Assembly (NCBI RefSeq): GCF_902809865.1
Contig: NZ_CADDWH010000001.1
Location: 1,984,001 to 2,048,000, forward strand
Direction: 5' to 3'
DNA length: 64,000 nucleotides
From: Halobacillus sp. Marseille-Q1614
GTDB lineage: Bacteria; Bacillota; Bacilli; Bacillales; Halobacillaceae
Part shown: piece after piece, positions 1 through 64,000 of the stretch
Position numbering within the stretch: the stretch's first letter is position 1
How the letters are laid out: each line of letters begins with the position of its first letter
Position numbers and translations under genes: made by a program
Notes under the pieces: generated by a model
What the model was told of the DNA's origin: nothing
The model's database searches: none
The model's input: the letters and a program-made list of their open reading frames with translations, nothing else

Positions 1-351
1 GCCCAGAGTATCTTTTATGATCCATACGGATGGAAAAAACGGACCATAGGAGCGTACATTTCTCCTTATTCACACCAACCAATTATTGACCCGGTCGACT
101 ATTTAAACGAAAAGAAAAGCGAATGGCGTCATTCAGCAACAAATGAACCACAATTCGCTTCATTTCAGGAATTATATAATGGTGCTTTAAAGGAAGCCGC
201 TCCATTAGTAGAAGAGATCCTTTCTTACTGGAGTTCACCCAGTGATAATGAGTGGGAGAAGATTAAATGCCTGGTGAAAAACGATTCCTATGACACCGGC
301 AAGCCTTTATCGCTTCAATTAAAAAATGTTTATTCTAATCCTATCGTCTAA
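1..351 (+). CDS. C-terminal part of an unrecognised protein
   Basis: An open frame runs from the first base of the window to a TAA at 349-351, giving 116 residues without an internal methionine start that has a ribosome binding site, so the gene begins upstream of the window. The visible part is hydrophilic, contains no membrane segment, and carries aromatic-rich stretches such as SIFYDPYGWKK and IGAYISPYSHQPI. It ends only a few bases before the end of the convergent transporter gene, which is transcribed toward it. I do not recognise the family and no catalytic motif is visible. That it is coding rests on the long uninterrupted frame, normal amino-acid composition and convergent packing. 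Confidence 0.6.
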   Translation, partial: AQSIFYDPYGWKKRTIGAYISPYSHQPIIDPVDYLNEKKSEWRHSATNEPQFASFQELYNGALKEAAPLVEEILSYWSSPSDNEWEKIKCLVKNDSYDTGKPLSLQLKNVYSNPIV

Positions 352-355
352 ACCC

Positions 356-1651
356 TCACGTCTCAACTGTAGTTTCATGAAGCGGATTGGTTTGCTCCTT
401 AGCTTGCCTCTCCCCTTCTTCTACATTCACAAACTTCAGCAGTACAATTCCTGCGATAAAAAAGACGAGCAGCGACAAAATGCCCAGCCTGCTTGAGCCG
501 GTTAACTGGCCAACAAGGGCGAAGATAAACGGACCGAAAATAGCTGAGAACTTTGCAGATATGCCATAAAAGCCAAAATACTCTGCGTGCCTGTCATTTG
601 GTACCATTCTCCCAAATATCGAACGGCTGAGCGACTGGGCTCCGCCTTGAACGATGCCGACACATATCGCCAGCATGTAAAAATGGAAAGCCGACGTCAT
701 AAAATACCCGAGTCCTATAATAGCCAAATATACATACAAGGATATAGTCAATGCTTTCTTTGCGGATATTTTCCCTGCCAGAAAGCCAAAGAAAAACGTA
801 CATGGAATTCCAACGAACTGAGTAATCAGAAGAGCTAAAATCAATGACGAGCTGTCGATGCCAATATCGCGGCCGTAGATAGTAGCCATTTTTATAATGG
901 TCGAGATCCCATCATTAAACAGCCAGAAGGCCAACAGGAATAACAGTAAATGTTTAAATTGCCGGATTTCTTTAAAAGTCTGCTTCACCCTCGTAAAGCC
1001 TATGGACGGATAAGATTTCGTCCGGACAGGATTTTGTTTCTTTACTTCTATTATATTTTTAAATAAAGGAATGGAGAAAATCAGCCACCATACGCCAACT
1101 GAAACAAAAGCGAGCCTGGTCCCTGCTAAAGTATCAGGAAGGCCAAACCATTCATATTTCATGATCATCAGCAAATTAACCGCGAGCAAAAGGCCTCCCC
1201 CAATATAACCGAAAGCAAATCCCCACGAGGAAACCTTATCAATTGATTTATGGTCAGCTACTTCTGGCAGAAAAGCATCATAGAAAACGTTTCCCCCGGA
1301 AAAACCTATTGTTCCGATGATGAGGAGGAGAGAAGCCAGCAGGTAATCGCCATCCCCTACAAAAACGAGAAAAACACTCGCCAGCATGCCCAGAAAAGCG
1401 AAAAACATAAGGAATTTCTTCTTAGACGAAGTATAGTCGCTTATTGCTCCAAGCACAGGAGCCAGCACGGCTACAAGCAGAACAGCAATCGATTGAGAGT
1501 AGCCCCAGTAGCTGGCTGCTAATGATTGATCTACCCCTTTGGCAGCTACGTCGTAATAAAATACGGGAAGTACTGCTGCCATAATCGTTGTAGCAAAAGC
1601 TGAGTTTCCAAAGTCGTACAATACCCAGCTCATAACCGGTTTCTTTTTCAT
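356..1651 (-). CDS. MFS transporter of the UMF1 / Atg22-like family
   Basis: A 431-residue inner-membrane protein with about twelve hydrophobic segments. The N-terminus (SWVLYDFGNSAFATTI) is the hallmark of the UMF1 group of major facilitator proteins, related to fungal Atg22 and to Bacillus YxiO. The substrate of bacterial members is unknown; amino acid or metabolite export is only a guess by analogy. The loop between helices 2 and 3 carries SDYTSSKKK, in the position of the MFS loop motif. The C-terminal 20 residues are hydrophilic and cytoplasmic. It stands alone: the divergent gene starts about 110 bases away and the convergent partial gene abuts its 3' end, with no clear terminator between them. 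Confidence 0.85.
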   Translation of the reverse strand: MKKKPVMSWVLYDFGNSAFATTIMAAVLPVFYYDVAAKGVDQSLAASYWGYSQSIAVLLVAVLAPVLGAISDYTSSKKKFLMFFAFLGMLASVFLVFVGDGDYLLASLLLIIGTIGFSGGNVFYDAFLPEVADHKSIDKVSSWGFAFGYIGGGLLLAVNLLMIMKYEWFGLPDTLAGTRLAFVSVGVWWLIFSIPLFKNIIEVKKQNPVRTKSYPSIGFTRVKQTFKEIRQFKHLLLFLLAFWLFNDGISTIIKMATIYGRDIGIDSSSLILALLITQFVGIPCTFFFGFLAGKISAKKALTISLYVYLAIIGLGYFMTSAFHFYMLAICVGIVQGGAQSLSRSIFGRMVPNDRHAEYFGFYGISAKFSAIFGPFIFALVGQLTGSSRLGILSLLVFFIAGIVLLKFVNVEEGERQAKEQTNPLHETTVET

Positions 1652-1758
1652 AACCTTCCCCCATCCTCATAATGCTCTGTCTTATGTTAAGCTTAGCAAA
1701 AGAAAGAGTAAAATAGTTTGAATTTTATAATATTTTTTATGAGATAAGGAGTAGTTTT

Positions 1759-2379
1759 ATGAAAATTGCTGTATTTGGAGCTACCGGAAGAGTAGGATCT
1801 CGTGTTACCCAATTAGCCTTAGAGGATGGACATCACGTTCAGTCCTTAGTAAGAGACCTTAGTAAATCAGAAACAATAATCCCCGGTGCTCGCCTTATTG
1901 CAGGAGATGCTGCCGATCAAGAAGCTGTAAGACAGACATTAGAAGGCTGTGATCTTGTGTTCAGCGCGTTAAGTACAGATAAAGCATATACGCTGACAGA
2001 ATCTATTCCTCTTATTATCGAGCAAATGAGAGCTCTTGAGATTCCCCGTATCGTTACAATTGGAACCGCTGGAATCTTAAACAGCCGCTTTGAAGAAGGG
2101 AAATTCCGCTTTCAGACAAGTGAATCCAAACGCCGGTCTACGTTCGCTGCAGAAGAGCATGCGAAAGTCTATTCATTACTTAAGGAGAGCCCTTTAGACT
2201 GGACGATCATCTGTCCGACCTATTTACCGGATGGAGAGTCACAAGGTCCAGTGCGCTATGAAGAAAACTTATTACCTGAGGGCGGGAAGAAGATTACGGT
2301 GGAAGACACGGCTCAATTTGCTTACGGTGAACTCATCAGCCAAAGGTTTCTCAATACGAGAGTCGGCATTTCTTACTAA
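1759..2379 (+). CDS. NAD(P)H-binding oxidoreductase, atypical short-chain dehydrogenase
   Basis: A soluble 206-residue protein with a Rossmann fold. The dinucleotide-binding glycine motif GATGRVG is at residues 7-13 and is followed by the beta-2 region ending in VRDLSK, typical of NAD(P)H-binding family proteins such as Bacillus YwnB. DWTIICPTYLPDG near residue 155 is the strand that lines the substrate side. There is no Tyr-x-x-x-Lys catalytic pair, as usual for this atypical group, so the reaction cannot be named. A GATAAGGAG ribosome binding site lies before the ATG. Transcription ends at the shared terminator with the convergent carboxypeptidase gene. Confidence 0.8.
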   Translation: MKIAVFGATGRVGSRVTQLALEDGHHVQSLVRDLSKSETIIPGARLIAGDAADQEAVRQTLEGCDLVFSALSTDKAYTLTESIPLIIEQMRALEIPRIVTIGTAGILNSRFEEGKFRFQTSESKRRSTFAAEEHAKVYSLLKESPLDWTIICPTYLPDGESQGPVRYEENLLPEGGKKITVEDTAQFAYGELISQRFLNTRVGISY

Positions 2380-2415
2380 AAAGTTTACCTAAAAAACCAA
2401 ATAGCAGAGTCATTA

Positions 2416-2448
2416 AAAAAAGAAGCCTCCTTTATGGAGACTTCTTTT
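2416..2448. terminator. Bidirectional intrinsic terminator
   Basis: AAAAGAAGCCTCC pairs with GGAGACTTCTTTT around a 4-base loop, with a single mismatch, and both flanks are A/T runs. It separates the convergent oxidoreductase (plus) and carboxypeptidase (minus) genes and can serve both. Confidence 0.8.
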
Positions 2449-3268
2449 AATTTTCATAAAAACCGAAGAACTCTTCTAAGGTTCCGCCGCTTTCATGAAT
2501 TTCAGTGGAAAGGCCTTTGCCCACATAACGCAAATGCCACGGCTCATATTCATATCCTGTAATATCTTTTGTACCCTCTAAATATCGGACAACAAATCCG
2601 TATTCATGAGCATGGTCTTCGAGCCATTTTCCTTCTTTAGTTTCTATAAAGGACTGTTCAAGCTTAAAAGACATCTCCGGCGAGGTGACATCCATTGCAA
2701 GGCCAGTCTGGTGCTCACTTGTACCAGGACGGGCGGAAAATTTATCGGCTTCTTCCTGCCCGCGCTGTTTTACATTATTTTCGTAAATACTTTTTTGCCT
2801 TTCGTAAGAACGGAACCCGGAAGCTGCATATAGTTCAAGTCCTGCATTCTCTGCACCCTTAAACAGCTCTTCTAAAGCTTCAGCAGCTTCAGGCTGCAAA
2901 TATTTTTTTGGATGATCCCCTTCAAATGGAAAAGGAACGTCAGGGATCACTAATTCTTCAGGTTCATAACCTACAGGCAGCTTTCTTTGTTTATTAACAA
3001 CTACTTCTTTTACGTTTGGATTGTCTATGATGGTCAGTCCATCTTTATCTACTTCTTCATCTAATTGCTGAGCATAAGCATAGCTTGCTTCTTCTTTCGC
3101 ATCCTGCTTATCTTGCGGCTGTTTCTCTTCTGCTGGTGCTTCCTTTTGTTCTGATGAAGATTTTTCTTCTGAATTTTCCTGCTGATTCGTCCACTCATCG
3201 AGTGAACAAGCGGATAAGAATAGGATGAGGCTTATACATAATAGGGATATAATTTCTCTTGATCGCAT
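2447..3268 (-). CDS. D-alanyl-D-alanine carboxypeptidase lipoprotein (VanY / peptidase M15B)
   Basis: A peptidoglycan peptidase that trims stem peptides on the outer face of the membrane. The N-terminus is a lipoprotein signal with lipobox LSAC, followed by a linker of about 40 residues rich in Glu, Lys and Gln. The catalytic domain shows the M15B zinc motifs in order: SGFRSYERQ, then SxHxxGxAxD as SEHQTGLAMDV, then EPWHLRYVG with the final zinc-binding His. It resembles LdcB/YodJ-type enzymes, so L,D-carboxypeptidase activity is possible. An ATG three codons further upstream (3277) sits one base from the AGGAAGG ribosome site; the ATG at 3268 has 10-base spacing and is the better start. Confidence 0.88.
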   Translation of the reverse strand: MRSREIISLLCISLILFLSACSLDEWTNQQENSEEKSSSEQKEAPAEEKQPQDKQDAKEEASYAYAQQLDEEVDKDGLTIIDNPNVKEVVVNKQRKLPVGYEPEELVIPDVPFPFEGDHPKKYLQPEAAEALEELFKGAENAGLELYAASGFRSYERQKSIYENNVKQRGQEEADKFSARPGTSEHQTGLAMDVTSPEMSFKLEQSFIETKEGKWLEDHAHEYGFVVRYLEGTKDITGYEYEPWHLRYVGKGLSTEIHESGGTLEEFFGFYEN

Positions 3269-3336
3269 GCCATACATACCTTCCTGAAAGTTCTTGTTGT
3301 ATCACTATAACATTGTTCAATTTATAATGTACATAA

Positions 3337-3369
3337 AAAAAAGTGCCATTTTACGAATGGCACTTTTGC
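3337..3369 (-). terminator. Intrinsic terminator of the IDEAL-domain gene
   Basis: A perfect 12-base stem, AAAGTGCCATTC-type with its complement AATGGCACTTTT and a short loop, is followed on the minus strand by a run of T (the A run at 3334-3342). It lies just after the stop of the 3374-3616 gene. Confidence 0.8.
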
Positions 3370-3373
3370 TTTA

Positions 3374-3616
3374 TTACTCCCACGTATAGGGCTGATATTT
3401 TGTACTTAACCGTTGAAACTCTTCACGGTCGTTATTTTCAATTGCCATATTGATTTCTTTATCTAAACGTTCCTTATTAAACTGATAGCTTAATTCATCC
3501 ATAAACAATCTTGAGGCCAACTTAATTCCAAAGGACAATTCTCTTTTAGCAGTAATTTCACGATTTCTAAAGCCAGGATCTCGACGCAGAACATATACGA
3601 GCTTTTGCTTTCTCAT
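3374..3616 (-). CDS. Small IDEAL-domain protein
   Basis: An 80-residue basic N-terminal region followed by a C-terminal helical segment LDKEINMAIENNDREEFQRL, which fits the short IDEAL domain found in several small Bacillaceae proteins and in the ComK regulator region of YpiB-like proteins. The role of stand-alone members is unknown; it is thought to mediate protein contact. The open frame extends to 3661, but an AGGGGG ribosome site seven bases before the ATG at 3616 marks MRKQKLVYV as the real start. It is a single-gene unit with its own terminator. Confidence 0.7.
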   Translation of the reverse strand: MRKQKLVYVLRRDPGFRNREITAKRELSFGIKLASRLFMDELSYQFNKERLDKEINMAIENNDREEFQRLSTKYQPYTWE

Positions 3617-3884
3617 GAGAATACCCCCTAATTGCTTTTTTTCATTATGCAGGATTTCCAAGCATTACGCAACAATATTCTGAATATTTAGTTATATAAT
3701 TCCCTAATATTTTTGTTCTAAACCTTGGTATCACTGGTTTTCCACGGATAAAAATTTTTATATCCTTTTCCAGATTTCAGCTTCTCAGATAGGAATTCGC
3801 TCCCTTTTGAAGCCTGCGAAGTGTTATCTATCTTCTCTATCAAACCAGCTGATCCATATTAATCTCACCGTACTTTACGAAAAA

Positions 3885-3912
3885 AAAAGACCCCGCACCC
3901 GGGATCTTTTAA
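3885..3912 (-). terminator. Intrinsic terminator of the WrbA-type gene
   Basis: On the minus strand AAAGATCCC pairs with GGGGTCTTT (one G-T pair) across a short GC-rich loop and is followed by an eight-base T run, just past the stop codon at 3917. Confidence 0.8.
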
Positions 3913-3916
3913 AAAT

Positions 3917-4525
3917 TTAGCCGTTGGCAATTTTACCTGCTACTTCCAGCGTACGGTTGACTTGATGGCGAACCGCCTCTTCTATATCTTCCTTCATATT
4001 TCCTTCTCCATCGACACTCACACTAGTTCCGTACGGATTGCCTCCTGCAGAGAAGATAGAGTTATCGGAATAACCAGGAGCGGCGATAATTGCTCCCCAG
4101 TGGAACATGCTGGTATAGAGACTTAACAAAGTAGCTTCCTGTCCTCCGTGAGGGTTCTGAGCAGATGTCATCGCACTGACCACTTTATTCACAAGCTTGC
4201 CCTGCGCCCATAGTCCGCCGGCCTGGTCAATGAATTGTTTCGTTTGCGCCGGCAATGTACCGAACCTGGTCGGAGAACTAAAGATAATTGCATCTGCCCA
4301 GTCTAAATCGTTTATTTGTGCTTCAGGTACTTTATCTTTGGTAGCTAAGTAGTGGTCTTTCCAGGCAGCGTTTTGTTCAATCGCTGACATCGGGGCAAGC
4401 TCAGGAACCCGCACTACTTTCACTTCGGCTCCCTTCTGCTTTGCCGCATCCTCAGCCCATTGAGCCATCTTATAGTTTGTCCCTGTCGAACTGTAATAAA
4501 TAATCGCTAGCTTTACATTTGCCAT
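3917..4525 (-). CDS. wrbA: NAD(P)H:quinone oxidoreductase, WrbA type
   Basis: A 202-residue flavodoxin-fold enzyme that reduces quinones by two electrons, limiting redox cycling. The FMN phosphate-binding loop YSSTGTNYKMA is at residues 11-21, the isoalloxazine-binding loop FSSPTRFGTLPAQ near 80, and the C-terminal section HWGAIIAAPGY...GGNPYG is characteristic of the WrbA / type IV quinone reductase family and close to its usual length of about 200. It forms a single-gene unit with its own terminator; the upstream region carries a GGAGTGT ribosome site. The substrate is inferred from the family. Confidence 0.9.
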   Translation of the reverse strand: MANVKLAIIYYSSTGTNYKMAQWAEDAAKQKGAEVKVVRVPELAPMSAIEQNAAWKDHYLATKDKVPEAQINDLDWADAIIFSSPTRFGTLPAQTKQFIDQAGGLWAQGKLVNKVVSAMTSAQNPHGGQEATLLSLYTSMFHWGAIIAAPGYSDNSIFSAGGNPYGTSVSVDGEGNMKEDIEEAVRHQVNRTLEVAGKIANG

Positions 4526-4682
4526 TCATAAACACTCCTTAAGTATAAAGTTATTCCCTTAGTCTAACCTGACTGACAATAGCTGATTCAATTATAAACA
4601 TACCCTTAACCTGTATACCTCAAACTAAAGAGTTTTTAATTCGAGATAAAAAGGCGAGAAAAAGACCTGCGAAGAGGCCGTT

Positions 4683-4898
4683 TCATCCTACTAAATCCAT
4701 TGAAGCTGGATATGTCCAGTAACAGTTCTGCCACCTTTGCTCTACTGCCAGCTCTTCAAAAGTAAGAGCACGGCTGTTGTAAAAATGAATAAGGGCTTCT
4801 TCCACCGTTTCTGTTTCGGGATCATACTTCACATTAAGTGTCTTGGAAAATTTCATCCCTTTAATGACACCTTCAATAACGATTTTCTCCTCAATCAT
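4683..4898 (-). CDS. Small hypothetical protein, 71 residues
   Basis: I do not recognise this family. The frame opens with an ATG preceded by GAGGGGAAATAATT, a good ribosome binding site. The protein is acidic and soluble: an N-terminal beta-rich stretch (EKIVIEGVIKGMKFSKTL), a central helix-like part (VEEALIHFYNSRALTFEELAVEQ) and a short aromatic end (WQNCYWTYPASM). No signal peptide or membrane segment is present. It stands alone between the wrbA-type gene and the divergent cation transporter gene. Confidence 0.55.
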   Translation of the reverse strand: MIEEKIVIEGVIKGMKFSKTLNVKYDPETETVEEALIHFYNSRALTFEELAVEQRWQNCYWTYPASMDLVG

Positions 4899-4980
4899 AA
4901 TTATTTCCCCTCTCTGGTCAATAATAATGAAGACAATTTACTTATATCTACCCCAGTCATTGAAGAATTAACCCTTCGAA

Positions 4981-5043
4981 AGTTGAGTAAGCTCAACTAA
5001 GCTACCCGCCTACAAGGGATATGTATAAGGTTAGCTTTTTTTC
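4981..5043 (+). other. Possible structured leader or operator before the cation transporter gene
   Basis: A perfect inverted repeat AGTTGAG-TAAG-CTCAACT at 4981-4998 is followed at once by AAGCTA (4999-5004) that can pair with TAGCTT at 5032-5037, just before seven T. No gene on the plus strand ends here, so this could be an attenuator or operator for the transporter gene 70 bases downstream. I found no match to a known metal riboswitch, and no convincing promoter upstream. Confidence 0.25.
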
Positions 5044-5110
5044 TCTAGACCCACTCAGTTACAATCTGATAAGCTATACCGTGCTATAAACTAGGAGCGG
5101 AGGAGATTAC

Positions 5111-5980
5111 ATGGGCGAAATGGAAAATTTAAAGCGGGGTGAGAGAGGTGCCTGGGTCAGTATTATTGCCTATTTAATACTAGCTTCAGTTAAGCTGATC
5201 ATTGCCTCTGCCGGCGGTTCTGAAGCCTTACGGGCAGATGGGCTGAACAATGCGACGGACATCATCGCCTCTGTTGCCGTTTTGATCGGCTTAAAAATCT
5301 CTAGAAAGCCTCCTGATGAAGATCACCACTATGGTCATTTTCGCGCCGAAATCATTGCTTCATTAATTGCTGCTTTTATTATGTTTGTGATCGGCTTAGA
5401 AGTTTTAGGGGCTACTTTTTCAAATATCATTCAGCAGAAAGCCAGCGAACCATCTTTAATCACCGGCTGGACAGCTTTGTCAGCAGCTGCTTTTATGTAC
5501 GGCGTCTATCGTTATAATTTGAATTTATCTCAGAAGGTTAATAGTAAGGCCCTCCAGGCGGCAGCTCAGGATAACAGGTCCGATGCTTTAGTCAGTGTTG
5601 GAGCGGCAGTAGGGATTTTCGGGGCCCAGTTCGGTATCTACTGGCTTGATCCTCTGGCAGGCTTTATTGTCGGCCTAATTATTTGTAAGACAGCGTGGGA
5701 TATCTTTAAGGATGCCACCCACCATTTAACCGATGGATTCGATGAAGAAGAGATTGAAGAAATTCGAGAATTGATTGAAGCCCATCCCGAAGTCATGGCT
5801 GTTAAAGACGTAAAGGGCCGACTGCAAGGGAACAGAGCACTTATTGAAGCAACGATCCATGTGAATCCTAAGATCACCATTCAGGCCGGCCATAACATTA
5901 CGGATGAAGTGGAGATTATATTAGAAAATAAATTAAATATTCGTTACGCTCATATTCACATTGAGCCTTTCGAAAAATAA
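5111..5980 (+). CDS. Cation diffusion facilitator (Mn/Zn/Fe efflux) transporter
   Basis: A 289-residue CDF antiporter that exports divalent metal ions from the cytoplasm against protons. Six hydrophobic segments span residues 15-190. The metal site is visible as RADGLNN in helix 2 (Asp43 and Asn47) and DNRSD in helix 5 (Asp153, Asp157). HHYGHFRAE in the loop after helix 2 is a family signature, and the C-terminal 90 residues form the cytoplasmic dimerisation domain ending IHIEPFEK. It resembles the MneP/MneS group, so manganese is a likely substrate, but helix 2 carries N rather than a second D and the ion cannot be fixed from sequence. GGAGCGGAGGAG precedes the ATG. Its terminator is split by an insertion sequence. 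Confidence 0.88.
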   Translation: MGEMENLKRGERGAWVSIIAYLILASVKLIIASAGGSEALRADGLNNATDIIASVAVLIGLKISRKPPDEDHHYGHFRAEIIASLIAAFIMFVIGLEVLGATFSNIIQQKASEPSLITGWTALSAAAFMYGVYRYNLNLSQKVNSKALQAAAQDNRSDALVSVGAAVGIFGAQFGIYWLDPLAGFIVGLIICKTAWDIFKDATHHLTDGFDEEEIEEIRELIEAHPEVMAVKDVKGRLQGNRALIEATIHVNPKITIQAGHNITDEVEIILENKLNIRYAHIHIEPFEK

Positions 5981-5991
5981 AAGAGCAGCTG
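5980..5991 (+). terminator. 5' arm of a terminator split by an insertion sequence
   Basis: AAAGAGCAGCTG starts at the last base of the transporter stop codon. Its exact complement with a T run (CAGCTGCTCTTTTT) is at 7487-7500. Removing the insertion sequence and one AAG target copy restores a 12-base-pair hairpin with a 17-base loop between the convergent transporter and acetyltransferase genes. Confidence 0.8.
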
Positions 5992-6002
5992 AAGGGTAGT
6001 GC

Positions 6003-6046
6003 ACCCCAGAAGTTAGAGTTAATAATCTAACTTCCGGGGTGTTTTT
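6003..6046 (+). terminator. Hairpin at the left end of the insertion sequence
   Basis: ACCCCAGAAGTTAGA pairs with TCTAACTTCCGGGGT (one mismatch) over a short AT loop and is followed by TTTTT. It can act as an intrinsic terminator for transcripts entering from the host gene. Its 3' arm also contains the GGGGTG that serves as ribosome binding site for orfA, so read-through RNA would hide the start. Protection of this kind is known from several insertion sequences. Confidence 0.75.
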
Positions 6047-6048
6047 GT

Positions 6049-6612
6049 ATGTCAAAGTATAGTGAGAAATTTAAATTACAGGTGGTAACGGAGTACTTCC
6101 AAGGTCATCTAGGGTACGCTTTATTAGCTAAGAAGTACTCGATCCCTAGTGATGTTCAAATTTTACGCTGGGTTCGTGCTTATCAAGCCTTCGGAGAAGA
6201 AGGTTTAAAAAGGAAGCATTCGAAACAAGTCTACCCTGTCCAATTCAAGCTGGATGTATTAAACTTTATGAAACAGACAGGCGCTTCTCATCAGGAGACT
6301 GCGATTGCCTTCCAATTGAACAACCCTGCGTTAATTGCGAACTGGTCCAACATTTTTCGGAAGGAAGGGATCGGAGGCCTCCAAGAAAAAGCGAAAGGAC
6401 GGCCCTCTATGTCAAAAAATCATAAGAAAAAGTCAACCAAATCAGATAAAGAATTAACTCGTGAAGAACAATTAGAACGTGAAAATGAACTCCTACGTGT
6501 AGAGAATTCCTATCTAAAAAAGTTAAAAGCTTTTCAGGAGAATCCGAATGCCTATCTCGAAAAGCACAAACAGCGCTGGTATTCGAACTCAAAAAAGAAG
6601 GATTCAAATTAA
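6049..6612 (+). CDS. IS3-family transposase OrfA (DNA-binding subunit)
   Basis: A 187-residue protein with two helix-turn-helix units (around residues 5-50 and 65-115) that recognise the ends of the element, then a Lys-rich linker and a leucine-zipper-like coiled coil REEQLERENELLRVENSYLK for multimerisation. It overlaps the upstream end of the OrfB reading frame, which is in the -1 phase. The codons TCA AAA AAG at 6589-6597 form the A-AAA-AAG slippery heptamer that gives the OrfAB fusion by programmed frameshifting. OrfA alone normally acts as a regulator of transposition. Confidence 0.93.
   Translation: MSKYSEKFKLQVVTEYFQGHLGYALLAKKYSIPSDVQILRWVRAYQAFGEEGLKRKHSKQVYPVQFKLDVLNFMKQTGASHQETAIAFQLNNPALIANWSNIFRKEGIGGLQEKAKGRPSMSKNHKKKSTKSDKELTREEQLERENELLRVENSYLKKLKAFQENPNAYLEKHKQRWYSNSKKKDSN
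6591..6597 (+). promoter_or_regulatory. Programmed -1 frameshift site (A-AAA-AAG)
   Basis: The heptamer is in the correct phase of orfA (tcA AAA AAG). After slipping back one base, the frame continues as Glu-Gly-Phe-Lys-Leu-Lys-Asp straight into the OrfB domain, with no stop between. This is the classical signal of IS3 elements. Confidence 0.85.
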
Positions 6613-6629
6613 AAGATGCCTTACGAAGA

Positions 6630-7439
6630 GTGGACATTCCTGAAGCCACTTATCATTACCAGAGAAAGCAGTTCAAGAAGGAAGATCCGAATAAAGAGTG
6701 GAAAGAAATGATTACGAACCTCTTCCATAAGCACAACGGAACCTATGGCTATCGCCGCATTTCCTTCGAACTTAGAAACCAGGGGTATATCATCAACCAT
6801 AAAAAAGTTCAACGGATCATGAGTACGCTCGGATTGAAATGTGAAAAATTCACCCGTAAATCCAGGTATAAATCGTACAAAGGTACGGTCGGGAAAGTGG
6901 CTCATAATCGATTAAAACGCAGATTCCATACGCCCATTCGGCTCCAAAAATTAGTCACAGATGTGACGGAATTCAAATGTGCAGGAAATGAGAAACTTTA
7001 TTTAAGTCCGATTATGGACTTATTCAACGGAGAAGTTGTCTCTTTTGGCATTTCCAAACGGCCAACCCTGAACTTTGTTTTAAAGCCGTTGAAGGAAGCG
7101 TTGGATACCATTCAAACGGAAGCCGAATACCGGACAACCATCCACTCCGATCAAGGCTGGCATTATCAACACAACACGTGGGTGAAAACATTAAAGAAAC
7201 ATCAAATCTTTCAAAGTATGTCCAGGAAAGCAAACTGCGCAGATAATGCGGCCATGGAGAATTTTTTCGGGATCCTCAAACAAGAAATGTATTACGGAGA
7301 AGAAGTGGTTTCTTATGAAGCGCTTAAAAGAAAGCTCGAGGTCTACGTGGACTACTATAATCATGAACGCGTAAAAGCAAAATTGGCTGGTTTAAGTCCC
7401 ATACAATACCGAACTCAAACCAGCCAATCAGCTGCATAA
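6630..7439 (+). CDS. IS3-family transposase OrfB (DDE integrase domain)
   Basis: The catalytic domain of the transposase, 269 residues from the first ATG, but most probably made as an OrfAB fusion entered through the frameshift at 6591-6597, which adds 11 codons before this ATG. An HTH_21-like segment (MITNLFHKHNGTYGYRRIS) comes first, then the rve-type integrase core. The DDE triad is visible: Asp in VTDVTEF, Asp in TIHSDQGWHY, and Glu in MENFFGILKQE, 35 residues later in the usual spacing. The C-terminal sequence YYNHERVKAKLAGLSPIQYR is typical of the IS150 group. The frame is full length and uninterrupted. Confidence 0.95.
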   Translation: MDIPEATYHYQRKQFKKEDPNKEWKEMITNLFHKHNGTYGYRRISFELRNQGYIINHKKVQRIMSTLGLKCEKFTRKSRYKSYKGTVGKVAHNRLKRRFHTPIRLQKLVTDVTEFKCAGNEKLYLSPIMDLFNGEVVSFGISKRPTLNFVLKPLKEALDTIQTEAEYRTTIHSDQGWHYQHNTWVKTLKKHQIFQSMSRKANCADNAAMENFFGILKQEMYYGEEVVSYEALKRKLEVYVDYYNHERVKAKLAGLSPIQYRTQTSQSAA

Positions 7440-7486
7440 TAAAAACTCTAACTTTTAGGGGTCACTACCAAGAGGAAGAGTCTCTG

Positions 7487-7500
7487 CAGCTGCTCTTTTT
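7487..7500 (+). terminator. 3' arm and T tract of the split terminator
   Basis: CAGCTGCTC followed by TTTTT is the partner of the arm at 5980-5991. With the insertion sequence in between, the two arms are about 1.5 kb apart and cannot fold co-transcriptionally as the original compact hairpin. Confidence 0.75.
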
Positions 7501-7510
7501 ATAAGATCAT

Positions 7511-8041
7511 TTAAAATTGGTTCAGCAGTTCAGAAAGGTCTTCCCATCCGTAAGCCGTTTCTTCATAAGTTCCCTGTCCAATGGTCACTTCCTCAGCTTC
7601 TACAGGGGCGGCTCCAAACTTTCTGTAAAAGTCAGTCGAAGGGTTTCTCGTTAGAATCCAGACAAGCAAAGATTCATATCCGCTGTTTTTCATTTCCTCG
7701 CCAAACCGCTGAAGCAGCTTGCTGCCGTACCCTTTTCTTTGATAACTGTCCAGAAGGTATACGGCATAGATTTCGCCGTCGTAGTTATAGTTTTTCGTCC
7801 GTTCTTTTCCCCCTGAGATAAAACCGACCAGTTCACCTTCATCATTCTCTATGACTAATGCAATCTGTCCGTTAACTGGAGATTTTAAAATGGTTTCCCA
7901 TAAGGCAATTCTATTTTCTAACGTGATATTGCTCATATCCTGTTCATCAATTAAGTCCTTATATGTAGATTTCCAGCTTTCAATATGAATGTTTGCTATT
8001 TGTTCAGCATCTTCAAACCGAGCTTCTCTTACTTGCACCAT
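7511..8041 (-). CDS. GNAT-family N-acetyltransferase
   Basis: A 176-residue acetyl-CoA-dependent acetyltransferase. The N-terminal strand-helix VREARFEDAEQIANIHIESWKSTY is typical, and the acetyl-CoA pyrophosphate-binding motif A appears as SYQRKGYGSKLLQRF around residue 105. LLVWILTRNPSTDFYRKFGA is motif B with the conserved Asn and Tyr. The protein resembles the group acting on small molecules or ribosomal proteins, but the substrate cannot be read. It is a single-gene unit that formerly shared the bidirectional terminator with the cation transporter gene. Confidence 0.85.
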   Translation of the reverse strand: MVQVREARFEDAEQIANIHIESWKSTYKDLIDEQDMSNITLENRIALWETILKSPVNGQIALVIENDEGELVGFISGGKERTKNYNYDGEIYAVYLLDSYQRKGYGSKLLQRFGEEMKNSGYESLLVWILTRNPSTDFYRKFGAAPVEAEEVTIGQGTYEETAYGWEDLSELLNQF

Positions 8042-8136
8042 ATCGTTCTCTCCTTTACCAGGTGATATTTATATTTTATCAAAAAAAGCGGCACCACGCT
8101 TGTGGCACCACTATAAAAGTATGTGTTAATTTTTTA

Positions 8137-8598
8137 CTAGCATTGAAAACTTGCAATTCTATTCGTATCGATTCCGAAGTAAACCCAGCGTCGCTGCCTT
8201 GGACGCCAGCGGTAACCGGCTACAGAAGTTCTGCCGATAAAGGTAGGGAAAAACCAGAATCGATTGCCGTTATTCAGCCTTACCCAAGTATACCTGTACA
8301 GGCATCCAAAGAATGACCCAGGGTCAACCGCATAAAGCTGTGGGCCTCCGGCTCCAACAGGCGGGCTGCTTGGTGGCGGCGGGAGCTGGCCTGGTGATAT
8401 CTGACCTCCTGGACCGCCCGGGCCAAAACCAGGGCCGCCTGGGCCACCTGGACCGTACCCTGGAAATCCTCCACCAGGGCCGAACCCGGGACCGCCCGGG
8501 CCTCCGGGTCCAAATCCTGGAAATCCTCCGCCTGGACCCCCTGGAGGTGGTGAGCCTGGGCCTCCAGGAAAGCCTGGAATTCCAAATTGTCTATGCAT
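8137..8598 (-). CDS. Collagen-like Gly/Pro-rich protein, probable spore-surface component
   Basis: A 153-residue protein. Residues 5-70 are a Gly-Pro-rich low-complexity tract built from near-repeats of GFGPGGPGGPGFGPGG with scattered Phe and Tyr. A Pro-rich linker and a compact C-terminal domain of about 60 residues follow, rich in Arg, Trp, Phe and Tyr (YTWVRLNNGNRFWFFP). The C-terminal domain occurs, from memory, in small Bacillaceae proteins of unknown role. The tract is not strictly G-X-Y, so a true triple helix is uncertain. The ATG at 8598 has a correctly spaced AAGGGA; one at 8607 is too close. A sigma-K-like promoter directly upstream points to late mother-cell expression and a coat or exosporium location. 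Confidence 0.7.
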   Translation of the reverse strand: MHRQFGIPGFPGGPGSPPPGGPGGGFPGFGPGGPGGPGFGPGGGFPGYGPGGPGGPGFGPGGPGGQISPGQLPPPPSSPPVGAGGPQLYAVDPGSFFGCLYRYTWVRLNNGNRFWFFPTFIGRTSVAGYRWRPRQRRWVYFGIDTNRIASFQC

Positions 8599-8630
8599 AA
8601 CGTCCATTCCCTTCTTATGAAGTCACTATA

Positions 8631-8658
8631 TACGTTATGCTTTATCTCTATTTGGGTG
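8631..8658 (-). promoter_or_regulatory. Candidate sigma-K promoter of the collagen-like gene
   Basis: On the minus strand CATAACGTA (8639-8631) matches the sigma-K -10 consensus CATAnnnTA, and CACC at 8658-8655 matches the -35 element mACm with a 15-base gap. The -35 lies at the very end of azlD. The predicted start point leaves a short untranslated leader before AAGGGA. Confidence 0.5.
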
Positions 8659-8952
8659 CTAAAAAGTCATGAGATAAACAGCGGCAATTGCCCCCATTAC
8701 AACTATGATAATGTTCAGTTTCATCCAGGCCAGAAGGACAGCCACACCTGCGGCGATTATCCCAATTTGCGGTGCATCGGGCTTTACAGTAAGAATTCCC
8801 GGGAAGATTAGTGCTCCAAGTGCCGCATATGGAATGGCATTCAACCAGCGGTCCATCCATAAAGGAAAATAAATTTTATCGACAATAAAAGCCGGCAGAA
8901 AACGAGGAACTGCTGTAACGGCGGCCATCCCTATAATGATCCAGATGATCAT
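8659..8952 (-). CDS. azlD: AzlD-family small membrane subunit
   Basis: A 97-residue protein with three to four hydrophobic helices and the family features MAAVTAVPRFLPAF and YAALGALIFPGI. Together with AzlC it forms an exporter for branched-chain amino acids and their analogues (azaleucine resistance). Its ATG overlaps the stop of azlC by four bases, showing translational coupling. The length agrees with the family's usual 100 residues. No separate terminator is seen before the collagen-like gene, whose promoter sits on the azlD stop region. Confidence 0.88.
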   Translation of the reverse strand: MIIWIIIGMAAVTAVPRFLPAFIVDKIYFPLWMDRWLNAIPYAALGALIFPGILTVKPDAPQIGIIAAGVAVLLAWMKLNIIIVVMGAIAAVYLMTF

Positions 8953-9683
8953 AACTCTTCCTCCTCATCGTCTAATACCCAAATACCGCTCAAGCCGCCT
9001 ATTAACGTTCCTGCCACTATAGCCCAACCCTGGCTTAAGCCGAAAAGCTGGCAGATATAATTAACAAGCATGGCGGTAAACGCAATCCAGAAGATTCGAT
9101 AATAACCTCTTATAGAGGGAATGAGCAGCCCGATAAACATGGCATAAAGGGCAATCCCCATGCTTTCACTTAAGCGGGCGGGAATTATATCTCCTAAAAA
9201 ACCGCCAAGAAAAGACCCGCCTATCCATGAAGCGTAAGCCGTAAGCATTAAGGAAGCATAAAAGTAAGCACCATAAGGCTGTTTGGATTCTTCTTTATGT
9301 AAGGAAGCCATAGTGAACGTCTCATCCGTAAGACCAAGGGATAAAGGTACTTTTGCCCGAAGCGTGATCTTTCTTAACCGATTCATAAACGATAAGCTCA
9401 TTACAAAGTGACGGAAGTTAAGAACGAACGTAGCTGTAATTATTTCTATGGCTCCTGCACCGGAGGCCGCCATACTAATAGCTAAAAACTGGGCGGCTCC
9501 TGCAAAAACGAGCACACTCATTAAGGTCAGTTCTAAATTAGACAGACCTGACTGGCCGGCAAGCACTCCATATGTCAGTGCGACTGGAATATAGCCGATC
9601 ATGATTGGAAACCCTGCGGTTGTTCCTTTTTTGATCATTTCTAAACGGCTTAAAGATTCATTTTGGAGACTGCTTGTCTGCAT
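8949..9683 (-). CDS. azlC: AzlC-family branched-chain amino acid exporter subunit
   Basis: A 244-residue inner-membrane protein with about seven hydrophobic helices. The motif GFPIMIGYIPVALTYG at the start, SVLVFAGAAQFLAI in helix 2 and NFRHFVMSLS define the AzlC family (TIGR00346-type). The frame opens at 9728, but AAAGGAAAG seven bases before the ATG at 9683 marks MQTSSLQNESL as the start. It is coupled to azlD by a four-base overlap. The gene is divergent from the T-box leader of the NhaC-family gene; no riboswitch or operator of its own is evident in the roughly 70 bases between the start and the opposing promoter. Confidence 0.88.
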   Translation of the reverse strand: MQTSSLQNESLSRLEMIKKGTTAGFPIMIGYIPVALTYGVLAGQSGLSNLELTLMSVLVFAGAAQFLAISMAASGAGAIEIITATFVLNFRHFVMSLSFMNRLRKITLRAKVPLSLGLTDETFTMASLHKEESKQPYGAYFYASLMLTAYASWIGGSFLGGFLGDIIPARLSESMGIALYAMFIGLLIPSIRGYYRIFWIAFTAMLVNYICQLFGLSQGWAIVAGTLIGGLSGIWVLDDEEEEL

Positions 9684-9752
9684 GATGACTTTCCTTTCTA
9701 AAACGTCAAATTTTTCACTATTATACACAATTAAATTATGAAAGAAAATCCA

Positions 9753-9781
9753 TTGACATCAAGGGATTTGTCGATTAAAAT
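9753..9781 (+). promoter_or_regulatory. Sigma-A promoter of the T-box leader
   Basis: TTGACA at 9753-9758 and TAAAAT at 9776-9781 are separated by exactly 17 bases: a perfect -35 and a five-of-six -10 element. Transcription would begin near 9788 and run into the T-box leader. Confidence 0.8.
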
Positions 9782-9787
9782 ACTGAT

Positions 9788-10028
9788 ATATCTTTAGCGC
9801 GTAAAAGCATTTAAGCAAAAAAGAATAAAAATCGTGAGCCTCAAAGTAGAATTCATGAGCGACAGCCGATAGAGACTGGATGGGTGGTGGAAATCCAGGT
9901 CCCTTGATTTTCGAATTACAAGGTTCGTATAAGCGATGATCAACACGAGTGGATGATTGATATCATCAACTGGGGTGGTACCGCGGAGTAGAACTTCGTC
10001 CCTTTTTTTAGGGGGACGAAGTTTTTAA
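9788..10028 (+). promoter_or_regulatory. T-box leader, tyrosine specifier, with intrinsic terminator
   Basis: A transcription-attenuation leader that senses uncharged tRNA. Visible parts are an AGTA motif (9845-9848) in the 5' side of the specifier loop; a distal stem I with AGAGACTGG and GGTGGAAATCCAG; the 3' side of the specifier loop; the T-box core TGGGGTGGTACCGCG from 9971; and a terminator AACTTCGTCCC with GGGACGAAGTT and TTTTT. GAGCCT pairs with AGGTTC and ATTC with GAAT, leaving TAC (9917-9919) followed by A in the loop, so the specifier is tyrosine. High uncharged tyrosyl-tRNA would favour the antiterminator and expression of the downstream gene. Confidence 0.9.
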
Positions 10029-10047
10029 TTTTTTAGGGGGAATTTAT

Positions 10048-11433
10048 ATGTTAAAGTTACAGCCTTCCAAACTGCCTGGCGCAGGAGAATCATTAATCAT
10101 TCTTCTCATTGCGCTGGCAGTTATCAGCTACGGTATTATCGGGCTGGAGATCGTTCCTCATATTCCGATCTTACTAAGCGTATTTCTTGTTATAGCTTAC
10201 GGATTAATTAAGAAGATTCCATATCAGACACTGCAGAATGGTATGGTACAAGGAGCACAGACCGGGTTAGGAGCTGTTCTCCTGTTTTTCTTAATTGGGA
10301 TATTAATCTCAAGCTGGATGGCCAGTGGAACGATTCCTGTTTTAATGAATACAGCTTTCGCATTAGCGGGCAGTCCTTGTTTTTTCGCAATTACCTTTGC
10401 CATTACATCGATCATTGGAATCTCTCTTGGGAGCTCTTTTACAACGGCTGCAACCGTTGGAGTGGCCATGCTTGGTGTGGCTGATTCAGCAGACTTCTCC
10501 TTAGCGATTACAGCAGGAGCCGTCGTATCGGGGGCCTTTTTTGGTGATAAAATGTCTCCTTTATCAGATACGACGAACCTTGCCTCAACGGTTGTTAAAG
10601 TTGACTTGTTCGATCATATAAAAAATATGATGTGGACGACAATACCGGCCTTTATTATCAGTTTTATTATCTTTGCTATATTATCACCTGCCGGATCTAC
10701 GAGCGGGGAAGGTTTAGAAGCCTTTAAGATAGGGCTTGAATCAACAGGCCTGATGCACTGGTCTTCATGGATTCCGTTTGTTGTTCTGATTATCTTTACG
10801 ATAAGCAAGCAGCCAGCCTTCTTATCTCTCGCTGTTACAAGTATTACTGCCACCGCAATTGCTGGATTCCGCTCGGTTCTTCCCTGGAACGAGCTGTGGA
10901 CCATATGGTTTGACGGTTTTGCGATGGAAACGAACAGCGAAGCGGTTTCAGAATTGATATCAAGAGGCGGAATGAACAGCATGCTCTTCACCGTTGCACT
11001 TGTTATTTTAGCTTTGGCCTTAGGAGGACTCTTTTTCACAACTGGAGTCATTCCATCCATTCTCGCTAAGGTTCAGCATGCGCTGTCGTCTGCTCGTTCA
11101 ATCACTCTTTCCACAGCCCTTACCGCGATTGGTATCAATATATCCATTGGAGAACAATACCTCTCCATTCTGCTTACCGGAGAAGCCTACCAGGACCTGT
11201 ATGATAAGAACGGACTTGCCCGTAAGAACTTATCGCGTACCTTAGAGGATGCGGGAACGGTAATTAACCCTCTTGTCCCATGGAGTGTCTGCGGGGTATT
11301 CCTGTCTGGAGTACTTGGAGTGTCTGTCTTAAGCTATCTTCCTTTTACTTTCTTCTGCCTGCTCTCTCCGATTTTAACGATCTTATTTGGTCTGACAGGA
11401 AAAACATTAACACATACTAGCAAAGTTTCTTAA
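10048..11433 (+). CDS. NhaC-family antiporter-type transporter, probable tyrosine uptake
   Basis: A 461-residue membrane protein with 11-12 hydrophobic segments of the NhaC Na+/H+ antiporter family. Conserved pieces include ITSIIGISLGSSFTTAATVG, SGAFFGDKMSPLSDTTNLA and a C-terminal EDAGTVINPLVPWSVCG. NhaC relatives under tyrosine T-boxes have been predicted from comparative genomics to carry tyrosine instead of acting only in sodium/proton exchange; the TAC specifier here supports that reading. Whether tyrosine enters with sodium is not visible. AGGGGG lies 9 bases before the ATG. The gene is single and ends in a terminator. Confidence 0.88.
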   Translation: MLKLQPSKLPGAGESLIILLIALAVISYGIIGLEIVPHIPILLSVFLVIAYGLIKKIPYQTLQNGMVQGAQTGLGAVLLFFLIGILISSWMASGTIPVLMNTAFALAGSPCFFAITFAITSIIGISLGSSFTTAATVGVAMLGVADSADFSLAITAGAVVSGAFFGDKMSPLSDTTNLASTVVKVDLFDHIKNMMWTTIPAFIISFIIFAILSPAGSTSGEGLEAFKIGLESTGLMHWSSWIPFVVLIIFTISKQPAFLSLAVTSITATAIAGFRSVLPWNELWTIWFDGFAMETNSEAVSELISRGGMNSMLFTVALVILALALGGLFFTTGVIPSILAKVQHALSSARSITLSTALTAIGINISIGEQYLSILLTGEAYQDLYDKNGLARKNLSRTLEDAGTVINPLVPWSVCGVFLSGVLGVSVLSYLPFTFFCLLSPILTILFGLTGKTLTHTSKVS

Positions 11434-11459
11434 AAGCCAGGATTACTCCTGGCTTTTAA
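11432..11459 (+). terminator. Intrinsic terminator after the NhaC-family gene
   Basis: AAAAGCCAGG pairs with CCTGGCTTTT over a six-base loop. It begins at the stop codon and ends in a short T run. Confidence 0.75.
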
Positions 11460-11590
11460 ATTCTCATCAGCGTTCTTTTGTTATAAGAAAGCGAGCGGTA
11501 TTCACTCCGAGGGAAAAGAATAATTAAATTCGCCTTTTGAATAGAACCTTTATTCGTGTTTAAACTAAGGGGTAAAAAGGAGGGCGACTC

Positions 11591-12418
11591 ATGGAAGATA
11601 AACCACTCGATCAGCTGCAGGATGAGCATTGGGATATGGAACAAGCTGTCGCTGACGAGATACTTGATGATATAGCCTATTATCGGACTCTGATGGTCAA
11701 CGTTATATTCATCGGTGAGCCGGACAGTAAAAATTGGGTGCTTATAGACTGTGGAATTGGTCACTATGCCCAAAGAATTATTGAGGCAGCCGAGAAACGA
11801 TTCGGCTCTAACCCTCCCGCAGCGATCATTCTTACACACGGCCATTTTGATCATGTAGGGTCGGCAAAGAAGTTAGCACAACATTGGGATGTACCGATCT
11901 ATGCACACGCGAAGGAAATGGAGTATTTGACCGGAGAAAGGTCTTATCCTGTTGGTGATTCCACAATCGGCGGAGGACTTTTCACTATTCTCTCCCCCTT
12001 CTTCCCGACAACTCCCCCTAATTTAAAAAAGTGGGTCCATCCTTTACCAGAAGACGGCACAGTTCCTTTTTTAGAAAAATGGCGGTATATTCATACACCC
12101 GGACACACACCGGGCCACGTCTCATTTTTCAGAGACAGTGATCGCACGTTGATTTCCGGTGATGCGTTTATTACGGTCAAACAGGAGTCCAGCCTGGCGG
12201 TATTTATTCAGCATCAGCACGTCCATGGTCCGCCATCCTATTTCACTCACAATTGGACGGACGCGGAGCGGTCTGTTAAAAAACTGGCAGCTTTAAATCC
12301 AAAAACCGCAGTGACCGGCCATGGGCTTCCTATGAGCGGTGAAGACTTACAACATCAGCTGAGCGAATTAGCATTGAACTTTAAAGAACTGGCGATACCA
12401 AAACATCACTATCACTAA
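11591..12418 (+). CDS. Metallo-beta-lactamase fold hydrolase
   Basis: A 275-residue soluble enzyme of the MBL superfamily. The di-metal motif HGHFDH is near residue 81, the second-sphere residues include His in TPGHTPGHV, Asp in LISGDAFI, and His in VTGHGLP, so the full ligand set is present. The arrangement is that of the glyoxalase II-like and lactonase-like branch; the natural substrate cannot be named. Compared with family members it has an extra C-terminal tail of about 30 residues. AAGGAGGGCGACTC precedes the ATG. It is a single gene between two terminators. Confidence 0.85.
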   Translation: MEDKPLDQLQDEHWDMEQAVADEILDDIAYYRTLMVNVIFIGEPDSKNWVLIDCGIGHYAQRIIEAAEKRFGSNPPAAIILTHGHFDHVGSAKKLAQHWDVPIYAHAKEMEYLTGERSYPVGDSTIGGGLFTILSPFFPTTPPNLKKWVHPLPEDGTVPFLEKWRYIHTPGHTPGHVSFFRDSDRTLISGDAFITVKQESSLAVFIQHQHVHGPPSYFTHNWTDAERSVKKLAALNPKTAVTGHGLPMSGEDLQHQLSELALNFKELAIPKHHYH

Positions 12419-12447
12419 AAAAGCAGGCAGAAGCCTGCTTTTTTTCA
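12417..12447 (+). terminator. Intrinsic terminator of the MBL-fold gene
   Basis: AAAAGCAGGC pairs with GCCTGCTTTTTTT over a four-base loop starting at the stop codon. It directly abuts the right end of the dispersed repeat that begins at 12451. Confidence 0.85.
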
Positions 12448-12450
12448 GCT

Positions 12451-12698
12451 TGTAGAGAAACCTCATGCTTTTTCGGCGACAGACTTTATTTTCAAAGGAT
12501 CGGCTACAGCAAAGGGCTCCGGGAAACGGATCGCTTCCCATGGGCGTACGGTGAGCTTCCTTAAGGCTTCGCCGTGCAAAGCGAAGCGGTTCCCACCCCA
12601 TTCGTCCCCTTTTATGGCCAATAGAATCCTGCCTGCCATGCTAGGTTTTAACAGGAAACTCTATGAAAAGAAACTGTTGAGACTTTCTCGACAGCCTG
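12451..12698 (-). repeat. Short, internally deleted copy of dispersed repeat A
   Basis: Read on the minus strand this 250-base non-coding stretch matches the 536-base copy at 21921-22456. About 140 bases match from CAGGCTGTCGAGAAAGTC through ATTGGCCATAAAAGG, and about 110 bases from GAAGCCTTAAGGAAGC through CCGTTTCCCGGAGCCC. About 290 internal bases are missing. Imperfect ends TGTCGAGAAA and TGTAGAGAAA are inverted. The left-end hairpin with its following T-rich stretch lies just behind the stop of the 12715-13533 gene and can serve as its terminator. No protein is encoded. Confidence 0.8.
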
Positions 12699-12714
12699 CT
12701 TTTTTAGCGTCTTT

Positions 12715-13533
12715 TTAATAGAAATCCAGCAAACGGTCAAGCTTTTTCAATCCTTCTAACAGCCTTGGGCTTGGGCGGCAGTATAAAGATTCTTCCAATA
12801 CGTGGATATATCCGTTCTGCACGGCTTTCATTTCACTCCATCCCGGACGCTTTTTCACAAGCTCCGGGTTCATTTTTTCTTCTTTCACCCCAACCCATAC
12901 CATGCAGATATGAGCAGGATCTGCCTCTAGAACTTCATCCCATCCCATCTGCAGGCTCGCCTCCTGCTTCTTCCCGAAAATATTTTTTCCTCCGGCCAGC
13001 TCACTGATCTCTGTTAACCAGTTCCCACCACCTGGAGTAAAAATCGGTTTAGGCCACCATTCCCAGTAAAGTGCCGGCCGTTCTTTGATGTCCTTATTCT
13101 TCTCTTTATAATTTTCAATCTCTTGCAGGAACTGCCTGGCCTTCTCTTTCCCGCGGTCCTTGAACCCTAATACTTCTCCTACTCTTTCTATATCTTCGGC
13201 AATCTCCTTTAATGAACCGGGATTTAAAATTATGTAGGGAATCCCGCGCTCCTCTAACCCTTCAATATTTACTTCCATCCCTGGAACGGACAAGGAGGCC
13301 AGCACAAGATCAGGATTTAATTCAGCTAAATTTTCCATATTGATCGACAGGTCAGGGCCAAGCTGCGGAAGTTCCTTCACCTTCTTGGGAAAATCAGAAT
13401 AATTGTCGACACCAATCAACAACTCATCAAGCTCAAGATAGGCGACAATTTCAGTGTTACTAGGGCAAATCGACACTATTCGAATAAGACCACCTCTTTT
13501 TTCAGAATCCTCTGATGTTTCAATTTCATTCAT
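12715..13533 (-). CDS. Cobalamin-binding, BtuF-like protein without signal peptide
   Basis: A 272-residue protein of the periplasmic-binding-protein (BtuF/FepB) fold. RIVSICPSNTEIVAYL and GVDNYSDFP open domain 1, LNPDLVLAS is the typical family strand, and GGGNWLTEISELAGG belongs to domain 2. The usual export signal or lipobox is absent, so it may act in the cytoplasm, as other such solo proteins annotated as cobalamin-binding do. No ABC permease or ATPase is adjacent. The ATG has no ribosome site; an AGAGGTGG lies inside the frame just before LIRIV, so translation may really begin there at a non-ATG codon, giving a protein about 15 residues shorter. Confidence 0.75.
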   Translation of the reverse strand: MNEIETSEDSEKRGGLIRIVSICPSNTEIVAYLELDELLIGVDNYSDFPKKVKELPQLGPDLSINMENLAELNPDLVLASLSVPGMEVNIEGLEERGIPYIILNPGSLKEIAEDIERVGEVLGFKDRGKEKARQFLQEIENYKEKNKDIKERPALYWEWWPKPIFTPGGGNWLTEISELAGGKNIFGKKQEASLQMGWDEVLEADPAHICMVWVGVKEEKMNPELVKKRPGWSEMKAVQNGYIHVLEESLYCRPSPRLLEGLKKLDRLLDFY

Positions 13534-13579
13534 TATAGCTTATATTTAGGTTAGGAAAAAGATAGAAAGGGTGAACAGT

Positions 13580-14404
13580 GTGGCAGCCGTTTTATTCGAT
13601 TCGTCCAGAGGGTTAGTAGAGTATTCTTATACCGGAAACGGGCCTGTAATCCTGCTTTTAAAAGGCGGTTATTCTTCCCGGAGCACCGATTTGTCACACA
13701 GCAGTCTGATTTATGAAGGGTATTCCCTTTTAACCATATCCCGGCCTGGATATGACCGTACAGAAACTTCTGCCGGCAGAAGTTCTGAAGAATTTGCTGA
13801 TACCATTGTGGAAATTCTCGATCACTTAAATATTGATCAAGTTGATGTCATTGCCATTTCCGCAGCCGGCCCTACAGGGATCGCCTTATCCGTTCGCCAT
13901 TCTGACAGGGTGAGGAAATTAATTTTGGAAGCCGCTTTAACTTCTCCTTTACACTTTCCGTTACAGCAAAGGAAAAATTGGGTGTCAGGCAATTTGGATC
14001 GCTTTATATGGAAAAGCAGGCGATGGCTGTTAAGACTTTCTCCTAACTTTGCGATGAAGCAGGTGCTGAAATCCTTAACAACTGAGTCAGCCGAAGATTA
14101 TATGAAGAGCCTGACTCCAAATGACAGAAGGTTTATTAACGAGATGATCAGAACCTCACAGGCAGGCAAAGGTCTTCTTATCGACAGGGAACACCGGGTT
14201 CCTGAGCTCAGTCAGGTCAAAGCGCCGGTACTTGGAATGTATGCCCAGAAAGATAAAAGCATTTCCTATTCAAACGCTTTGCTGCTGCAATCCAATGTGC
14301 CTGAATGTGAAATCTACGATGTACCTTCAAACAGTCATCTTATTTGGATAGGAAAACAGGCCCCTCATGTTTGGAACAAAAGATTGGAATTCTTAAATCG
14401 ATAA
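13580..14404 (+). CDS. Alpha/beta-fold hydrolase
   Basis: A 274-residue soluble enzyme. The nucleophile elbow is AISAAGPTG near residue 95, a variant of G-x-S-x-G with Ala first, and the oxyanion region LLLKGGYSS lies near residue 27. The final His is likely in SNSHLIWIG. The substrate is unknown. The open frame begins with a GTG at 13571 directly against the AGAAAGG ribosome site; the second GTG at 13580 has nine-base spacing and is the better start (VAAVLFDSS). The next gene follows after 23 bases with its own AAAGGAGG, so the two probably form an operon. Confidence 0.8.
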   Translation: MAAVLFDSSRGLVEYSYTGNGPVILLLKGGYSSRSTDLSHSSLIYEGYSLLTISRPGYDRTETSAGRSSEEFADTIVEILDHLNIDQVDVIAISAAGPTGIALSVRHSDRVRKLILEAALTSPLHFPLQQRKNWVSGNLDRFIWKSRRWLLRLSPNFAMKQVLKSLTTESAEDYMKSLTPNDRRFINEMIRTSQAGKGLLIDREHRVPELSQVKAPVLGMYAQKDKSISYSNALLLQSNVPECEIYDVPSNSHLIWIGKQAPHVWNKRLEFLNR

Positions 14405-14427
14405 AGTTTTAAAAAGGAGGAAAGACT

Positions 14428-15276
14428 TTGAATGTCATCCAGATCTCTCACTATATAAATGAGTTCCTTGCCTTTTATCGCTCAACCCAGATCCCTCACT
14501 TGGAGGAAAAGGGACTTTTTAATCTTTGGAAAAAGCATTACGGCTTCAATCCTTATTTAAAAGAAGACCCGAAGAACCAGCTGGCAAAAGAGATGGTCAA
14601 GCGTGCTTTTCCTAAATACCGTGCGGTCGTCCCCAAAATTGAGCAGTTTCAGCCAAATGAAGAAAAGATCATGCACCTCGTCTCTTTAGTTCAGGATGAA
14701 TTACAATGCTATGAGCCTTTACACTTATCTGTCGTATTTTTCGTAGGAGACTTTGACACTGATCCTTTTATTGAAAAAGCTACGAGTGAATCGTACATCT
14801 TATATTTTCCAATTGAAAAACAGTGGCAGGATGTTCACCTTGCCCAGGAGCTTGCTAAAGCCATCTATCTGAATCAGACCAAAGCTAATCCTTATCCGCC
14901 GAAAAATATAGCCCACGCTATTTTTATGGAAGGACTGTCCTTACATACAGCTATTAAGATTACATCGGCTGAATTTCAAACCACTGCCCTGTATCCATGG
15001 ATGTCCTCCTGTAATAAAGAGCCAAACCGGATTATGATTAATTTGCTGCCGCATACAAGACGTACAGACTACAAAGCCCTCTACTCTTTTACAAAAGGGA
15101 CGGGAGCCTCCGGCTATTTAAATGAAGCGAGCTTCGCCGGCTGGAATGTCGTCCATCACTTGTTAAGAAATGATGATAAATTATCAGAGTTAGTGGAAAT
15201 TCCTGATTCAAAAATCACCAGTCTTGTAGAGCAGACGCTTCATCGGGTCATTGAGGAATCGACGTATATTTCTTAA
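14428..15276 (+). CDS. Hypothetical protein, resembling DUF2268 proteins without the metal motif
   Basis: A soluble 282-residue protein beginning at a TTG with AAAGGAGG seven bases upstream. The overall pattern recalls the DUF2268 predicted zinc proteases (Bacillus YjaZ): a strand VVFFVGDFD, a helix in which HExxH is expected but LAQELAKAIY stands, and a downstream MEGLSLHTAI like their EGLA segment. Because both catalytic histidines are absent it cannot work as a zincin, if the relationship is real. No other family comes to mind. It follows the alpha/beta hydrolase gene closely, suggesting a shared transcript that ends before the cold-shock promoter. Confidence 0.5.
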   Translation: MNVIQISHYINEFLAFYRSTQIPHLEEKGLFNLWKKHYGFNPYLKEDPKNQLAKEMVKRAFPKYRAVVPKIEQFQPNEEKIMHLVSLVQDELQCYEPLHLSVVFFVGDFDTDPFIEKATSESYILYFPIEKQWQDVHLAQELAKAIYLNQTKANPYPPKNIAHAIFMEGLSLHTAIKITSAEFQTTALYPWMSSCNKEPNRIMINLLPHTRRTDYKALYSFTKGTGASGYLNEASFAGWNVVHHLLRNDDKLSELVEIPDSKITSLVEQTLHRVIEESTYIS

Positions 15277-15291
15277 AAGATTAGAAGGGGG

Positions 15292-15320
15292 TTTGCATTC
15301 CGTATTTTTTCTGATATAAT
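15292..15320 (+). promoter_or_regulatory. Promoter of the first cold-shock gene
   Basis: TTTGCA at 15292-15297 and TATAAT at 15315-15320 are 17 bases apart, with TG in the extended -10 position. The start point near 15327 gives an untranslated leader of about 125 bases. Confidence 0.75.
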
Positions 15321-15326
15321 GAAAAT

Positions 15327-15450
15327 TAATTATTGTTGTTCGATAAGATTCATAACAGAGAAGGTAGCGTTATGTGAGTTCGTCTTGATTGAATATGAAG
15401 AGCAAGAATAGTAATACAATGTGGGCAATCCCCACGCAGGAGGTATTTTC
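15327..15450 (+). promoter_or_regulatory. Cold-shock 5' untranslated leader, copy 1
   Basis: The leader shares with copy 2 (15810-15929) a TATTGTTGTTCG block near its 5' end and, before the gene, AAGAGCAAGAATAGTAATAC, followed by a small hairpin GTGGG-CAATC-CCCAC at 15421-15435. AGGAGG starts four bases after the hairpin. Long structured leaders of csp mRNAs set temperature-dependent translation; conservation of both blocks between paralogues supports function. Confidence 0.65.
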
Positions 15451-15651
15451 ATGGTAGAAGGTACAGTAAAATGGTTTAACGCAGAAAAAGGTTTCGGTTT
15501 CATTGAAGTTGAAGGTCAAGACGACGTATTCGTTCACTTCTCTGCTATCCAAGAAGAAGGATTCAAGAGCCTTGAAGAAGGACAAGCAGTAAACTTCGAA
15601 ATCCAAGAAGGTCAACGCGGACCTCAAGCTGCTAACGTTACAAAAGCATAA
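15451..15651 (+). CDS. Cold-shock protein (CspA family), copy 1
   Basis: A 66-residue OB-fold RNA/DNA chaperone. RNP1 is [10 protein letters not shown] (residues 13-22) and RNP2 is VFVHFSAI (residues 27-34), each with the surface aromatics needed to bind single strands. It keeps RNA unfolded at low temperature and under stress. It differs from copy 2 at only two residues (Ala/Val and Thr/Gln in the C-terminal half). The start at 15451 has AGGAGG at the right spacing; an open frame to 15421 has no such support. The gene has its own promoter, leader and terminator. Confidence 0.95.
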
Positions 15652-15664
15652 TAAATGCTTAAGC

Positions 15665-15695
15665 AAAAAAGCTCCCATGTATGGGAGCTTTTTTT
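15665..15695 (+). terminator. Terminator of cold-shock gene 1
   Basis: AAAAGCTCCCAT pairs with ATGGGAGCTTTT over a two- to four-base loop, followed by seven T. Confidence 0.9.
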
Positions 15696-15795
15696 ATGAC
15701 TTCCGCCTTCTAATGATTCGCTAAAATACGACAAAACTTTCAAGTGACTTCAGCCAATTTATTGGTGAAAATCATATCAATTTAATGTGCTGTCT

Positions 15796-15803
15796 GTTAT
15801 ACT
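15796..15803 (+). promoter_or_regulatory. Extended -10 promoter of cold-shock gene 2
   Basis: TGTTATACT gives an extended -10 (TG-n-TATACT) with no good -35, placed the same distance upstream of the TATTGTTGTTCG block as the promoter of copy 1. Confidence 0.55.
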
Positions 15804-15809
15804 AGGTAT

Positions 15810-15929
15810 TAGTTATTGTTGTTCGGATCGATTCAAAGAAAGAATTGCTTCATAGTAATTTTAGTCTTGATTGTGTGAAGAGCAAGAATAGTAATACAAT
15901 GTGGGCAATCCCACGCAGGAGGTATTTTC
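15810..15929 (+). promoter_or_regulatory. Cold-shock 5' untranslated leader, copy 2
   Basis: Contains the same TATTGTTGTTCG block, GTCTTGATTG, AAGAGCAAGAATAGTAATAC and the hairpin GTGGG-CAAT-CCCAC (15901-15914) before AGGAGG as copy 1; the middle of the leader is unrelated. The pattern of conserved ends and a free middle is what RNA-level regulation would leave. Confidence 0.65.
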
Positions 15930-16130
15930 ATGGTAGAAGGTACAGTTAAATGGTTTAACGCAGAAAAAGGTTTCGGTTTCATCGAAGTTGAAGGTCAAGA
16001 CGACGTATTCGTTCACTTCTCTGCTATCCAAGAAGAAGGATTCAAGAGCTTAGAAGAAGGACAAGTAGTAAACTTCGAAATCCAAGAAGGTCAACGCGGA
16101 CCTCAAGCAGCTAACGTACAAAAAGCATAA
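15930..16130 (+). CDS. Cold-shock protein (CspA family), copy 2
   Basis: A 66-residue cold-shock protein nearly identical to the product of 15451-15651, with the same RNP1 and RNP2 motifs. The two coding regions are also close to identical at the DNA level, so the duplication is either recent or kept alike by gene conversion. The intergenic sequence is divergent apart from the leader blocks. AGGAGG sits eight bases before the ATG. Having two separate promoters lets the cell raise the dose of one protein instead of making two different ones. Confidence 0.95.
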
Positions 16131-16133
16131 TAT

Positions 16134-16163
16134 AAAAAAAGCTCCCGTTACGGGAGCTTTTTT
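16134..16163. terminator. Bidirectional terminator between csp 2 and map
   Basis: AAAAAAAGCTCCCG pairs with CGGGAGCTTTTTT over a four-base loop; both sides carry the needed T run. It ends cold-shock gene 2 and the convergent methionine aminopeptidase gene. Confidence 0.88.
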
Positions 16164-16169
16164 CTTTGC

Positions 16170-16925
16170 TTAAATATCATCCTGTTCTGTTAAAATAAGC
16201 GGTCCGTCTTTTGTAATAGCGATCGTATGCTCATACTGGGCAGACAGGGACCCATCTAGCGTGCGTGCTGTCCAGTTATTTTCATCCATCTTATTTGCAT
16301 ACGTGCCTATATTGATCATAGGCTCAATGGTAATAACCATTCCTTCTTTCAACCGAGCCCCTTTTCCCGCCTGGCCAAAGTGAGGAATATAAGGGTCTTC
16401 ATGGATCGTCTCTCCAATGCCGTGACCGGTAAAGTCGCGGACCACAGAATAACCTTCTCCTTCAGCATAAGACTGAATAGCATGACCTAAGTCTCCGATT
16501 CGGTTGCCGACTTGAGCTTTTTCAATCGCTTTATATAAGGAAGTTTTCGTAACATCCAGCAGCTTCTGAGCTTCTTCACTAATCTCACCAACAGGATGCG
16601 TCCATGCTGAATCAGCCAGAAATCCGTTTAAGTTGACGACCATATCAATCGTTACGATATCGCCTTCCTTTAATTTTTCATCTCTAGGGAAGCCATGGCA
16701 GATTTCATCATTAATAGACGCACAGGTTGTAAACTCATAGCCCTGATAGCCCTTCTGTTCACCTGTAGCTCCGTGCTTCTCCAAATAGCTCTCCACGAAT
16801 TTTTCAACCTCCATGGTAGTTACCCCAGGCTTAATAAAAGTCCGCAGCTCTTTATGGACGCCAGCCAGCAATTTACCAGCCTCGTGCATTAATTCTATTT
16901 CGCGCTTGCTCTTTCTTTTAATCAT
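16170..16925 (-). CDS. map: Type I methionine aminopeptidase
   Basis: A 251-residue cytoplasmic metalloenzyme that removes the initiator methionine from new proteins. The five metal ligands are present in order: Asp in TIDMVVN, Asp in LADSAWT, His in TGHGIGETIHEDP, Glu in TIEPM and Glu in QYEHT. CHGFP before them is the family's substrate-side loop. It is not next to secY-adk, where the main map normally lies, so it is probably a second paralogue, as found in many Bacillaceae. The frame opens at 16946, but GAGAGGG is correctly spaced only for the ATG at 16925. Confidence 0.93.
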   Translation of the reverse strand: MIKRKSKREIELMHEAGKLLAGVHKELRTFIKPGVTTMEVEKFVESYLEKHGATGEQKGYQGYEFTTCASINDEICHGFPRDEKLKEGDIVTIDMVVNLNGFLADSAWTHPVGEISEEAQKLLDVTKTSLYKAIEKAQVGNRIGDLGHAIQSYAEGEGYSVVRDFTGHGIGETIHEDPYIPHFGQAGKGARLKEGMVITIEPMINIGTYANKMDENNWTARTLDGSLSAQYEHTIAITKDGPLILTEQDDI

Positions 16926-17000
16926 AGATCCGATCCCTCTCTTCAAACTTAGTCCCTTAGTATCATAACGAAAAAACCGCCGGAAAACTACCGCAGGCCA

Positions 17001-17552
17001 TTAAATTTCTTTTATAATTTTTGCAGGATTACCGCCCGCAAATACTCCGGCAGGCACATCTTTTGTTACTACAGCCCCTGAACCAATCACAGCCCCATCT
17101 CCGATCGTGATGCCTGGATTAATGACAGCACTTCCTCCAATCCATACATCATCCCCTATGGTAATGGGCTTTCCTGCTTCTAATCCAGTTGCACGCAGTT
17201 CTTTATCCAGGGGATGAGTGGCTGTATAGAGGTGAACGCCGGGCCCAAACATGACGCGGTCACCAATCGTAATTGAGCAGACATCCAGCATGACACAGTT
17301 GTAATTTGCGAAAAACTTATCTCCTACATGAATATTATATCCATAATCACATTGGAAAGATGGTTCAATATATGCATCTTCCCCTGTTGAGCCTAGGATA
17401 TCCTTTAATAGCTGCTCCCTCGGGCAGGTATCCGTTACTTTCGATAAATTATATGTATGAAGCAGCTGACTTGCCCTGTTTCTATCTAATACGAGTTCTT
17501 CATCCCATGCTTTATAGAGTTCCCCTGCTAACATTTTTTCTTTTTCAGTCAT
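17001..17552 (-). CDS. maa: Maltose O-acetyltransferase-type acyltransferase
   Basis: A 183-residue left-handed beta-helix acetyltransferase of the LacA/NodL/Maa group, which transfers acetyl from acetyl-CoA to sugar hydroxyls. The N-terminal Mac domain ([24 protein letters not shown]) is followed by hexapeptide repeats such as [18 protein letters not shown] and [19 protein letters not shown]. The active-site His is in LYTATHPLD. The length is normal. The true sugar acceptor is unknown; maltose or glucose is the family label. It is a single-gene unit, divergent from the next GNAT gene. Confidence 0.9.
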
Positions 17553-17638
17553 ATATATTCACCTTTTTCATTAAGTTTCTTATTATTTACTTTATCATAA
17601 GGATCAGATAACATAAGTACAATTAAGGGGGAAAATAG

Positions 17639-18148
17639 ATGAACTTTAGAATACTTACTGGAAAAGATGCGAAAGCGTATCGTGAACTCCGTCTCGAAGC
17701 ACTGCTTAACAGTCCAGACGCTTTTATAACAACTTATGAGCAAGAAAAACAGCGCCCTAACCCAATTGAATCCACAGCAAATCGGCTCGTGGGCAGCCAG
17801 GCTAAAACAATTGGCTGTTTTGCAGATGAAAGATTGGTCGGGAACGCGACTCTGCTGTTTGAATCCCACCCTAAGTATAAACATAAAGCCTCGATCGTTG
17901 GTGTATACGTCACCCCTTCCCACCGCCGGAACAAAGTCGCTCAATTGTTAATTGAAGAATGTATAAAAACAGCTAAAGCACGTGAAATCAAAGTACTTCA
18001 GCTCGCTGTTGTTACCGATAATCAGCCCGCCCTTCTGCTTTACAAATCCACCGGTTTTTCCATTTATGGCACAGAGCACCGAGCTGTAAAAATTGCCGAC
18101 CGCTACATGGATGAGCACTGGATGGAATATTTTACAGATGAGAACTGA
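17639..18148 (+). CDS. GNAT-family N-acetyltransferase
   Basis: A 169-residue acetyltransferase. The N-terminal part RILTGKDAKAYRELRLEALLNSP matches the group that acts on small amines or proteins; the acetyl-CoA loop is VTPSHRRNKVAQLLIEE (Q/R-x-x-G/A variant, here with Lys-Val-Ala in place of Gly-x-Gly), and motif B is VTDNQPALLLYKSTGF. The weakened glycine loop is worth noting but occurs in the family. AAGGGGG precedes the ATG. It is close to the ABC transporter genes (50 bases upstream of them) and may share their transcript. Confidence 0.82.
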   Translation: MNFRILTGKDAKAYRELRLEALLNSPDAFITTYEQEKQRPNPIESTANRLVGSQAKTIGCFADERLVGNATLLFESHPKYKHKASIVGVYVTPSHRRNKVAQLLIEECIKTAKAREIKVLQLAVVTDNQPALLLYKSTGFSIYGTEHRAVKIADRYMDEHWMEYFTDEN

Positions 18149-18198
18149 AACGGATTCTTCGTTCATTCGTAGGTAAAAGGGAAGGGAGCGAGAATCTT

Positions 18199-18921
18199 AT
18201 GATTGACATTAACCATATTACAAAGGAATTCCCCGGCAAGAAAGCAGTAGATGATTTGACCCTTACAGTTGAGAACGGCAAAATCTTCGGCTTTCTTGGT
18301 CCAAACGGCGCCGGCAAATCAACTACTATTAAAATGATGACAGGTATTCTGCCTGTTGAAAAAGGTACGATCACTATTAATGGTTTTGACATAATGAAAG
18401 ACCCTTTAAAAGCAAAACAGATGATTGGCTATGTGCCTGATCGTTCAGATGTTTTCTTACGCTTAAAAGGAATCGAATACTTAAATTTTATTGCTGATGT
18501 GTATAGGGTTCCTGCAGATGTGCGGCAGGAAAGAATTGAACGTTATACGAAGGTCTTTGACATTTATGAGTCACTGAACGATTATATTCAGACTTATTCT
18601 CACGGCATGCGGCAGAAAATCGTAGTATGCGGCGTTCTTTTGCACGAGCCGGACATTTGGATTCTGGATGAGCCGTTGACGGGATTAGACCCGAAGTCTT
18701 CGTATACTTTAAAAAACCTGATGCGGGAACATGCGGATAAAGGCAACGTTGTTTTCTTTTCCACCCACGTGCTTGAAGTGGTCGAACAGCTTTGTGATGA
18801 AGTAGCGATCATTAACCGCGGGCAGATTGAATTCCATGGTCAGATGTCTGAAATGAAACAGGAGTTCAAGAACGATGAGAACCTCGAAAAAGTCTTCCTG
18901 GAGCTGACGCAAAATGAGTAG
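18199..18921 (+). CDS. ABC transporter ATP-binding subunit
   Basis: A 240-residue ATPase that drives the membrane partner encoded next. Walker A is GPNGAGKST near residue 35, the Q-loop region GYVPDRSDVF, the signature YSHGMRQK (a variant of LSGGQ), Walker B IWILDEP with the D-loop GLD, and the switch His in FFSTHVLE. The family is that of small exporters such as Bacillus YthP/EcsA, without any periplasmic binding protein. The start codon of the permease overlaps its end by eight bases. Confidence 0.92.
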   Translation: MIDINHITKEFPGKKAVDDLTLTVENGKIFGFLGPNGAGKSTTIKMMTGILPVEKGTITINGFDIMKDPLKAKQMIGYVPDRSDVFLRLKGIEYLNFIADVYRVPADVRQERIERYTKVFDIYESLNDYIQTYSHGMRQKIVVCGVLLHEPDIWILDEPLTGLDPKSSYTLKNLMREHADKGNVVFFSTHVLEVVEQLCDEVAIINRGQIEFHGQMSEMKQEFKNDENLEKVFLELTQNE

Positions 18922-20569
18922 GTCGTGGAATTTAATTCGCATTATGCTAAAAATGCAATTTTCCTTAGCAGGCAAAAGCAAAAGTGAGATCGCTGTTTAT
19001 GGTTTCCTGATTATTTTCGCGATTCCTTTTTCTGCGCTTATCTTTTATTCCATGGACAGCATGATTGGAGGAATGTATAACGGGCTTGCCCCTTCAGGAA
19101 ATGAAAGCTTTATTGTTGGTTTACTCTTTATGCTCGTCTTCATACTTTTTATTTTTGTAAGTATCGGATCGATTTTGAGCTCGTTTTATTTTGCAGAAGA
19201 CATTGAGTCGTTTATCAGTTTACCTTTTCATCCTTACCAAATCATGGTCGGTAAATCGGCGGCTCCTTTTTTAACCCTTTATATTACGAATCTGATTCTG
19301 CTCGCTCCAGCCCTGGTTATTTTTGGCCTTCATAGCGAAGCAGGATTCCTTTATTATATATACGCATTTATTTTATGGCTGAGTGCGCCAGTTCTGCCTT
19401 TTGTAGTAACTTCTATTGTTATCATGTTTTTTATGAGGTTCCTTAACATTTCCAAAAATAAAGACCGGATGAAAATTTTTGCCGGTTTATTCATGTTTAT
19501 TTTTATTATTGGTTTAAATATTGTTCTGCGCCTGAACACGTCCCCTGTGGAAACCGGAGAAGAGCTGGCTCGTCTGTTAAATGATGAAAACGGACTTCTG
19601 CAAATGACAGCAGCCCTTTTTCCGACTGCTTACTTTAGTTCGATCAGTTTAGTTTCACAAGCTGCCTGGGCTGGGGCAGGCTCGCTGCTTATAACCCTTG
19701 CGATAACTGCCACGGCTTTTGTAATTTATTTAACTGCCGGACAGAAGCTTTATTTTAAAGGAGTACTTGGATTATCCGGGGGGGCGAAAAAGACTTTTAA
19801 TGAAGAAAAGGTTCTCAAACAGGTAAAGCAGCATTCCGTCTTGTGGATAAGCTGGCTTCGGGAGATGAGGATTATCTTTCGAACCCCTACTTTTTTTACT
19901 CAAATTGTCGTTCAATCCCTTGTGTTTCCAGTACTGTTTATTATCATTTTCCTGTTTGATACAGGGAATACAGGCGAAAACATGGGAGCCCTTGTTGAAC
20001 AGACGGATGAGAAAAAATTGATGCTGATTATGACAGGTTTTACCGTGTTTGCCCTGGGAATAAGCCCGGCTTCGATATCGTCTGTATCAAGAGATGGAAA
20101 GAGCTGGTTTAACCACTTATACATGCCGATTCCGGCACGAACCGTGATGACGAGTAAATTACTGGCTGCCTTTACTATTAACCTCCTGTCCTTGATACTC
20201 ATTGGGATCGTCGGCTTAATTTTTATAAAAATCCCTATAGTCTTAACGCTAATCTGGATGCTTCTGTCCCTAGTGATTAATTGGATTACAACAATCACCG
20301 GTACGGCTTTAGACCTTTACACTCCTCACTTAAAGTGGACGGATGAGCGGGAGGTCTTTAAAGGGCGGCTGATCGGTTTCCTCTCCTTATTTATCGAAGT
20401 TGCCATCTTCGGCCTGGCCGTTCTCATCATTTGGAGAACAGATCTTATTCAAGGACTGTGGAGTACTACGTTTACACTGCTGGTCATATTAATAGTTCTC
20501 ACCTTTGCCAGTCATGTCTTACTTAATAAATTAACAGCTAAATATTTTTATACTTTATTAGACAGATAA
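18914..20569 (+). CDS. ABC transporter permease subunit
   Basis: A 551-residue inner-membrane protein with about ten to twelve hydrophobic helices in two halves separated by a hydrophilic stretch (residues 280-315, KKTFNEEKVLKQVKQH). It pairs with the ATPase encoded just before; the overlap ATGAGTAG couples their translation. No substrate-specific motif is evident; relatives in Bacillaceae are unassigned exporters. The sequence FYFAEDIESFISLPFHPYQI near residue 95 resembles a conserved cytoplasmic coupling loop. Transcription ends at the strong hairpin that follows. Confidence 0.85.
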   Translation: MSRSWNLIRIMLKMQFSLAGKSKSEIAVYGFLIIFAIPFSALIFYSMDSMIGGMYNGLAPSGNESFIVGLLFMLVFILFIFVSIGSILSSFYFAEDIESFISLPFHPYQIMVGKSAAPFLTLYITNLILLAPALVIFGLHSEAGFLYYIYAFILWLSAPVLPFVVTSIVIMFFMRFLNISKNKDRMKIFAGLFMFIFIIGLNIVLRLNTSPVETGEELARLLNDENGLLQMTAALFPTAYFSSISLVSQAAWAGAGSLLITLAITATAFVIYLTAGQKLYFKGVLGLSGGAKKTFNEEKVLKQVKQHSVLWISWLREMRIIFRTPTFFTQIVVQSLVFPVLFIIIFLFDTGNTGENMGALVEQTDEKKLMLIMTGFTVFALGISPASISSVSRDGKSWFNHLYMPIPARTVMTSKLLAAFTINLLSLILIGIVGLIFIKIPIVLTLIWMLLSLVINWITTITGTALDLYTPHLKWTDEREVFKGRLIGFLSLFIEVAIFGLAVLIIWRTDLIQGLWSTTFTLLVILIVLTFASHVLLNKLTAKYFYTLLDR

Positions 20570-20605
20570 AAAGGTCAGCCCGTTTATTTTCGGGCTGACC
20601 TTTAT
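20568..20605. terminator. Bidirectional terminator
   Basis: AAAGGTCAGCCCG pairs perfectly with CGGGCTGACCTTT over an eight-base loop, with A/T runs on both sides. It ends the ABC operon and the convergent 92-residue gene, whose stop lies inside the structure. Confidence 0.9.
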
Positions 20606-20880
20606 TTAATCTGTACTTTTTTAAATTCCGATATCCATTGAGAAGGAGAGACTTTCACACGATAGGAAAAAACGCCGCGGATCGTGTGTAAATAGAAAAA
20701 ACCAAATGAACCCGTCAGTGAGCGATAGGAAGCATCATGAACCTCGTGAAGATCAAATCGCTCTGTAGGAGTGATCACTACATCGTCATGCAGCTCGATA
20801 ACCGACTCCTTTTCTATATACTTCTGCTGATTACTTTCAATTTTTCGCACCGTCCACACAATCGGCTGGGAACAAATCAT
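20602..20880 (-). CDS. Hypothetical protein, 92 residues
   Basis: I do not recognise the family. It is a soluble protein with alternating strands: VWTVRKIESNQQKYIEKESVI, LHDDVVITPTERFDLHEV and a C-terminal TIRGVFSYRVKVSPSQWI. The pattern of strands followed by a hydrophobic end suggests a small beta-barrel of the bacterial PH-like kind, but that is only an impression. AGGTGAAGAA precedes the ATG. It is a single gene terminated by the shared hairpin. Confidence 0.6.
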   Translation of the reverse strand: MICSQPIVWTVRKIESNQQKYIEKESVIELHDDVVITPTERFDLHEVHDASYRSLTGSFGFFYLHTIRGVFSYRVKVSPSQWISEFKKVQIK

Positions 20881-21017
20881 TTCTTCACCTCATTTCCCTT
20901 AAGCGTATAGAATTAAAGTTTTTACGTCAAACCTGGTGCCTTTCTCTTTCATCCTCCAGCCTTTTGTATTAGGATAGTACAGGTGATTTTGCAAAAGATA
21001 ACCTTATTGGAGGAAGT

Positions 21018-21887
21018 ATGATGAGCAACCGTAATAAAGGAATTATTTTATTATTAATTTCTGCGTTTGGATTTTCTATGATGGCTGGCTTCGTTAAGCT
21101 GTCCGGAGATGTTCCTACCGTACAGAAAACGTTGTTTCGTAACGCAGTGTCCGCTGTCATTGCTTTTATATTAGTGATTTACCATAAAGAGAGGCTGTTT
21201 GGAAAAAAAGAAAATCAAGGTCTTCTCCTCTCCCGCTCTGCGCTTGGGACTGTTGGAATGGTCTTATTCTTTTACGCGATTGACCATCTCGTTTTGTCAG
21301 ATGCGGATATGTTAAATAAGTTAAGCCCTTTTCTATTAATTATTTTTTCGGCGATATTTCTAAAAGAGAAAGCACGCCCGTATCAAGTCATTTCTATTAT
21401 TATTGCCTTTATTGGAACTTTATTTATTATTAAACCGCAGTTTTCAATTGATTTGGTACCCTATCTGGCCGGGTTCTTTTCCGCTGTTTTCGCTGCCGGC
21501 GCTTACACCCTGCTGAGAGTATTAGGGGATAAAGAAAAATTTTATACGATTGTCTTTTATTTTTCTTTTTTTACGACGGTTTCTTTAACCCCTTTTACAA
21601 TTGCATTTTATGAGCCCATGTCATCCAGCCAGTGGATTTATTTACTGTCGGCCGGCGCTTTTGCAACGATTGGACAATTTGGTTTGACGATGGCCTATAA
21701 ATTTGCGCCTGCCCGCGAGATATCTATTTTCTTTTATTCAACTGTCGTTTACTCCGCTTTGATCAGTATTTTTTTATTCGGGCAGGTACCAGACTGGCTC
21801 AGTATCGTAGGCTACTTTACTATTTTCGGAGCTTCTCTGTATATGTTCATAAGAAATAATAAAGAAGCAAAAGAAGCCGTCTCCTAA
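21018..21887 (+). CDS. DMT-superfamily (EamA) transporter
   Basis: A 289-residue membrane protein with ten hydrophobic helices in two EamA repeats (about residues 5-135 and 145-280). GTVGMVLFFYAIDHLVLSDADMLNKLSPFLLIIFS is the family's signature region between helices 3 and 4, and a second copy of the fold follows. Such carriers usually export amino acids or metabolites; the substrate is not readable. Two adjacent ATG codons follow GGAGGAAGT; 21021 is equally possible. Downstream the transcript runs into the hairpin at the left end of repeat A. Confidence 0.85.
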   Translation: MMSNRNKGIILLLISAFGFSMMAGFVKLSGDVPTVQKTLFRNAVSAVIAFILVIYHKERLFGKKENQGLLLSRSALGTVGMVLFFYAIDHLVLSDADMLNKLSPFLLIIFSAIFLKEKARPYQVISIIIAFIGTLFIIKPQFSIDLVPYLAGFFSAVFAAGAYTLLRVLGDKEKFYTIVFYFSFFTTVSLTPFTIAFYEPMSSSQWIYLLSAGAFATIGQFGLTMAYKFAPAREISIFFYSTVVYSALISIFLFGQVPDWLSIVGYFTIFGASLYMFIRNNKEAKEAVS

Positions 21888-21892
21888 ATAAA

Positions 21893-21920
21893 AGCGATTG
21901 TCTCTGTTTAGACAATCGCT
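21893..21920 (-). other. Perfect inverted repeat between the DMT gene and repeat A
   Basis: AGCGATTGTCT and AGACAATCGCT are separated by six bases. The T run is on the minus-strand side, so as a terminator it faces the other way; it directly abuts the left end of repeat A and may mark the former terminator. Confidence 0.55.
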
Positions 21921-22456
21921 CAGGCTGTCGAGAAAGTCTCAACAGCTTTTTCTCATGGAGTTTCCTGTTAAAGCTAGTGTGGCAGGCAGGATTCCATTGG
22001 CCATAAAAGGGGATGAATGGACCGGGAACCACCTCGCTTTCCACGGGGAAGACGGCAAGCCTCCTCGGGCTTTTAAGCCCTGTGGAGGCTTGGCAGTCTT
22101 GCGTCTCCCGCAGGAGTCTCGGTGCTTCCCTTCCCATTACAAGAAAAAGGTGAATGGAACCCTCCTCATGCGAGAAGAGGAATCAGCTAACCTTTCATCA
22201 GGTACCCTGTATCCTTAAGAGTGTAGACCCCGGGAAGAGAGCTAATAGAACGAGAGAGAAAAACTTATTATTAAAGGGCGAAGGGAAACGGGGAGACTCC
22301 TATGGGAGGAACGTACAGGGTGAGATCCCTAAAAGGCGAAGCCTTAAGGAAGCTCACCGTACGCCCATGGAAAGCGATCCGTTTCCCGGAGCCCTTCGCT
22401 GCATCTTATCCTTTGAAAGGAAGTTGGTCCTTTTAAAAGCACGAGGTTTCTCTACA
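21921..22456 (+). repeat. Long copy of dispersed non-coding repeat A
   Basis: A 536-base region with no convincing gene. Its two ends match the short copy at 12451-12698 in inverted order. The extra middle is GC-richer and full of complementary pieces such as GGCAAGCCTCC with GGAGGCTTGGC and GGGGAGACTCC with GGAACG-type followers. It ends in GGCGAAGCCTTAAGGAAGC and GGAAAGCGATCCGTTTCCC. The left end folds as GCTGTCGAGA-AAG-TCTCAACAGC with TTTTT, a terminator for the preceding gene. Similar structured multicopy repeats occur, to my memory, in many Bacillaceae; I do not assign a named class. Confidence 0.8.
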
Positions 22457-22508
22457 TAAATGACACTGCCCTATTCCGATAAATGAATGAAGAGACCATC
22501 CCTTTTCT

Positions 22509-23561
22509 TTATGATTTCCATGTTTCATTAAGGACTCTAATCCAGTTATCCTGCGCAACCTTCTTTAAATCTTCTTCCGAAAATCCTTGCTCCTTTAAGA
22601 GTTCAAATACTTTTGGAACACCTGTGACATCCTTCATATCGTAAGGCAATGTCGTGCCGTCAAAATCCGAACCTAGAGCCACGTGGTCAATCCCGATAGT
22701 GTCAGTTATATAACGGATATGAGCTGCGACCTCATCCAGAGAGGTCTTCTGATTCATTTTGCCATCAGTGCGCAGCATATTAACACTGTACGTGATGCCG
22801 ACTACTCCATTGGACTCCCTTACAGCTTCAAGCTGCTCATCGGTAAGGTTACGTGAAATTGGACAGAGCGAATGAGCGTTGGAGTGTGTGGCAACAATTG
22901 GAGCATCAGAATGCTTTACCACATCCCAGAACCCATTTTCATTTAAGTGAGAAGTATCAAGCATGATTCCAAGATTATTGCATTTCTTCACTAAATTCAC
23001 ACCAGCTTCACTTAAACCCGACCCGATATCAGGCGTGGATGGAAAACGATAAGGAACACCCTGCGCAAAACTGTTTGGACGGCTCCATACAAGGCCAATT
23101 GAGCGGAGACCTTTTTTATAAAAGCTTTCCAGATTGGATAGATCCGGCTTAATCGCTTCGGCTCCTTCGAAGTGTAAAATGGCGGCCATCTGCTCATTCT
23201 TCAAGGTCTTCCGCAGTTCTGTAATGTTTTTTACAATATTAAGACGCTCGTTCGATTGAGCCTCTATGCTATATAAAAGCTCGACCATATCGTTGGTGAC
23301 TTTTAGACAGGCCTCATGATCCGCAGGCTCTGCTAACGGAGCATCGTACCCTTTTTCAGTTAAATGTTCTTCAGGATTAGGAACGGACAAATCTGCATGT
23401 GGAGGCGGGAAAATAGCGAAGAAACCTCCGGAAAATCCTGCTCTTTTCGCTCTTGCTTCATCCAGATGTCCCTGATTGGACTCTTTAAAAAAATCCATGT
23501 CTTTATTCATATAAAGCTTTAATATTGTATCATTATGACCGTCAAAAAACGGGAAAACCAA
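22509..23561 (-). CDS. Membrane-dipeptidase family (peptidase M19) dipeptidase
   Basis: A 350-residue zinc dipeptidase of the renal dipeptidase family. The first metal motif is FFDGHNDTIL (H-x-D type), Glu in LHFEGAEAI bridges the metals, and DTSHLNENGFWDV and THSNAHSLCPISRN supply the remaining histidines. LGSDFDG near residue 285 is the conserved substrate-side motif. The protein lacks a signal peptide, so it is cytoplasmic. The frame begins with an ATG touching the AAAGGAG site; a TTG three codons later (23561) has nine-base spacing and is the likelier start. It ends without a clear hairpin, in the roughly 50 bases before repeat A. Confidence 0.9.
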   Translation of the reverse strand: MVFPFFDGHNDTILKLYMNKDMDFFKESNQGHLDEARAKRAGFSGGFFAIFPPPHADLSVPNPEEHLTEKGYDAPLAEPADHEACLKVTNDMVELLYSIEAQSNERLNIVKNITELRKTLKNEQMAAILHFEGAEAIKPDLSNLESFYKKGLRSIGLVWSRPNSFAQGVPYRFPSTPDIGSGLSEAGVNLVKKCNNLGIMLDTSHLNENGFWDVVKHSDAPIVATHSNAHSLCPISRNLTDEQLEAVRESNGVVGITYSVNMLRTDGKMNQKTSLDEVAAHIRYITDTIGIDHVALGSDFDGTTLPYDMKDVTGVPKVFELLKEQGFSEEDLKKVAQDNWIRVLNETWKS

Positions 23562-23658
23562 TACTAACATCTCCTTTACTGTCTGCTCCTTTATAACTTC
23601 TCGATTATTTCACTATATTCCTCCTGCTGCCCTCCAATGTTATCAGACAATATAAACA

Positions 23659-23689
23659 AAGCCCTCTCTGCTGAGACAGAGAGGGTCTT
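23659..23689 (-). terminator. Terminator of the benzil reductase-type gene
   Basis: On the minus strand ACCCTCTCTG pairs with CAGAGAGGGC over a short loop, followed by TTTGTTT. Confidence 0.8.
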
Positions 23690-23690
23690 A

Positions 23691-24455
23691 TTAATCTTCC
23701 ACTAAATCATAGAGTTTGTATACTTGCCCGCTTTGAATAGTTTCAGGTGAATCTAAAAGTTTCAACAGGACTTGAGCGACCGTTTCAGGAGACCTCAGCC
23801 CGCCTTCTTCCTTCAGCTTCTTAAAATTTTCTACATCTGCAAAATCTTCTTCACGGGATGACCGAATCTCTCCTTGCATATCTGTATCCACAACCCCTGG
23901 ACTGAAAGCTATAATGGTATGCTTATTCCCTGCTTTCTCCTGTTCATAAGACGCAGTTTCGGTAAAGCGGTTAATCGCTGCTTTGCCACTGCTGTATACA
24001 CTCCAGCCGTGCACAGTTTTTTCGGCAGCTCCTGATGTAATGTTCACAATTACAGCCGTTATATCGTTTTGATTAGCCTCCTTAAGCAGTCTGTCCACAA
24101 GCAGAATTGGTGCGTTCACATTAATTTGCAAATGCCGGGTGACAGCTGATGCCTCAAGGCTTCCAACTGGATTGATAGGTTCAATCACACCGGCGTTATT
24201 GACTAAATATATTTTATCGGCTTCATTCTTTGTGGCGAGGTTCATAACTTGTTCAATTCCATCCATAAGCTCGCTTTCATTGCTTAAATCGCAGCGGACG
24301 TGTGTATAAGAGACCCCCTGGCTTTTTGCGGACTGTTCTAGTTCGGAATTGCTGTTTCTTGAAACCCCTATGACATGTATACCTTTTTTTATAAACTGAC
24401 CGGCAATTGCTTCCCCTATTCCACGGGAATCGCCGGTTATGATAGCATATTTCAT
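23691..24455 (-). CDS. Short-chain dehydrogenase, benzil reductase (YueD) type
   Basis: A 254-residue NADPH-dependent reductase. The cofactor loop is TGDSRGIGEAI near residue 7, NNAG follows at about 88, catalytic Ser is in NITSGAAEKTVHGWSVYSSGKAA, and Tyr-x-x-x-Lys is YSSGK in the same stretch. AFSPGVVDTDMQ is the PG motif region. The closest known group is the (S)-benzoin-forming benzil reductase of Bacillus; the physiological carbonyl substrate is unknown. AAAGGAGG fits the ATG at 24455, whereas the open frame runs to 24500. The gene is divergent from the YczE-like gene. Confidence 0.88.
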   Translation of the reverse strand: MKYAIITGDSRGIGEAIAGQFIKKGIHVIGVSRNSNSELEQSAKSQGVSYTHVRCDLSNESELMDGIEQVMNLATKNEADKIYLVNNAGVIEPINPVGSLEASAVTRHLQINVNAPILLVDRLLKEANQNDITAVIVNITSGAAEKTVHGWSVYSSGKAAINRFTETASYEQEKAGNKHTIIAFSPGVVDTDMQGEIRSSREEDFADVENFKKLKEEGGLRSPETVAQVLLKLLDSPETIQSGQVYKLYDLVED

Positions 24456-24596
24456 CCTATTTGCATCCTCCTTTATTGAGATTATTCTAGTTCCCTTCAT
24501 AGATTATACAAAAACATCAAATCCTAAGGATACTTTACATTAAAAAAGCGAACGTATATGATGATGGTTATAGTCAACGCCATGAAGGAGTCAGCC

Positions 24597-25229
24597 ATGA
24601 AATATCTATACTTATTTATTATTTTCACTTTCGGGCTTGTCCTCTCGAGCCTCGGAATTGCCTTAGTCATTCGGTCCGGCTTAGGGGTGGGACCCGGGGA
24701 CAGCGTCGCTGTAGGTCTCTCTATGCACACGCCGTTGAGTGTAGGAACAATCCTGATTATTGCCTTTGTGATATTACTGCTTGTTAATGCTAAATTAGAA
24801 CACAAAAGACCACAATACGAATCTTTAATTCCCATTTTGATTCGCGGACTAACGGTGGATTATTTTCTCTATGATTTACTCGGAGACGCTCAGTATGATG
24901 CCTGGTATTCGCAATGGGGAATATTTTCTCTTGGATTAATAACGATGGCAGTAGGAATTGCTGTGTATTTGCGTACACCATTTCCGAGGATCCCACTCGA
25001 TCATTTTATGATGATCATGAACAAACGATCCAAGCAGTCTAAAAGCAGTGTCCGGATTTTTACAGAATCTGTTCTTGCTTTGATCGGATTCCTATTGGGA
25101 GCGCCTGTTGGCATAGGTACTCTGATTGTCGCTTTAGGACTAGGGCCATTTATTCAATTGTCCTATAGCTTGGCTCGGCCGATAGCCTATTTATGGCATG
25201 AATCCTCGCAGCAAAGAAGTAAAGCGTGA
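24597..25229 (+). CDS. YczE/YyaS-like integral membrane protein
   Basis: A 210-residue protein with five to six hydrophobic helices. SLGIALVIRSGLGVGPGDSVAVGLS at residues 18-42 is the signature of the YczE/YyaS/YitT-like membrane proteins, and LRTPFPRIPLDHFMMIM in the middle is also conserved. Bacillus YczE is linked to surfactin biosynthesis regulation, but the molecular role of the family is not known. AAGGAG six bases before the ATG at 24597 sets the start; the open frame begins 13 codons earlier. A perfect hairpin ends it. Confidence 0.82.
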   Translation: MKYLYLFIIFTFGLVLSSLGIALVIRSGLGVGPGDSVAVGLSMHTPLSVGTILIIAFVILLLVNAKLEHKRPQYESLIPILIRGLTVDYFLYDLLGDAQYDAWYSQWGIFSLGLITMAVGIAVYLRTPFPRIPLDHFMMIMNKRSKQSKSSVRIFTESVLALIGFLLGAPVGIGTLIVALGLGPFIQLSYSLARPIAYLWHESSQQRSKA

Positions 25230-25251
25230 TCCATTATAAGGATCACGCTTT
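25221..25251. terminator. Bidirectional terminator
   Basis: AAAGCGTGATCC pairs perfectly with GGATCACGCTTT over a seven-base loop. The stop codon of the plus-strand gene lies inside the first arm, and the TRAP permease gene ends eight bases beyond. Confidence 0.88.
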
Positions 25252-25258
25252 GTTTATG

Positions 25259-27373
25259 TTAAGCTTCAGCTGATGATTTTGGTTTTGCTTTATAAACCGG
25301 AACGCCAATTTTATCTCTCTTAAATAGGAATTGCATACCTAATAAGATGACAAAAATGGTAACCCCTGCTATATCACTCATAGTTGTAGGGTAAATTAAT
25401 GATACCCCCCCTATGACTGCAGGTATACGTTCATACCATTCCACTTTTCGATACCAATAGCCGACAAGCCCTGCACCTATTGCAATCATACCCGAAATCG
25501 CTGTTATTAGAATCCATACAAGCTCTGGAGCACTTACATCGATCATAAGCAGCTGAGGTTCTAGAACAAACATGTATGGAATAATAAAGGCAGCGATAGC
25601 GAGCTTGGCGGCGTTCAGACCGGTTCGTATCGGTTCTGATGAAGCAACGCCTGAAGCAGCGAAAGCAGCCAATGCCACAGGTGGCGTAATATCCGCAATA
25701 ATACCAAAGTAGAATACGAATAAGTGGGCAGCTAAATCAGGAACACCAAGTAAAATAACCGCGGGTGCCGCAATTGTAGATGTAATAACGTAGTTCGCAG
25801 TAGTCGGTGAACCCATTCCTAAGATAATCGCTGCAACCATCGTAAAGAAGAGGGTTAACAAAATTTGACCATTGGCTAAAGTAACCAGGCTGTTTGCCAG
25901 TTTTAAACCAAGACCCGTAGTAGTTACAACTCCCACAATAATACCAGCTGCCGCAGTTGCCGCTACAACTCCAAGCGCTGTTCGCGCACCGTCCACTAAA
26001 GCCTCAATAGATTCAACAAAATTTCCATCGAATAAATAGCTTACTACTATTGTAACAATTGTGGCGAAGATTAAAGAAGAGACTACACTGAATCCTGCCG
26101 TAAAACTACTGTAAATAGCATGACCTAAAAATCCTCCGCCAAAAGCTACAATATAAAGTTTACGGAACTTTTCTTTTCTTAAAAGGCCTACTAATATTGT
26201 TGTTAAAATACCATATAAAGCCGCACGCATAACGCTAATTCCACTGCTTAGGAACAGAATAATGGCAACGATCGGCAATAGAAGATAAAGCTTCTTAAAG
26301 ACTTCTTTGCGATCAGGCATTTCCTCATCCTTTAATCCGCTTAAGCCCGTTCTTTTAGCTTCAAAGTGGGTCATAATCCATATCCCGGTAAAATATAAAA
26401 TGGCTGGAATGAGGGCTGCTTTCGCAATCGACCAGTAGTCGATTCCAATAAATTCAATCATCAGAAACGCTGCGGCACCCATAATTGGAGGCATCAACTG
26501 ACCGCCTGTAGAGGCAGCAGCCTCGACTCCCCCCGCAAACTCTCTTCGATAGCCTAACTTTTTCATCATAGGAATGGTAAAGGCACCAGAAGTTACAACG
26601 TTGGCTACCGAGCTTCCGCTAATGGTGCCTTGCAGAGCACTAGAGAAGATGGCTACTTTAGCGGGGCCTCCTGTACGCTTTCCTGCCAATGTAACCGCTA
26701 AATCATTAAAATATTGCCCAACCCCTGTTTTAACGAGGAAGGCTCCAAATAATAAGAATAGGAAAATAAATGTCGCTGATACGGCAATAGGTGTACCTAA
26801 AATACCTTCCGTTGTAAAGAACATGGATTGAACAATATTATCCAGATCAACACCTCGATGGACGAGAAATCCCGGCATCTGCCTTCCCCAATAAGCGTAA
26901 GCGAGAAACGCAGCTGCAATTACAGTAATTGGAACCCCTACGGCGCGGCGTGTGGCTTCTAAAACTAGAAGGACCGCCAGTACCCCTACATAAAAGTCTA
27001 AAGTGGTTAAAGACCCTGCACTTCGAACGATTTGCTCATAATTAAATAACCAGTAAGTTCCTACAAAAAAGCTAAGTGCGATAAGAATAAAATCATACCA
27101 AGCTACTTTTCCCTTCGCTCTATTTTTCTTTGTTGCTGGATATAACAAGAAAATGAGCACCAAACCAAACCCAACGTGTACCGAACGAAGAATTTGAGCA
27201 GGAGGGTTAGCTATAGTGGAAGAATAGAGTTGGAATAATGAAAATACAAGCAGTCCGATAAATGCAATTCTGCCTATCCAGCCTGTTAGCTGCCTTCCCC
27301 CGGCGTCTGGGTCATATTTCTCCATAATTTCTTGCTGTTTTTCTGTTGAAATGTTGTGATTTTCTTCACTCAT
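25259..27373 (-). CDS. TRAP transporter fused permease (4TM + 12TM), TAXI type
   Basis: A 704-residue protein that joins the small (DctQ-like, about residues 1-150) and large (DctM-like, residues 155-640) membrane subunits of a TRAP carrier into one chain, the standard design of the TAXI group. It takes up a carboxylate using an ion gradient, with the extracellular binding protein encoded at 28026-29027. SGSSVANVVTSGAFTIP and MGSPTTANYVITSTI are the two conserved repeats of the DctM core. The N-terminal 25 residues are soluble. It overlaps the DUF1850 gene by eight bases. The substrate is not known; glutamate or other dicarboxylates are family suggestions only. Confidence 0.92.
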   Translation of the reverse strand: MSEENHNISTEKQQEIMEKYDPDAGGRQLTGWIGRIAFIGLLVFSLFQLYSSTIANPPAQILRSVHVGFGLVLIFLLYPATKKNRAKGKVAWYDFILIALSFFVGTYWLFNYEQIVRSAGSLTTLDFYVGVLAVLLVLEATRRAVGVPITVIAAAFLAYAYWGRQMPGFLVHRGVDLDNIVQSMFFTTEGILGTPIAVSATFIFLFLLFGAFLVKTGVGQYFNDLAVTLAGKRTGGPAKVAIFSSALQGTISGSSVANVVTSGAFTIPMMKKLGYRREFAGGVEAAASTGGQLMPPIMGAAAFLMIEFIGIDYWSIAKAALIPAILYFTGIWIMTHFEAKRTGLSGLKDEEMPDRKEVFKKLYLLLPIVAIILFLSSGISVMRAALYGILTTILVGLLRKEKFRKLYIVAFGGGFLGHAIYSSFTAGFSVVSSLIFATIVTIVVSYLFDGNFVESIEALVDGARTALGVVAATAAAGIIVGVVTTTGLGLKLANSLVTLANGQILLTLFFTMVAAIILGMGSPTTANYVITSTIAAPAVILLGVPDLAAHLFVFYFGIIADITPPVALAAFAASGVASSEPIRTGLNAAKLAIAAFIIPYMFVLEPQLLMIDVSAPELVWILITAISGMIAIGAGLVGYWYRKVEWYERIPAVIGGVSLIYPTTMSDIAGVTIFVILLGMQFLFKRDKIGVPVYKAKPKSSAEA

Positions 27374-27884
27374 TAAAAGTCACTCCTCTCATCAAGTTCC
27401 AATTCGACTCATGACCTGGCTTGATCTTAATGACAGATCCAGCTCCTACAAAATCCTTTAATAAATAAGATTCATCATTATAAAGAATCGTATGATTGGC
27501 CCTTACTTGTCCGACTGATAAAGTTATCGATTCATGGAAACCCTGCAACTCCGTGATATAATACTTCCCATCTTTTACGGTGAATGTTTCTCCTTCCTGC
27601 CCGTTTGAAGGCATACCTACAGCAGTATCTTCATAGATAAGCTGAACAGGATATAAACGGTCATTCTTGAGCTTATATTCTTCAATTACATCAGAAAGAT
27701 GGACAGAGTGTGTAAATGTAAGCTGAAAATGGTCTCCTTCCGGTATTTTCAAATAAGTTTTTTCCTCTTGTTCATCCAATACCTCGAAGGAAATGACCGA
27801 CTGATAGGGGTAGAACCCCCAAAACAGGAGAATAGCAAACACGGATGGGCCCAGTATATATATACCTATTCTAGAAAGTTTCAT
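27366..27884 (-). CDS. DUF1850 domain protein of the TRAP-TAXI operon
   Basis: A 172-residue protein with one N-terminal membrane anchor (IGIYILGPSVFAILLFWGFYPY) and an outside domain of strands containing FTHSVHLSDVIEEYKL and GMPSNGQEGETF, the typical DUF1850 features. Proteins of this family occur regularly between the TAXI binding protein and the fused permease, so an accessory role in assembly or docking is likely, but none has been proved to my knowledge. The ATG at 27884 is at six-base distance from GGGTGG; the one at 27890 is too close. It is translationally coupled to the permease. Confidence 0.8.
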   Translation of the reverse strand: MKLSRIGIYILGPSVFAILLFWGFYPYQSVISFEVLDEQEEKTYLKIPEGDHFQLTFTHSVHLSDVIEEYKLKNDRLYPVQLIYEDTAVGMPSNGQEGETFTVKDGKYYITELQGFHESITLSVGQVRANHTILYNDESYLLKDFVGAGSVIKIKPGHESNWNLMRGVTFNE

Positions 27885-27945
27885 CCTCATCCACCCTATG
27901 TTTTATTTATTTTCATAGGCTTTATTAGAGGCCGTTACATGAGAA

Positions 27946-28003
27946 GGGACTCCCCCGGCATTACCATCCACTACATAAGTGAAATCAATCCCGGGACAGT
28001 CCC
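27946..28003 (-). other. Intercistronic stem-loop between TAXI binding protein and DUF1850 genes
   Basis: On the minus strand GGGACT-gt-CCCGG pairs with CCGGG-gg-AGTCCC around a long loop, with no T run. Stable stems behind binding-protein cistrons commonly protect the 5' message and raise binding protein over membrane subunits; that function is inferred. Confidence 0.6.
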
Positions 28004-28025
28004 GTAAGACTCTAATTAAATTGCA

Positions 28026-29027
28026 TTACTCGGCACTTACGCCTGCCTCATCAAAATATTTCTGTGCACCAGGATGGATATCAATGCCTACCCCTTCAAG
28101 AGCAGTATCGGCAGAGATTTCTTCTCCTTTAGCGTGCGAAATTTGATCGGTGTTATCGAAAATCGCTTTTGTCATTTCATACACTAAATCTTCACTAAGG
28201 TCATTATGGGCAACCAACATAGCTTGTACGGCTACTGTTGGCACGGCAGATTCTAAACCATAAGTCCCTTCAGGAACCTCATCTTCAGAATAATAGCTGT
28301 ATTGATCCATCAATTCCTGAGCTTTTTCAGGTTCGATTGGAACGATGTTTACATCAATAGAAGCTGCTAAGCTTTCCACGGCTCCAGTAGGGGTACCAGA
28401 TGTGATGAAAGCTGCATCAATCGTACCATCTTGAATACCTGTTGTAGAATCGCCAAAGTCCAAGTCACGAGCTGTTATATCTTCATTAATATCAAGCCCA
28501 TGAACTTCTAAAATATTATCAGCGTTGGCATTTGTACCGGATCCCGGAGCTCCAACAGAAACTGTTTTCCCTTCAAGGTCTTCTACGCTTTCAATTCCAC
28601 TATCTTTAGTAGTTACAATTTGAATGGTTTCTGGATATAAAGTTCCAATAGCTGAAAAATCTTCATTTGCTTCATCAAACATTACCTCTCCTTCAGCTGC
28701 ATAAGAAGCGATGTCTGTTTGAGTAAAAGCAATTTCTCCATCTCCTGAACTAATGGAATTCATATTTTCTACGGAAGCACCGGTAGAGGTAGCGTTTGCT
28801 TCTACACTATCTACATTATCATTAATAACCTGGGCGAAAGTACCACCTAGAGGATAGTAAGTTCCTTCTGTACCACCAGTTAGAATTTGGATAAACTGCT
28901 GGCCATCACCCTCTCCTTCAGCCTCTTCTCCGCCGTCATTGTCAGCTGTTCCGCCGCCGCAAGCAATGAGAAAAAGAGAAAGCGCTAACAACAATGCAGA
29001 AACTAAAAACCCTTTCTTATTGAACAT
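28026..29027 (-). CDS. TRAP transporter TAXI-family substrate-binding lipoprotein
   Basis: A 333-residue extracellular solute-binding protein. The signal peptide ends in the lipobox LIAC followed by GGG, so it is anchored to the membrane by lipid. ILTGGTEGTYYPLGGTFAQVIN is the typical opening of the TAXI family; the pocket strand GKTVSVGAPGSGTNANA is characteristic too, and AFITSGTPTGAVE follows. Acidic residues are frequent after the lipobox, which would suit a salt-rich milieu. It is the first gene of the operon; AGGGAGGAATTATC precedes the ATG and a strong promoter lies about 200 bases upstream. Confidence 0.93.
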   Translation of the reverse strand: MFNKKGFLVSALLLALSLFLIACGGGTADNDGGEEAEGEGDGQQFIQILTGGTEGTYYPLGGTFAQVINDNVDSVEANATSTGASVENMNSISSGDGEIAFTQTDIASYAAEGEVMFDEANEDFSAIGTLYPETIQIVTTKDSGIESVEDLEGKTVSVGAPGSGTNANADNILEVHGLDINEDITARDLDFGDSTTGIQDGTIDAAFITSGTPTGAVESLAASIDVNIVPIEPEKAQELMDQYSYYSEDEVPEGTYGLESAVPTVAVQAMLVAHNDLSEDLVYEMTKAIFDNTDQISHAKGEEISADTALEGVGIDIHPGAQKYFDEAGVSAE

Positions 29028-29117
29028 GATAATTCCTCCCTATTAATTTTTTATTGAATCGTTCGATCTAAATTCGCCATAGTTATGTACAATTCAAATC
29101 AAACGAGCTTCCATAAA

Positions 29118-29134
29118 TGTGAAGAAAGTTCACA
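29118..29134. promoter_or_regulatory. Palindromic operator candidate in the TAXI leader
   Basis: TGTGAA-GAAAG-TTCACA is a perfect six-base inverted repeat located between the promoter and the binding-protein gene. It could bind a GntR- or Crp-type regulator; the spacing (seven between TGTGA and TCACA) does not fit a standard Crp/Fnr site. Confidence 0.4.
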
Positions 29135-29223
29135 CACTCAGGTAATCATTATTTTACCTTAAATCCATGGATTTTAAAACAAATTTATATATTTAAGTTA
29201 TAGTAAATTGTCCTCTTGTTATT

Positions 29224-29252
29224 ATCATAATTTTCACATAATAAAATGTCAA
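29224..29252 (-). promoter_or_regulatory. Sigma-A promoter of the TRAP-TAXI operon
   Basis: On the minus strand TTGACA (29252-29247) and TATGAT (29229-29224) are exactly 17 bases apart. The start point near 29217 gives a leader of about 190 bases containing the TGTGAA palindrome. Confidence 0.75.
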
Positions 29253-29261
29253 TCAAATACA

Positions 29262-29291
29262 GAGGGTATGCGTCATTAGACACATACCCTC
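29262..29291 (-). terminator. Terminator-like hairpin after the 145-residue gene
   Basis: GAGGGTATG pairs perfectly with CATACCCTC over a 12-base loop. The following T stretch is weak. Confidence 0.55.
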
Positions 29292-29297
29292 ATATTT

Positions 29298-29735
29298 CTA
29301 CTTATTAAAATCTAAATGGGTTAACCCTTTTTCCTCAAGCACCTGCGCAATCTTTTCTTCGATTTGAAGGCGGCGCTCAATCATTTCGTCAGATAAAGGA
29401 GTTGGAATAGTACCATATTCCTCTTTCAGCTTTTTCTCCGATAACTTTTCGATCAGCATATCCCAAAAACTGTGTTCTTCGTATTCATCGACGTAATCTT
29501 GAAACAGCTGCTTTTCATAATCCTTTTCTAAATCATGGATCCCAAACGCCTCAAGATAAGATACCTTATCTTCCAGCCCTGCTTCTTTATACTTAGAGAG
29601 TACGAGCTCTCTTATTTCTTCAAAATCTTCGTCGAGCTCAAGTTTTGTGGAATTGACCATCCAAGTACCTAAAAACACAGCTTCAACGAGTTTTTGATAC
29701 TGGTTTTGATCCATTTCCAAATGTATTTTTGTCAT
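29298..29735 (-). CDS. Hypothetical acidic protein, 145 residues
   Basis: I do not recognise a named family. It is a soluble, strongly acidic, alpha-helical protein: an N-terminal MDQNQYQKLVEAVFLGTWMVNS segment, then helices rich in Glu and Lys, with LEKDYEKQLFQDYVDEYEEH and ERRLQIEEKIAQVLEEKG. No signal, membrane segment or cysteine is present. CAGGAGGGCTGTT precedes the ATG. It lies 60 bases downstream of the D-amino acid transaminase gene on the same strand and could be cotranscribed with it. Confidence 0.65.
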   Translation of the reverse strand: MTKIHLEMDQNQYQKLVEAVFLGTWMVNSTKLELDEDFEEIRELVLSKYKEAGLEDKVSYLEAFGIHDLEKDYEKQLFQDYVDEYEEHSFWDMLIEKLSEKKLKEEYGTIPTPLSDEMIERRLQIEEKIAQVLEEKGLTHLDFNK

Positions 29736-29793
29736 AACAGCCCTCCTGTTCTATTGAAACAGAGCTATTATAGCATAGAACGATCAGCTTCCT

Positions 29794-30663
29794 CTACTTG
29801 GCGAAAATAGACGCTTCAATACCTGCATCAGCTTCATACTTCTCCTGCATTTTGCGGGTGACTTCACCAGGCTCGCCGCTGCCCACCTTCATCCCATCAA
29901 CTTCGATAATTGGCATGACCTCAGCAGTACTGCTGGATAGGAAGAGCTCATCCGCATATTGGATATCTTCAACCTGGAACGATTCCTCAATAAATGGAAT
30001 CCCTTCGTCTTTGCAGAACTGCTCTACTCTCATTCGCACACAGCCATGCAGAATATTCTTCTTCGCCGGATGTGTGTAAACTTTTCCATTTCTAACGAGG
30101 TAGGCATTGGAGGAACTGCACTCGGTCACTTCCCCATCCTTGTGTAAAATGGCTTCAAAACAACCGGCTTCACTTGCTTCCTGCTTTGCCATCACATTTG
30201 GAAGCAGGTTTAAGCTCTTAATGTAACACCAGTCCCAGCGGACGTCCGGTTTCGTCACAGCTTTAACGCCGCTTCTCATCAATTCCGTTTTACGAGGCAG
30301 ATCCTGCGCATATGCATAAAGGTTCGCTTTCGTTCCTGTTGGAAACGCATGGTCTCTTGGAGCAGAGCCTCTTGTAATTTGGAGATAGACTTTTGCGTCC
30401 GATTGAACGCTATTCTTTTCTAATAACTCACCGAGCCGCTGGTACACTTCTTCTTTTGAAAAAGGCATCTCAATTTTTATTGCTTCCGCTGAACGAAACA
30501 GGCGCTCAACGTGCTCAGTAATTAAATAATATTTTCCTTTATACACGCGAATCACTTCGTAAATACCATCGCCAAACTGAAGCCCGCGTTCTTCAAAAGG
30601 ATACTTTAACTCATCTTTATGGACAAAATCTTCGTGGGTTAATAAGTAATCATATATACTCAT
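29794..30663 (-). CDS. dat: D-amino acid transaminase
   Basis: A 289-residue fold-type IV PLP enzyme that interconverts D-alanine and D-glutamate with their 2-oxo acids, supplying D-amino acids for peptidoglycan. The PLP lysine is Lys149 in CYIKSLNLLPN. ERGLQFGDGIYEVIRVYKG at residues 26-44 and RGSAPRDHAFP (the Arg-His substrate-carboxylate trap of D-amino acid aminotransferase) distinguish it from branched-chain transaminases. EVTECSSSNAYL is the phosphate-binding loop. The length matches the Bacillus enzyme. GAGGAGG lies ten bases before the ATG. Confidence 0.94.
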   Translation of the reverse strand: MSIYDYLLTHEDFVHKDELKYPFEERGLQFGDGIYEVIRVYKGKYYLITEHVERLFRSAEAIKIEMPFSKEEVYQRLGELLEKNSVQSDAKVYLQITRGSAPRDHAFPTGTKANLYAYAQDLPRKTELMRSGVKAVTKPDVRWDWCYIKSLNLLPNVMAKQEASEAGCFEAILHKDGEVTECSSSNAYLVRNGKVYTHPAKKNILHGCVRMRVEQFCKDEGIPFIEESFQVEDIQYADELFLSSSTAEVMPIIEVDGMKVGSGEPGEVTRKMQEKYEADAGIEASIFAK

Positions 30664-30774
30664 CGCTAACAGCCTCCTCTAGGTTACTCTATATTACGAC
30701 TAGTTTACCAAAAAATAAACCGGCATAATAGAAATCAGCGAATATAGGATGTTTGCCCAGAGGGTGACCTTAGT

Positions 30775-32181
30775 CTACAAGTATTTCTTCTGAACTTTTT
30801 TTCCTGAATAGCTAAAAGCGACGTCTCTGTCTTCTACCCTTGTTTCCATATGAACCGGACGGCCCCACAGCTGATAAATATACGGCAGCGTCTTCTCTAA
30901 ATATTTCAGGTCAAGCTCTACATCTTCAAAGTGATGTTTTAAATAAAGCTCGCCGCTCTTCATGTAGTCGCCATCTTCTACTGTGATATACGGGAATCCT
31001 CCATTTACTCTCATCGTTACGAGCTGATCTCGAACAGCTTCATGGTCTTTATCGGTAATTTTATATTTCTGCCCCTGTTTCTGGAATAAATAAAGGTCCT
31101 CGCGGCGCACAAGTTCTTTCGTTAAATAATTCCGGATAAAACTTTGATCGGACTCAACTTCACGGACTTCAAACATTTTTTCCCGCCCCGACCCCGGCTT
31201 AATGCCATGACGGATCATTTCTTCTGTTGGATTATCATAACGCTCTTCAATATCTTCAAATATTTTCAAGCCTAAGTAATAAGGGTTTAACTGCGTTTTG
31301 GACGGCTGCACGACACTCGCGTTTAACTTAGCAAAATCAATCACTTCATCACTCGTTAAGTCTAATTCCCTGATGATCCGTGCATGCCAGTAAGACGCCC
31401 AGCCTTCGTTCATGATCTTCGTCTCAAGCTGCGGCCAGAAATACAGCATTTCTTCACGCATCATCGTTAAAATATCGCACTGCCAGTCTTCGAGTTCACG
31501 GCTGAATTGTTCAATAAACAGCAGCAGATCTTTTTCCGGCTGCGGCGGGATCTTTCTCGTTTTTTTAAATTCAGGCGCATCCGGTGATTCCCCAATCCTC
31601 CAAAGATCATCATAAGGCGTTCTGCGTTTTTTCGGACTCCCCTCTTCCTGCTGATCGGACTGCCAGGAAAGCTTTGGCCTGACAAGAGACGGATCGATAT
31701 GCTCTTGAATAGCGAGTACTGCATCAAGAAAGGATTCTACTTCTTCTTTGCCGTATTTTTTCTCGTAGCTGGCAATCCGCTCGGCGGTGGCCGCCATGCT
31801 TTCTACCATATCCCGCTTTGTATTTTGAAAGCGGGCATTATTTTTGAAAAAGTCACAGTGAGCCAGTACGTGAGCGACAATCAATTTATTCTGAATCAAG
31901 GTATTTGAATTCAGAAGAAAAGCGTAGCAAGGATTCGAATTAATGACTAACTCATAAATTTTACTTAAGCCTAAATCATATTGAAGCTTCATTTTGTAAT
32001 ACTGCTTTCCAAAGCTCCAATGCGAAAATCTTGTCGGCATTCCATAAGCACCAAAAGTATATATAATATCATCCGGACAAACTTCATAATGCATCGGGTA
32101 AAAGTCCAGTCCAAAGCCGTCAGCTATCTCTGTAATTTCTTCAATGGCCTTTTGCAATTTTGTGTGGTCCTGCGCCCTCAA
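30775..32181 (-). CDS. spoVR: SpoVR family protein (spore cortex)
   Basis: A 468-residue cytoplasmic protein of the SpoVR family, involved in spore cortex formation in Bacillus and induced in stationary phase elsewhere; its biochemistry is unknown. Typical elements are [26 protein letters not shown]-type N-terminal sequence, [21 protein letters not shown], and [12 protein letters not shown] in the middle. Translation starts at a TTG with AAAGGAGG seven bases upstream. A sigma-E-like promoter precedes it. It is alone on its transcript; the YhcN-type lipoprotein gene lies upstream with its own sigma-G promoter and terminator. Confidence 0.94.
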
Positions 32182-32208
32182 GTTGCCCCCTCCTTTAAAT
32201 TCATAGTT

Positions 32209-32237
32209 ATTTATATGAAAAATAAAGGAGTAAATGA
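32209..32237 (-). promoter_or_regulatory. Candidate sigma-E promoter of spoVR
   Basis: On the minus strand TCATTT (32237-32232) is followed after 14 bases by CATATAAAT (32217-32209), close to the mother-cell sigma-E consensus with its 14-base spacer and CATACAAT-like -10. The known mother-cell expression of spoVR in Bacillus agrees. Confidence 0.5.
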
Positions 32238-32270
32238 ACCTCTTTCTCGTAAATCCTCATATCCATAAAT

Positions 32271-32306
32271 AAAGTCAGGGTTCTCACTTAAGAGAATCCT
32301 GACTTA
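32271..32306 (-). terminator. Terminator of the YhcN-type gene
   Basis: AAGTCAGG-g-TTCTC pairs with GAGAA-t-CCTGACTT over a short loop, just after the stop codon at 32310; moderate T run on the minus strand. Confidence 0.7.
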
Positions 32307-32309
32307 TTA

Positions 32310-32855
32310 TTATTCCCGATCCGGGAAAATTCGGTCTACCATCGTTCCAAATTCGCGAAAAAAACCTTGAACAGGTTCACCGTTTTCGACGTCACTTGCA
32401 TAGTTTTTAGTTAAATCCACAAAATCAGGGTTAGTAGAGATGTAGACATTATTAATATCCTGATCTGATTTCTTCACAAGATCTGTAATTTGCTTTTCTA
32501 CATCGTCTGGCAGTTCTTCAGAACCCCCATTCTGATTATCTAAAACAGCTGCCACGTATGCATTATCGCGCGTTTTTAGAACGTAGGCTTTGTCAACTCC
32601 TTTAACATTTTCAGCAATCTTATTTGCGAGTTCTTCTTCCACGTTATAGTTCGTATTGTGCTGCATCCCTCGATCATTGTCATACTGATTGTTTTGCGGG
32701 GCTTCCCTGTTATCCTGCTCACTTGTACGTTCAAAACGAGTATTTTCTACTCCGTCATAATTTGCATTGTTATTATCGCCGGCTTCCTGCTCGGCTTGAC
32801 AAGCGACAAGTGATAATGATGCCAGTAAAGCCGCCGTTATTAACTTCCATTTCAT
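32310..32855 (-). CDS. YhcN/YlaJ-family sporulation lipoprotein
   Basis: A 181-residue lipoprotein with signal MKWKLITAALLASLSLVAC and lipobox LVAC at the cleavage site. A hydrophilic Asn/Asp-rich linker follows, then the YhcN/YlaJ domain ANKIAENVKGVDKAYVLKTRDNAYVAAVL and a C-terminal helix region ending GTMVDRIFPDRE. Family members sit in the forespore inner membrane and affect germination or outgrowth. The near-perfect sigma-G promoter upstream places its expression in the forespore. AAGGAGGGAG precedes the ATG. Confidence 0.9.
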   Translation of the reverse strand: MKWKLITAALLASLSLVACQAEQEAGDNNNANYDGVENTRFERTSEQDNREAPQNNQYDNDRGMQHNTNYNVEEELANKIAENVKGVDKAYVLKTRDNAYVAAVLDNQNGGSEELPDDVEKQITDLVKKSDQDINNVYISTNPDFVDLTKNYASDVENGEPVQGFFREFGTMVDRIFPDRE

Positions 32856-32887
32856 AATTGAAACTCCCTCCTTCTATTTTATAACCG

Positions 32888-32916
32888 TAGTATGTGTAAG
32901 GAAGCCTGAAATATGC
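32888..32916 (-). promoter_or_regulatory. Sigma-G promoter of the YhcN-type lipoprotein gene
   Basis: On the minus strand GCATA (32916-32912) and CATACTA (32894-32888) are 17 bases apart. The -10 is the exact sigma-G consensus. Bacillus yhcN is forespore expressed, which agrees. Confidence 0.7.
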
Positions 32917-32933
32917 GATTTGGTAATAAGCAT

Positions 32934-32963
32934 AAAAAAAGACCTCTTTTTTATAAGAGGTCT
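32934..32963 (-). terminator. Terminator overlapping the end of the membrane protein gene
   Basis: On the minus strand GACCTCTTA pairs with AAGAGGTC, followed by seven T; the stop codon lies in the first arm. Confidence 0.8.
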
Positions 32964-33411
32964 AGACGGGAAGAAACCACCAAAAATTTAAAACGGCCAT
33001 GTATATAAATAACATGGAATTAAAAAATATAAAAAAGACCGGAAATAATTTATACAGCCCTTCAATTTTCAGGTAGCTTTTCTTCATTAGAACAAACGCG
33101 GCAATGGTTCCAAGGTAAAATAAAACAAACCATATCCAATATGAGTTCGTGCTTTCTGTTATTCCGATTTCATACCCAATGGAAAAGATAAGCCATGGCG
33201 TTAAAAAAGCGATGATTGAAATCATCAGCCACTTCTTATGATTTCTTATGTAATAAAGAGTGATCCCAGCTAAAGTCAGCGTAAGAAAACCGATGGTCTC
33301 TGTCATTAGAATGATGACTCTGTTTCCAAATGTTAAAAAACTTAGCAGTAAAAATGTTCCGAATAAGGAAATGCCTCCTATATTCCCCAAAAACCACTGT
33401 CTTTCTGTCAT
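32962..33411 (-). CDS. Hypothetical membrane protein, 149 residues
   Basis: A protein with five hydrophobic segments separated by short loops (about residues 10-30, 36-55, 62-80, 90-110 and 123-143). No motif lets me name a family. The first ATG gives a start RQWFLGNIGGISLFG; GGGAGGTAGAAGTTTCAGTC lies upstream as a plausible though distant ribosome site. It stands upstream of the sporulation lipoprotein gene on the same strand, but the sharp terminator between them makes separate transcription likely. Confidence 0.65.
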   Translation of the reverse strand: MTERQWFLGNIGGISLFGTFLLLSFLTFGNRVIILMTETIGFLTLTLAGITLYYIRNHKKWLMISIIAFLTPWLIFSIGYEIGITESTNSYWIWFVLFYLGTIAAFVLMKKSYLKIEGLYKLFPVFFIFFNSMLFIYMAVLNFWWFLPV

Positions 33412-33602
33412 GACTGAAACTTCTACCTCCCTTACCTGCTGCTGTATTCATTTAGCTCATGAGAACTGTGTTTTTTTGAGCTGGCGGATTCCTAAAGAAT
33501 CAACTAAATGTCGATTTTTCCAATAATGTGAGGAACTCTCTGTTTCTTTGTTACCCTCACGGGAGATAATAAAAACACTCCTTGTTTAAAGGAAGTGAAT
33601 GT

Positions 33603-33836
33603 ATGTACCCTGATGATTATGAAAAGGCTCTTCACTTTATGATCTGGGGCCAATGGGACGACTTGCTAGTCCTAATGGTCCGGACGCGGGACCAGTTTCT
33701 CGCAAAAAAGATTGAGTCTTTCCTCCATGCTTACCATTACTCAACCAGAGAGTCCGAGCTGTATCTAAGTCATGAAAGCTTATTACACTATATCGACCAT
33801 GCTCATGCTACGACAAACACTGAGCTGTATGTATAA
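33603..33836 (+). CDS. Small YhdB-like protein
   Basis: A 77-residue soluble protein: MYPDDYEKALHFMIWGQWDDLLVLMVRTRD, then KKIESFLHAYHYS and a C-terminal helix LLHYIDHAH. This pattern matches the small YhdB proteins of Bacillus, of unknown function, as far as I can recall. The open frame begins at 33582, but AAAGGAAG lies seven bases before the ATG at 33603. Own terminator at 33842. Confidence 0.65.
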   Translation: MYPDDYEKALHFMIWGQWDDLLVLMVRTRDQFLAKKIESFLHAYHYSTRESELYLSHESLLHYIDHAHATTNTELYV

Positions 33837-33841
33837 TTAAG

Positions 33842-33870
33842 AAATCACCCGTAGATTTACGGGTGATTTT
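33842..33870 (+). terminator. Terminator of the YhdB-like gene
   Basis: AAATCACCCGT pairs perfectly with ACGGGTGATTT over a five- to six-base loop and is followed by TTT. Confidence 0.85.
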
Positions 33871-33917
33871 TAGTTTTCAGAAACCCTCCGCAGGAGAACT
33901 ATCCCACGGGCTCACAC

Positions 33918-33969
33918 GATGCAGGCTCTTCGATGTTGGCACATGACGTGCCGACATTAATCGAACTTC
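33918..33969 (+). repeat. Dispersed repeat B, copy 1
   Basis: About 50 bases, GATGCAGG...CGATGTTGGCACATGACG...CGAACTTC, align with 63555-63616, where a 10-base insert interrupts the end. The middle forms a hairpin, GGCAC-atgac-GTGCC. No gene lies in the 220 bases between 33870 and 34091. Confidence 0.6.
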
Positions 33970-34090
33970 ACTTTCATAGGAGCCTCCTCGCGCAAAACAC
34001 ACTTCGGGGTCTCGAATCGTCCGTTTTTTAAACAGACGTCTCATGGTATAGTCATCCTGAAAATCACCCATGGGAACACGATTGTTTTTC

Positions 34091-35653
34091 TTAAGTTCTT
34101 TCCGGTTTATATTCCGTGTTTACTTTGTAATGTAAATCAAATAAGTCGCGTCTTCGGTCTCGCAGCTGCCTTACGGTTCCGGACTTGCGCTGCCTGCGGA
34201 GAATCTCGAGGTCTACATCGCCGACAACTACCGTTTCCACATTGGCATTACACTCTCCTACGATCCCGTCACGTGCAAATTCAAAGTCAGACGGTGTAAA
34301 AATTCCAGACTGTGCATACTGGATATCCATATTTTCCACTTGTGTTAAGTTCCCTACGGTTCCTGCGATTACCGTATACACCTGGTTTTCAACGGCACGA
34401 GCCTGGGCACAGTAACGGACTCGCAGATAGCCTTGACGGTCATCTGTACAGAATGGAACAAAGATAATGTTGGCGCCCTGATCAACCGCGTAGCGGGCTA
34501 ATTCAGGAAATTGGATGTCATAGCAGATCTGGATTGCAATTTTTCCGCAATCCGTATCAAATACTTTGACAGCATCCCCTGGCTGAATCCCCCACCATGT
34601 TCGCTCATTTGGAGTTACGTGGATTTTATATTGTTTTTCAATCGTTCCATCTCTTCTAAATAAGTATGATATATTGTAGATCTTTTCATTTTCTTCAACA
34701 AAATGAGAGCCTCCGACAATATTCACATTGTATTTTACCGCTAAGTGAGTGAACATTTCAATATATTCTTCTGTATACTCGGATAAACGTCTTACCGCTT
34801 TTGAAGGCACTTTCTCCTCTAGAAATGACATCAGCTGCGTTGTAAAAATTTCCGGGAAGACGGCAAAGTCAGAGCCGTAATCTGCGGCCACATCAACATA
34901 GTACTCACACTGGCGGCTGAATTCTTCAAAAGAGTCGATCGTTTTCATCATATACTGAATAACCATAATTCTTACAGGATGGCTCGTCTTAAAATGCCGC
35001 TTCGTACGAGCCCGGTAGTCGATATTGTTCCACTCCATAAGCGTTGCATATTTAGAAGACATTTTATCGTCCGGCAAATAATTAGGGTTAATCCGCATAA
35101 CCGTAAAGCCGTTCATAATTTGAAAAGTTAACACAGGGTCGTAGATGTTCTGACTTCTTACTTCTTCTACATACTCTCTTGGCGACATATCCTTTTCATA
35201 CTTATGGTAATTCGGTATTCTTCCGCCGATGATTACACTTTTTAAATTATATTCTCTGGCCAGGTCTTTACGTGCCTCATAAAGACGACGGCCAATTTTC
35301 ATACCTCTGAATTCCGGGTGAACCATTACTTCTATTCCATACAAGTTATAGCCGTCGGGGTCATGGTTTGTAATATAGCCTTCATCCGTAATATCATCCC
35401 ATGTATGTTTATCATCATATTCATCGAAATTGACAATTAAACTTGAGCAGCTGCCGATGATTTGGCCATCAAATTCCACGACAAACTGTCCTTGTGGAAA
35501 ATGGCGCAAGTGGCTCTCTAAATGTTCCCGTTTCCACGGCTCCATATTAGGAAAGCAGGCTTCCTGAAGCTTAAATATCTGATCAATATCGCGTTCCTGT
35601 GTATTTCGTACAATCATTTTTTTCTCGAATTGAGACAAATCAAGCTTAGACAT
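34091..35653 (-). CDS. yhcX: GNAT acetyltransferase - carbon-nitrogen hydrolase fusion (YhcX)
   Basis: A 520-residue two-domain enzyme. Residues 10-200 are a GNAT domain with VMVHPEFRGMKIGRRLYEAR as the acetyl-CoA loop. Residues 225-500 are a nitrilase-superfamily amidohydrolase with the Glu-Lys-Cys triad visible: Glu in AVFPEIFTT, Lys in EKQYKIHVTPNE, and Cys in IAIQICYDIQFPE. The same fusion is known as YhcX in Bacillus. The natural amide and amine substrates are unknown; a joint activity on one metabolite is a natural guess. AGAAAGGAATTATGCA precedes the ATG. It is a single gene. Confidence 0.93.
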   Translation of the reverse strand: MSKLDLSQFEKKMIVRNTQERDIDQIFKLQEACFPNMEPWKREHLESHLRHFPQGQFVVEFDGQIIGSCSSLIVNFDEYDDKHTWDDITDEGYITNHDPDGYNLYGIEVMVHPEFRGMKIGRRLYEARKDLAREYNLKSVIIGGRIPNYHKYEKDMSPREYVEEVRSQNIYDPVLTFQIMNGFTVMRINPNYLPDDKMSSKYATLMEWNNIDYRARTKRHFKTSHPVRIMVIQYMMKTIDSFEEFSRQCEYYVDVAADYGSDFAVFPEIFTTQLMSFLEEKVPSKAVRRLSEYTEEYIEMFTHLAVKYNVNIVGGSHFVEENEKIYNISYLFRRDGTIEKQYKIHVTPNERTWWGIQPGDAVKVFDTDCGKIAIQICYDIQFPELARYAVDQGANIIFVPFCTDDRQGYLRVRYCAQARAVENQVYTVIAGTVGNLTQVENMDIQYAQSGIFTPSDFEFARDGIVGECNANVETVVVGDVDLEILRRQRKSGTVRQLRDRRRDLFDLHYKVNTEYKPERT

Positions 35654-35730
35654 TGCATAATTCCTTTCTGTAATTGTACTAAACTCTGTGATGTTACTAT
35701 CGTACAGAATGATCTGAACATCTGTCTATC

Positions 35731-37152
35731 TTAACGAAGCTTTTTGACATACCAGGAAATTAAACCATTCCACTTGCTGTTAAAAAGTTTTTTGCGCCAA
35801 TATAAATCCGCTGCTTGTACCACGATATTATTTCGGGCAGGATAGGGATGCACGACATTTGATAATGACTGGAATTTCTTGTTCAGAGCCATGAGTGTCC
35901 CAATTTCCTGCATCCATTCTCCGGCTCCCGGTCCTGCAGCATGCGCTCCAATGATTTTACCTTTTTCTGTCGTCAATACTTTTACTAAGCCGGAGTTGTT
36001 TCTTTCGGCTATAAACCGATCATTTTCATCAAGCTTAACTTTAAAGGTTAAAAAGCTTTCACCATATTGGTCTCTTGCTTCCTGTTCGGTTTTGCCTAAA
36101 TGATATATTTCCGGTGAGCAATAGACGACCCAAGGCACTTTTTCATAGGAAACTTTTCGTGTTAGTCCAAGAACGGCATTCGAGACGGCTATTTTCCCTT
36201 CCATGCCGGCAGCATGTGTAAAAGGCATAGAGCCGTTGCAGTCTCCAACAGCATATATATGTTTCTGGGAAGTCCTTAACTGTTTGTCCACAGCAATAGC
36301 ACCGTTGTTCGTCTCTATCCCGGCATTTTGTACACCCATGCTTTCAATATTGGCTTTTCGGCCAACAGCAAACAGCACATGCTGTGCCACTATACTTTTA
36401 GGCTGATTATCTTCGTTAAAGCGGACTTTGACGTTACCATCAATAGATTCGACGCGATCAACCCTTGAATTGGTGTGAATCATCATTTCTTTTTTGAGTT
36501 CATTCTGAACAAGACGGGCAATCTCTTCATCTTCCTTATCCAATACCACCGAAGACCTTTCGATAACGGTAACTTTCACCCCTAAGCGGTCCATTGCCTG
36601 GGCCAGTTCAATTCCAACAACCCCTCCTCCGACGACAATTAATGATTCAGGCCGCTTTGTTAAAGAGAAGATTGTTTCATTCGTTAAGTATTCTATTTCT
36701 TCGATGCCTTCTATCTGAGGGATCACTGGTGATGAACCTGAAGCTATTACGATTCTTTTGCCTGTTATCGTCCGCTCTCCACATTGAATGGTATGCGGAT
36801 CGATAAATTTTGCCTTACTTTCATAAATATCAATACCGAACTGAATGAATCGCTCTTTGGAATCGTGAGACTGGACTTCATTTACGCCATCCTGGACTCG
36901 CTGCATCGCTTTTTTGAAAAGCTCATCGAAGTCGGTACTAGTTAAACCGGGGTTTTTGCGGGCAATGTGTGCTTCCTCTGCAGCTTGTATCAGTGCTTTT
37001 GAAGGAACACATCCATAATGGAGACAGTCTCCTCCCAAGTTCCCTTTTTGTTCAATGAGGGCAGTCGATGCACCGAAGCTGGCCGCTCCTGCTGCTGTCG
37101 TAAGACCTCCGGATCCCCCGCCTATTACGATTAACTGATAGTCATAATTCAT
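35731..37152 (-). CDS. Pyridine nucleotide-disulfide oxidoreductase (dihydrolipoamide dehydrogenase/mercuric reductase type)
   Basis: A 473-residue FAD- and NAD(P)-dependent flavoenzyme. FAD loop GGGSGGLTTAAGAA at residues 10-23, redox-active disulfide GGDCLHYGCVPSK, NAD loop VGGGVVGIELAQ near 178 and the second FAD motif YAVGDCNG near 310 are all in place. Near the C-terminus the usual HPYPTxxE has become HPYPARNNIV: the His remains but the Glu partner of the catalytic dyad does not. The substrate is therefore open; a lipoamide role is less likely. The last 30 residues are basic and aromatic (KLFNSKWNGLISWYVKK), perhaps membrane-touching. It overlaps the DUF1499 gene by 11 bases. Confidence 0.88.
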   Translation of the reverse strand: MNYDYQLIVIGGGSGGLTTAAGAASFGASTALIEQKGNLGGDCLHYGCVPSKALIQAAEEAHIARKNPGLTSTDFDELFKKAMQRVQDGVNEVQSHDSKERFIQFGIDIYESKAKFIDPHTIQCGERTITGKRIVIASGSSPVIPQIEGIEEIEYLTNETIFSLTKRPESLIVVGGGVVGIELAQAMDRLGVKVTVIERSSVVLDKEDEEIARLVQNELKKEMMIHTNSRVDRVESIDGNVKVRFNEDNQPKSIVAQHVLFAVGRKANIESMGVQNAGIETNNGAIAVDKQLRTSQKHIYAVGDCNGSMPFTHAAGMEGKIAVSNAVLGLTRKVSYEKVPWVVYCSPEIYHLGKTEQEARDQYGESFLTFKVKLDENDRFIAERNNSGLVKVLTTEKGKIIGAHAAGPGAGEWMQEIGTLMALNKKFQSLSNVVHPYPARNNIVVQAADLYWRKKLFNSKWNGLISWYVKKLR

Positions 37153-37549
37153 CGGCAGTTTTACTCTCCTTATGCTGGAGATACTTTACCGAGAATTCTT
37201 CCATTCTCCTGCGATTAACATTAAAGTCATAATATCCTGCGCGTGATCCAGAGCGAAAATGGACAAGCCCGGCTTTATGGTCAAAATAAAACTCTATATC
37301 ATCTTTGAATCGAAAAAATTTCGAAGTACTGACAGCTTGGAGGTAATCTTCTGTTTCCTCTTTAATCACTGTCCTGTCCATTGTATCAATAACTTTTTTA
37401 ACAATTTGTTTCGTTTCCTCAAAAGTTTTAATAAAAGGGAGAGGTTCCAGCTGTTTTTCTTTCTGATCGGTTTGAGTTGAAACACAATTAGGAGACTTAG
37501 GACATGCGTCTAAATGCTCATTCCTAACCCCTATGAAATTTCTTTTCAT
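37142..37549 (-). CDS. DUF1499 domain protein
   Basis: A 135-residue soluble protein of the DUF1499 family. CPKSPNCVSTQTD near the start and RIDxxFY-like FRFKDDIEFYFDHKAGLVHFRSGSRAGYYDFNVNRRRMEEF at the end are the family's conserved pieces. The function is unknown. Its end overlaps the start of the flavoenzyme gene by 11 bases, so the two are translated together and may act together. A GGAGGTGTTATTT ribosome site precedes the ATG. Confidence 0.85.
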   Translation of the reverse strand: MKRNFIGVRNEHLDACPKSPNCVSTQTDQKEKQLEPLPFIKTFEETKQIVKKVIDTMDRTVIKEETEDYLQAVSTSKFFRFKDDIEFYFDHKAGLVHFRSGSRAGYYDFNVNRRRMEEFSVKYLQHKESKTADEL

Positions 37550-37599
37550 TAAATAACACCTCCATGTCTCATTCTATACTTATTCACTATTTTATCCAT

Positions 37600-37640
37600 A
37601 AAAAAACACCCTGATAAGCTGCTTACTTATGCGGGTGCTT
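37600..37640 (-). terminator. Terminator of the sigI-rsgI operon
   Basis: On the minus strand CACCC-gc-ATAAG pairs with CTTAT-ca-GGGTG around a short loop, followed by a seven-base T run. The rsgI stop codon lies in the loop region. Confidence 0.7.
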
Positions 37641-38846
37641 TTCGTGCTTATTATTATTCGGCTTGGCTTTATAATCTTTATTTCCTTTATTGGCACGACC
37701 GTCGTAGCTGCCTTTATCGTTCCCCTTGTTGTCTTTGTCATTCTTGTGACCGTTATTTGACGGGTGATCTTTATGCTTTTCTTTATTCGGTTTTTTTTTC
37801 TCAGGGGGAGCGTTTTTGGGTAGTGATGGATTATCTTTATCGGAAGCTTTTTCATTGCGATGATCGTTCTTATCTTTAAGCGGCTTTCCATTGGCATGAG
37901 AAGAAGCATGAGAAGGAGGCTGTTTGTCCTTCTCCTTTAAGACTTCTGACCGGTGTTTATGAGATTCTTTATTCTTTTTTTCATCTGCCTGACCGTTATG
38001 CGGCGATTTTTTCGGCTGAGCAGGAATCGGCACCACGGGGGTCTCTTCCAATTTGCTCGAACTTTCATCAGGAATATCGACCTTTTCGACATCATTTTCT
38101 TTGGATGACTCATTTTCATTATAAAAAGATTGAATAATTGCTTTATCATCATCTTCGATAGAAACAGATGCTGGTTGAGTTTCTTCTTCCTGATTTTCCT
38201 CATCTTTAATTTTGCGGGCCATAAGCTCATTAACAGATGAACCTTCTTCTTCCGCCTGAAGCCTGACTGCCTCAGGAACTGTATAAGAAGCTAATAAAAG
38301 GTCCTGCATTTTTTCGCCTATATAGTTTTCGATCTGATCGGAAAAATTTAATTCACTGTCCCCTTCGAGGTAACTAACACCTATAAGAACCTGGTGATCA
38401 CTGTTTAGAAAACCTTCTTCGCGGCTGAAGTTAATCATTTGAAGGGCCACTTCAGAGGCCGGGCTCATTTTCCAATCCTCGAGGCTTGCAATCATTTCTT
38501 TCGCATCTTCATTCAGTGGATTAATGGCCAGGACTTTCATTTTTTCATTTACTTTAAGTTCTACACTAGGATTAATATCCACATTTACCAAGGCATATGT
38601 TTTATTGCCTTCGTGCCAAAGATAAACCGGAAATAATGTCAGTAATAGAGCTATGGTCACGGCAGCGATCTTCATACGGTGGATGAGCATGAATTTTCCA
38701 ATTGATGACCCCGGCTCGTAAGCCTGAAAATGTACCTCCATGCCTATATCTGCGTTTTTTAAGCGCTTGGCTTTTAGGAAGGAACCGTCGTCGGCCATCA
38801 CGATGGTAAACTTTTTTGTCTGCTCCAAAACAATACCTTTTCTCAC
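37623..38846 (-). CDS. rsgI: Anti-sigma-I factor RsgI, with long disordered tail
   Basis: A 407-residue membrane protein that holds sigma-I inactive. Residues 1-50 are the cytoplasmic anti-sigma domain, residues 58-76 the membrane helix (IAAVTIALLLTLFPVYLW). TYALVNVDINPSVELKVN just outside contains the Asn92-Pro93 site where family members cleave themselves. A Glu/Ser-rich stretch follows, then from about residue 265 a 140-residue tail of Lys, His, Asn, Asp and Gly with KHKDHPSNNGHKNDK-type repetition. In clostridia RsgI tails sense polysaccharides; here no carbohydrate domain is present, so wall polymer or metal contact by the tail is speculation. GTG start overlaps the sigI stop. Confidence 0.92.
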   Translation of the reverse strand: MRKGIVLEQTKKFTIVMADDGSFLKAKRLKNADIGMEVHFQAYEPGSSIGKFMLIHRMKIAAVTIALLLTLFPVYLWHEGNKTYALVNVDINPSVELKVNEKMKVLAINPLNEDAKEMIASLEDWKMSPASEVALQMINFSREEGFLNSDHQVLIGVSYLEGDSELNFSDQIENYIGEKMQDLLLASYTVPEAVRLQAEEEGSSVNELMARKIKDEENQEEETQPASVSIEDDDKAIIQSFYNENESSKENDVEKVDIPDESSSKLEETPVVPIPAQPKKSPHNGQADEKKNKESHKHRSEVLKEKDKQPPSHASSHANGKPLKDKNDHRNEKASDKDNPSLPKNAPPEKKKPNKEKHKDHPSNNGHKNDKDNKGNDKGSYDGRANKGNKDYKAKPNNNKHEKHPHK

Positions 38847-39577
38847 ATACCCACCCCTTTCAAGTACTCTTTGAGGTAAACATAATCCCCTGACAAAATG
38901 AGAACCATAGCAATGATGAATTTACGGTTTCGCTCCAGCGTTTTTTTACTTACGTTCACACGCTTGACTAAATCTTTCATAGGAAGACGTCCTTTTTCCA
39001 GGACCTGCTGTCGTAAACCTTCGTTATTATAAACGATTCGGGCGACTTCAATGGCCGACTCACGGGCATCCACATGTTTTGGAGAGGATTCCGTCAGTTC
39101 ATGGAAGTTGAGATTATACTTTTGAAGCTCTGCCTGAAATTCGATGATCTCTTCTTTCCGGTACCAGGCTTCTGTCTCAAGAGCATAGCGGTCTTTGGCC
39201 GCCTGAACCTCTAAAGGGTTTTCCATCTGTTCTTCGTCGACATAATCATCATCTAATGATATGACCTTCAGGCTCTTCTGCTCATTGCGGATATAATCGA
39301 TCACCTTGCGTTTAATGACAAGCTTCGCGAACGATAAAAACGAACTTCCTTTGTCACACGAATATGCATGGATGGCTTCGTTAAAAGCCAGTAATCCAAT
39401 ACTGAATTCATCATCTTTTGCAGGGTCTATATAGCGTTTACACACTTCAGAAACGCTTTTGGCGATAAAAGGTTGATACTGTTTTAAGATTTCATTTTTA
39501 GCTTCGTCGTCCCCCTGCTTAGCAGCAGCGACTTGATCGTCAAGGGAGGTGTTTCTTCTTTGTAACAGACGATTCAT
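38843..39577 (-). CDS. sigI: RNA polymerase sigma factor SigI
   Basis: A 244-residue alternative sigma factor of the sigma-70 family, active in heat and cell-envelope stress. The sigma-2 region SIGLLAFNEAIHAYSCDKGSSFLSFAKLVIKRKVIDYIR is the -10 binding section; a SigI-specific C-terminal part with KRVNVSKKTLERNRKFIIAMVLILSGDY binds the -35. Its TGA overlaps the GTG of rsgI by four bases, so the two proteins are made in a fixed ratio. GGAGGTGG lies nine bases before the ATG at 39577; a TTG one codon earlier is less suited. Confidence 0.93.
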   Translation of the reverse strand: MNRLLQRRNTSLDDQVAAAKQGDDEAKNEILKQYQPFIAKSVSEVCKRYIDPAKDDEFSIGLLAFNEAIHAYSCDKGSSFLSFAKLVIKRKVIDYIRNEQKSLKVISLDDDYVDEEQMENPLEVQAAKDRYALETEAWYRKEEIIEFQAELQKYNLNFHELTESSPKHVDARESAIEVARIVYNNEGLRQQVLEKGRLPMKDLVKRVNVSKKTLERNRKFIIAMVLILSGDYVYLKEYLKGVGM

Positions 39578-39608
39578 CAACCTTTACCACCTCCAGCCAT
39601 CATATTAT

Positions 39609-39636
39609 TTCGATTAAGAGATATTTTCTTTGGGCG
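39609..39636 (-). promoter_or_regulatory. Candidate autoregulatory sigma-I promoter
   Basis: On the minus strand CGCCCAAA is followed about 19 bases later by CGAAAT, resembling the sigma-I type (C-rich -35 with A tract, CGAA -10). It lies 30 bases upstream of sigI. Confidence 0.4.
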
Positions 39637-39824
39637 TTTTTTTAAAAAATAATTTCAATTAGATTACAATTTCGTATCAACCATATAAAACTGAAGCTGT
39701 AAACACCAACTATATAGATAGGTATGGGTTTAATATTGTATCGAGCAAGATAAGTTTACTGAATAAGTCATCCAAATACCACCACATGGGATTTACATTT
39801 TGTTAAATAATGATTTCAAAACAC

Positions 39825-39900
39825 AGTTCAAAAGACCTATAAAATTTTCAGGTTATCTGAACCTTTAACTAACGGAATTTAACTAGTTCAAATAACCTAT
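39825..39900. repeat. Three related operator-like repeats upstream of the flavodoxin-like gene
   Basis: AGTTCAAAAGACCTATA (39825) and AGTTCAAATAACCTATA (39885) are direct copies exactly 60 bases apart, with 15 of 17 positions equal. Between them GGTTATCTGAACC (39851-39863) is an inverted version of the same motif. The region lies in the 400-base gap between sigI and the flavodoxin-like gene, which contains no gene. Confidence 0.5.
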
Positions 39901-39982
39901 ATATGCAGAATACGTTTATTTTTTTCGGAAAAGGTTAAATCTCTTTTATACGGCACTTGTAGTTAAATGGGAGGTGAAAGAG

Positions 39983-40558
39983 ATGAAGGCCTTACTACTC
40001 AACTGCAGTCTGGAAAAAGGATGCCAGGAGACAGAGACAGAAAATTTGCTCGATCAGGCGGCAGCTGTTTTCCAGCAGGAGAAAGTAGACGTGGAACGGA
40101 TTCACTTAAGGGACTTTCAAATTACGTTTGGAATAACGAGCAGCTTAGATGGTGATGATGACTGGCCTTTTATTTTCGAAAGCATTCGGAAGGCTGACAT
40201 CGTTTTATTTGCGACCCCGATTGCTTTAGGGGAACAAAGCAGTATTGCCACTTTAATCATTGAAAGGCTTCAAGGCTACTATGACATGAAAGATAAGAAA
40301 GGTCAGCAGCTCTTTTATAATAAAGTCGGAGGCGTTATCGTTTCGGACCATGGAGACGGCGGTTCAAGATCAGCAGCCCAGTCTATTTTATACTCATTGG
40401 GGATGCTTGGTTTTACCATTCCTCCTCAGTCCAGCGCTATCTGCACCGAGGGAGATCCATCGAACGAACAAATTGTACAAACAAGTACAAACTTAGTTAA
40501 TTTAGCAGAGATCTTAAACTTTCATCCGATACCGGTGTTAAGGCGACGAACCCTTTGA
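39983..40558 (+). CDS. Flavodoxin-fold NAD(P)H-dependent FMN reductase-like protein
   Basis: A 191-residue flavoprotein. LLNCSLEKG is the phosphate-binding loop in place of the standard NGS motif, ADIVLFATPIALGEQSSI corresponds to the isoalloxazine-binding section, and VSDHGDGGSRSAAQSILYSLGMLGF is typical of the NADPH-dependent FMN reductase family. The electron acceptor is unknown. GGGAGG eight bases before the ATG at 39983 fixes the start; the open frame begins three codons earlier at a GTG inside the ribosome site. The upstream region has a set of operator-like repeats. Confidence 0.8.
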   Translation: MKALLLNCSLEKGCQETETENLLDQAAAVFQQEKVDVERIHLRDFQITFGITSSLDGDDDWPFIFESIRKADIVLFATPIALGEQSSIATLIIERLQGYYDMKDKKGQQLFYNKVGGVIVSDHGDGGSRSAAQSILYSLGMLGFTIPPQSSAICTEGDPSNEQIVQTSTNLVNLAEILNFHPIPVLRRRTL

Positions 40559-40562
40559 AGTA

Positions 40563-40609
40563 TAAAAAAAACCCCTTTTTCGCTCAATTTGCGAAAAAGG
40601 GGTTTTTTA
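40563..40609. terminator. Strong bidirectional terminator
   Basis: AAAACCCCTTTTTCGC pairs perfectly with GCGAAAAAGGGGTTTT over a seven-base loop, T runs on both strands. It serves the flavoprotein gene and the convergent serine protease gene. Confidence 0.92.
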
Positions 40610-41422
40610 ACTGGATTGATGAAAATACTCAATCGGAACCGCTAGCCCGACTCTGCCTTCCTCATCATCATGAAGAGTTGCGAAGACAACACCGATCACT
40701 TTTCCCTCACTATTGATCACAGGACTGCCGGAGTTTCCACGATAAATCGGGGCATCAAGCATAAGAACAGGATCCTCCCAGCTGTCCAGATCAGTATACT
40801 TTAGAATTTCCCCTTGATTAGCAATCCCGGTAAATCTTAATGGATTGCCTATAAATAAGAATTCTTCTTCTGCTTGAAAGCTCGTTTCGTCCGCAAGCTC
40901 AAGAAAAGGAAGGGCTTCTCCCTCTATTTTTAATACCGCCAAATCAATGGAAGGATAGGTTTCCACCACTTCTGCCTTAAACAATCCATCATCCGGGAAA
41001 CCGACGGAAATCTGTTTTTCTCCTTCGATCACATGGTGGTTCGTCAAAATCGTGCCATTTGAATCAATGGAAAAACCTGTGCCATTACTTTGGCCCGCTT
41101 CTACGACTACGACCGCCTTTTTGTATTGTTTAATCTCCTTATCAGCAGAGAGCTTCGCAGACGTAACAAGAAAATCGACAGCCGGAATAGAGAAAGTATT
41201 CGGCAGTACAGCAATGACGTTAATTGCCATCATACTTGCGATCAAATAGAAGACCCACTTCGGAAAAGGGCGTTTCGGTTTCTGATTTTCTTTTTTCCTC
41301 CGCGCTTCTTCCAACGCTTTTCTTCGTTCTTCCTGTACAAGTTCATACATTTTCTCATCATCAATGTCCTCATATAAATCTTCATCAATGATATCCCGTT
41401 TATCGTTATCCTCGTTCGTCAC
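40607..41422 (-). CDS. Membrane-anchored trypsin-like serine protease (HtrA-like, no PDZ)
   Basis: A 271-residue protein: an acidic then basic N-terminal cytoplasmic part (residues 1-55), one membrane helix (WVFYLIASMMAINVIAVLP), and a trypsin-fold domain outside. The catalytic triad is visible as His in LTNHHVI, Asp in SIDLAVLKI and Ser in YRGNSGSPVI. Unlike HtrA it ends right after the protease domain and has no PDZ module. It resembles small surface proteases of Bacillaceae of unknown substrate. GTG start with GGGGCGG upstream. Its 19-base distance from bmrD suggests transcription with the exporter operon. Confidence 0.88.
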   Translation of the reverse strand: MTNEDNDKRDIIDEDLYEDIDDEKMYELVQEERRKALEEARRKKENQKPKRPFPKWVFYLIASMMAINVIAVLPNTFSIPAVDFLVTSAKLSADKEIKQYKKAVVVVEAGQSNGTGFSIDSNGTILTNHHVIEGEKQISVGFPDDGLFKAEVVETYPSIDLAVLKIEGEALPFLELADETSFQAEEEFLFIGNPLRFTGIANQGEILKYTDLDSWEDPVLMLDAPIYRGNSGSPVINSEGKVIGVVFATLHDDEEGRVGLAVPIEYFHQSS

Positions 41423-41440
41423 TTTAAAGCCGCCCCTTAC

Positions 41441-43471
41441 CTAAACAGCAGGCTGTTTTACCGCTCCCTGCTGCATTTGATACATCTGATAATACTTGCC
41501 TTCCATCTCCATAAGTTCCGCATGATTTCCTTTTTCTATTATTGTACCCTGATCTAATACCATGATTTGATCGGCCTGCTGGATCGTAGATAAACGGTGA
41601 GCGATCACCAAAGTAGTTCTCCCCTTTTTCAAAACTTCAAGCGCTTTTTGAATAAGCTGTTCAGTCTCCGTATCAATGTTTGCCGTCGCTTCATCAAGAA
41701 TTAAGATCGCCGGATTAAACGCTAACGCTCTCGCAAATGAAATCAGCTGACGCTCACCCATCGACAGCGAGCTGCCTTTTTCTTTTAGAGGGGAGTCATA
41801 TTTCTGCGGCAGCTTTTCAATAAATTGGTCAGCTCCTACAGCTTTTAGTGCTTTGACCGCCATTTCCCGGGAAATGTTCTCATCGTTCATTGTAACATTC
41901 GACAAGATCGTACCTGAAAAGATAAACGGATCCTGCAGGACGATGCCAATATGGCTGCGCACCTGCTGCCTTGATAATTCTGTTATTGGCTGGTCATCGA
42001 TCGTAATGCTTCCCTTTTGCGGATCGTAAAACCGAAACAAAAGGTTCATAACCGAACTTTTTCCAGATCCGGTATGGCCGACAAAAGCAGCGGTTTCACC
42101 AGGTTTCACTACGAAGTTCAAATTCTTTAAAATATAATCTTCTTCCTCATAGGAAAAAGAAACCTCATCGAATTTAATATGGCCTTTGTAACGCGGGAGT
42201 TTTTGATTATTAACTTTTTCCCCTTTTTCGTCCATCAAATCAAAAACCCGGCCTGCAGCAACTCGCGCCTGCTCCAGTTGAGGCAGCTGATTAACGAGAT
42301 CCGTTACGGGCTGAAATAATCGATTTAAATAATCGACGAATGCATATAGGACCCCGGCAGTTACTAGTCCTTCCGCCCCAATCGTTCCAGAGCCGAAATA
42401 CCAAATAAAGGCCACAAATGCCAAATTCCTCAGGACATTGACTAAATTAAAAGAGGTTAACGCACTCAGCCTGACCAGTTTTCGCTGATAAATAAAATGC
42501 TTGGAATTTAACTGCTCAAAGTCCTTCGATACTTGCTCTTCTTGTCGAAAGGCTTGAATGACGGACATTCCCTGTATCGATTCGTTGATGTTTCCGTTCA
42601 TATCGCTGACAGCCGACCTGACGACCGTGTTATATTTTCCTCCCCAATGCTTATAAGCTTTCATCCATACCCAGATCACAGGGATAAGAATCACACAAAA
42701 GAGTGCGAGCCTCACATCAAGCAAGAACAAGGCTGCATAAATCCCTGTCATATAAACAATGCTCGTTACAAACGTCGTAAGCACCTTTACATAGAGCTCA
42801 CGAATCGCTTCTGTGTCATTGGTGACCCGTGCGACAATTTTGCCTGCCGGCTGATTTACAAAATAGTTGATCGGCAGCCTCTGAATATGTGCAAATAAAT
42901 CATCCCTCATCTTACGGATGATCCGGTTCGATGTTTTTTGCAAAATGAATGTATGAAAGTAGCTGAACATAGCTGCCAGTATCAGCAGTGCAGAATACAA
43001 AACCAAAAGCCAGTAGATCGACCGCTGCTCAGGAACAAAGAAACGATAAAGCTCATTTAAGTTAAGTTTCTCTGCCTCTACCGTTGTTTCAGCATCTGGA
43101 GTATTGATCGTTATAAGATTTCTCTCAACTGAGCGGCTTCCGTTTACTGGCACCTCACTATCGATGAAATAGTAGTCTCTCCCCGTCTGCAGGATCGTAG
43201 CGGTGGATAACACTTCTTGATTTCCACCCATTCGGTCGGCCCGTACGTACAGAGAATCATTGTAAGAGACGGTATAATCCGTCTCCTTCGAGACTTCATA
43301 CCACTGATTCTCTATGCCTACCACATGCTCATCTATCAGCCTTTTCGCGATAAATGGACCTGTAAGTTCCAACCCCACAGCTAATAAAACGCAGATGAGG
43401 CCGATAAAGATTTTCTTCTTAAATGTAAGTGCATAATTTAATAATCTTTTTTCTGTAGAAGGGGGTCTCAT
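41441..43471 (-). CDS. bmrD: Multidrug ABC exporter, BmrD subunit
   Basis: A 676-residue half-transporter: six membrane helices, with an unusual 90-residue extracellular insertion between helices 1 and 2 (about residues 37-130), then the nucleotide-binding domain. Walker A GHTGSGKSS, signature LSMGERQL, Walker B ILILDEATANID with the catalytic Glu, and His in AHRLSTI are all intact. Length and the insertion match Bacillus BmrD (YheH). It pairs with BmrC encoded just upstream to export drugs; this subunit carries the competent consensus hydrolysis site together with BmrC's signature. The start codon overlaps the end of bmrC by one base and AAGGAGGTGG lies inside bmrC. Confidence 0.93.
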   Translation of the reverse strand: MRPPSTEKRLLNYALTFKKKIFIGLICVLLAVGLELTGPFIAKRLIDEHVVGIENQWYEVSKETDYTVSYNDSLYVRADRMGGNQEVLSTATILQTGRDYYFIDSEVPVNGSRSVERNLITINTPDAETTVEAEKLNLNELYRFFVPEQRSIYWLLVLYSALLILAAMFSYFHTFILQKTSNRIIRKMRDDLFAHIQRLPINYFVNQPAGKIVARVTNDTEAIRELYVKVLTTFVTSIVYMTGIYAALFLLDVRLALFCVILIPVIWVWMKAYKHWGGKYNTVVRSAVSDMNGNINESIQGMSVIQAFRQEEQVSKDFEQLNSKHFIYQRKLVRLSALTSFNLVNVLRNLAFVAFIWYFGSGTIGAEGLVTAGVLYAFVDYLNRLFQPVTDLVNQLPQLEQARVAAGRVFDLMDEKGEKVNNQKLPRYKGHIKFDEVSFSYEEEDYILKNLNFVVKPGETAAFVGHTGSGKSSVMNLLFRFYDPQKGSITIDDQPITELSRQQVRSHIGIVLQDPFIFSGTILSNVTMNDENISREMAVKALKAVGADQFIEKLPQKYDSPLKEKGSSLSMGERQLISFARALAFNPAILILDEATANIDTETEQLIQKALEVLKKGRTTLVIAHRLSTIQQADQIMVLDQGTIIEKGNHAELMEMEGKYYQMYQMQQGAVKQPAV

Positions 43472-45219
43472 TATTCTTCCACCTCCTTAGTTTCCAATTG
43501 CTGATGTTCGTACTGCTCTTTATACCACCCTTTTTTCTTAATCAGTTCTTCGTGTGTTCCTTCTTGAATGATGCGCCCCTGATCAAGAACGATAATATGG
43601 TCTGCATGGGTAACCGCAGATAACCGGTGGGCAGCAATGAACGTCGTTTTTCCTTTTCTTTCTTTTCTTAAGTGGTCGAGAATGTTAGCTTCCGTTTTTC
43701 CATCGACAGCCGACATTGCATCATCCAGCAGTAAAATCTTTGGATTCATAATGAAGGCCCGGGCGATAGCGACTCGCTGCTTTTGCCCTCCGGATAGAGT
43801 AACTCCACTTTCTCCAACCAGGGTATCGAGCCCTCGCGGAAGGTTTTTAATATCCTCCAGAAAATGAGCGAGTTCCATCACTCTATAAATCTCTTCATCA
43901 GATGCTTGATTTTTTCCAAACTGGATATTTTCCCTTATCGTTTTTGAAAACAGCACCTGGTCTTGTGGAACATATCCAATCCAGCTCCTTGAGTCTTCAA
44001 GAGCAATATCATTTAAATCCACACCATTGATCGCTACTGTTCCTTTGAAACTTGGATACTCTCTCAACAGCTGACGAAGCAGTGTCGTTTTCCCTGCACC
44101 GGTTTTTCCAACAATCCCTATGGTCTGCCCCTGTTTAACGGTGAGATTCACATTTCTAAGTGCACACCCTTCAGCTTCCGGGTATTTAAAGGTTACATTA
44201 TTGAATTCAATCCACTTTGGATGTTCTACGGATTTTGGAGCTTTTGGCGCTAAAATGTCAGGCTGCTCCTCTAATGTTTCATTTACTCGATCAAGCGAAG
44301 CATTTCCCCGCTGCAAAACATTGATCAGTTCACCGACCGCAAACATAGGCCATATCAGCATACCTAAATAAACATTGAAAGACACGAGCTCACCTAATGT
44401 AATTACATTTTGGAAGACTAGTGATGTGCCGTACCCGAGGCCGATCGTATAAGAAATCCCGACCAGGATCGTAATCGTCGGTTCAAATAAGGCATCCACT
44501 TTTGCGACCTTTACGTTTTTGTTGTAGACATCGTGAGTCATACGATTAAAAGCCTTTTCGTCATGGGCTTCCTGCACATATGCCCGAATGACCCGGACAC
44601 CCCGCACCGATTCAAGAACGTTGTTGTTGAGTTCGCCAAATGAGTGCTGGGCTTCCATAAAACGTGTGTGAATGACTTTTCCATACCGGTTCATCACATA
44701 AGCCATAATCGGCAGAGGCAAAAGAGCTGCCAAGGTCAATTTAAAGCTGATAGTAAATCCCATCATTGCAATAATCATAATCATAAAAACCGTAGAATCC
44801 ACTAAAGTCAGAATTCCAAAACCTGCCGTCATCGTAAGTGCCTTGAGGTCATTGGTACTGCGGGCCATCAAGTCCCCGGTTTTATTACGGTTAAAAAATC
44901 CCGGAGTCATTTTTAAAAAGTGGTTCATTAAGTTCGACCGCATCCGCCGCTCCAGCGTCGCTGCCCCGCTGAATAAGGTGTAATCCCATAAGTAAGACAG
45001 CGTATAGCTCAACACAATAATTCCTCCGTATATAAGGAGGATTTCTCCAAGCCGTTCTATTGTTATTGTATTGTACTGAATCTCATCAATCGCCATACCT
45101 ACCAGTTTAGGAGGTATTAAATCAATTGCACTCACGATAATGAGCGCCACTATCGCAAAGGTATAACTTTTCCAATATTCCTTGAAAAACCAGTTTAACT
45201 TCCATAAAACACTAAACAC
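43471..45219 (-). CDS. bmrC: Multidrug ABC exporter, BmrC subunit
   Basis: A 582-residue half-transporter with six membrane helices and a nucleotide-binding domain. Walker A is GKTGAGKTT, signature LSGGQKQ, but Walker B reads ILLLDDAMSAVD: Asp replaces the catalytic Glu, the mark of the degenerate site in BmrC (YheI) heterodimers. The frame begins at a TTG (45240), but AGAAAGGA lies nine bases before a GTG at 45219, giving MFSVLWKLNW. The gene is the first of the exporter operon and is preceded by a 330-base attenuator leader with two tiny reading frames. Confidence 0.93.
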   Translation of the reverse strand: MFSVLWKLNWFFKEYWKSYTFAIVALIIVSAIDLIPPKLVGMAIDEIQYNTITIERLGEILLIYGGIIVLSYTLSYLWDYTLFSGAATLERRMRSNLMNHFLKMTPGFFNRNKTGDLMARSTNDLKALTMTAGFGILTLVDSTVFMIMIIAMMGFTISFKLTLAALLPLPIMAYVMNRYGKVIHTRFMEAQHSFGELNNNVLESVRGVRVIRAYVQEAHDEKAFNRMTHDVYNKNVKVAKVDALFEPTITILVGISYTIGLGYGTSLVFQNVITLGELVSFNVYLGMLIWPMFAVGELINVLQRGNASLDRVNETLEEQPDILAPKAPKSVEHPKWIEFNNVTFKYPEAEGCALRNVNLTVKQGQTIGIVGKTGAGKTTLLRQLLREYPSFKGTVAINGVDLNDIALEDSRSWIGYVPQDQVLFSKTIRENIQFGKNQASDEEIYRVMELAHFLEDIKNLPRGLDTLVGESGVTLSGGQKQRVAIARAFIMNPKILLLDDAMSAVDGKTEANILDHLRKERKGKTTFIAAHRLSAVTHADHIIVLDQGRIIQEGTHEELIKKKGWYKEQYEHQQLETKEVEE

Positions 45220-45275
45220 GTTACCAAATCCTTTCTGCAAATGTCAGCTAGCCGCTTTCCTTCCAATCTTCTTTC

Positions 45276-45308
45276 TTAGTCCTGCACAAATTCACTGTTT
45301 TTTCCATC
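45276..45308 (-). CDS. Leader peptide 2 upstream of bmrC (10 residues)
   Basis: MEKNSEFVQD followed by TAA, with an excellent AGGAGG eight bases before the ATG. It lies after the terminator hairpin and ends 57 bases before the bmrC start. A strong ribosome site on such a short frame is unusual and argues for a regulatory role, or for use as an entry site that delivers ribosomes to bmrC. Confidence 0.5.
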   Translation of the reverse strand, partial: DGKNSEFVQD

Positions 45309-45364
45309 TTATCTTCCTCCTGAAAATTTTTATGTGAAGCGGTTTCACCGCAAAACACCAAAAA

Positions 45365-45390
45365 AGCATACGTCACTCGACGTATGCTTC
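45365..45390 (-). terminator. Attenuator terminator in the bmrCD leader
   Basis: AAGCATACGTC pairs perfectly with GACGTATGCTT over a four-base loop and is followed on the minus strand by six T. It lies between leader peptide 1 and bmrC, with no gene ending here, so it controls entry into the exporter operon. Confidence 0.85.
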
Positions 45391-45412
45391 AAATACAAAC
45401 AAACATATGGAG

Positions 45413-45531
45413 TCACGGACACACGTGACCCTTTTGTAAAAATTTTAAAACGCTGTTAAAACAGCCTAAAGGTCACGACACATATAAAATTGTTTTTTTG
45501 AGTCAAAGTTACTTTTTTCATCGTCGTGACC
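45413..45531 (-). promoter_or_regulatory. Alternative inverted repeats of the bmrCD attenuator
   Basis: Four segments share one motif. Segment 1 (45531-45523, GGTCACGAC) overlaps the ribosome site of leader peptide 1. Segment 2 (45479-45471, GTCGTGACC) lies in its codons 15-17. Segment 3 (about 45434-45424, AAAGGGTCACG) and segment 4 (45418-45413, CGTGAC) follow. 1 can pair with 2, 2 with 3, and 3 with 4, the classical layout of ribosome-controlled attenuators. Confidence 0.7.
45456..45521 (-). CDS. Leader peptide 1 upstream of bmrCD (21 residues)
   Basis: A 21-codon frame starting MKKVTLTQ and ending VVTFRLF, with AAAAGGAGG at optimal distance. It begins about 25 bases after the promoter's start point, so it is the first thing translated. 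Bacillus bmrCD is preceded by a short regulatory frame, bmrB, that mediates antibiotic-dependent attenuation; this one is shorter and not obviously homologous, but its place and coupling to the inverted repeats suggest the same job. Confidence 0.65.
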   Translation of the reverse strand: MKKVTLTQKNNFICVVTFRLF

Positions 45532-45552
45532 TCCTTTTCTTAATGATTATTT

Positions 45553-45581
45553 ATTATATAGTTACCGGAAAATTTTATCAA
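45553..45581 (-). promoter_or_regulatory. Sigma-A promoter of the bmrCD operon
   Basis: On the minus strand TTGATA (45581-45576) and TATAAT (45558-45553) are exactly 17 bases apart, nearly consensus. The start near 45546 leaves a 5' leader of about 330 bases before bmrC. Confidence 0.8.
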
Positions 45582-45593
45582 TTGTTTTTTTCT

Positions 45594-46592
45594 TCACAAA
45601 GTAAACCGGCCTCCGCTAATTATGATTAAGACCGCTAATATACCAATAATCGTTAACACAAAAGTAATGGATAAAGGGCGGGACACATTGGCTTTTTGAA
45701 CTTCTTTCCACAAAACCGGGCGAATGCCTGTAATAGAAAAAATAATTACAGCAGCTAAAAGAATCGACATTATATTAACCGTCACCAGCAAAAAAGCTCC
45801 ATATGCAGCCATCCAATCCCCATTTCCTAATGATAGGCCCAGAGCTACACTTGGAGGAAGTAATGCTACTGCTACCATCACTCCTACGAGGTTTCCTGAT
45901 AGCCGATTTAAAAAAGCTAGAGCTCCAGCCGAACCAGAAGCAATCCCTAGAATAATATCCATCACTTCTACTTTTGTCCGGCTTACATACTGGTCGGTTT
46001 TAAGTTCTAACTGTGTAAAAGCAGCAAAAATGATGGATATTAAGACCACTGCCGCTACACCGGCAATAGAAGTAACAGCCGACTTGCTCAGAAGTTTATA
46101 GTCTCCCAGTACCGAAGTAAAAGCAATTGCGATAACAGGTCCAATCATGGGAGCAATCACCATAGCTCCAATAACCACTGCCTCACTATCTTTTATAAAC
46201 CCAACCGTTGCCACAATCGCTGATAAAATTATTAAGAGCGAATAATTCCAGGATATCTTACTATTCTTTTTTACCGCAGTTAATAACTCATGTCGGCTGG
46301 CTCTTTGAAGCTTTGCTTTCTCTTCTTCTTTCTGCTTCTCCTTTGAACCTTTTGAGAAGTAGGCACGAACAGGCAGAAGTAGTGTCTCAAAACCATCCAC
46401 AATGTTTGATACTTCTTCTAAATCGTTAAGAATTTCTTCTACATTGTCTGTTTTAAGCAAGATGCGATACAAGGTTCTGCCGTCGATTTCCTTTTCCACC
46501 CAGTAGGTTTGGAAGGTAAACTTTTTTAATTGTTTCTGAAATTCCTTTAGGTGTGAAGGCGGTACGTGAACCTCTACTAATTGCAGACTCAT
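45594..46592 (-). CDS. DUF389 membrane protein
   Basis: A 332-residue protein. The N-terminal 75 residues form a soluble domain with LVEVHVPPSHLKEFQKQLKKF and DNVEEILNDLEEVS. From residue 115 come about six hydrophobic helices with the conserved AIVATVGFIKDSEAVVIGAMVIAPMIGPV and VALLPPSVALG that define the DUF389 (TIGR00341/00271) family. Its transport or sensory role is unknown. The open frame starts at 46652; CGGAGG lies seven bases before the ATG at 46592 (MSLQLVEVHV). It ends just upstream of the bmrCD promoter without a clear terminator of its own. Confidence 0.85.
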   Translation of the reverse strand: MSLQLVEVHVPPSHLKEFQKQLKKFTFQTYWVEKEIDGRTLYRILLKTDNVEEILNDLEEVSNIVDGFETLLLPVRAYFSKGSKEKQKEEEKAKLQRASRHELLTAVKKNSKISWNYSLLIILSAIVATVGFIKDSEAVVIGAMVIAPMIGPVIAIAFTSVLGDYKLLSKSAVTSIAGVAAVVLISIIFAAFTQLELKTDQYVSRTKVEVMDIILGIASGSAGALAFLNRLSGNLVGVMVAVALLPPSVALGLSLGNGDWMAAYGAFLLVTVNIMSILLAAVIIFSITGIRPVLWKEVQKANVSRPLSITFVLTIIGILAVLIIISGGRFTL

Positions 46593-46682
46593 TAGATTGC
46601 CTCCGATCAGACGTTCTTTATTATTAAAATGCCCTTTTACTAATAAGCTCATACTTTCATTTCACCAGTTAACTATTCATGT

Positions 46683-46720
46683 AAAAAACCAGCCTGTCTT
46701 TAAGACTGGCTGGTTTTTTA
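46683..46720 (-). terminator. Terminator of the first ger operon
   Basis: AAAAACCAGCC pairs perfectly with GGCTGGTTTTT across a 13-base loop that can pair further; T run on the minus strand. It overlaps the stop codon of the gerC-type gene. Confidence 0.85.
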
Positions 46721-47809
46721 ATAAGATATTCCTGTTCCTGTCAATTCGATATTTACATTGACCTTAACAGGCACGCTTGCGTAATTTTCATTCCATTTTT
46801 CCATGTTCGCTTTTCTTGTACGGTTTTGATAAATCGATCCGAGCCCTAAGGGGTCTGTCCTATTTTCTTTAAATTCCAATATAAGCTTGTTCATTTTTTC
46901 TTCAAAGTGTTCTTCAAATTTCTTTTCTACATCGTGTACTAATTTGGGGGTTTTATTACTGTCAATGTCAAGCTTTTTCATTTCATTTATAAATGCGTCC
47001 ATATTAACATTAACGGTAAACTGGGGATCTGCGGAACTGCCTTCTAATTTATATTTAACATCTGAATTAGTAACTTGAATTCCTACTTTACCATTTTTAT
47101 ATTCAATATTTTCCCGGCCTTCTCTAACCTTTTCTCTTAAAATCTTAAAGGTTAAAGCCTCAGATTCCGGTATAATTTGAACAAGCTTTCCTTTTTTAAG
47201 TACAGCGATGCCTGAATAAAGGATATGACCATTTTCCCTAGAGAGAACAGGGAGAAACCCATCAAGACCTTCCCCATAATAAGCATAAAGATAATGGTGC
47301 AAATTTGTCTCTGGGAAATTACGCTTTGCATTGTTCTCAATTAATCCTTTAATGTATCTGGCTGTTGTTACATTTTGACTGTACTTCCCTTCTATCATTT
47401 CTTTAGCACTGTCTTCTGCTATGGCCAAATATATATTCCTTCCGATTCTTGGATCTCTGCTTAAAACATCCATAAAATCTTTCATAGTGTTTTTAGCAGT
47501 TAATTCTTTATTAAATAAAGTAACCGTCAACTTCCCCATAGAAAGAGGTTTAGATGACTCCCTTTCTATTTTAGAATCAAACTCATTTAAAGAACCAGCT
47601 TCTACAGACAGCGTAAGCTCTTCAAGATTTCGGCTTTCCTCCATTCCATACTGAGGGATCGCCACTGTACCCACGATGTTCTCTTCATCTTTATAATCAT
47701 AGCCAGATATTTGTACAATAGCGCGATCTTCTATACTTTGGACGTCCGTACAGCCTGCCATTAGAAACAGGATTCCAATTGCCGCTAGAACGATAGACAG
47801 CTTATGCAT
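46718..47809 (-). CDS. Ger(x)C family spore germination lipoprotein, operon 1
   Basis: A 363-residue C subunit of a GerA-type germinant receptor in the spore inner membrane. The signal MHKLSIVLAAIGILFLMAGC ends in lipobox LMAGC, and the characteristic D(V)-x-x-I-x-x-R-x-x-V-x-x-x-G region follows as DVQSIEDRAIVQISGYDY. The frame opens at 47833, but AGGAG lies just before the ATG at 47809. It overlaps the end of the B subunit gene by eight bases. A, B and C are all needed for response to small-molecule germinants. Confidence 0.93.
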   Translation of the reverse strand: MHKLSIVLAAIGILFLMAGCTDVQSIEDRAIVQISGYDYKDEENIVGTVAIPQYGMEESRNLEELTLSVEAGSLNEFDSKIERESSKPLSMGKLTVTLFNKELTAKNTMKDFMDVLSRDPRIGRNIYLAIAEDSAKEMIEGKYSQNVTTARYIKGLIENNAKRNFPETNLHHYLYAYYGEGLDGFLPVLSRENGHILYSGIAVLKKGKLVQIIPESEALTFKILREKVREGRENIEYKNGKVGIQVTNSDVKYKLEGSSADPQFTVNVNMDAFINEMKKLDIDSNKTPKLVHDVEKKFEEHFEEKMNKLILEFKENRTDPLGLGSIYQNRTRKANMEKWNENYASVPVKVNVNIELTGTGISY

Positions 47810-48920
47810 TTCTCCTCTTCCTCCATTTCCCAACGGTTTTCATAAGCAGAAATAGCACAGGAATATAAAGAAGCACATAAAAACCAACTGCATTTGCGAT
47901 GTCGTTTAATTTCTCAACACCCTCCCGGTTATCAATATACAAGGTGGACATATATAGGAGAAAACAAAAAGCCAAAATAAACGCTTTCTGACTTGTCGCA
48001 AACATTCTCTTAGGTATGCGGCTGGCCCCCCATAAAGCAAGACAAATATTAGGAACAATGACATAAACCCATAATGCAATACCTATATACTCGAAACGTT
48101 CTATAAATGGAAAATGGACAATTTTCCATAAAGAAATCGTTCCCCATGTGATATGCTTTAACTGCTCCTCACTGTAATAAAGAAAAGAGACGAGTGCTGT
48201 TGCTAAATATATGAGCACTGTATAAAAAACAGCAAAATGGGCCCATTTCTTGGATTCCTCTGGTTTTTTAATGAATGGATAAAAAATTAAAAGCAGTTCT
48301 ATCCCCAAAAACCCTAATACAGACGCTTTCGCCGATTTTAGTAAATCTAAAATACTGTGATCAATAACAGGAAAAAGATAATCAGTAACTCCCACTTCGA
48401 TAGGAAAAAACTTCAGCAAGAGTAAAGGAAGCGTCAATATTGTGCTGATTAAACACATACCTGTTACCAATCGAAACCCGCCAACTACTAAATAATAGAC
48501 GAGCAGGATAAATATTAAAGCAAAAATTTCTATTCGAAGGCTGGGAAACACCCATACTTGAATCACTTCTATAAATGTTCTTAATACAGTTAAACCAAGC
48601 AGCAAAAAGTAAAGACTAAAAAATAAACTAAGAAAAGAGCCAACATATTTACCGAAGACTATTCGGTGAATAGAAACAATGTCCCCCTCACTATCCTGTA
48701 AAAGCTGATAAATCATCCATAGCAGGATCTGGGTGAACCCTCCTGCAATTAATATCGAGATCCAAGAATCAAACCCTGAAAACCGGGCGATATAAGATTC
48801 AAAACCAAGTATACCCACACCGACTTGCATAGCATGGATAATAAAGAATACAAACATCGGGGTGATGAGAAAATTTTCAGAAACAGGCAGCTTCGCCTTT
48901 GTTCTAGCAATTTTATTCAT
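47802..48920 (-). CDS. GerB-type spore germination permease subunit, operon 1
   Basis: A 372-residue membrane protein with ten helices of the spore germination (GerAB) branch of the APC superfamily. FVFFIIHAMQVGVGILGFESYIA at the start is the signature helix, where germinant binding residues lie in studied receptors. It shares eight bases with gerA and with gerC on either side, so translation is coupled throughout. The germinant cannot be predicted from sequence. Confidence 0.93.
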   Translation of the reverse strand: MNKIARTKAKLPVSENFLITPMFVFFIIHAMQVGVGILGFESYIARFSGFDSWISILIAGGFTQILLWMIYQLLQDSEGDIVSIHRIVFGKYVGSFLSLFFSLYFLLLGLTVLRTFIEVIQVWVFPSLRIEIFALIFILLVYYLVVGGFRLVTGMCLISTILTLPLLLLKFFPIEVGVTDYLFPVIDHSILDLLKSAKASVLGFLGIELLLIFYPFIKKPEESKKWAHFAVFYTVLIYLATALVSFLYYSEEQLKHITWGTISLWKIVHFPFIERFEYIGIALWVYVIVPNICLALWGASRIPKRMFATSQKAFILAFCFLLYMSTLYIDNREGVEKLNDIANAVGFYVLLYIPVLFLLMKTVGKWRKRRNA

Positions 48921-50421
48921 CGATATCCCTCTTCTCTACAGACTGGGATTGATTAAAACGCTTGAACTTCTGAGGGCGGGTTTGAACGGGCCTTTCAGAC
49001 TGCCTGCTAAAGGGTAACCGAATAAATGCATCTCTTAAGTCACGAAATCTTAAAGGATAGATCGGCGCAAAGAATGGACGTCCGATTGACTTCAGTTTGA
49101 TTAAATGCCCAATGTAAAAAGCCATAACCATTGCTATGCCCACTAACCCCCATAATTGAGCCCCCAGTAAAAATGGAAAACGAATTAACCGAATCGTATT
49201 ACCAATTTGATAAACTGGAGTGGTAAAGGAAGCTAATGCCGCTAGTGCTACGATTATGAGAAGAACATTACTTGTTAGGCCGGCATCCACAGCAGCAGTT
49301 CCAATTACAATACCACCTACAATACCTATGGTCTGACCAATTTTTGTCGGCAGACGGGCTCCGGCTTCCCTTAATAGTTCTATGGCAATCTCTAATATAA
49401 TTACTTCAAGAATAGGCGGAAAAGGAATATCTGCTCTAGAGGCTACAATTGTTGTCATCAGCTCTTCCGGTATCATTTCATGATGATAGGTGAGAATTGC
49501 TACATATAAAGGAGTGCTTAAAACTGAGAATAGGACGGCAAACAATCGAATCAAGCGAAATACTGTAGCTAAATGCCATGGAAGGAAATAATCGTCCGAT
49601 GCAGAGAAAAATTCTACAATCGTCGTCGGGCAAGTAAGGACGTGTGGAGATCCATCCACAATTATCCCAATTTTACCCTCCACCAGACCTTCCACTACCC
49701 TGTCCGGCCTCTCTGTATCAAGAAGCTGCGGAAAAGGAGAATGAGAGTTGTCGGAGATAATCTGTGTAATAAAAGAACTGTCTATTATTTGGTCATATTG
49801 AATATCCTCGATTCTCTGAATTACAGTATCCACATTCTCTTGACTCGCAATTTCTTCCAAAAAAATAATGCCTATTCTTGTCTGCGTCATCTTTCCCACT
49901 TTTAATTCTTTAAGGGTAAGCTGAGGCAGGGGAAGCCTTTTTCTAATTAAACGAGTGTTTTGGTCAATAGATTCAACGAACGCTTCTTTTGGACCAACGA
50001 CACTGAATTCTACTTCAGGTATGGACACATCTCTTCCTTCGGTTCTTCCCGCGAAAATTACCAGCACTTGTTCATTGGATTCATCAGTCTGAACAACTAT
50101 ATGTCCTGTCATAATTTTTCTTCTTATTTCTTTTACATCATCTGTAATGCTCAGCTGCTGCACGGGAATATAATCTTTTGCTTCTTCCAAAGTGAACAGT
50201 TTATTAGATTTAAGGATAGGTAAAATGGAGTGGTTAAGAAGTTGATGGTCTATCAGGGTATTAATATAAGAAATTTGATAATTAGATGATCCAACTTTAT
50301 ACGTTTTAAAATCACTTGATTTTTTCATGGCAAAGAAAAGCTCTTGAAGATTCTCTTCAGCTCTTGATTCTTCTTGCTTAATATATTCCTCACGTTTCTG
50401 TGTTTTTTTCTTCTTCCACAT
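48913..50421 (-). CDS. GerA-type spore germination subunit, operon 1
   Basis: A 502-residue A subunit. The first 250 residues are hydrophilic; a positively charged N-terminus (KKKTQKREEYIKQEESRAEE) precedes the two N-terminal subdomains. The family signature SPFPQLLDTERPDRVVEGLVEG near 225 and the membrane half with RLPTKIGQTIGIVGGIVIG are in place. The last 35 residues are cytoplasmic and basic. It is the first gene of the operon. The first TTAT-ATG is preceded by GAGGAG. No sigma-G promoter as clean as in operon 2 was found. Confidence 0.94.
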   Translation of the reverse strand: MWKKKKTQKREEYIKQEESRAEENLQELFFAMKKSSDFKTYKVGSSNYQISYINTLIDHQLLNHSILPILKSNKLFTLEEAKDYIPVQQLSITDDVKEIRRKIMTGHIVVQTDESNEQVLVIFAGRTEGRDVSIPEVEFSVVGPKEAFVESIDQNTRLIRKRLPLPQLTLKELKVGKMTQTRIGIIFLEEIASQENVDTVIQRIEDIQYDQIIDSSFITQIISDNSHSPFPQLLDTERPDRVVEGLVEGKIGIIVDGSPHVLTCPTTIVEFFSASDDYFLPWHLATVFRLIRLFAVLFSVLSTPLYVAILTYHHEMIPEELMTTIVASRADIPFPPILEVIILEIAIELLREAGARLPTKIGQTIGIVGGIVIGTAAVDAGLTSNVLLIIVALAALASFTTPVYQIGNTIRLIRFPFLLGAQLWGLVGIAMVMAFYIGHLIKLKSIGRPFFAPIYPLRFRDLRDAFIRLPFSRQSERPVQTRPQKFKRFNQSQSVEKRDIDE

Positions 50422-50532
50422 TATGAGATCTCCTCAGCCGGTCAGCATTTCCAATAAGATTCGGTTATTATTCTTCACTATCCCATAAATTTTATTCGAT
50501 TTGGAAACCCTAAAGATAAAGGAGGCTGAATA

Positions 50533-50718
50533 ATGCTGTATGCCTATATAGTTCCATTACTTCTACTGCTTTTCTTTTTTTTGTCTATCTTTTTCTTATT
50601 TAATGCTCTAGCCAAATTAATTTTATTTGCCTTTATCATAGTGGTCGTTTTCCTGCCTTTTATTTTAATTTTGAAAGAGGAGGAAAGGAATGCATCCCGC
50701 CCTTCTCAAAAAGATTAA
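50533..50718 (+). CDS. Small two-helix membrane protein, 61 residues
   Basis: A very hydrophobic protein: residues 3-24 and 27-47 are membrane helices (LLLLLFFFLSIFFLF and LILFAFIIVVVFLPFILIL), ending in a charged KEEERNASRPSQKD tail. AAAGGAGG nine bases before the ATG supports translation. It is divergent from the gerA gene of operon 1, sharing a 110-base intergenic region, and might be a spore or stress peptide; no family is recognised. Confidence 0.6.
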   Translation: MLYAYIVPLLLLLFFFLSIFFLFNALAKLILFAFIIVVVFLPFILILKEEERNASRPSQKD

Positions 50719-50744
50719 AAAAAAGCCCAGTCATTAGACTGGAC
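50719..50744 (-). terminator. Terminator of the aldo/keto reductase gene
   Basis: On the minus strand GTCCAGTC pairs with GACTGGGC over a four-base loop and is followed by eight T. Confidence 0.82.
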
Positions 50745-50755
50745 GCCATTTACAC

Positions 50756-51574
50756 TTAATAGAGTTTGTTAGGGTCTGAACCGACGCGGTTGTTTTTATT
50801 CATACGGTTAATCCTCTCCATATCTTCCTGCGTCAGCTCAAAATCAAATATCCTCTTATTCTCGATTTGTCTGTCTTTATGGGTTGATTTTGGAATCGTG
50901 ACGATTCCGTGCTGAATGTCCCAGCGAAGGATCACCTGAGCCGGGGTTTTTCCATATTTATTTCCTATAGACGCTAAAGTTTCGTGATCGAGATAGGATC
51001 CGCGGGCTAACGGTGACCAGGCTTGCAGCTGAATCTGTTTATCATTACAGTAATGTAGCAGTTCACTAAGATATAACTCCGGATGAAACTCGACCTGGTT
51101 GACCATAGGAATTATAGAGGCATTCTCTAATAAAGTTTCCAGATGGCGCTGCATAAAGTTACTCACGCCTATCGCTCTTACCCGGCCTTCTTTATAAAGC
51201 TTCTCAAGAGCCTTCCACGTCTCCTGAAACCCGGGAACGGGCCAGTGAATCAAATAAAGATCGACATAATTGAGCTGAAGCTTATGTAGACTGCGCTCAA
51301 ATGCTTCTAATGTTGCTTTATACCCCTGCTCGTCATTCCAGACTTTAGTCGTTACAAACAGGTCTTCCCTGCGGATGCCGCTGTCCTTAATTGCCTCTCC
51401 AACTTCTTTTTCATTATCGTAGAAAGAAGCAGTATCAATATGGCGATATCCTGCTTCTAAAGCGGAAGAAACGGTTTGGTAAGTTTCTGCACCTTTTTCA
51501 ACTTTATAAACGCCTAATCCCAGCTGAGGGATTTTTACTCCATTATGTAATTCTATTGAAGGTATTTCAGTCAA
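50756..51574 (-). CDS. Aldo/keto reductase (YvgN/YtbE type)
   Basis: A 272-residue NADPH-dependent TIM-barrel reductase. The catalytic tetrad is seen as Asp in HIDTASFYDNE with Tyr in the same stretch, Lys in FVTTKVWN and His in YLIHWPVPG; the cofactor end is ITIPKSTHKDRQIENKRIFDF. It resembles the Bacillus glyoxal/methylglyoxal reductases YvgN and YtbE and probably detoxifies aldehydes. Start TTG with GAAAGGATAC upstream. A single-gene unit closed by its own terminator. Confidence 0.92.
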   Translation of the reverse strand: MTEIPSIELHNGVKIPQLGLGVYKVEKGAETYQTVSSALEAGYRHIDTASFYDNEKEVGEAIKDSGIRREDLFVTTKVWNDEQGYKATLEAFERSLHKLQLNYVDLYLIHWPVPGFQETWKALEKLYKEGRVRAIGVSNFMQRHLETLLENASIIPMVNQVEFHPELYLSELLHYCNDKQIQLQAWSPLARGSYLDHETLASIGNKYGKTPAQVILRWDIQHGIVTIPKSTHKDRQIENKRIFDFELTQEDMERINRMNKNNRVGSDPNKLY

Positions 51575-51627
51575 AGGTATCCTTCCTCTCGTTTTTATTA
51601 ATTGGCTGAAACAGCATCACCAAATGT

Positions 51628-51987
51628 TTAATAATGGTCGTTTCTTTTATTTTCTATATATTTAGGAAGCGGCCGTTCGAATATTAGAAATGAAACCACA
51701 CGGAGTAACACTGGGTATAAGGCCAATACGCCAATTAAATCACCGATAGCTCCTAAAGTAGTGGTTGTAAGCATCCATATAGATAATAACACCATTACGA
51801 TCACCGTTCCCATCCCGGCACGTCCATTTACCGGTGTCCACGTCCCGGCGATCGTCCGCATATCCTGTTCCACTAGTTCAAAGCAGCGATAGTGAAAGGG
51901 ACGAATACGAAACCAGCTGGACGCGGTAACAAGCTCATCCCGGTCACGTATCGGTTTATAACAATACCGGCACATTTTAGTTTTCAT
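51628..51987 (-). CDS. Hypothetical membrane protein with an N-terminal zinc-ribbon-like motif
   Basis: A 119-residue protein. Residues 6-31 contain CRYC and, 18 residues later, HYRCFE, a pattern able to bind zinc. Two hydrophobic helices follow (about residues 60-78 and 81-100). The combination of a short cytoplasmic zinc knuckle with a membrane hairpin is not one I can name. It lies alone, upstream of the aldo/keto reductase gene on the same strand. Confidence 0.6.
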   Translation of the reverse strand: MKTKMCRYCYKPIRDRDELVTASSWFRIRPFHYRCFELVEQDMRTIAGTWTPVNGRAGMGTVIVMVLLSIWMLTTTTLGAIGDLIGVLALYPVLLRVVSFLIFERPLPKYIENKRNDHY

Positions 51988-52086
51988 AACACAGCCCCTG
52001 TCTTAAATTAGTAAAGATACAATTATTATATCGCATTCTTTCTTTATTTCGAATGATAAAGGCTGATGAACAACTCTCCGGTAAAT

Positions 52087-52128
52087 AAAGAGAAGTCCTG
52101 CAAAATTAATCGCAGGACTTCTCTTTAT
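52087..52128 (-). terminator. Terminator of the orphan murG gene
   Basis: AAGAGAAGTCCTGC pairs perfectly with GCAGGACTTCTCTT over a ten-base loop; T-rich flanks on both sides. Just beyond the stop at 52125. Confidence 0.88.
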
Positions 52129-53195
52129 TTTTCCGCTTGCTGAATGATCTGAATGACTTCTTCTTTTGTTTTTTTATTTTCATATTTCTGCATGTTGTTT
52201 AACAGTTCCTCACGCTGATCCATTAAGCGGCGGACTTCCCTTAATAAACTCTCTGAATTCAGCTCTTCCTCTTCAAGCTTATGGGCGAACCCTTGCTTAA
52301 CAAACGAGTTGGCATTCAGAATTTGGTCCCCGCGGCTCACTTGCTTTGACAGCGGGATAAGAAGCATCGGTTTTCTTAACGCTAAAAACTCAAAAATCGC
52401 ATTTGAACCCGCGCGTGAGATAACGTAGTTGCTTGCAGCCAGGAGATCTTTTAATTCATCACTGACGTATTCGAACTGTACATACCCAGGGCGGCTGACC
52501 GATGGATCCTTATGCCCTTTTCCACAGATATGAATGATCTGTACTTCTTGTAACAGGGCATCTAAATTATCCCGAACAGCATCATTCACCTTTTTAGACC
52601 CCGTGCTGCCTCCCATGACGAGGATAACAGGCTTAGTATGATTAAATTTGCACAGTTCAAGTCCCTTTAAGCGATTCCCTTCAAAAAGTTCCTCACGAAC
52701 GATTGCGCCGATATACTTTCCCTTAGATTCCGGAAGATGCTGCATCGTCTCCGGAAATGTCGCCAGCACTTTTTGCGCAAAAGGAAAGGATAGCTTGTTC
52801 GCCAGTCCAGGAGTATAATCGGATTCGTGAATAATAGCCGGCACTTTTTTCAGCTTAGCCGCTGCCACGACCGGCACGGAAACGAACCCTCCTTTTGAAA
52901 AAATCACCTGAGGCTTTCTTTTGCGGATAATATTTAAGGACTGATAAAGTCCCTTCAGCACCTTAAAAGGATCTTTAAAATTTTCCTTAGACATATACCG
53001 CCTCAGCTTACCTGTGGAGATCCCGTGATAGTTCACTCCGTCCAGCTGCTCGATCAAATTTCTTTCAATTCCTTCGTAAGAACCAATATAATCTATTTCA
53101 TACCCTTGTTTTTGAAATTCAGGAATTAAGGCGAGATTGACTATTACGTGTCCTGCCGTTCCGCCTCCTGTAAATAAAATTCGTTTATTACTCAA
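52125..53195 (-). CDS. murG: MurG-type N-acetylglucosaminyltransferase, orphan copy
   Basis: A 356-residue membrane-associated glycosyltransferase that adds GlcNAc to lipid I to make lipid II. FTGGGTAGHVIVNLAL is the first G-loop, IFSKGGFVSVPVVAAA and HESDYTPGLANKLSF are typical, and MGGSTGSKKVND opens the donor-binding half; SRAGSNAIFEFLALRKPMLLIPL is the UDP-sugar signature. It is full length but far from any division and cell wall cluster, so it is probably a second MurG, as found in the Bacillus cereus group. TTG start with GAAAGGACG upstream. It is divergent from the MATE exporter gene. Confidence 0.92.
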   Translation of the reverse strand: MSNKRILFTGGGTAGHVIVNLALIPEFQKQGYEIDYIGSYEGIERNLIEQLDGVNYHGISTGKLRRYMSKENFKDPFKVLKGLYQSLNIIRKRKPQVIFSKGGFVSVPVVAAAKLKKVPAIIHESDYTPGLANKLSFPFAQKVLATFPETMQHLPESKGKYIGAIVREELFEGNRLKGLELCKFNHTKPVILVMGGSTGSKKVNDAVRDNLDALLQEVQIIHICGKGHKDPSVSRPGYVQFEYVSDELKDLLAASNYVISRAGSNAIFEFLALRKPMLLIPLSKQVSRGDQILNANSFVKQGFAHKLEEEELNSESLLREVRRLMDQREELLNNMQKYENKKTKEEVIQIIQQAEK

Positions 53196-53333
53196 TTTTC
53201 AACGTCCTTTCTCATATGCGTCTGTCCACAGGACAGGACGCGAGCTTTCACATTTTTAAAATCCAGTTCCGGTAATAAAATTAGAACAAGTCGTGTATGT
53301 CCTAAAGGAATTGTATCAAAAAGGAGCACGTTT

Positions 53334-54701
53334 ATGTACGAAACACATACATTACGAGAAAAAATTAAATTATTTATGATTATCTTAATTCCTATCTTAA
53401 TTACACAAATCGGAATGTATGCAATGAACTTTTTCGATACCATTATGTCTGGACAAGCAGGTCCCGATGAACTGGCTGGTGCAGCGATCGGCTCAAACAT
53501 ATGGCTTCCTGTATTCACGGGACTAAATGGAATAATGATGGCAATTTCACCGATTGTCTCACAGCTTAAAGGAGCCAAGAACGAAAAAGACATTTCCAAA
53601 AGCGTCAAACAGGGAGTTTACTTATCCGTTATCATAGCAGTCATCATCGGTATGATTGGATATTTTCTGCTTGACCCTGTACTGAATCTGTTTTCTCTTG
53701 AGGAACGCGTGCGCTTCGTTGCTAAATATTATTTAGTGAGCCTGGGTCTTGGGATCATTCCACTTTTCATCTTTAATCTGCTGCGTTCGTTTATTGATGA
53801 TCTTGGCCAAACTAAAATATCAATGATTATTATTCTGCTGACGCTGCCTACCAATATTTTATTTAATTATGTGTTGATTTTCGGAAAATGGGGATTTCCT
53901 GCATTAGGCGGTATTGGAGCAGGATTAGCGACAGCTCTTACATACTGGGTGGCCTGTGGAATTACAGTTTTCGTTATTCATAAGCTCTATCCGCTTCGTC
54001 ACTACAGAATTTTCTCAAATTGGATAACTCCTTCCTTAAAAAGCTGGGCGGAGCAATTAAAAATCGGGATTCCGATCGGTTTTGCAATTTTTTTTGAGAC
54101 AAGCATTTTCTCTGCCGTGACTTTCTTTATGACTGCGTACGATACCTATACGCTCGCTGCCCACCAGGCAGCGATAAACTTCGCTTCACTGCTTTATATG
54201 GTCCCCTTAAGCATCGCTTTTACGTTAACGATTGTCGTGGGTTTTGAAGTTGGCGGCAGAAGATATAGGGATGCCAGAACTTATTCTTATATGGGCATTC
54301 TCCTTGCTGCAGGAGCCTCTGTGGCTGCCGGATTGACCTTATTTATCTTTGATGAGTCCGTGGCCCGTTTATACAGTTCTAACGAGCGGGTCATTGAACT
54401 GACAACAAGCTTTATCTATTTTGCGATCTTCTTCCAGCTCTCTGATGGGTTTGGAGCTCCGCTGCAAGGCATTTTAAGAGGTTATAAAGATGTAAATATA
54501 ACCCTTCTCATGGCTTTTGTTTCTTACTGGGTGATCGGGCTTCCAAGCGGCTACCTGTTAGCAAATTATACAAGTCTTGGACCATACGGCTACTGGATGA
54601 GTTTAATTATCGGCCTGACCGCCGGAGCTATTACTCTGTTAATCCGGATGGTTTTGCTTCAGAAAAACCAAATAACAGCACAGGAAAAAGCAAGGGCTTA
54701 A
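53334..54701 (+). CDS. MATE-family multidrug efflux transporter
   Basis: A 455-residue membrane protein with twelve helices in two MatE halves. IGMYAMNFFDTIMSGQAGPDELAGAAIGSNIWLP at the start and its counterpart YTLAAHQAAINFASLLYMVPLSIAFTLTIVVG at residue 275 are the family repeats. It exports cationic drugs or metabolites against sodium or protons. The absence of a regulator gene nearby leaves the inducer unknown. AAGGAGCACGTTT precedes the ATG. A hairpin overlaps the stop codon. Confidence 0.92.
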   Translation: MYETHTLREKIKLFMIILIPILITQIGMYAMNFFDTIMSGQAGPDELAGAAIGSNIWLPVFTGLNGIMMAISPIVSQLKGAKNEKDISKSVKQGVYLSVIIAVIIGMIGYFLLDPVLNLFSLEERVRFVAKYYLVSLGLGIIPLFIFNLLRSFIDDLGQTKISMIIILLTLPTNILFNYVLIFGKWGFPALGGIGAGLATALTYWVACGITVFVIHKLYPLRHYRIFSNWITPSLKSWAEQLKIGIPIGFAIFFETSIFSAVTFFMTAYDTYTLAAHQAAINFASLLYMVPLSIAFTLTIVVGFEVGGRRYRDARTYSYMGILLAAGASVAAGLTLFIFDESVARLYSSNERVIELTTSFIYFAIFFQLSDGFGAPLQGILRGYKDVNITLLMAFVSYWVIGLPSGYLLANYTSLGPYGYWMSLIIGLTAGAITLLIRMVLLQKNQITAQEKARA

Positions 54702-54716
54702 ATGTCCTTGCTTCTT
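54687..54716 (+). terminator. Terminator-like hairpin at the end of the MATE gene
   Basis: AAGCAAGG pairs with CCTTGCTT around a loop holding the stop codon; the following tract is T-rich but interrupted. Confidence 0.55.
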
Positions 54717-54985
54717 CACTAAGCTAGAAATAGCGTGCTAGAAAAGAGTTGTTGGGCTGCCTGTGATGTCCTAAAGCGAATACTGCAAGGCTCCTGCAAG
54801 ACAAACGGACGATCCAAGACCCCAAAGCACAGGTTTCGCCAATGCGTCTCGTAAAAAGGCGGAAGTTTAACTTAAGTTCGGCACACCATGTCTTTTTCTA
54901 CGATGTAAATCAACGAAGTATTTCTGGTGGAACGCCCCCACACGATGCGGGGGTGTGGAAACTGGTATTCGCGTCCAAGTGTAAA
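54717..54985. repeat. Gene-free region with a possible degenerate copy of repeat B
   Basis: No credible gene is seen here. Around 54862-54895 the sequence GAAGTTTAACTTAAGTTCGG with CACACCATGT resembles the reverse complement of repeat B, and CCCCCACACGATGCGGGGG at 54935 is a compact hairpin. The rest shows no clear structure. The match is weak, so membership in the repeat family is only suggested. Confidence 0.35.
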
Positions 54986-55014
54986 GAAAAAACGTGTAGA
55001 TTCTCTACACGCTT
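54986..55014 (-). terminator. Terminator of the aldehyde dehydrogenase gene
   Basis: On the minus strand GCGTGTAGAG pairs with CTACACGTTTTTT over a short loop. Confidence 0.8.
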
Positions 55015-55026
55015 AAGCAAGGATTA

Positions 55027-56454
55027 TTATTTGTTTAAATTCATGACGATTAATCGTTCTTCTGTCATTTCCTCAATGGAGTACTTCGGTCCTTCTTTAC
55101 CCCATCCGCTGTTTTTCACTCCGCCATATGGCATTAAATCCACACGGTACTGGGAAGCATCATTGACCATAAATCCTCCTACTTCAACTTTTTTGGCCGC
55201 GTAAAAGGCGGTATCTATATTCTGGGTGAAGATACCTCCCTGCAGCCCGTATGGAGAAGCGTTAACTTCATCAATACACTGCTTGATATCAGAGAAAGGC
55301 AGGAGGGTAACAATAGGTGCGAAAACTTCTTCACATACAACTTTCATTTCTTCTGTAGCACCAGTAAGGACCGTCGGCTCCAGCACAGAACCTTTTCTTG
55401 TCCCTCCATAAATCACTTCCGCCCCGGAATCCTTCGCTTCCTGTATCCAGCTTTCCGCCCGCTTGGCTTCTTCTTCACTTATCATTGGTCCAACATCTGT
55501 TTGCGGGTCAGCCGGGTCCCCGACTTTTAGTTCTTTGACCGCCTGAATGAAATAATCCTGGAACTCCTGCTGGACGGCTTCATGTACATAAATACGCTGC
55601 ACGGAAATACATGTCTGTCCGGCAAATGCGAAACTTTTTGCCGCCGTATTTTTAGCAGCTGCTTTAATGTCCGCCTCCTCGTCGATAATGACCGGCGAGT
55701 TGTTGCCTAGTTCGAGAATCAGCTTATTTAATCCCGTATCCTGCTTTAGTTTTAAACCGATTTCTGTACTGCCGGTAAACGTGTACAGCCGGATCCTTGA
55801 ATCCTGCATCATTTGATTACCGACGGTAGAGCCGGATCCGACAACGACATTCAGAAGTCCTTTAGGAAGCCCGGCTTCGTGAAAAAGCTCTGCCAGTTTC
55901 AGAGAAGATACGGGAGTGTTGCTCGCAGGTTTCAACACAACCGCATTCCCTGATGCAATCGCAGGACCAACTTTGTGTGTCACTAAGTTTATTGGGAAGT
56001 TAAAAGGACTAATTGCCCCGACGACTCCAACTGGGACGCGGATTGTAAAAGCCATACGATTTTCAGATCCAGGAGCAGCCTCTACAGGAATCCCTTCCCC
56101 AGAAATCCTTTTTGCTTCTTCTGCTGAGATTTCGATCGTCTGCGCCGCACGGTCCACCTCATTACGGGCCTGTTTTAAAGGCTTGCCGGCTTCAATTGTA
56201 ATGATATCCGCTATTTCTTCTTTTCTTTCCATCAAAAGTTCGCTTACTCTTTTTAAAATTTCATAGCGGTCGTAAGGGGACAATGCATCATTTTTATACG
56301 CACTTTCAGCCGCAGCAATGGCCTGGTCTACATCGTTTTCCGATGCTTTTGAAACGTTTACATAAGTCTCTTGTGTGTATTTATTTAATACTTCCAGTGT
56401 CTCGTCTGTCTTTACCCATTCACCGTCAATATATAGTGGATAATCGCTTGCCAT
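55027..56454 (-). CDS. NAD(P)-dependent aldehyde dehydrogenase
   Basis: A 475-residue enzyme that oxidises an aldehyde to the acid. Catalytic Glu is in LILELGNNSPVI and catalytic Cys in FAGQTCISVQRIYVH; the cofactor section is VGAISPFNFPINLV and FTGSTEIG. The lack of a long N-terminus and PYGGVKNSGWGKEGPKYSIEEMTE at the end place it near the lactaldehyde/glyceraldehyde-3-phosphate-type (non-phosphorylating) and succinate semialdehyde dehydrogenases; the substrate cannot be decided. AAAGGAGATGTCGAT precedes the ATG. It follows the MFS gene by 70 bases. Confidence 0.92.
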   Translation of the reverse strand: MASDYPLYIDGEWVKTDETLEVLNKYTQETYVNVSKASENDVDQAIAAAESAYKNDALSPYDRYEILKRVSELLMERKEEIADIITIEAGKPLKQARNEVDRAAQTIEISAEEAKRISGEGIPVEAAPGSENRMAFTIRVPVGVVGAISPFNFPINLVTHKVGPAIASGNAVVLKPASNTPVSSLKLAELFHEAGLPKGLLNVVVGSGSTVGNQMMQDSRIRLYTFTGSTEIGLKLKQDTGLNKLILELGNNSPVIIDEEADIKAAAKNTAAKSFAFAGQTCISVQRIYVHEAVQQEFQDYFIQAVKELKVGDPADPQTDVGPMISEEEAKRAESWIQEAKDSGAEVIYGGTRKGSVLEPTVLTGATEEMKVVCEEVFAPIVTLLPFSDIKQCIDEVNASPYGLQGGIFTQNIDTAFYAAKKVEVGGFMVNDASQYRVDLMPYGGVKNSGWGKEGPKYSIEEMTEERLIVMNLNK

Positions 56455-56509
56455 ATCGACATCTCCTTTACTTTAAGTCTACAAAGTTTATTGCCTTAAA
56501 TAAGGAGAC

Positions 56510-56537
56510 TTAAACCCGGCGAACCTTACGCCGGACT
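56510..56537 (-). terminator. Short terminator-like hairpin at the end of the MFS gene
   Basis: On the minus strand AGTCCGGCG pairs with CGCCGGGTTT; the stop codon lies in the loop. The T tract is short, so read-through into the dehydrogenase gene is possible. Confidence 0.5.
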
Positions 56538-57773
56538 TTCCTCAGCTTTGGCTTTTGTTTCCTTCGTTTCAGGGTGAATGAGCATTATGACAAGAATCAG
56601 TAAAAGAATAGAAACAATCCCTGCTGCAATATAACTGATGTTTAAATAGTTTTTCATAACGAGCGACATGGCAGGCGGCCCTAAAGCAACACCAATGAAC
56701 CTTGAAGAGCTGTAAAAAGAACTGATCGTGCCGCGCTCTTCCTTTTCTATACCTTCTGTAATCATTGCATCTAAAATAGGCAGAACGATGCCGATACCCA
56801 CCCCTGTTACACTCGTAACCGCTAAGAGCAGCCACAGCTGTTCTTTTAAATAACCGGTAAAGACAATACTCCCTGCGATCAGAAGCAGACTGATGACTGT
56901 AAGTCTCTTCATCGTCTTCAAATTCCCTTTTATCAATTTTCCGGTGATAAAGGAAGCCGTGCATAACGCAAAAAGCGGAATCGCTAATATAAATCCTTTT
57001 TTAACCCCAAGCAGGTTGTGCGTCTTCTCCAAAATATCCGATAAGAAAAAAAGCACTCCAAATAAGATTAGCATTAAATAAACTCCAAGAATAAACACCG
57101 TATAAAGCCATTTTCCTTCGTTTTTAAAAATCTTCTTCGTTTTCTGGACAAAGGCTTTAAACTTTTGCGGTTCTTCTTTCTGCTTGGGAGCTTTTATAAA
57201 AAAGAACACCAGAATAATGGATATTAAACTGAAAAATGAAATCGAAAAAAACGGGAGAAACCATAAAAACGCAGCAAAAGCAGCTCCTAGAATCGGGCTG
57301 AGGACTTTTCCAAACGTATTCGATGTTTCAATTATCCCTAAACACGAGCTTGTTTTTTCATCATCATCTTTATATAGATCGCCAACTAAAGGAAGGATGA
57401 TCGGGGTAGCTCCCGCAGCTCCAACGCCTTGCAGCACTCGGCCAATCATGATCCAGTTAAACGGAGAGGATAGTTTCCACGAGGCATAGCCGGCAATCAG
57501 TCCTCCAATTAATGCAAGGATTAAACTCGGAAGGATGACAATCTTTCTTCCAAACCGATCCGATAAGTATCCGGCTACCGGAATAAGAAAGATGGCAGCC
57601 AGCGAGTAGCTGGTAATAATCATACTTGATTGAAAAGAAGTAATTCCGACTTTTTTCTCAAAGATCGGGAGGACAGGAATTAACATTGAATTTCCCAGTG
57701 TCATGACAAGCGGAATTGAAGCCATACTGATCAAACACCAGCGGCTGACTTTATTTTCGGAAGTCTCGTTCAC
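56526..57773 (-). CDS. MFS drug/metabolite transporter
   Basis: A 415-residue transporter with twelve helices. The loop motif between helices 2 and 3 is GYLSDRFGRKIVILPSL, and GRVLQGVGAAGATPIILPLVGDLY is antiporter motif C of the DHA1 drug exporters. The frame begins with an ATG at 57788, but GAGGTG lies seven bases before a GTG at 57773, which is the likelier start (VNETSENKVSRW). The substrate is unknown. It may be cotranscribed with the aldehyde dehydrogenase gene. Confidence 0.88.
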   Translation of the reverse strand: MNETSENKVSRWCLISMASIPLVMTLGNSMLIPVLPIFEKKVGITSFQSSMIITSYSLAAIFLIPVAGYLSDRFGRKIVILPSLILALIGGLIAGYASWKLSSPFNWIMIGRVLQGVGAAGATPIILPLVGDLYKDDDEKTSSCLGIIETSNTFGKVLSPILGAAFAAFLWFLPFFSISFFSLISIILVFFFIKAPKQKEEPQKFKAFVQKTKKIFKNEGKWLYTVFILGVYLMLILFGVLFFLSDILEKTHNLLGVKKGFILAIPLFALCTASFITGKLIKGNLKTMKRLTVISLLLIAGSIVFTGYLKEQLWLLLAVTSVTGVGIGIVLPILDAMITEGIEKEERGTISSFYSSSRFIGVALGPPAMSLVMKNYLNISYIAAGIVSILLLILVIMLIHPETKETKAKAEESPA

Positions 57774-57884
57774 ATTCTTACACCTCATTTAGTTCTTCTC
57801 TCGATAGAATGTCCTAAATCTCCCTAATTATTTAAATTATTCTCCCTGTTGAGATTTCCAAAAATTTGAATATAACAAAAGCTA

Positions 57885-57992
57885 AAAGCGCCCTGGCAGA
57901 CACGAAACGCATAAGCAAAACGACCGGAGGAAGGTGTCCTTCCCTTTTAGCAGGGCGGATTGCTTATGACGCGAGTGTCTGGGTGCTGGAGC
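57885..57992. repeat. Long imperfect stem-loop in a gene-free region
   Basis: GCAGACAC and GTGTCTG, then CATAAGCAA and TTGCTTATG, pair in register across about 100 bases, enclosing a small hairpin around GGAAGGTGTCCTTCC. It occupies the space between the MFS and nucleoside transporter genes, where no gene is seen. Such compact palindromic elements in Bacillaceae can be miniature mobile units or structured RNAs; only one copy is in this window. Confidence 0.5.
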
Positions 57993-58044
57993 TGGATGTC
58001 TCTCTTTTAAACATATATATCCACAGCTTGGAATTTTAGACAAT

Positions 58045-58080
58045 ACAAAAAACGCCTGAGGAAAATTCCTCAGACGCTTA
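58045..58080 (-). terminator. Terminator of the nucleoside transporter gene
   Basis: On the minus strand AAGCGTCTGAGG pairs with CCTCAGGCGTTTTTT (one mismatch); directly after the stop at 58084. Confidence 0.88.
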
Positions 58081-58083
58081 TTT

Positions 58084-59277
58084 TTATAAGAAAAGTCCAG
58101 CCATAGTACCGGAAAGCATGGAAGCAAGTGTAGCACCAATTAGAAGCTTCATACCGAATCCGGATACTTTTGCACCTTTTTCTGAATCAATTCCCTGAAC
58201 TGTACCTGCAATAATACCAATAGAAGAGAAGTTAGCAAAGCTTGTTAAGAATACTGTAACAATACCAACTGTTTTCTCTGAAACGGAATCCAGCATGCCC
58301 TGAAATTCAAGCATAGCGACAAATTCGTTCGTTACAATCTTCGTACCCATAATTGCTCCGGCATCAATAACTTCTGCAGCCGGGATCCCCATTAGAATAG
58401 CAATTGGAGAAATAATATAACCAAGTGTCTGCTGAAGGGTCAGCCCGTTAAACAAGCCGGCGAAAGCAGCATTTACTAATTCTAAGGAAGCGATAAAAGC
58501 AATAAGCATAGCGGCTACAATCAGGGCGATTTTACCACCGTCAAGAGCCCCGTTCCCCATCGCTTCAAAAAAGCTTTTTGCATTAGAAACATCTTGAATA
58601 TCAACATGGTCTTCTTCTTTAGGTACTCGTACCGGCGCGATAAGAGACGCAACAATAAGAGCACTAAACATATTTAATGGAAGAGCTACTAATACATAAT
58701 CAGCTGGAAGGATTCCAATATATGCTCCTACAATTGAAGCAGATACGGACCCCATAGCCGAAGCACTGACAATATATAAACGGTTATTATTTAATTGTTT
58801 GAACTGGGACTTAATCGCGATAATCGCTTCGGACTGTCCGAAAAAGATACTGTTAACTGCGTTAAACGATTCGACTTTTGGAAGCCTTGTAATATAGGAA
58901 AGACCTAGTCCAACATATTTGATGATAAAAGGTAATATTTTAAGATAAGTAAGAACAGATAAAATCGTTGCAAAGAAAATAATTAACAAAAGAACATTAA
59001 AGAAGAAAACTCCAGCTCCGCCTTCTTCAAAAACAAAGCCGCCTAAAACAAAGGAAACCCCTTCTGAACCATATTCGATCAGTTTATTAAATCCCCATGA
59101 AATAGCATTAATGATCGTGGCGCCAATCTGTGTTTTAAACATAATAAACGTTGTGACAAGCTGAGCTAACAACATAACACCAATACCGAAATAATTAATG
59201 TTCTTTCTGTCATTAGACATGACAAACGCGATACCGAGGATAACAACAACCGCCAAAAGGCCTAACAATATATCCAC
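58084..59277 (-). CDS. nupC: Concentrative nucleoside transporter (NupC family)
   Basis: A 397-residue membrane protein that imports nucleosides with protons or sodium. Conserved pieces are FFGQSEAIIAIKSQ (transport-site helix hairpin), SASAMGSVSASIVGAYIGI, and GTKIVTNEFVAMLEFQ near residue 325, the ENEF-like signature of the CNT family. Length is normal for the bacterial members. GTG start with GAGGGGGAGAAG upstream. The gene has its own promoter and lies 430 bases beyond the second ger operon. Bacillus relatives include NupC and the purine nucleoside transporter NupG; which of them this is cannot be settled. Confidence 0.9.
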   Translation of the reverse strand: MDILLGLLAVVVILGIAFVMSNDRKNINYFGIGVMLLAQLVTTFIMFKTQIGATIINAISWGFNKLIEYGSEGVSFVLGGFVFEEGGAGVFFFNVLLLIIFFATILSVLTYLKILPFIIKYVGLGLSYITRLPKVESFNAVNSIFFGQSEAIIAIKSQFKQLNNNRLYIVSASAMGSVSASIVGAYIGILPADYVLVALPLNMFSALIVASLIAPVRVPKEEDHVDIQDVSNAKSFFEAMGNGALDGGKIALIVAAMLIAFIASLELVNAAFAGLFNGLTLQQTLGYIISPIAILMGIPAAEVIDAGAIMGTKIVTNEFVAMLEFQGMLDSVSEKTVGIVTVFLTSFANFSSIGIIAGTVQGIDSEKGAKVSGFGMKLLIGATLASMLSGTMAGLFL

Positions 59278-59309
59278 GTTTCTTCTCCCCCTCTAAAAAG
59301 TTAAAAGTC

Positions 59310-59389
59310 GTCTTGAAACCATTTTTGTGAAAATGCTTTCATTATGTCTTGCTACTACGGATTTTAACAGGTTGTCAGACGTCTTGCAA
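59310..59389 (-). promoter_or_regulatory. Promoter and GTCTTG repeats upstream of the nucleoside transporter
   Basis: On the minus strand TTGCAA (59389-59384) and TAAAAT (59366-59361) are exactly 17 bases apart. GTCTTG occurs at 59310, 59346 and 59381, about 35 bases apart, the last touching the -35. A full palindrome of the motif is at 59471-59486. Confidence 0.5.
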
Positions 59390-59470
59390 TATAATTACGA
59401 AAGAATGAATATTCTTTTAAATCAGTCAATTTAGCAACAAAGGCTCACAAACTATTATAATAAAAGAAAT

Positions 59471-59486
59471 GTCTTGATTTCAAGAC
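59471..59486. promoter_or_regulatory. Palindromic operator candidate upstream of the nucleoside transporter
   Basis: GTCTTGATTTCAAGAC has seven-base inverted arms. Its half-site recurs three times downstream around the promoter, which suggests a single regulator binding several positions. Confidence 0.4.
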
Positions 59487-59505
59487 GCATTCCTCCCAAA
59501 AAAAT

Positions 59506-59534
59506 ACACCCTTCGGTGGTCAGACGAAGGGTGC
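59506..59534 (-). terminator. Terminator downstream of ger operon 2
   Basis: On the minus strand CACCCTTCG pairs with CGAAGGGTG over an eight- to nine-base loop and is followed by TATTTTTTT. It ends transcription about 180 bases after the gerC-type gene. Confidence 0.85.
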
Positions 59535-59705
59535 TCTATACCTAAGGGGAGGTATATCGTTTGAAAAACGCAGCCCATTTCAGGGTTGCCAGCTTTCTCA
59601 TGAGAGCCTTCTAAAGCGTCAGAAAAATGACATTCTCTAACGCTTTAAAGCACTCCTACATTTTAGACGATTCACCCCAACAAAAGGTTTCATCTTTTAG
59701 CAATT
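59535..59705 (-). ncRNA. Structured 3' region between ger operon 2 and its terminator
   Basis: No gene is present. On the minus strand three more stems can form before the terminator: AAAGCGTTAGA with TCTGACGCTTT, GCAACCC with GGGCTGC (one mismatch), and TATACCT with AGGTATA. Four stems in 170 bases is more than a plain 3' end needs. I could not match it to a riboswitch; it may be a structured tail, an RNA element, or the remains of a repeat. Confidence 0.3.
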
Positions 59706-59710
59706 TTTTA

Positions 59711-60829
59711 TTAGTTAACGATTCCATGCTGCTGGATCGTGACTTCAACATTTGGATTGAAATTAACCTCTTTGTATTTTTCGGTCCAATCTAATTTTCC
59801 CCAAAGATCTGGATGAAAAGCCTTGATTCTTCTTCCTATTCCAAAGACATCACTATTGGATTCTTGAAGCTTGGCCATAATCTCCTCGGAGTCCTTCGTA
59901 AGTGCTTTCGAAAGCTTTTTGCTTAATTCGTCTATAACCTTCTCATCAACGAGGTGATCATGAGGGTATTCCGTTACTCTTACATCTAATTTCAAATTTA
60001 CATCAACGTCGATCTGCTCCCCTTTTGGACGAACTTTCATCTTACGGTCCATATTTATCACATTAAATGTAACGTAATCCAGAATCGGTTCCTTTTCATA
60101 TTCCCCGACTTTTTTTGTCATACGTGCTACATTTCCTTTATTTCCAAGCAGCAGCATGAGCATTGTCGCATTATCTGCCTCTATTTTTTCTCCTGTATAA
60201 CGATCGTCATACATGAGGCCTAAACCACTAAACTTAACGACTCCATTCTCTGAATCTACTTTAATTAAAGGTACGAGAAAATCCTGACCCGGCTCTACTA
60301 ATTCTGCACATAGCATTTGTAAGTTTTCTCCGGAGGAATGTGTAACATAAGCAGAAGCACTTATAATCCCGCTGATATATTCGCTGATTTTTGTAATTCC
60401 TGTTGATTTAAATTCAACAGCCTCTTTCGCTTCGCCTTCTACGACTACAAGATGGGCATTTAAGTTACTGCTTGGGTTTCGATAAACAGCGTCAAGTACC
60501 GGATACATGCTCTGCTTTGCCAGCTCTTCACCTAAAAGGTAAACCTGAATTTTAGCCGGGTTTAATGTATTCTCTACCATACGGTCCATTTTGTCAGATG
60601 CTGCTAACGGTGTTGGCGCTTGTGTAGTTAAAGTTTGAATCGCTTCCATATGGGTGCCAGATTCTCCCCCTCTTACGGTAGGAATAGAAACGGTTTGAAT
60701 AATCTGCCCGTCCTCTCCAGCGTCAAAGCCTGCTGACAACACGAGCTTTACATTTTTAAACTGGCGCTGATCCCAGCAGCCTGTCAGGAGGAGCAAAGAA
60801 CTTACCATAATTAAGAATACTTTCTTCAC
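59711..60829 (-). CDS. Ger(x)C family spore germination lipoprotein, operon 2
   Basis: A 372-residue C subunit. The signal MKKVFLIMVSSLLLLTGC has lipobox LLTGC and is followed by the family motif CWDQRQFKNVKLVLSAGFD. The rest alternates strands and helices as in the three-domain GerBC fold. GTG start; GGAGGGAGCAGC lies upstream within gerB, and the start overlaps the gerB stop by four bases. It shares only moderate similarity with the C subunit of operon 1, so the receptors are old paralogues and likely differ in partner B subunits and germinant. Confidence 0.92.
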   Translation of the reverse strand: MKKVFLIMVSSLLLLTGCWDQRQFKNVKLVLSAGFDAGEDGQIIQTVSIPTVRGGESGTHMEAIQTLTTQAPTPLAASDKMDRMVENTLNPAKIQVYLLGEELAKQSMYPVLDAVYRNPSSNLNAHLVVVEGEAKEAVEFKSTGITKISEYISGIISASAYVTHSSGENLQMLCAELVEPGQDFLVPLIKVDSENGVVKFSGLGLMYDDRYTGEKIEADNATMLMLLLGNKGNVARMTKKVGEYEKEPILDYVTFNVINMDRKMKVRPKGEQIDVDVNLKLDVRVTEYPHDHLVDEKVIDELSKKLSKALTKDSEEIMAKLQESNSDVFGIGRRIKAFHPDLWGKLDWTEKYKEVNFNPNVEVTIQQHGIVN

Positions 60830-61926
60830 GCTGCTCCCTCCTTCTTAGTCTTTTTACGCAGCAAGCTGACGATTAATACTAGGATTGGCAGACCCACCGA
60901 GAAAACATAACCGGATTTCGCCACATAGGTACTGAAAACGTTCAGTTTTGTCACATCATAGCCGATAGAAAGTGAGGTGATAAATGTTAAAATTGCGATA
61001 ATAAACATATACAGCTTTGGTTTGTTTTTATTGATAAGCCGTCTCATTCCTAAAGTTGACATATATAAGTAGGAGGAGTAAGAGGTCGCTACAAATACCA
61101 TCCATAACGCAATAAAAAACAAATCAACACGTGCCAGAACGGGAAACTGATAGGACTTTAACATATAAAGAACAGGTTCAGACACAAGTGCCATTTCTGC
61201 TGTACTAAAGACAGTAAAAGTAACAAGAACGACGGCTAGATAAAATAGCGTAACTGCCCAATGCGCGTAAATAATCGTTTTCAGCTTATCTTTAGCTTTT
61301 CCCTCTACTTGGGAATAAATCATGAGTGAAACAATAAACCCAAGCAAGGCTATAATCCCGTGGTCGATACCCATCAATATCTTTTTAAAGCCGGTCTGCC
61401 CCATGGGGAACAGATAGATGTACTGAATATCTTTTACAGTGTAAAAGATAAAGAAAATCATGAAAATTAATAAAAATGAAAACATTGTATAAACTCTGGC
61501 CAGTACGATAAATCGGCAGCAGACGATATATAGACTTACAAACACCATCATTCCGGATAAAACCCAAAAAGGGGTATTTGGCAATACCCACAAACTGATC
61601 ATTCGGCCATACATAATAAGAATTAACACACCGACTCCAATAAAATAGATAATATAAAAAACAGAGAAAAACTTACCTATCCACTTTGAAAGCACGGTTT
61701 CCTGAATTTGAAAGTAATCAAGTTCAGAATGTCTTTTGGCCAGCAGCCAAAAAAGGATCAAGATGATTTGAATAATGATCCCTGCTGCCAGCAAAGACAT
61801 CCAGCCATCCTGCTTGGCTGCTGTATGAAGCTCAAACGGCATGGTGAGGACACCCACTCCAATTTGCGTCTGGATGATGATGAAGAAGAACTGACGCCTG
61901 GATATTCTATTGGTCTGATTTTCCAT
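60826..61926 (-). CDS. GerB-type spore germination permease subunit, operon 2
   Basis: A 366-residue membrane protein with ten helices. RRQFFFIIIQTQIGVGVLTMPFELH is the signature first helix of the family, comparable to the operon 1 subunit but with different pocket residues. The frame opens at 61953 inside gerA; GGGAGGGAG lies about ten bases before the ATG at 61926, the better start, giving a 20-base overlap with gerA. Confidence 0.93.
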   Translation of the reverse strand: MENQTNRISRRQFFFIIIQTQIGVGVLTMPFELHTAAKQDGWMSLLAAGIIIQIILILFWLLAKRHSELDYFQIQETVLSKWIGKFFSVFYIIYFIGVGVLILIMYGRMISLWVLPNTPFWVLSGMMVFVSLYIVCCRFIVLARVYTMFSFLLIFMIFFIFYTVKDIQYIYLFPMGQTGFKKILMGIDHGIIALLGFIVSLMIYSQVEGKAKDKLKTIIYAHWAVTLFYLAVVLVTFTVFSTAEMALVSEPVLYMLKSYQFPVLARVDLFFIALWMVFVATSYSSYLYMSTLGMRRLINKNKPKLYMFIIAILTFITSLSIGYDVTKLNVFSTYVAKSGYVFSVGLPILVLIVSLLRKKTKKEGAA

Positions 61927-63433
61927 CCTTCTTCCACTCCCTCCCACTCTCAACAGCAGTTTCTGTCATCGGATGAGCATCTTTTGGCCTCTTTTTCATT
62001 AGAAACACAGGAAATCTGATAAATGTATCTTTTAAATCTCTAAATGAAAGCGGAGAAACAGGAGAAAAATAAGGCACCCCAAAGGACTCCAGCTTTGCTA
62101 AATGAATGGCAATAAACATAAACCCTAGAACTAAGCCAACAAATCCGAGCGTTCCCGATAACAATATTAATGGAAAGGTTAACAGCCTTAAGGTCGTGCT
62201 CAACTCATTAGAGGGAACTACAAATGAAGAAATAGCAGTTAATGCTACAACAATGATCATGATGTTAGATACTAATCCTGCCCGCACAACCGCATCTCCA
62301 ATAACGAGACCACCTACAATACCAATCGTCTGGCCGACAGGGGAAGGCAGCCGAATCCCCGCCTCCCTGATTAACTCAATAATGACAACCATGACAAGCG
62401 CCTCAACTATCGGGGGATATGCGATTTCATTGATCGATGATTTTACTGGTGTTATGAGATCATCAGGGATAACTTCAAAGTGAAAACTGACGATCGCAAT
62501 ATATAAAGCAGGAAGTCCAACAGCAATCAAAAAGCTGGAAAAACGAATCAACCGAACAAAAGTACCGTTATACCAGCGCATGTTGTAATCATCCGGCGAC
62601 TGGTAAAACATAAAAAAGGTAGAAGGAGCAATCAGAGCCGTCGGACTGCCCTCGGACATAAGCGCAATTCTTCCTTCCATTAGATTGGCTACTACCTTAT
62701 CAGGCCGTTCAGTGTTCAGCATTTGCGGGAACGGAGAGATGGGCGAGTCTTCAATAAACTCTTCCATATACCCGGGACTTTGAATTTTATCTACTTTAAC
62801 AGCTCTTATTCTCTCTTCCATTTTCTGAACAATTACAGGATCAGCAATCCCATCCATATACATAACAGCCATATTCGTATTGGTTTTTTTACCTACTTTG
62901 TAAAACTTCACGACTAAATCCTTATGTTCGATTCGCTTTCTCACAAGGTTGACGTTAATCATTACATTCTCTACAAAACCATCGTGAGATCCTCGGACAA
63001 CCTTTTCATTTTCAGGTTCTCGTACCGAACGATTAAAGACGGACGTAACATTAAACAGAGAAATCTCATCACTGCCATCTTCCAAAAAAATCGCATGGCC
63101 TTTCAAAAGGCTGTTTATTGCTTCATCTATATTCGTAGTTATTTTCGAGTTAGGTATTTCATTTATGGAATCGAATTTACCAGTTTCTAAAGGGGTAAAT
63201 ATCATTTCTTGAATTTTTCCCTGATCCGTTAATGTTTCAATGAACATTAAAGCGGCTTCGCCTTTATTTAAGACACGGACCTTTAAATCCTGTGTTCTCT
63301 TAAAGCTGTTAAGTATATAGTCAATGTTAGCCGACATCTTTCTTGAGGCCGGTGTCTGAGGCTCTTCTGCACTTTCTACTGTTTGACGGTCCTGGCTTTT
63401 TTTAGTTTGGAATAAATCTTTAAAGAATCCCAT
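61907..63433 (-). CDS. GerA-type spore germination subunit, operon 2
   Basis: A 508-residue A subunit with a hydrophilic N-terminal half and five or so membrane helices. SPFPQMLNTERPDKVVANLMEG is the family signature, followed by RLPSPVGQTIGIVGGLVIGDAVV. The tail ends in a basic stretch (KKRPKDAHPMTETAVESG). GTG at 63442 and ATG at 63433 are both possible; neither has a strong ribosome site. A clear sigma-G promoter lies 20-45 bases upstream. A, B and C of this operon would form a complete receptor. Confidence 0.94.
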   Translation of the reverse strand: MGFFKDLFQTKKSQDRQTVESAEEPQTPASRKMSANIDYILNSFKRTQDLKVRVLNKGEAALMFIETLTDQGKIQEMIFTPLETGKFDSINEIPNSKITTNIDEAINSLLKGHAIFLEDGSDEISLFNVTSVFNRSVREPENEKVVRGSHDGFVENVMINVNLVRKRIEHKDLVVKFYKVGKKTNTNMAVMYMDGIADPVIVQKMEERIRAVKVDKIQSPGYMEEFIEDSPISPFPQMLNTERPDKVVANLMEGRIALMSEGSPTALIAPSTFFMFYQSPDDYNMRWYNGTFVRLIRFSSFLIAVGLPALYIAIVSFHFEVIPDDLITPVKSSINEIAYPPIVEALVMVVIIELIREAGIRLPSPVGQTIGIVGGLVIGDAVVRAGLVSNIMIIVVALTAISSFVVPSNELSTTLRLLTFPLILLSGTLGFVGLVLGFMFIAIHLAKLESFGVPYFSPVSPLSFRDLKDTFIRFPVFLMKKRPKDAHPMTETAVESGREWKKDGKSDQ

Positions 63434-63449
63434 TGTTATCACCCATACT

Positions 63450-63479
63450 TAGAGTGAGTTAATTTTGGTATTTTATTCA
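63450..63479 (-). promoter_or_regulatory. Sigma-G promoter of ger operon 2
   Basis: On the minus strand TGAATA (63479-63474) is followed after 17 bases by CACTCTA (63456-63450), fitting the forespore sigma-G consensus (TGnATA, CATnnTA) at the correct spacing. Confidence 0.6.
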
Positions 63480-63554
63480 TTTAGAAGAAATTCCTTATAA
63501 AAGGATTATAAGAAGTTAAGCTCACTTGGCGTGATTCTCCCTCGCTTATACGCG

Positions 63555-63616
63555 GATGCGGGATCGGTCGATGTTCGCACACGACGTGCCGAAGTTAATC
63601 CGTATAATCGAACTTC
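63555..63616 (+). repeat. Dispersed repeat B, copy 2
   Basis: GATGCGGG...CGATGTTCGCACACGACG...CGAACTTC aligns with 33918-33969, with GACGTGCCGA shared exactly and a 10-base insert near the end. The unit sits between ger operon 2 and the purine permease gene, a gene-free stretch of about 350 bases in which nothing else but the permease terminator is seen. Confidence 0.6.
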
Positions 63617-63733
63617 CTCCTTCTTTTTGTTAAAGCCTTCTGCGGAATTCGTTTCCAAGGAATTGCCTGTAACCGAAAATTCCTCTTCCCCATTTAGCAA
63701 GTGCTGCCCTTTACTAGTAAAACAAAGAAACAA

Positions 63734-63764
63734 AAAAAAGCTGCCGAGATAACTCGACAGCCTC
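63734..63764 (-). terminator. Terminator of the NCS2 permease gene
   Basis: On the minus strand GCTGTCGAG pairs with CTCGGCAGC over a four-base loop and is followed by eight T. Confidence 0.88.
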
Positions 63765-63795
63765 AGCCGCTGACAGGAACTCGGCGGCTTTGTAT

Positions 63796-64000
63796 TTAAT
63801 GCCCTGGGAAGAAAATCATTTGAATGATAAAGATAGCTCCAAATAAGTAAAGAATCCAGTGAACATCTTTTCCTTTTCCGCTGAACAGCTTCATAAGAGG
63901 ATACGTAATGAACCCAAGCGCTATTCCAGTTGCAATACTTGAAGTCAGGGGCATTGTCAAAATAATAATAAAAGCAGGAAACGCATCATCAAATGTTTTC
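63796..64000 (-). CDS. C-terminal part of an NCS2-family purine permease
   Basis: The last 67 codons of a gene that begins beyond the window. The reading frame on the minus strand ends FFPGH and stop, and contains FDDAFPAFIIILTMPLTSSI, IATGIALGFITYPLMK and DVHWILYLFGAIFIIQ, the closing helices of the AzgA/PbuG group of adenine-guanine-hypoxanthine permeases. The typical adjacent terminator follows about 30 bases after the stop. Confidence 0.85.
   Translation of the reverse strand, partial: KTFDDAFPAFIIILTMPLTSSIATGIALGFITYPLMKLFSGKGKDVHWILYLFGAIFIIQMIFFPGH

Follow-up and report, generated by a model that had tools for sequence, protein, structure and literature searches.

How a ribosome could control transcription of a drug exporter is the question raised by the DNA in front of bmrCD in Halobacillus sp. 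Marseille-Q1614. Drug-induced expression of a pump has been studied with the bmrCD leader as a model, but the published studies concern a single species in which the anatomy of the leader is hard to read. According to the accessible text of Reilman et al. 2014 (PMC4191407), a translated leader and a terminator mediate the induction of bmrCD by 50S drugs in B. subtilis. We analyzed a stretch of 64,000 nucleotides (the window) together with related loci. A first-pass annotation of the window had proposed a ribosome-dependent attenuator with a second short reading frame behind its terminator. Our analysis agrees that the leader looks like a ribosome-controlled transcription attenuator, and it is probable that the control of bmrCD has two layers. 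The first of these, built around peptide 1 (P1), is as a whole highly probable.

The genes downstream of the leader have B. subtilis YheI and YheH as their best PDB matches, in agreement with the annotated placement of the leader before bmrCD. The gene for the ABC multidrug exporter subunit, bmrC (43471..45219, minus strand, as are all features below), begins with GTG and matches YheI (8t1p_C, E 7e-229); its partner, bmrD (41441..43471), matches YheH (8t1p_D, E 8e-246). The leader thus precedes orthologues of bmrC and bmrD, as in a bmrBCD-type system. Halobacillus massiliensis is the nearest named relative. A sigma-A type promoter, TTGATA-17-TATAAT, occurs at 45553..45581 with 11/12 matches, the best among the five promoter-like sites found in a simple scan of 1.1 kb; the scan alone is not beyond chance because shuffled sequences gave 2.9 +/- 1.7 sites. 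The promoter spacer contains a degenerate CodY-like box, AATTTTCCGGTAACT (45560..45574), which matches at 11/15 positions in the window and is not significant alone (shuffle p 0.105); the best match is 12-14 of 15 in 28/30 loci of the window's family.

P1 is a frame of 21 codons, MKKVTLTQKNNFICVVTFRLF, at 45456..45521; it ends with UAA, is preceded by the Shine-Dalgarno sequence AGGAGG (45530..45535) and recurs in relatives. The leader also carries segments 1 to 4, which read in order GGTCACGAC, GTCGTGACC, GGGTCACG and CGTGACTC; the core of segment 2 is at 45471..45479. Folding and duplex calculations predict a hairpin 1:2 (45468..45534; arms 45534-45515 and 45489-45468) and an alternative helix 2:3 (45424..45477), in which 45477-45467 would pair with 45433-45424. 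A scan located hairpin 3:4 at 45410..45431, without a U tail in the window. Two points were absent from the first-pass annotation: P1's own ribosome site shares bases with segment 1, and in the predicted fold hairpin 1:2 reaches over the AUG and first codons of P1. The intrinsic terminator T2, GAAGCATACGTC-GAGT-GACGTATGCTTT followed by a T run (45363..45390), lies between promoter and bmrC, 65 bases beyond the end of P1, and has counterparts in relatives. The scan found six terminator-like sites in 1.1 kb versus 0.8 +/- 1.1 in shuffles, and none of the listed open reading frames stops at T2, as had been noted. The promoter, P1, the segments and the terminator are all present on the minus strand as first described.

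Next to this anatomy we set that of relatives. The sample consisted of 136 loci with 134 distinct leaders (L031 repeats L002, and L033 repeats L045). Segment tests were run on 97 loci in 27 families. Left out were the repeat L031, loci with no family code, and those with no usable pair of T2 and T1, the counterpart of hairpin 3:4, because T1 was weak or the gap exceeded 60 nt; in some of the loci the automatic choice of T1 is not perfect. In 85/97 loci P1 stops around the end of segment 2, within a range from 3 nt before to 40 nt past it, versus 2 and 19 loci for the other two frames; this test favours frame 0, because P1 frames were picked as open reading frames of 10-45 codons. Two P1 peptides from relatives had no match in NCBIfam. 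NFI was rejected as a peptide motif of P1, since the same bases occur in different frames; a better explanation is that they form the RNA strand predicted to lie opposite P1's AUGAA. P1, the pairings, the terminator and the second peptide recur in many related genomes, which places these leader features beyond chance.

The pairing logic of 1:2, 2:3 or 3:4 in the first-pass annotation was upheld for 2:3. Segment 2 prefers segment 3 of its own locus over segments 3 of other families in 24/27 families (p=1.6e-5), with the two segments chosen independently of each other. Folding of the window predicts which pairing follows from the position of a ribosome on P1: 2:3 is favoured with a ribosome on codons 1-10, and 3:4 wins from codon 11 onward. 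The probability of 3:4 is 0.98 without a ribosome or with one at the P1 stop, 0.07-0.29 with stalls at codons 2-10, and at least 0.92 from codon 11. Computed in this way, the pairings are mutually exclusive and set by the ribosome, and segments 1-4 resemble a switch operated by the ribosome. In 70/97 loci hairpin 3:4 has a U tail and is therefore the terminator (T1) itself; this count is a low estimate, as seven further loci have a T run in the extended hairpin or tail.

In the window the switch would have to act on T2. The first-pass annotation had found this route not obvious. Folding now predicts one, with support confined to the window's family: once 2:3 has formed, segment 4 and the linker would pair with the arms and loop of T2 in an antiterminator hairpin (45366..45422). 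The predicted probability of T2 falls from 0.99 in the free RNA to 0.13-0.28 with stalls at P1 codons 8-10. Stalls at codons 1-5 do not weaken T2 at equilibrium (P at least 0.985); any effect of such early stalls would depend on kinetics. Compared with permuted terminators, the window's own p is 0.06 (12/200) to 0.1. The relay was tested, with stalls at codons 8-10 and equal terminator arms required, in 26/30 loci of the window's family and in one locus from each of 24 other families. Within the family 12/26 loci reached p<=0.1, eight of them with a T2 drop of at least 0.2 and four with a drop of at most 0.12; in the other families just 2/24 loci did so. Earlier controls, which also used codon 6, covered the window and L005 and, in a set superseded by this test, 16 hand-picked loci (one not permutable); in L005 shuffled linkers gave an equally strong switch in 122/200 cases. 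Order-wide versions of the relay were rejected, namely pairing of the 3' arm of 3:4 with the 5' half of T2 (14/27 families, p=0.88), pairing by segment 4 plus linker (12/27 families, p=0.77), and a relay among the 27 loci that lack a U tail (5/9 families).

These data also bear on a reading in which T2 is unswitched and only lowers the basal level, while hairpin 3:4 holds all control in the group. The frequent U tail of 3:4 favours it, even as a low estimate, as does a relay that is unsupported outside the family and that, within it, gives a T2 drop below 0.1, that is no real drop, in 15/26 loci with stalls at codons 8-10. This last result lowered our own confidence in the relay slightly, from moderate to a little better than even for its predicted operation in the window. 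On the other side stands the fall of the window's T2 probability to 0.13 in the folding model; and since 3:4 has no U tail there (CATATGTTT), control in the window must reach T2 or be lost. We give the unswitched T2 a substantial chance, clearly below even.

Behind T2 lies the second frame. The first-pass annotation was right that a frame follows the terminator, and it is a real and conserved one, but its length of 10 codons was wrong: peptide 2 (P2), MEKTVNLCRTKKEDWKESG, has 19 codons plus UAG (45248..45307) and ends 28 bases before bmrC. Its Shine-Dalgarno sequence is AGGAGG (45316..45321). A hairpin without a U tail lies just 5' of this site (45334..45358), and similar ones occur in many loci of the window's family. 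P2 is kept across the order with about 18 amino acids, and nearly always its conserved residues stand beside the stop codon, as [D/E]-[S/G/D]-Gly-stop, mostly with UAG. A Shine-Dalgarno-preceded frame ending in Gly was found in 107/136 loci (134 distinct leaders). When the last residue was left unconstrained in a screen of 166 loci, repeats included (45 without a candidate, five with several), 112/116 single candidates still ended in Gly, the exceptions being L108, L121, L162 and L164; the stops of these 116 were TAG 97, TAA 15 and TGA 4. In the same loci UAG closes 64/78 P2 frames versus 14/78 P1 frames (Fisher p 4e-16, relatedness ignored). Sequence comparison also shows coding selection on P2: the synonymous share of codon differences among 26 distinct sequences is 0.34 in frame versus 0.07 and 0.10 out of frame. 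The 10-90 percentile of length is 18-20 codons, at 28-44 nt before bmrC; outside its three C-terminal residues, and apart from its length, P2 varies strongly from family to family.

By the criterion of a ribosome site and a final Gly, 29/136 loci had no P2. The motif was then looked for in 59 loci, namely these 29 and a later addition of 30 class-wide loci, of which several show a Shine-Dalgarno-preceded P2 in the 166-locus screen; five of the 29 carry it, and in two of these five no start codon (ATG, GTG or TTG) lies within range. B. subtilis-like genomes contain the C-terminal motif as well. That P2 is missing from the B. subtilis genus was rejected: the ribosome-site filter had hidden the motif, whose ribosome site is weaker there. 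A narrow P2 pattern matched in 6/10 genomes, and 6/7 distinct places are directly before bmrC; the seventh, in genome G004, is not. One P2 peptide from relatives had no NCBIfam match, and the single Rfam match of the window at the gathering threshold lies elsewhere than in the leader. We found no description of P2 in the literature searched, in which subscription papers are thinly covered.

Together, these results are consistent with the following mechanism. The first ribosome would load on P1 once its ribosome site leaves RNA polymerase. An unhindered ribosome would pass segment 2 and depart; 1:2 and 3:4 would then form, followed by the terminator, and transcription would stop, while hairpin 1:2 would also shut P1's own ribosome site. 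We infer that drugs are sensed by stalling: a ribosome slowed on the first ~10 codons of P1 would occupy segment 1, so that 2:3 pairs and segment 4 stays free. Where 3:4 is U-tailed, this pairing would directly abolish T1. For the window and some relatives, the free segment 4 and linker would pair into the downstream T2. In the second layer, the read-through RNA would bear the strongly initiated P2 of 18-19 codons with its end [D/E]-[S/G/D]-Gly-UAG. A ribosome lingering at Gly-UAG would shield the 5' part of the bmrCD mRNA, add a second drug-sensitive check, or both, and would leave bmrC's own ribosome site uncovered. Peptide release is reported to be inefficient after Pro or Gly with both RF1 and RF2 (Pierson 2016, as cited in the accessible part of PMC7246954). 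The available text of a review of drug context effects (PMC13410324) names no drug that arrests at Gly-stop.

P2 is very probably made as a peptide. We infer that it functions in slow termination, although we place this somewhat short of even. P2 might instead function as a micropeptide, for instance as a ligand of BmrCD or of the ribosome, in which only the C-terminus matters and which has no part in regulating its own mRNA. Selection on its amino acids would fit, as would the narrow pattern in 6/10 genomes with one place, in G004, away from bmrC. However, good conservation across families is limited to the length and the three C-terminal residues; because the rest is so variable, a nascent-chain end at the peptidyl transferase fits better than a folded or binding peptide, and the preference for one stop codon would be unexplained. 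We regard the micropeptide as unlikely, and as slightly less likely still that P2 merely loads ribosomes early after read-through, for coupling or RNA protection, with a neutral C-terminus. Loading would account for the strong ribosome site and for the constant length and place of P2, but would leave the 112/116 C-terminal Gly and the 97/116 UAG unexplained.

The ermA leader combines nested complementary segments with two leader peptides, and erm leaders gate translation of erm. From this precedent of erm genes with two-peptide leaders, a ribosome stalled on P2 could be thought to open the ribosome site of bmrC. In the folding model, however, the bmrC initiation region is unpaired at 0.47 (means of 26 families) in all three states, that is free, with a ribosome at the P2 stop, and with P2 codons shuffled. 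In this model P2 leaves the bmrC site unchanged and ungated, unlike erm, and this role was rejected as very improbable. Slow termination remains our preferred reading of P2.

Among known systems, the B. subtilis bmrBCD attenuator is nearest. In the accessible text of PMC4191407 it shares with the present leader the same genes, a translated leader (putative here), a terminator, and an antiterminator and anti-antiterminator, likewise predicted here. The bmrB frame annotated there encodes 53 amino acids, has the terminator inside it and stops 119 bp short of bmrC. P1, in contrast, has 21 codons and ends at 45456, before hairpin 3:4 and before T2, which starts at 45390. In a B. subtilis-like genome there is also an overlapping 23-codon frame with a better ribosome site, so we take a frame running through the terminator to be a feature of the annotation and not a defining one. 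The same text, as far as accessible, mentions neither tandem hairpins 3:4 and T2 nor P2. In the vmlR leader of B. subtilis (PMC9226507, in part) an antibiotic-stalled ribosome on a short upstream frame alters the antiterminator/terminator choice, and the tylosin-induced yxjB leader (PMC6851288, in part) also depends on drug-stalled ribosomes; a second conserved peptide behind the terminator and ahead of the gene, as seen here, goes unmentioned in the accessible portions. Closest in kind to the proposed P2 is MsrDL, a short arrest leader peptide at which release factors cannot be accommodated (accessible part of PMC10314930); TnaC, in the available text of PMC8429421, is likewise a short leader peptide arresting ribosomes. 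P2 differs in its acidic-small-Gly end and its place downstream of the terminator, and its arrest is only proposed.

Pump induction by leader attenuation is already known in B. subtilis; the new part of the leader is P2. The comparison reveals a general plan, in which a short P1 ending near segment 2 is followed by tandem hairpins and a second conserved peptide, and it suggests that the true leader frame in B. subtilis deserves re-reading. The stalled ribosome seems to serve as the drug sensor that switches the pump on. More tentatively, and below the likelihood we give to slow termination itself, P2 may represent a family, spread across the order and so far undescribed, of peptides ([D/E]-[S/G/D]-Gly-UAG) that pause the ribosome at termination and lie between attenuator and gene. 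If so, ribosomes would set bmrCD output twice, through P1 at the terminators and then through slow release of P2, which would protect or gate the read-through mRNA; such peptides would also be present, though overlooked, in B. subtilis relatives with a studied bmrCD leader. If P2 does slow release, the region after the terminator would be a new site for nascent-peptide control, and P2 a simple case of Gly-UAG termination used as a signal.

The leader of bmrC occupies positions 45590-45219 on the minus strand of the window. A promoter matching 11/12 consensus positions lies at its upstream end, and the leader then holds a 21-codon frame (P1) behind a strong ribosome site, four mutually complementary segments, an intrinsic terminator (T2, 45390-45363), a second strong ribosome site with another short frame (P2), and the GTG start of bmrC. 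The first-pass annotation had described these elements in the same way, except that P2 was read as 10 codons; this is wrong, and P2 has 19 codons ending in ESG-UAG. Its placement of the leader before bmrCD is borne out by the best PDB matches of the two genes, B. subtilis YheI for the first (bmrC; E 7e-229) and YheH for the second (bmrD; E 8e-246). Among named relatives the closest is Halobacillus massiliensis (BmrC, 87 percent). A hairpin without a U tail (45358-45334), followed by an A-rich stretch, stands directly 5' of the P2 ribosome site, and many other family loci have one too. A membrane protein gene (45594-46652), which we take to be DUF389-like, ends 12 bases before the -35 element.

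A CodY-like box, AATTTTCWGAAAATT (45574-45560), lies between the -35 and -10 elements and matches at 11/15 positions in the window; the box appears in some accounts of CodY. In 28/30 family loci the 80 nt preceding P1 hold a best match of 12-14/15; the letter-shuffle p is above 0.05 in 5/30. These matches suggest nutrient control of the leader promoter in the window's family, whereas AbrB is the regulator reported for B. subtilis. Elsewhere in the window, the only Rfam match at the gathering threshold is a Bacillaceae-1 RNA (33976-33911, minus strand), and two sets of three neighbouring genes (46718-50421 and 59711-63442) resemble spore-germinant receptor operons.

BmrC was matched in 11/11 genomes of the genus and 35/44 of the family (E<=1e-200) and in 196/299 genomes sampled from the order (E<=1e-210). 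We compared 136 upstream regions (134 distinct); an enlarged set of 166 includes 30 from a class-wide search, some of which are repeats.

P2, defined as a frame preceded by a Shine-Dalgarno sequence, ending in Gly and with 17-56 nt from its stop to bmrC, is present in 107/136 loci and 26/29 families. With the last residue left unconditioned, Gly ends 112/116 single-candidate loci, so the second peptide is indeed conserved in relatives. Glu or Asp occupies position -3 in 97/107 loci, and Ser, Gly or Asp is found at position -2 in 102/107. All four codons are used for the last Gly (37, 35, 27, 8), while the Ser codons are AGY in 50 cases and TCN in 2. The stop is UAG in 97/116, and among the 78 loci having both frames UAG ends P2 in 64 versus P1 in 14. 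In the window's family the synonymous share of codon differences is 0.34 in frame, compared with 0.07 and 0.10 out of frame. Judged from these patterns, the end of the peptide is under selection and, it seems, so is the stop codon. The length of P2 is 18-20 codons (10th-90th percentile) and its distance to bmrC is 28-44 nt.

The motif also occurs, with a weaker ribosome site, in B. subtilis-like genomes, where it ends in KIEGG, KMEGG or KLEGG; their BmrC proteins share 93, 82 and 80 percent identity with that of B. subtilis. Outside the 107 loci listed with P2 above it is found in 17/59 loci, several of which repeat loci counted elsewhere; shuffles give 0.5 percent per locus. It was not found in the examined loci of families f50 and f68. 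In two loci (L056, L059) a small hydrophobic protein of 57 aa upstream of bmrC is flanked by two P2-like frames with EGG ends, as though a duplication of the module had taken place.

Segment 1 overlaps the P1 ribosome site, and the predicted hairpin 1:2 spans this site, the AUG and the first codons. In the loop region the bases TTTCATA recur in differing reading frames among loci, which is what conservation for pairing with AUGAA would produce. The 2:3 pairing proposed earlier extends to relatives: over 97 loci, segment 2 prefers segment 3 of its own locus to that of other families in 24/27 families (p=1.6e-5). Here segment 2 was picked by its pairing with segment 1 and segment 3 was taken from the next hairpin; the 1:2 and 3:4 scores are biased by this choice and were not used. 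In 85/97 loci the P1 stop falls in the interval from 3 nt before the end of segment 2 to 40 nt beyond it, versus 2 and 19 for the other two frames, a count to be read with the selection of P1 as a frame of 10-45 codons in mind.

We folded the RNA downstream of the ribosome as a partition function. In the window the probability of 3:4 is 0.98 both without a ribosome and with one at the P1 stop, 0.43 for a ribosome at codon 1, 0.07-0.29 at codons 2-10 and at least 0.92 from codon 11 onward; a stalled ribosome is thus predicted to shift the pairing, as had been supposed. The modeled switch is less sharp in the means over 27 families (0.88 with no ribosome, 0.72 and 0.75 with a stalled one, 0.90 with one at the stop).

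A U tail follows hairpin 3:4 in 70/97 loci, a low estimate, and in most loci of 22/27 families, so that 3:4 is itself a likely terminator there. The window's 3:4 hairpin is without a U tail, and how its switch reaches T2 had not been obvious. Folding predicts a route in the window, through a long antiterminator formed by segment 4 and the linker on one side and the arms and loop of T2 on the other. Support for this pairing is absent order-wide. The probability of T2 is 0.99 free, at least 0.985 for stalls at codons 1-5, then 0.58, 0.56, 0.28, 0.16 and 0.13 at codons 6-10, and at least 0.977 at codons 11-22. With a stall at codon 5, pairing of the growing 3' arm has to wait until the arm is nearly complete, so kinetics could still favour read-through. 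Terminators with permuted stems matched the native switch in 12/200 cases for the window and in 5/200, 0/200 and 4/200 for three related loci (L004, L005, L011). Shuffled linkers did so in 8, 27, 122 and 23 of 200, respectively; the linker sequence is therefore immaterial in L005. Against permuted terminators, 12/26 loci of the window's family reached p<=0.1 versus 2.6 expected (the sequences are related, which makes the binomial p of 2.5e-6 too low). The drop in T2 is 0.2 or more in 8 of these 12 and under 0.1 in 15/26 of the family; outside it, 2/24 loci reached p<=0.1. The evidence moderately supports a relay belonging to part of this family, not to the whole group.

In B. subtilis, bmrCD is already known to be under ribosome-controlled attenuation, a system of the same kind (PMC4191407). 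A B. subtilis-like genome has a long bmrB-type frame of 52 codons from GTG with a weak ribosome site. In the same genome (loci L126 and L138) a 23-codon frame with AAGGAGG, at -301 to -229 before bmrC, overlaps the GTG frame out of phase and resembles P1 of other species. A 24-codon counterpart is present in L139, and one is visible on inspection of L140; the true B. subtilis leader may be a frame of this type. Among the papers searched on bmrCD/bmrC or yheI/yheH leaders, attenuation or small frames we found no account of P2, and the main texts of two surveys of bacterial RNA motifs make no mention of bmr. New here are a general leader plan, in which P1 is short and the hairpins stand in tandem, a relay in some members of a single family, and the peptide P2.

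In the folding model P2 does not open the bmrC ribosome site. According to Pierson 2016, cited in PMC7246954, RF1 and RF2 release peptides inefficiently when the C-terminal residue is Pro or Gly. Among context-specific drugs, the accessible part of a review names bottromycin for Gly codons entering the A site and none for Gly-stop (PMC13410324). By our estimate from usual footprints, a ribosome waiting at the P2 stop would stand directly upstream of one initiating at bmrC. Taking the absent opening, the inefficient release after Gly and this placement together, we propose that P2 acts by slow termination, which would shield the mRNA or add a second drug-sensitive step to the expression of bmrCD.
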